A stretch of 16,413 nucleotides of DNA from Cylindrobasidium torrendii FP15055 ss-10 (taxonomy: Eukaryota; Basidiomycota; Agaricomycetes; Agaricales; Physalacriaceae): positions 1 through 16,413 of the forward strand of contig KN880830.1 of the NCBI GenBank assembly GCA_000934385.1, written 5' to 3'. How positions within the stretch are numbered: position 1 is the stretch's first letter; the number at the start of each line of letters is the position of its first letter. Shown here in pieces: positions 1-16,413 of this stretch. The notes beneath the pieces are model-generated. The model was given only the letters and a program-made list of their open reading frames with translations, was not told where the DNA came from and searched no databases. A program made the position numbers and the translations under genes.

Positions 1-512
1 AGGAGTACGTTCAATGGCCGTCCTATGATGGCTTGAGACCGACGATTTGAGGATGGGTGGCCTGGTGGTGGAGATGGTATAGCGAGGGCAACTTGGGTCG
101 GATCGAAATGGCACGACTTACCGAACAGCCTGGAGAAGGAAATGACGGCGCCCGAGGACAGGAATGCGTCCAATGATTGTCCTTTGATGGTTTGAGATCG
201 ACGATTTGAGGATGGGCGGCCTGGTGGAGGAGATGGTATAGTGAGGGCAACTTGGGTCGGATCGAAATGGCACGACTTACCGAACAGCCTGGAGAAAGAA
301 ATGACTGCGCCCGAGCACATGAATACATCCACTGGTTGTCCTGTAATGATTTCGAACCGACGATTCGAGGATGGGTGGCCTGGTGGTGGAGTTGGAATAA
401 TGAGGGTCAGACTGGGTCGGATCGAAATGGCACGACTTACAGACCACCCTCGGGAACGAAATAAGGGCACCCGAAGACAGGAATGCATCCACTGGTTGTC
501 CTTTAATTATTT
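1..512. repeat. Tandem array, about 159-bp unit, at least three copies
   Basis: Near-identical blocks recur with starts near 1, 160, 319 and 479 (periods 159, 159 and 160). The fourth copy loses similarity near 512, and the first is cut by the left edge, so the array probably continues outside. Each unit contains GGATCGAAATGGCACGACTT and GACGATTTGAGGATGGG with few changes. The units differ by roughly 3-16% depending on the sub-region. On the minus strand every unit carries a perfect GTAAGT donor and a CCAG acceptor (see the CDS entry over the same span). It could equally be a non-coding minisatellite. Confidence 0.9.
1..512 (-). CDS. Possible gene made of tandem 99-nt exons (partial)
   Basis: On the minus strand each repeat unit can be read as a 99-nt exon followed by a short intron. 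Predicted introns are 380-440, 221-280 and 62-121 (61, 60 and 60 nt), all with GTAAGT donors and CCAG acceptors. The exons between them, 281-379 and 122-220, are exactly 99 nt, both phase 1-1, so 33-residue blocks stay in frame. Each block reads roughly HPSSNRR, a variable stretch, then DAFLSSGAVISFSRLF. The exon at 441-512 is truncated at its 5' side, with a stop just upstream and no clear acceptor; the gene would continue past the left edge. Against coding: the intron parts of two neighbouring units differ less (2 of 60) than the exon parts (about 10 of 61), so there is no sign of purifying selection on the exons. I do not recognise the protein. Confidence 0.25.
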
Positions 513-1186
513 AATGGGCGTTGTATACGCGGAGGTTCAGGTTGAATCAATTTGCGGAAAGCGACTACTTGACAAGATCATGGACTTTGTCAAGCATAGT
601 ATGAGCTTGTGAGACTTTGGCTGACCGGGACCTCAGGCAAGGACGGTGCGAGAGTAAGGCCCCACGTACCTTCCACATACTCCAAATGGCAGCAGCTTTG
701 CGTATGCTTCTGTGGCCAGATCACCCTCTTTGGCTCTTCATATGCTTGTATCCATTGTCTGGCTGTTAGCGCGCTTTGCGCACCATACATAACCCAGTCA
801 GCCTTAGCATACCCAAAGAGATGGTAACACGCACATGTCCTCAACCACTGCTCGATACAAGCCGCAAATGTACATTGCCCGAACCAGTACTCTTACTATT
901 CTGTATGAATGTGCATGCTACGATTTGAGAAGACATTAACGTAATTGTCCTGGTCGTAAATCTTCCCGTATCTTCGACCTCCTCTCGTACATTACCAAAG
1001 ACTCGGGAAAGAGGTCGGTGGTTGCATTTGACATTTTGCAGGGGAAGAAATAAGATGTTTCTGAACTCAAGAGGCGCGCAGTGCTCTAATGAGTTTTTGA
1101 ACGAGTGCACTGATTGCCCGGAACGATACGGTGTTGAGTCTACAACGCGCCTGCGAGCATTTGAGCTGATACGGTGGGGCCTGCAG
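513..1186. other. Stretch with no supported gene
   Basis: Only short open frames in several phases, none with a convincing splice pattern or recognisable motif. A minus-strand open stretch (590-844) and a plus-strand stretch near 1022-1180 have some amino-acid variety but mixed third-position composition. They may be decayed coding sequence; nothing more can be supported. Confidence 0.5.
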
Positions 1187-1370
1187 CAACGTCAACATCT
1201 ATGCTTTCCGGCCACACAGAGAGGAGGAACGCACGCCGCTCATAGAACACATCCATGTCCCAAGCACTTCTGTTGCTGAGCTCTTCGACGCAGGCTGCGC
1301 TACCGTAAATCACGATTTTGCTTGGGTGCTAGATGAGCAAGGAATGATCAACGGCAATCCAGGGCCTTAG
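1187..1370 (+). CDS. Possible terminal exon of an unidentified gene
   Basis: An open stretch begins after a possible acceptor (CCTGCAG, ending at 1186) and runs to a TAG at 1368-1370. It reads as a mixed hydrophobic/acidic peptide including AELFDAGCATVNHDF and ending MINGNPGP. The composition looks protein-like, but no upstream exon could be joined with confidence; a stop lies in the same frame just before the acceptor. Its end overlaps the predicted minus-strand stop at 1348-1350 by 23 bp, which is unusual for two real genes. It may be a fragment of a decayed gene. I do not recognise the family. Confidence 0.18.
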
Positions 1371-1816
1371 ACTTTCGACCCAGAGCGTGGGCACTAAGAC
1401 CTTAGTTGACATCAGCCGGAGAGGGATAGCGGTGAGGAATGGAGACACACCTGCCCTGAACAGTCCTTCTCGACTGTTTTCCTACAGGCCTAGTTGGCCA
1501 TTCCTGGCATCGAAGTAAATTCCATTTGAAGTCGGCCGACCCCCAACCACGGTTCACGCTCCAAATGTTGATGACACACATTCGCGCCGAGAAGAGTGGA
1601 CACTAGAGGTGCTTGTATGCGGCCGCTGGGTGTTGGTCGTCCTGCTGAATCGCGGACATTGATACTAGCCACGCCATTGCTAAGACCCGTGTTTGTCTCC
1701 TCTTCCTCTAGGTTCTCGGCTCGAGCTTTGGGCTCAGGACTGTAAGGCAACAAAGTTAGCAGGCTTAATGACATAGGGCAGAGCGCCGACCCAAGCATAG
1801 GGGTATGTGGTAGACG
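1348..1816 (-). CDS. 3' exons of the minus-strand gene split by the KDZ element
   Basis: Predicted exons in transcription order are 1791-1816, 1580-1739, 1451-1503 and 1348-1393, with a TGA stop at 1348-1350. The intron 1740-1790 has a CTAAC branch site and a TTACAG acceptor. The exon 1580-1739 encodes an acidic, hydrophilic tail (contains AENLEEEETNTGLSN); the last exons are basic (GKQSRR, GRKSKALDCR). If the intron 1504-1579 is not removed, the frame instead stops at 1490-1492. The first exon starts in phase 0 after ATCATAG, matching the phase of the last right-flank exon (15821-15934), so these look like the two halves of one gene. Function unknown. Donor GTCGGC at 1790 is weak, so details may be wrong. 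Confidence 0.4.
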
Positions 1817-1832
1817 CTATGATACGGGTAGG

Positions 1833-1840
1833 GTATGCAG
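1833..1840 (+). repeat. Left copy of putative 8-bp target-site duplication
   Basis: GTATGCAG lies directly outside the left inverted repeat. The same octamer, in the same orientation, lies directly outside the right inverted repeat at 15780-15787. As I recall, 8-bp duplications have been described for Zisupton-type elements. One extra base (C, 1841) separates this copy from the first aligned base of the inverted repeat. Confidence 0.5.
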
Positions 1841-1919
1841 CAGGCCAAGCTGTAGTTTCAGCTGAAAATCAGTTGTTGTCACCTCAGGACCCTTTACCAG
1901 ATTCAGTTGTTGTTTCAAG
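1841..1919 (+). repeat. Left terminal inverted repeat (proposed)
   Basis: Aligned without gaps to the reverse complement of 15702-15779. The inner 48 positions (1872-1919) match at about 37, in the pattern GTTGTTGTC, CC, AGG, TTTACC, GAT, GTTGTTGTT, CAAG with identical spacing. Similarity is weaker over the outer 30 bases but includes a shared GCTG.AG. A second shared block (GATGCTG, then CTGGCC) follows at 1971 after a gap of about 38 nt relative to the right end. Confidence 0.55.
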
Positions 1920-2775
1920 CAGGCAACTGGAATCCTCCTGGAATCCAAAAAATCAGGGCCGGTTCCGGCTGATGCTGCTGCTTTTGTGCACTTCTGGCCG
2001 ACGCTTAGTCATTCCCTAGGCCGTTTTTTTTATTTACGGGTCCATAATCGAGCAGAAAGCAATAATTGTATATCAATACCCCATGTGGCGCAATTTTCCG
2101 CCCATTAGCGCCTGCGGGCTAGCAGCGCGTGCGCTGCGCTCTCGAACGTTTGATATACAACGAGAGCGATATTCCTAACGTAGTCCGACCTTTAATTTTC
2201 GATTTCGAGATGCCTTCCCGCCACCCGCCCGCTCCCTCCCTCCCTAGCCGTTTCCCTCTCTGCCCCCTCTTGAATTCACAAACAATAGCGTTCAAATATA
2301 AGTTCAGAAAAGAAAATGCGCCGCGCTATCCCGCCTTTTTCTGCCGTTCCCGCCGTTCCCGCCCTTTCATGCATCGCGGGGCTCACCTCACCGGTCCAAT
2401 CACATTGGCTATATCTCAAATCACCTCCGCTGCGAAAAGAGGGAGAAAATACGGTCAGAAAACGTATTTTTCCCTGCTTTCCGATAGAAAACTCATGACT
2501 ATTGTCCTTGCCTGCTAATGCGCCGCCGTTAGCGCCGTTTTTGAGCAGGATTCATGGATTCCGCGCCCGCTATCGCGCCAGACGACACGAAAACGACTGT
2601 CGTATTGCTACTTCATTATTTACCGGTCTCTCAAGCTGCCGATGGGTCGGTAATGCGATGAACAGCATTTTTTTAGTGAGCACAAGATATTTCTTTATAC
2701 GGTCGTAACAAAGGCAGGTCAAGATATTGCTTACAAGCGTCCTTACTACAAGAATACGGCGACGAATATACGTAA
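1920..2775. other. Left subterminal region of the element, no gene seen
   Basis: About 850 bp without a supportable gene. It has alternating T-rich and pyrimidine-rich stretches, several GCGCC-containing motifs (2108-2115, 2318-2326, 2520-2528, 2531-2537), two adjacent TTCCCGCC boxes near 2347-2363 and a CCAAT...ATTGG palindrome at 2396-2408. Short open frames here are pyrimidine-driven and give low-complexity peptides. The GCGCC motifs recur in the right subterminal region and could be transposase-binding sites; that is inference only. Confidence 0.45.
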
Positions 2776-3807
2776 CTAAGCGCCAAACATATCACAATCA
2801 TTGTAAGCATAGTCCTCGTCGTCGAGATCCCAGCGAGGAAGCCGCGTACGGATCCCACCACGGACGGGGCTGGCGTCACGCAGAGGGACATCCTCGGTGT
2901 CTGCATCGACGCTGAAAAGCCGCTGGAATTTTTTCCCGTTGCATGGACGAGGCGGGGTGTCCGGGATGACCGAAGGCTTTCTGGGAGATGTCCGCATCGG
3001 CGACTGAACGAGCGATGTTGGCGAACGCATGAAGAGCAACGGTCTGGGGCTGACCGACTCCTTTTTGATGCGCGGTGTGCATGACTTCTTGCGGGGGTAT
3101 GGCGTAGCACGGTAGCGACGAGCAGGCGGACCGACTACGAGGACGGGGGTGCGTGGCTCCTGCTTGACTGGAGAGAGTGACTCCTCCTTGATTGGGGTGA
3201 CCGGGGGGCGCGACTCTTGCTTGACAGGCGGCGGAGCGGCGCCAGGGATGACGTTGACTGCAGGCTGCGGACGATGTCCTACAGGGACGGGGCGGGGGCG
3301 GGGACGTTCAGCGGCGGCAGCAGCAACGGCTGCCAAGTGGCGAAATGCGTCGATTTTGGACCTCGGGACGTAAAAGCCACGCGCGTCTTTCAGATGAAGA
3401 ATTCTCTTCATCCCCCAGTTGATAAAAGGCCAGACGTCCTTCTGTAGACGATGAATGAGTGGAAATCAACGCTAGCGATGGGAAACGCACCTTGAAGCGC
3501 TTTTTCGACAGCGCACGGCGCTCCACATCCGGCAAATCCTCAACGGGCACCCTGTTGTCCCAGCCCTCTCGACAATCTTGCTTGGCGCGTGCGTATGCCT
3601 TCTTGTTGCCTTCGAGGGCGAGGAAAATCTTGGCCCAGTGAAGGGAGAACTCGACGATTCCATCCCCAGCGGTATGCTAGCATACGTGTTGTTAAAGGCA
3701 GCAGCAACGAGATACTGGAAACTACTCACGTCTGCCGGCTTCTTTGGCGGCGCAAGCAGCATCTGCTTCAGCGGCGTCTTGTCGCGACCGGACCTGACTC
3801 TGACCAT
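2776..3807 (-). CDS. Gene A: hypothetical basic, proline-rich protein with SUMO-type motifs
   Basis: Three predicted exons: 3730-3807, 3491-3676 and 2776-3441 (introns of 53 and 49 nt, donors GTGAGT and GTGCGT, all phase 0). The protein is 309 residues. Residues 1-121 look folded: a basic start (VRVRSGRDKTPLKQMLL), a segment with FSLHWAKIFLALEG and then INWGMKRILHLKD. An alanine run (125-132) leads into a disordered proline/serine/basic tail. The tail carries four psi-K-x-E motifs, VKQE (K162), IKEE (K173), VKQE (K181) and IKKE (K214), plus several SP/TP sites, and ends in an acidic stretch rich in D, E and Y. This suggests a nuclear, possibly SUMO-modified protein, but I do not recognise the family. 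It is divergent from gene B, sharing the 3808-4466 spacer. The exon joins are clean; no defect is seen. Confidence 0.75.
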
Positions 3808-4466
3808 GTTGTGGGTGATCCAAGTGTGGTGGGATCGCAAAGGAGAACCTTTGTTCACGACAAAAATGCCTGCGCAGAAATCTTACCAATCGCTATATGC
3901 GAAGGAATCGGACGGAGGTGAAATCGAAGTCAGATGTAATACACTATTCGACGTGATTTCGGATTTTGGATGGCCATTGCGCTGTGTCGATGAAGACGGG
4001 GGATTTCCACAGTGCTCTGCCTTGACAGGCTCTGCCTCGCCTCGACAGAAAGACAAACCTATGCACTTTGTAGCGTCACCGACACATCCAATGCGACCAG
4101 CTTTGCAGTCGATACCAGCGCGCCACCCATTCGGCGGCGCAAGACGGTGACAAGATGGCCTGTCGTCCGTCATATAGCCTCATGCAGTGTCCCGGCCATC
4201 TTAAGTCGCCGCAGGACAAGAAAATGGAAATGACGACCAGTCAATGTGCACAACCACAAGCAGATGCTCACGCTGAGTAGACGCTCACGCTGTAGCCAGC
4301 TGCAATCGCCCAAGCCGGGCACGACAATGAGCGTGATGTCAGAACTAAGCGACATCCAACTTCCAAGCTCAGTTGCCGAAGATCTGGCCGCCGGATTTGA
4401 TTGCCGGACAAGCATTGTCATTCACGCGGATCCAACGATCCAACCCCACCTTCTTCTACAACCACC
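3808..4466. promoter_or_regulatory. Divergent promoter region between genes A and B
   Basis: A spacer of 659 bp separates the two start codons. The open stretches inside are short and run in competing frames with poor third-position bias, so I treat it as a shared regulatory region. No clear TATA box or repeated operator could be picked out by eye. The gene B start lies in a good context (ACCACCATGG). Confidence 0.4.
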
Positions 4467-5935
4467 ATGGCCCAGCTGAAAGCACCGCTCGCTGAATACG
4501 CCGCCTATCTTGGCGTGACCGTTGACACAACGACCATTGTCAAGAGCAATGGGAAAACCGGCACTCATGCGTTGTAGGTTTTCGATAGAAATCGCTGCCC
4601 ACCTAAACTGACCACACTAGTCTCCCCACCATCCAGTCGAGCCGCCTACGCCATCCGTTCCCCTACGCCATCTATCTCAAGACGTTTGACGATGCCAACC
4701 TGCTCTGCAACCTATGGATTGACTTCCTCGAAAAAGCAGTACCGTTCCCTCTTCTCGAAGTCGGCGGCGGAACCACCGTCGCCGCCATCGGAGGCTCGTC
4801 GCAGACCTCGCCCGTTATCGAAAAGTTTTGCGATCTAGGCTTTGACGCCAAATTCGATTGCGCCCTTCAGCACTGCAAACCAATTTTCGCGCTACCGTAC
4901 TCACAGTATCCTGGCCTTTACATTCACGAGTACGTCTCCCGCTTACCAGCGCCGCCAATGCTTACAACGTCTCCCAGGGATGCTGCTCGACTCTCAGTTC
5001 AAGGCTGTGCTGCACGCTTTCGTCCCTACAACATTGTCACCAACTCGTTTGCCACAGCGTTCGAGGCCATTCTCTGCAACGCCTGGGAGTCGAATCGTCC
5101 AAGGTCTTGGCGCAAGGAGCTGGTTTCCTACGATTTCGCATTGTCCGATGACACCTTCGGTGGCCCGCTTGCTCCGCTTCCTCCGCACCAACACCCTCTA
5201 CCGCCCCCAGGACCACTCGTGGACCCGCACACATGGGAAGAACCTTGCATTTCGTCTTCGCCATTTCCCAGCCCCGCTGCTACTCCATCACGCCAGCCAT
5301 CCCATCAGGCTGCTATTATTCGCACGCCAAGTCACACGCCAAGTTGCACGCCAGTTTCGTCGCCCAAGGGGATAGCGTGTCGTTTATTTGACACCGGCAG
5401 CGCACCCAAAACGTCACCCCGTATCTTTCCGGAAGCATCCCCTTCTCGCAACAGATTGCTCACACCTTCGCGCGCCACCAGCCCTCTGGTGGAAGTCACA
5501 TATGCCTTTCCAGCACCGCGTTCCCCTGCCCCAGCTTACCTGGCCCAGCCAGCGTCTACATTGTCCGTCCACGACGAAGCGAAATCGCCCCTCCGCCAGG
5601 CTGCCTCAGAAGGGTCCGCGCTCGCTCGTGTGCTCACGAAATCCGAGTCTGAACCACTCCCCGACGACCTATGCCGCCTGATCTCTGCATTCTTTTCTGA
5701 CCATGTCACCGAGGCCATGGACATCTTCGCCGCGGCTCGACGTTACAAGAACTTCAGCCTCGCTTGCACCAACGTAATCCCTCATCTCCCCCGCTGGATG
5801 ACTCTCCAGCAGTTCACATACTGCCTCGAATTCATCTTCGACAGCGGCGACCCCATTCCCGCCAAGTCTAGCCATAGGAAGGCGCGCGAGAGCAGTCGCA
5901 CTCTTGCTGGGACCGAGGACAAGTCGCGGGGCTAG
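4467..5935 (+). CDS. Gene B: hypothetical two-domain protein with proline-rich linker
   Basis: Exon 1 is 4467-4573; after a 47-nt intron (4574-4620) exon 2 runs to TAG at 5933-5935. Read without further introns this gives 473 residues. The N-terminal part (1 to about 185) looks folded, with RLRHPFPYAIYLKTFDDANL, LLCNLWIDFLEKA and IVTNSFATAFEAILCNAW. A proline/serine-rich linker follows, then a helical C-terminal domain (about 382-446: LPDDLCRLISAFFSDHV, MDIFAAARRYKNF, RWMTLQQFTYCLEFIF) and a basic end. Between about 4945 and 5030 the frame with best codon bias differs from the one on either side, so a further 44-nt intron (4906-4949) and two small frameshifts are possible. The copy may therefore be damaged although no stop interrupts it. 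I do not recognise the family. Confidence 0.65.
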
Positions 5936-6412
5936 ACGTGAAGTAAGGCTGGGACTTGGTCGATATGTATTTGTGATCTTGAAATGCTACAGTCATGTAT
6001 TTAGTTTTACCGTTCTGCTGTATCCGCTCGTCGATGTTGTTGTACTTCGTCTTACATACATACATCTACATGTCTTGTGGTTGTCAATATATCTTGTTCG
6101 TCGTGTCGCTTGTCCGAAGTCGGCCAAATGCACCTGTGGGCCACCTCGACTGTAAATGGCAGTTACTCGGTATCTTTCCCCGCATGATATTGTTGTTTCC
6201 GCTTTAATTACACGCTAGTGTGACCGAGATCCGTTTAAGATACATCGGCAATTGCATCACACACGAACCATCCCTTTGGGTCAAGCCAGATCCCCTTCGA
6301 TCTGAGAAAGTCCTAAGGGGACCCCCTTAGGACTTCATCGAAATCTCGAACACTCAAACAACAACAGGATTTCTGGAAAGGAAAGCTCTCATAGACATGT
6401 CGAGGTACTATT
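5936..6412. other. Convergent intergenic region between genes B and C
   Basis: A 477-bp AT-richer region between two 3' ends, with repeated T and TA runs as expected of fungal 3' untranslated sequence. It contains a perfect inverted repeat near its right end (6308-6335, listed separately). No gene is supported. Confidence 0.5.
6308..6335. repeat. Perfect 13-bp inverted repeat (hairpin)
   Basis: AAGTCCTAAGGGG at 6308-6320 and its exact complement at 6323-6335 are separated by two bases. Weaker pairing continues outside (TTCGATCTGAG on the left, CATCGAAATCTCGAA on the right). It lies about 80 bp beyond the stop codon of gene C in the B/C convergent gap. Fungal genes do not use hairpin terminators, so its role is unclear; it could be a small nested element or an RNA hairpin. 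Confidence 0.75.
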
Positions 6413-7073
6413 CTAGGATCCTAAGAGTAGCACTTGTTTGAGAGTGCCGTTGTCCCAGGCATCGAGCAGAGTGCGTAAGTTACTAGCCAGCGCATGCGTA
6501 CTCTCTGCCATATGCGTCGCATCACGTCCCCAAATGTCCTCCTTCGCGAACAGTATACAAAATGTATCATATGTGATATCCATAGCACGACAATATGGCT
6601 GGAGCTCGCGCAGGACGCTCTGGAGGAATAAAATGTGATCCTGGAGTATGGCGCCGCGACTACGAAGCAGAACTTGGGACGTGTTTGAAAACCAGTCGGC
6701 CGGTGCGTCGTCGAACGCATGGATGATATGCAGGTAGAGATTCTTGATTTGTTGGAACAGAGCTGCCTGGCGTACGTCCGCAGGTAGTGGGTAAGTGAAG
6801 CAAGTATCTTGAAACATCTCGTTGACGGTGCAGTTAATGCCAAACCACGACAGTGAGCGGGCCAAGCTATCAAATGAGGGTGAGTATATGGTCGAAAGAA
6901 GTAGGGTCCACGCACAAACAACTGTTACCCGCGGCGCGCGCCCTTCTCTTTGCACATCGCGCGTCGACGTTTTTGGCCTCCCATGCTGCCTTTCGGAGTC
7001 GCGTAGCTTCTCTGCACTCTTTAGCCGTGCCGTGGTCCCTGGGCCTCCCATTCTTCTTCTTCGCGAATACCAT
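6413..7073 (-). CDS. Gene C: hypothetical small helical protein with basic N-terminus
   Basis: Two predicted exons, 6916-7073 and 6413-6866, joined by a 49-nt intron (donor GTGCGT, acceptor GATAG), give 203 residues ending at TAG 6413-6415. The first 50 residues are strongly basic (AKKKNGRPRDHG, ATRLRKAAWEAKN, CAKRRARAAG), resembling short basic, helical DNA-binding-like N-termini seen in many Agaricomycete hypothetical proteins. The rest is helical and non-basic (NEMFQDTCFTYPLP, AALFQQIKNLYLHII, ILQDHILFLQSVLRELQ). An unspliced alternative beginning at 7051 shares the 3' part but has a less natural N-terminus. Convergent with gene B, divergent from gene D. Family not recognised. Confidence 0.6.
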
Positions 7074-7797
7074 TGGCGCCAGGAATTACGCTGAGTGGGA
7101 TGTTTTGGTGTTTAGTGATGAGCGTGCAAGGCAGAGACAGACAAGACAGATCGGTAGGATTGATCGCCTGGGAGGACCTAGAAGTAATCACCTACGATGA
7201 TGCAGGGCACTGTAGAGGCTCGGAATACCACAGAAATACTCATTCAGACATCCTCTTTTATATTTGACAAAGTTTTTATGATGACCCAAATGTCCAGCTT
7301 TTGCGATGCATCCAGACAGACTGGGCCATGTAAAGGGTGAGTCCATGTCCGACGAAAACTTGCGCATAGAAGACCCCGAAAGAGCTATAAATTAAGCATA
7401 CGGAAAGCAGCCATAAATGTTTATGAAGCGTCGTATGTAGCCATAACGTGAATTGAACGCAAGTAGGAGGCTGCAGAATATTGCCAACATTTTCGAGCAA
7501 TAATCTTTGATCACGAATTGCTTGCCGGCTAGCCGATTAGGCTACCGATTGATCCAAACGCGCTTGCGTAGCTATTCTCATTAGGTCGCCCATGGTCACC
7601 AACTTTGCCAACACCTAACCCAGCACGCTACAGCTATGTTGGCATCGTGAGTGGCTCACTTCGCGGCATCAATGGTCGCGTTGTTCACATCCTGGCAGGG
7701 AAAACATAAGTCCGTCTACCGGGCCCCCAGAGTCTAGGCGCGTTCTTTTCATGTCTTCCTCTTACCACTCGCAGCCAATAATATCTTTCGTGTAGTG
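7074..7797. promoter_or_regulatory. Divergent spacer between genes C and D
   Basis: A 724-bp region between two start codons. It holds only short open frames. Around 7260-7500 it is AT-rich; 7510-7560 has a short self-complementary stretch (CCGGCTAGCCG). No promoter element can be named with confidence. Confidence 0.4.
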
Positions 7798-10512
7798 ATG
7801 GAGGACTCATCAACTTCACGTCCGCGGAGTGCGTCGTTTCATTTGCTTTCCCAACAACACGAACTTACAATTTTCACAGGGGTGGTTTTGCATTGTAACG
7901 CGCGCTCTCATAGAGAGTACAGTGTGTGTGCTCATTGTTTGTAAGGCTACCAGAAGACCGTGCGACTTCATCGCGCATTTCCTCCAGCCCATCGCGGGCA
8001 AGCTCTGTGGTGTGCGTCTTTTTGGACTTAAACATCGCACAGTTTCTAATCAACCATGCAGAGAGGATGACAGCGGCTCCATCTCGTTCGATATCAAACC
8101 ATTTCGCAAAGGCTGGGCCAAAGGAGCGCGCGCCGACTTTCTAGACGAAGCATATCATGGATTTCAGGCCGCACGGACCCGCGGCACTCACTCCGTCGCG
8201 GACTACATCACGAACACCGTCAACGAATACTGCGCACGGTTTACCTGGTGGATAGATCCCCCGCGCCTGCCCACCACCGACGAGCTGGAAAGGGAAGACG
8301 ATGACCTGCCTCCTGCTTTGGGCTCGCAGAAGGCAGCGCGGTTAAAGCGCATCACAGTTGTAAGTCAACACGCCTCGCACTCTGACATTGGCTTTACCTG
8401 CACACAGGGTATTCGAAACTACCTCGACAGGCTGGCACAGCGCGCCGCGCCCATCACCTTGATGACCCCCAAGCAAATTGAAAAAGACCCAGTCGCTTCC
8501 CTCATTGCTACCATCGGTGGTGCGAAAGTGGGACAACGTCGAGCACGCACCGGATATCAACTGTGGTCCATGAGCCACTTCAAGCATGCTGTCAAGAATG
8601 GTGTCGACAACACCGTTACCCAGGCCGGAATTGATCGCCAGAAGGATCGCATCGGGGTCGTGCAAGCCCAGACAGTGGCGGCGTACGAGGCACTACCGGC
8701 ATTCGAACGCCAGAAGTACGAGGATGAATCGCGGCGCGAGCAGGAAGAGCTCAGACAACGCAAGAAGGATAGCAAATGGATGCCACAGCAATTATCGCCC
8801 GAGGAAATTCAATTGTGCGTATCTTCTGGCTGACTCCTGGTCTTAAACTCACAACACATGCAGAGCCCTCGATAAACTCCCCCACAGCCTCATCGCCCTG
8901 TTCGACGGCCTGCGTGCTCTTACGGGGTGGAACTTCGATGTCTTCTATTCGGGACCTGACCCGCGCGCTGGCGGCCAAGTCGCCACATTATCGTGAGTGT
9001 TTGACTAGATGTATAGTCTTTCAGCTGAACTTTTTCCAGTGTTCACTCGGGTGTCGACCGTTCTCCTATTCCTCGTGACTTTCCCACTGCTGGTGGGGCA
9101 GAGGGTCTAGCGCGTCGTCGACTCGTTGAAGCAGCAATTGGGGATTTTGCATTACGCTGCTTCAGTATGTTCAGCGGCCAGTACCTGGGAAGACTAATTG
9201 ACACTGTATCGCAGGTACCGCAGACCGTCAAGCCGCCTGTCTTCCGAACGACACTCTCAACCAGACCGCCCCGCCATTCTTGGCATGGCGTCCATCGTCA
9301 TGGGAGGCCGCGTTGAAGCACACGTCCGCATCAACTGCGCTGCCCGAGTCCAAATCCACCAAGCGCAAGCAGCCTGGCGATTCTCAGTCAGGCTCTCGCA
9401 AGAAGACGTCAATAGCGGACAACAACAACAACGAACCATCTCAAACGAAGAAATCCAAGTCTCAACGCACGCAATCCACGCGCCAGACCAGACGGAAACA
9501 CGACGAAGATGTGAGCGACTCAGACATCGAGCATAGTGCTCAAGTGTCAGACGAGGCCTCGCATGACCATGTCGTGCATTCTGAGGAAACCACTCTTCAA
9601 AACCCCATTGCTCCTACATCTGGACCGACAGACACACCGTCGGGACCCACACAGTCAGCTATGCCCACACCATCTCCAGTCGACCTGGTTATGCCACCGT
9701 TCCCTGGGAGTGTCGATGCTGAAATGGCCGATGCAGAATCTTCGGGAGATACAGACATGCCAATCGATCCAGTCCTGGTAGCATTGTCGGCATTGACGCC
9801 AAACCATTCACTGGAGGAGACCGCGGCGCCAGTTAGACGATCCACACGCAAAGCCGCGGACAAAACCATGGCCAAACCTTCCCCCGCAACTGTCGAGAGC
9901 AGCATCAAGACGCGCACAACCAAGCCAAGGCTACCGCCTGCTGCGAAGGCTATCATCTTTGGCAAGGGTCCCGCCGTCACCCCAGATTACATCAAGAATG
10001 CCCAGAAGCTATTTGCCGAGCTCAACGAGGAGGCGGAATGGGACGAGTGTGTGGAGATGTACATGGAGTACGAGCGATCCCGTGGATATGCGCGCGCGAT
10101 GCTGGCTTCCGGAAGACGTCCACAGACTCTTGTGCGTTATGTGAAAGCTGCCCGCACCCTTCCCCAAGATAGGATGCTGCCCCTTCTATGGCCAGAGACC
10201 GTCAAGGAGACGGAGGAGGTATTTTGGGGCTGGTGGCGCTGGCTCCAGCCGGCCTGGCGCAGCATTGACACTGACGACGAGAACGGTGCCCCTATCTGCA
10301 GTCCCATTGCTTTGTCGACGCGTCCGCCTGTACCGTACGATGCAGACTGGTCGGGTCTTGATGCCTCTGGTGTCAATGGGCTCCTCAATGTGATGACCTT
10401 CATTTATTTCTGGGGTCGGCAGGTTAAGGTGGACAAGAAGGGACAGAGTCAGTGGCTTGAGGCCCTTGGAGAGGTTCGCTGGGTATTGGACTGTCTTTGT
10501 GGTGAACCATAG
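7798..10512 (+). CDS. Gene D: hypothetical nuclear protein, 799 residues
   Basis: Six predicted exons: 7798-7940, 8062-8359, 8408-8814, 8864-8992, 9040-9164 and 9215-10512 (TAG). The last four introns are 47-50 nt with good signals; all joins keep frame. The first exon is less certain: an open frame also runs unspliced from 7829, but CTAAT...ATGCAG before 8062 looks like an intron end. Residues about 197-265 (GYQLWSMSHFK, YEALPAFERQKYEDESRREQ) resemble the aromatic/basic helices of an HMG-box-like domain. Residues 286-320 form a compact motif (ALFDGLRALTGWNF, then GPDPRAGG). Residues about 414-470 are a K/R-rich nuclear-localisation-like stretch inside a long S/T/P-rich disordered segment. 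From about 620 a helical, tryptophan-rich domain (EVFWGWWRWLQPAW) ends the protein. A DNA-binding or transposition-accessory role is possible but not shown. Confidence 0.75.
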
Positions 10513-10838
10513 ACTCGCATGTATTCTTAATTCGTCGTTTGCTTTCTTGAGGTCATGTATTCATCTGTCGCGTCGCACTGTCCGTACTGTAGTCGTGTTT
10601 TACCTTGTTTTCTTGTAGTGCATCTTGACAATAATATTACAATGACCGTCGACTGGTGTATATTCCTTGACGGGTGCGTATCCGACCATTGACGGGTGTG
10701 TATCAGGTGCGTATCAGGTGTACATTATGCGGGCGAGAACGCTGACCTTATCTTTCGGGCATTGAATGTGCGCCGTGACCCTCAAAAATTCTTCTAGGTG
10801 TTTGTACGGTGTTTAGTTCTCTCCCTCTCTCCACCACA
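10513..10838. promoter_or_regulatory. Gene D 3' region and gene E promoter with iterated GGTG motif
   Basis: After about 140 bp of T-rich 3' sequence come five copies of a ten-base motif close to GGTGYGTATC: starts at 10655, 10673, 10695, 10706 and 10717. The last three are spaced by exactly 11 bp, and two longer copies share TTGACGGGTG (10667 and 10689). The cluster lies about 110-185 bp upstream of the gene E start, a natural place for binding sites on one face of the helix. A CT-rich stretch just before the ATG (10819-10836) is typical of fungal promoters. Confidence 0.5.
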
Positions 10839-11442
10839 ATGTCCATCGATATTTCATCCCTTCGTTTCGCCTCCCAGGTCTCTCTCCATTCTCTCGACGG
10901 CCTGTTCACTACGTCTGCGGATTCGGCTTCTGCTGAATATCAGCAAAAGTATGTCCTTCGCTGATGTTGGTATGTACTAGTTGCTGACGGTAGCACAGCA
11001 GCGACAGCGGCATCCACATGCGCGCCTCAGAGGACACCATAGTCGCCGAGAGTGTGGGCTCGACACTGCCAGAAGACAAAGCCGTGTTGTTCCCACCCGC
11101 GATCCTGCCATCGCCGACTAACATTCAGTACGAGTCGGCTCCTGCGCAGCCAATTCCTTGTCCTGCTCTACCTGCCAGCGTCGACGCTTTGAAAATGTGG
11201 CAGGAAACCAACGCTCGTTTACAAAAACAGGCAGATGCCTTCCAACGGAAGGAACGACGCCGCTATGGTATGCCGCCATGCGATTCAATTCCCACGGCTG
11301 ACATCTTCACATAGGCTTGGACTTGGACAAACATGAATACTCGCGCTGGTCGCCCGATAGCACCAACGACAAGGACGTGTGCGTGTGCAGACTTATCCTG
11401 AACGCCGTTCATTCTGATACAACAGCAGACCTTGCTGTTTGA
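10839..11442 (+). CDS. Gene E: hypothetical small protein, 168 residues
   Basis: Three predicted exons, 10839-10948, 10999-11267 and 11315-11442, with introns of 50 and 47 nt (both donors GTATG). The start is in a good context (CCACAATGTCC). The N-terminal third is serine-rich and may form a short helix (LRFASQVSLHSLDGL). The middle is low-complexity and proline-rich. Residues about 100-130 form a charged helix (KMWQETNARLQKQADAFQ, followed by RKERRRYG), possibly a coiled coil. The 3' end is uncertain: a further intron (GTGTGCG...ACAACAG) could replace the last codons before the TGA at 11440-11442. It lies between gene D and the transposase in the same direction. No family recognised. Confidence 0.6.
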
Positions 11443-11709
11443 CCGGTGTTGTTCGATTATTTACCATGGGATTTTGTCGTCTGCGAGATGCGCTGGCTGG
11501 GCGTTGATTTCCATTGTATACAGAAGAAAAGTTTTTATCGTCTGGACAGTATGTCCTGGATATACGTCTGTAATTTCTTGAGCCGTGCATTAATTGTATA
11601 ATTCTTGTTTCTATGTGGCCGCGGCGCAGACTACACAAGTCGATAGGGCAGATCAGAATTGCAGGCCTGAGTCACGTGGTACCAACCTTCCTGCCTCAAT
11701 ACGTTGATC

Positions 11710-14700
11710 ATGTCGCGCCCTCGTGTTCCCCTTATCCCTGGCAAGCGCGCCATAGCCTTGCGCGTCTCACGCAACCACGAACACACCACCGACGAAACAC
11801 AGCTGCACACACGCTCGTTTAATCTGTCCGATGACCGCAAACGGTTGAAAATCAACACAAGAGGATCGTGTGCGCTTGCTGGAAACAGCCGAAGCACAGA
11901 CTGGCAGAGCACATTCGACGAGGCCATTGCAGAGGTTTATGTCGGGCCGCCTACACGCAAGCGATATGTTAATTCGGTGCGTGATTGTAGCCTTCATCTG
12001 TGTAAACTAACCTCTCTACCAGGACAACAATAACCGTACGTGGGTTGAAGACGGTCGCCCGCAGGAGTACTTGTATGAGTTTATGCGCTTGAAAGGTCGA
12101 CGAGGTCTGGCAGGACCCTGCCGCTTCTGCCGTTCTGGTGGCGAAGCAGGCTATCGGTGTATGGATTGCTTCAACGCAGGACTGAAATGTCGTGCGTGCT
12201 TCCTGAATGACCATGCGAGACACCCCTTCCATCGCTTTGAGGTACGCGACGGCCAAATTGGTCTGTCCTTTCATACTGACAGGCATTTAGTTCTGGAACG
12301 GCGACTGCTTCGAGCGTGGGCATGGACCCACGGTTGGCTTAACCGTGGCTGTCGGTCACAATGATGGTTCACGCTGTCCTGTAGGGAAGTTGGCAAAGAA
12401 ATTCACAATCTTGGATACTGGCGGAATATTCGTGTACGACATAACCTTTTGCAACTGCGAGAAGCGCACCCCAAAAAGAATCCAGCTCCTGCGAGCTGAA
12501 CTCTTTCCGGCAACTGCACGCAACCCACGGACCGCGGCAACTTTTCGTCTCATCGACGAGCACGAGCATCTGGCAGCGCACGGAAAAATTTCCCCGTACG
12601 AACACTATAGCTCGCTAGAGCGTATGTCTGATGCTTGGCGTCTTGCTATTCCTAAGGTTGGCATCTATACAAAGCCAACTATACTTGACTCACTGGAACC
12701 CAGTCTCGCCTCAAGTCGTGGACACGCATAATACGACAGAGCGGATTCATTACCATGTTGTGCCGAGGCGGACGTGGGTGCATACAGGAGGGTGTGATAA
12801 GTACAAAGGGTGGGCAGTTGGCTATCGCGTGCCCGGCTTGTCCGCGCGAGGGAGTAAACATACCAGATAACTGGCAGACCCTCCCACCCGCAGAACGGTA
12901 CGTCTCGATGGCGCGACGTCCGTTTATGCTAATTATCCACAGTTGGCGCTACAGGCTGATGCTGATGCTTGACGCAAACTTCCGCCTGAGTAACCTGCGC
13001 CGGAATTCCACAGAGGATAAGGGACTCCATACGGGATTGGCCTATTTCGTCGAGGACGATGCATATTTGGCCCATATTGCGAAATACCCAAAGCAGGAAG
13101 ACGTACGGCCTTCATCTACTTAGCAAGAACCCTTGATTAATGTGTTCATAGCTGAGCAGCTGTAGTGGCTTCAAGGCCATGTCTACGGCTGAGACTAAGG
13201 ATGCAACGGGTTTACGGGCCACTGGCGTCGCCATGTGTGCCTGTATCCAGCATGAAATGATACGACCGCGAGGAGTGGTCGATTTACAGCGCGGGGAAAG
13301 GTTCGTTTTAGGTGCACTCAACCTTGCCTGTCTCATTGACGAACTAGACAATGCAACATGGATTATGCAGCACTGTCGGCGGCGCAAGACAGCAAGTTGG
13401 ATCGCCTCTATAGCTACGACATCGCTTGTCAGTGGTTTCTCAACCTCTACAAGCGTATCGTCGAAATGCCGGAGCACTTGCGCCCGGGAGCGGGATGTAA
13501 TCTAGCATACGCCGTTCCCAAGTGTCACTGCAAAGGCCACAAAATTGACTGCCAATGCTTCCATTCCTTACTCGTCCAGCTGGGTGTGGGCACCGAGGAT
13601 GCAGAGGGAATCGAACGCATCTGGTCATTGATTAACCACTCTGCTGGAGCAACCCGTGAACAGTTGTATGGTCATCGCCACGACACGCTGGACCGTCGAA
13701 TGGCAACCCACAACTGGGAAAAGGTGACAAGCCTCGGTGAGTTTGCTGAATCGCGCCGTCGCAATGTACTGATTTTGTCTAGGCAAATATCTTCATGGCC
13801 GTCTGGAGACGGAGGAGCAGAAACTGGCGCAGCTCGAGGAGGTGCACGACGAGTTTACCGCGCTGCTCGAACCCTCGGGCAAGATACCCGTGTGGGAGGC
13901 TGAGGTGAAGGCGTGGGAGCTTGAGAAGTTAGTGAACGGTGGTCGTCTCAAGGACGGATCTCAAAAAAGTCCGTACTGGCGTGAGCGTCGTTGTCAGTCC
14001 TCTCTTTCTTTGTTTGTCCCGCGTCACTCACTTTTTGGTAGACCTAAAGCACAGCGAGCTAATGCTCAGGTTGGCCGAGCAGGAGCGGACATCCGGAGTC
14101 CAGCCGATACATGACACGAGTGCAACGGCATGTGTGGACATGGGGCTGAGGATTGAGCAGAAGCAGTGCGTATTCGAGTACACCTCAATGTTTTCCATTC
14201 GGCTGATTCCTGTGCAGGCGGGATATTGTACAACTCCTCACATCGACCAACAAAGACGCACCACATGTCGTCAAGGAGATCCAAGCGAAGCGGATGACGC
14301 TTCAGCGAGACCTCATGCAATTCCGGGCGGTCCAGCAGGTCTATATGCCATGCATCGCGGCTGTCCTTGCTGTCAGCGCAGGCGAACGTTCGGGCGACAT
14401 TGAGACCGAGGTTTTATTTCTGCCTTCGTCTCTGTCGTCGGAAAAGCAGGCCAATGGGTGTGCAACTGGGTTGGTGGCAAAGGAGGATGCCATGCGAGAA
14501 GCCCAGTGTTTCGCGGCGTTGGAGGAAATCCGGTCGATTCAGCGGGGCGCACGACAGCTGGCTACTTTCAGGAAGTCGAACATCCGTGGGACTCTGGCAT
14601 CTGGCCGGTCATTCGATGCCCAAAAACGGATGGCTGCGTTGACAAAAAAGGCGGTGGAGACGTATGGCGCCGCACGGCATGCCCTCCTGCGTATCCGAGG

Positions 14701-15391
14701 TCATGGCATGTGGGAGAAGGTGCTGCAGGTACTCGACGAGAAGAGGGATGTGAGAGGCATCGCCAGCGACATCTTCTCCACAGACCTGTCCGCCGATTTA
14801 GTATCTCACACTGACGAACTCGCGACATCTGCACATACGACTCTGAAGCGCAAACGCACGAAGCACGGCATGAAGACTGCGGACACCGTATTCTCAACGT
14901 CTGACTATTTCGTGTCATGGATCTGGAGGGTTTCGGGTGCGTTTAACGAGGCAGACGACGACGAGATGGACGGAGTCTTGCATATTGAATGGCTGAAGAG
15001 TCGTGCACGGGTGGAGCGTTCGCGCGAGCAAGTGCAGCTCCTGAAGGACGGTAGGGAGCGCACACTTCTCTCGTTCGAATACGAATCGAAGGAATGGCTG
15101 GGACGTGCATCTGGATGGGACGGCATCACCCAAGAGCTTGCGGAAGGCATTTCCGGATATTGTCACGCTCAAGCCGCTGGCAGGCGACGACTGGCCGCAT
15201 CGTTCTCGACACTGTGGACAACAAAGGCCTTCCATGGACATCCGCGTGTGGCAGACCGAATTGACCTCGAAGAGGACATTGTGTCGGATTCCGAGGATGA
15301 GGGGGATTGTTTTGATGAGGACATTGTACATACTTTAGCTGACCTTCCACCACCCAGACCCGGCATGCGAGACCAGCCGCCGACTATGTAG
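11710..15391 (+). CDS. KDZ (Kyakuja-Dileera-Zisupton) transposase with CxC2 cysteine cluster
   Basis: Ten predicted exons: 11710-11976, 12023-12241, 12291-12656, 12704-12897, 12943-13102, 13152-13300, 13348-13736, 13783-13992, 14042-14165 and 14218-15391. All nine introns are 45-52 nt and keep frame, giving 1083 residues without an internal stop. Residues 122-162 are the CxC2-type cluster: three CxxC pairs (C122/C125, C135/C138, C145/C148) and a trailing H-rich segment, a likely zinc-binding DNA-recognition domain. The RNase H-fold core follows with the three acidic residues in family contexts: D359 (LMLDANFRLSN), D476 (YSYDIACQWF) and E541 (GIERIWSLIN), plus a Cys/His insert (PKCHCKGHKIDCQC) between the last two. 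The C-terminal third is helical and charged, with an acidic end. Known role of the family: cut-and-paste DNA transposition in the nucleus. The intact frame suggests a recently or still functional enzyme. The eighth donor (13993) is uncertain by a few bases. Confidence 0.93.
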
Positions 15392-15701
15392 TATACTGTG
15401 TACTTGTTTATTGAGGTATCTTTATGTTCTTGCTTATCTGTAATTTTTTTTGCCGCCGCCACACACATAGGACCAAATGCGGTAGGTCTTCCAGTTGCCG
15501 AGCTCATTTTTTCGGCGGCGCCTGCATTTTCGCTGCGCCGGCAAATATTTTAATTCTTGCCCGAGTATTAATCAGCATCAATGATGCAAGTCCCCAATGC
15601 AGCTGCCTGGCCCGAGCCCTGTGCTCTGGACCGTGTGTACTTTGGATAAATAAGGCAGGTGGCCAGCCGCTGCAGCAACAACAGCATCCTGGTATTTCGA
15701 A
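15392..15701. other. Transposase 3' region and right subterminal region
   Basis: The transposase stop is followed by a T-rich 3' sequence with an eight-base T run near 15445. Then comes a GC-rich block at 15513-15540 (GCGCCTGC at 15518, GCTGCGCCGG at 15532) whose motifs also occur in the left subterminal region; CGGCGGCGC at 15513-15521 is the inverse complement of 2520-2528. A short palindrome, GCATCAATGATGC, lies at 15574-15586. No gene is seen. Confidence 0.4.
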
Positions 15702-15779
15702 CTTGCAACAACAACAGTATCAGGTAAATCAACCTCTGGGGACAACAACAGAATTTGGGAAAAGCCTGCAGCCAGGGTT
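15702..15779 (-). repeat. Right terminal inverted repeat (proposed)
   Basis: The reverse complement aligns without gaps to 1841-1919 (see the left copy). CAA/CAG iterations on the plus strand make part of it low-complexity, but the spaced non-repeat matches (CC, AGG, TTTACC, GAT, CAAG) are not explained by that. Read as protein, both copies give LLSPxxxLPDxVVVxS pointing inward, so a shared coding origin is an alternative. Confidence 0.55.
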
Positions 15780-15787
15780 GTATGCAG
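15780..15787 (+). repeat. Right copy of putative 8-bp target-site duplication
   Basis: GTATGCAG, identical to 1833-1840 and in the same orientation, directly abuts the right inverted repeat. The two copies flank 13,939 bp. Confidence 0.5.
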
Positions 15788-15820
15788 TGGGGTCGCGAGC
15801 GCACGGAAGAACGCACCTAC

Positions 15821-16413
15821 TATCCTTTGATCACAGATTTCGGAAGTCTTCAAATGAGGAAAGGTGTCCACCATACATGGCCCAAATCCAACGCGGCGTG
15901 CTTCTCCGCGTCCATCGACCGCGTCTGGCGCGCGCTACAAAATCGTTAGAAGTGGATGGCATGCTAGTAGGCGACGCACAAGATGGTTTCTTCTCATCTA
16001 CACGTCCCAAGTAGGTCTCCTTGGGCCTATACTCGTCGTCCGTGAAGCCAGGCAGAAGCTTGTCCCAATCGCGCCTGTCGGATACGATGTGCAACGCGCG
16101 CTTGTTTCTTTGGTGCAGTACACGATGTTCATGGGAGGGCGTCTGTCGAAACTTGAGTTTCCGGACTCTTCATTCTGGGCGGCAGAGCTCTTGCCAACGA
16201 GATGTCATGATGGTCGAATATATACCAAACGAGATGTGATCAGCCCGCGTTTGTAGCCAAACAAACGCTTGAAACTGACTTCGAAGCTACACAACTTGCC
16301 TGACGGCTCACGCTCTTTGCTCACGGCTTCAAGCTTCAGCTTCATTCCCCGGCAGAATGGCGTCCATGGACTCACAAAAATCATTTTTGGGTCAGACCTA
16401 GGCCTTGTGGGAC
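15821..16413 (-). CDS. 5' portion of the minus-strand gene split by the KDZ element (partial)
   Basis: Predicted exons in transcription order are 16226-16413 (open to the window edge), 16122-16174, 16002-16074 and 15821-15934. The introns are 51, 47 and 67 nt with GTATAT, GTACTG and GTAGAT donors; the last has a CTAAC branch site and TTTTGTAG acceptor. The first exon reads MIFVSPWTPFCRGMKLKLEA followed by CSFEVSFKRLFGYKRG, clearly protein-like; an ATG at 16382-16384 could be the start or an internal Met. The third exon has DWDKLLPGFTDDEYRPKETY. The exon 15821-15934 ends in phase 0 before GTAGGT, and the next in-phase exon is found 14 kb away at 1791-1816. Together about 236 residues lie in the window. 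The function is unknown. With a 14-kb intron, correct splicing is doubtful, so the gene may be disabled. Confidence 0.45.

What the first reader, a model, noticed from the sequence alone, without database searches (positions are those of the whole stretch)
1833..15787. Full-length 13.9-kb composite KDZ element delimited by inverted repeats and an 8-bp direct repeat
Seen: a 78-79 bp ungapped inverted repeat (about 37 of 48 inner positions identical) joins 1841-1919 to 15702-15779, and GTATGCAG occurs in direct orientation immediately outside both. Established: KDZ elements are DDE transposons, and 8-bp duplications are, as I recall, described for Zisupton. Inference: the six genes between form one mobile unit. 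The extent and gene content of such composite elements are rarely defined at base level.
Basis: partly seen in the sequence, partly recalled or inferred. Interest (0 to 1): 0.75.

Follow-up and report, generated by a model that had tools for sequence, protein, structure and literature searches.

The report
Mushroom jumping gene carrying six genes
A 13.9-kb stretch of a mushroom genome is a complete cut-and-paste transposon of a known superfamily, whose exact ends are fixed by sister copies and empty sites, and which carries five extra genes that look kept by selection, one of them with repeated possible SUMO-attachment sites.

Summary
Real and well defined. The window is a contig of Cylindrobasidium torrendii. 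Window 1841-15780 (13,940 bp) is a complete KDZ DNA transposon. Three further full-length relatives in the same genome (13,754, 13,549 and 13,662 bp) have corresponding ends; the closest loses all similarity exactly at 1841 and 15780.

Three empty paralogous sites agree, two of them unambiguously. Seven-bp duplications plus CA..TG ends match Kyakuja as described by Kojima 2025, not Zisupton (8 bp). Unlike the two Laccaria Kyakuja families there, this element has ~80-bp imperfect inverted repeats, and I found no TET/JBP gene.

It carries six genes: a CxC2+KDZ transposase (F) and five accessory genes (A-E), with dN/dS estimates of 0.05-0.32. C, D and F recur in the same order in six elements. 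Protein A carries SUMO-consensus/phospho motifs (psi-K-x-E-x-x-S/T-P) in all five copies found, but the A-like frame of the most diverged element has none. Accessory functions are inferred, not shown. New variant of a known kind.

The parts
1834..1840 (.). left copy of the 7-bp target-site duplication TATGCAG
   Evidence: sequence; length fixed by sister elements and empty sites
1841..15780 (+). complete KDZ DNA transposon, 13,940 bp, termini CAGGCC...GGGTTG
   Evidence: same ends in C342 by BLAST and in C435, and corresponding ends in C433; empty paralogous site C235
1841..1920 (+). left terminal inverted repeat, with GTTGTTG at element positions 32 and 66
   Evidence: 54 of 80 match to the right end; motif positions
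2776..3807 (-). gene A, 309 aa, exons 3807-3730, 3676-3491, 3441-2776; conserved N-terminal part and a Ser/Pro-rich tail
   Evidence: model; annotated protein P0007, 309 aa, 100% identical over its whole length; dN/dS 0.16-0.17 against C342
3046..3192 (-). stretch of gene A with three psi-K-x-E-x-x-S/T-P motifs (residues 172-220)
   Evidence: motif scans and shuffles
4467..5935 (+). gene B, ~460-474 aa, no Pfam family; exons 4467-4573 and 4621-5935, probably one further intron inside the second
   Evidence: model; copies in C342 and C435; dN/dS 0.18-0.19
6434..7090 (-). gene C core: N-terminal GRPR (AT-hook-like) basic stretch plus a helical domain; outer exons uncertain
   Evidence: alignment of 4 copies; model of the domain; found in 6 elements
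7923..10512 (+). gene D, annotated as a 793-aa protein (P0001): conserved N- and C-terminal domains, weak HMG-box hint, disordered middle; first exon(s) uncertain
   Evidence: found in 6 elements; dN/dS 0.11-0.14
10798..11507 (+). gene E, ~180-200 aa; start uncertain; seen only in the window and C342 among the four elements read
   Evidence: dN/dS 0.24-0.32
11710..15391 (+). gene F, KDZ transposase, about 1,100 aa, ~10 exons
   Evidence: model; six-frame KDZ match over all 217 profile positions
12291..12728 (+). open frame with the CxC2 cysteine cluster of F
   Evidence: PF18803 E 2.6e-31
12950..13714 (+). KDZ transposase domain of F; candidate D, D, E residues at codons 12971, 13418 and 13613 (motifs recalled, kept in 4 of 4 elements)
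   Evidence: PF18758; motif check
15701..15780 (-). right terminal inverted repeat, CAACAAC mirrored at position 32 from the end
15781..15787 (.). right copy of the 7-bp target-site duplication TATGCAG
   Evidence: sequence

Best explanation
A complete, probably autonomous cut-and-paste DNA transposon of the KDZ superfamily, Kyakuja-like by its 7-bp target duplications and CA..TG ends. Inferred working: transposase F binds and pairs the ~80-bp terminal repeats, cuts the element out with its DDE-type domain and inserts it at a 7-bp staggered cut that becomes the duplication. Proteins A-E travel as helpers. C (GRPR/AT-hook-like plus helical domain) and D (weak HMG hint) would be DNA-binding or architectural partners, because they accompany F in six elements. 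A would be a SUMO/phosphorylation-regulated scaffold that acts on transposition or on silencing. Shown: ends, duplications, empty sites, gene content, constraint on the genes. Inferred: activity and every helper function.
For: Identical BLAST ends in C342. 7-bp duplications in 4 of 4 full-length elements: window TATGCAG, C342 ATACGGC, C435 GAGCTGG, C433 CTTCAAG. Empty paralogous sites for 3 of the 4: C235, C188 and C414, where left and right flank matches overlap by exactly 7 bases. Exact end patterns occur only at these ends in the 29.3-Mb assembly: 3 places each, 0 in the reversed control of each. CxC2 and KDZ domains. Gene order C(-) D(+) F(+) in 6 contigs; A and B in 3 of them. dN/dS against C342: A 0.16, B 0.18, C 0.23, D 0.11, E 0.24, F 0.05 on well-aligned codons; 0.17, 0.19, 0.32, 0.14, 0.32, 0.06 on all aligned codons.
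Against: No transposition, expression or strain polymorphism was observed. The copies are far apart (dS about 0.8-1.7), so there is no sign of a recent burst; the empty sites are paralogues 67-86% identical, not alleles. Gene models were chosen partly by conservation, which can favour low dN/dS, and dN/dS was not tested formally against 1. E is absent from C435 and C433 at profile E 0.05, so it is not essential to the family. The C433 terminal repeats are weak (39 of 80) and lack GTTGTTG.
Confidence: 0.88

Rival explanations
1. A Zisupton-type element with 8-bp duplications ending at 15779.
For: GTATGCAG is an exact 8-bp repeat here, and C433 also happens to match at an eighth base: 2 of 4. 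Cryptococcus KDZ1 makes 8-bp duplications, and KDZ2/KDZ3 4-8 bp (PMC12810828, passages seen), so length alone is a soft marker.
Against: In C342 and C435 the eighth base differs, and their empty sites do not have the element's last G there; the flank matches overlap by exactly 7. All four elements end in G, which makes an eighth match a one-in-four accident.
Confidence: 0.04
2. The mobile unit is only the transposase with its ends; genes A-E are bystander host genes trapped between repeats by chance.
For: None of A-E has a Pfam family at its cut-off, and 15 of 21 KDZ contigs gave no match to C or D (single-exon queries).
Against: Same genes, order and strand in independent insertions with different flanks: A, B, C, D, F in C400, C342 and C435, and C, D, F in three more contigs. 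No match to D, C, B or A was seen away from KDZ contigs in the 29.3-Mb assembly.
Confidence: 0.02
3. The element is a domesticated or immobile relic whose genes now serve the host.
For: Strong constraint on all genes despite large divergence between copies; no near-identical copies in this assembly.
Against: Four separate insertions, two in retroelement gag sequence, with undecayed 7-bp duplications; conserved terminal repeats serve no host purpose. Constraint is also what repeated transposition selects for.
Confidence: 0.08

Closest known systems
Kyakuja DNA transposons of mushrooms (Kyakuja-1_LB, Kyakuja-2_LB of Laccaria; Kojima 2025, PMC12730594)
   Same: KDZ transposase, Agaricomycete host, 7-bp target duplications, CA..TG termini
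   Different: The paper says those two families have no terminal inverted repeats and encode a TET/JBP dioxygenase; this one has ~80-bp imperfect repeats and no TET/JBP match. I could not see whether their other genes resemble A-E.
Zisupton / Dileera elements
   Same: Same KDZ transposase superfamily
   Different: 8-bp duplications are reported for Zisupton and for the Dileera element Zisupton-1_PGr; here 7 bp
KDZ1-KDZ3 of Cryptococcus neoformans (PMC12810828, passages seen)
   Same: ~9-11 kb KDZ elements with TIRs; mobility shown experimentally
   Different: CxC1 rather than CxC2, TIRs of 139-241 bp, 8-bp or 4-8-bp duplications
KDZ elements of Pleurotus ostreatus (PMC7641404, passages seen)
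   Same: 36 KDZ-type transposons in one mushroom genome, intact ones preceded by a CxC2 cluster
   Different: No ends, duplications or accessory genes given in the passages seen
Giant KDZ elements of Ectocarpus and Chlamydomonas (PMC12477816, passages seen)
   Same: Very large KDZ elements with accessory genes; the paper says fungal KDZ elements frequently carry them
   Different: Up to ~30 kb; cargo not compared here

Membership tests
KDZ superfamily | KDZ transposase domain (PF18758) | tested here: met
   126.3 bits over profile positions 1-217 in the window, cut-off 26.6
KDZ superfamily | Cysteine cluster (CxC) ahead of the KDZ domain | tested here: met
   CxC2, E 2.6e-31
KDZ superfamily | DDE-type catalytic residues | tested here: inconclusive
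   Three candidate motifs (recalled) kept in 4 of 4 transposase models; no activity test
Kyakuja | 7-bp target-site duplication | tested here: met
   4 of 4 elements; overlap of exactly 7 at two empty sites
Kyakuja | CA..TG termini | tested here: met
   4 of 4 elements
Kyakuja | No terminal inverted repeats (as reported for two Laccaria families; not clearly defining) | tested here: not met
   54 of 80 positions match in the window; hence I call it Kyakuja-like, not a proven Kyakuja
Kyakuja | Transposase falls in the Kyakuja branch of the KDZ tree | not tested
   No named Kyakuja/Zisupton/Dileera sequences were in hand; the tree holds only this genome
TET/JBP-bearing (TET+) transposons | TET/JBP dioxygenase gene | tested here: not met
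   No Tet/JBP family for models of A-E at E <= 1, nor for D at E <= 10; a very diverged one could be missed
Zisupton | 8-bp target-site duplication | tested here: not met
Autonomous DNA transposon | Transposition | not testable with these tools
   Needs culture or strain comparison

The most novel reading that the evidence does not exclude
The element encodes its own SUMO-regulated chromatin factor. Protein A presents an array of phosphorylation-dependent SUMO sites and, with the AT-hook-like C and the HMG-like D, coats or remodels the element's DNA to time transposition or to blunt silencing. It would thus do with protein modification what TET/JBP genes are thought to do in other Kyakuja elements.
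Probability: 0.2. Interest if true: 0.75.

Novelty: new variant of a known kind. Interest (0 to 1): 0.45.

Why it matters
It gives a base-exact definition of a multi-gene KDZ element: four full-length members, four target duplications and three empty sites in one genome. That turns a transposase with neighbours into a testable unit: the ends are known, so a minimal donor can be built and each accessory gene left out in turn. It also suggests that Kyakuja-like elements need not carry TET/JBP, and points to a possible alternative, a SUMO-motif protein, for how large fungal transposons cope with their host.

Tried and rejected
The 8-bp reading was rejected on the C342 and C435 ends and their empty sites. 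Reading C433 as a partial copy was my first view (note); searching for its left flank's 7-mer found the right end, so it is complete. The first KDZ tree was wrong: six minus-strand loci had not been turned round. It was redone: the six C-D-F elements need 2 changes on the tree against 5.4 on average in shuffles (0 of 500 as low), but a single clade appears in only 10% of bootstraps, so one origin is compatible, not shown.

A and B in C433: A-like and B-like frames sit in the right order and strand, but profile scores are weak (best A frame E 0.32; B frames E 0.034 for one and 0.0015 for a domain of the other, out of 138 frames). Suggestive only.

Homologues outside the species: searches with D and A scored only the ~8,000 candidates sharing most words. 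They gave C. torrendii proteins plus one Mycena chlorophos protein for D (E 2.4e-6), so absence elsewhere is not shown. Solved structures: none for D or A at E <= 1, one chance-level hit for C (E 0.45). Folds: the C domain model is fair (pLDDT 78.8) but none of 294 listed PDB matches reached E 0.001, the best being syntaxin Habc at 0.35; the D model is poor (pLDDT 54.4). HMG box for D: 1 of 4 members at E 0.019 and P0003 at E 0.26, both weak.

Papers: six answered searches listed none whose title or abstract start describes this element; I did not open the six C. torrendii papers listed. Iyer 2014, which named KDZ, is not held and is known to me only from recall and citing papers.
Full report
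The window is contig C400 (16,413 bp, whole) of a 29.3-Mb, 494-contig assembly. Annotated proteins matching its genes name the organism as Cylindrobasidium torrendii FP15055 ss-10, a mushroom-forming fungus.

Ends. Searching the assembly with the window found a second element in C342. BLAST shows similarity over most of the interval (66-77% by block), starting exactly at 1841/4147 and stopping exactly at 15780/17900; the flanks do not match. C435 carries a third element (355-13903) and C433, on its minus strand, a fourth (13,662 bp). Lengths are 13,940, 13,754, 13,549 and 13,662 bp. All four begin CAGGCC and end TTG. Exact patterns for the two ends hit three places each in the assembly, namely these ends in C400, C342 and C435, and none in the reversed-pattern control. 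Terminal repeats match at 54, 40 and 48 of 80 ungapped positions in C400, C342 and C435 and 39 of 80 in C433, against a maximum of 36 in 20,000 random pairs. GTTGTTG lies at position 32 from both ends in three elements, and not in C433.

Duplications. TATGCAG, ATACGGC, GAGCTGG and CTTCAAG: 7 bp in four of four. In two (C400, C433) an eighth base also agrees because the flank happens to have G, the element's last base; in C342 and C435 it does not. Uninterrupted paralogues of three target sites are present. For C342 (site in C188) and C435 (site in C414) the left and right flank matches overlap by exactly seven bases. For the window, the two flanks joined with one copy of the duplication align across the junction to C235, 67% identical overall. 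I did not look for an empty site for C433.

Targets. C435 lies in a retroelement gag gene: its paralogue in C414 has Retrotrans_gag, zf-CCHC and RVP_2. C433 is flanked by a zinc-knuckle-like sequence (E 0.0055, under the cut-off). The flanks of the other two have paralogues elsewhere but no Pfam family among the frames tried.

Genes. Comparing translated frames of the four contigs and a splice-aware scoring script gives six genes: A(-), B(+), C(-), D(+), E(+), F(+). The A model equals an annotated 309-aa protein, and D agrees with an annotated 793-aa one. F has CxC2 and KDZ domains and keeps three candidate catalytic motifs in four of four elements (motifs recalled). Outer exons of C and the starts of D and E are uncertain, and the F model probably reads through one small intron near 12898-12943.

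Conservation. C, D and KDZ occur in the same order and strands on six contigs (C400, C342, C435, C433, C62, C193), A and B on three, and E in two of the four elements read. Twenty-one contigs carry KDZ matches; the other fifteen gave no C or D match with these single-exon queries. dN/dS between C400 and C342 is 0.05-0.24 on well-aligned codons and 0.06-0.32 on all aligned codons, with dS about 0.8-1.7. So the accessory genes look functional, though model choice favours conserved codons.

Accessory proteins. C starts with a basic stretch in which GRPR is invariant in four of four copies; Pfam AT_hook scores just under its cut-off in the C435 copy. The rest is predicted to be a helical bundle. 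D has conserved N- and C-terminal domains, a weak HMG-box hint and one relative in Mycena. A's tail holds psi-K-x-E-x-x-S/T-P, the phosphorylation-dependent SUMO motif (name and definition recalled). The counts are 6, 3, 3, 3 and 1 in five annotated copies, the last partial, where shuffled sequences of the three full models give about 0.003. Among 529 distinct open frames of at least 100 aa in the DNA held, in all six frames, gene A copies were the only ones with any. Against this: the repeats are partly tandem, so the motifs are not independent; the A-like frame of C433 has none; and a motif is not proof of SUMO attachment.

Literature. Kojima 2025 (abstract, part 1 of 3 of the results, legends and search passages seen) gives Kyakuja 7-bp duplications, CA..TG ends, no TIRs and a TET/JBP gene, and Zisupton 8 bp. 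Cryptococcus KDZ2/KDZ3 make 4-8-bp duplications, so duplication length is a soft marker and I call the element Kyakuja-like. That KDZ elements are large and often carry accessory genes in fungi is already stated. The kind is therefore known. What is new here is the exact anatomy of this family, its lack of a detectable TET/JBP gene, the conserved C-D-F core and the SUMO-motif protein.

Noticed in passing
window 1-512: About three tandem copies of a ~159-bp repeat (79-91% alike) in the left flank of the element.
   Followed up: no
window 16226-16411 and G000 C427:1-181: The window's right end matches the first 181 bases of contig C427 at 97% in the same orientation, so the two contigs may adjoin or share a repeat.
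   Followed up: no
G000 C342:1-479 and 21558-22036: The contig carrying the sister element ends in 479-bp inverted repeats, 99.4% identical: a larger enclosing repeat or an assembly fold-back.
   Followed up: no
G000, 21 contigs listed: At least 21 KDZ loci falling into several well separated groups in one 29-Mb mushroom genome; many contigs are only 14-17 kb, as if the assembly breaks at these elements.
   Followed up: partly
proteins P0003, P0004, P0009, P0010 (source contigs 2.8-5.7 kb): Further, apparently partial, copies of the D and A genes on small contigs that my searches of G000 did not list.
   Followed up: partly
window 12011-12361: A frame of the transposase matches the UBR-box zinc finger at E 1.9e-4, under its cut-off, just ahead of the CxC2 match.
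   Followed up: no
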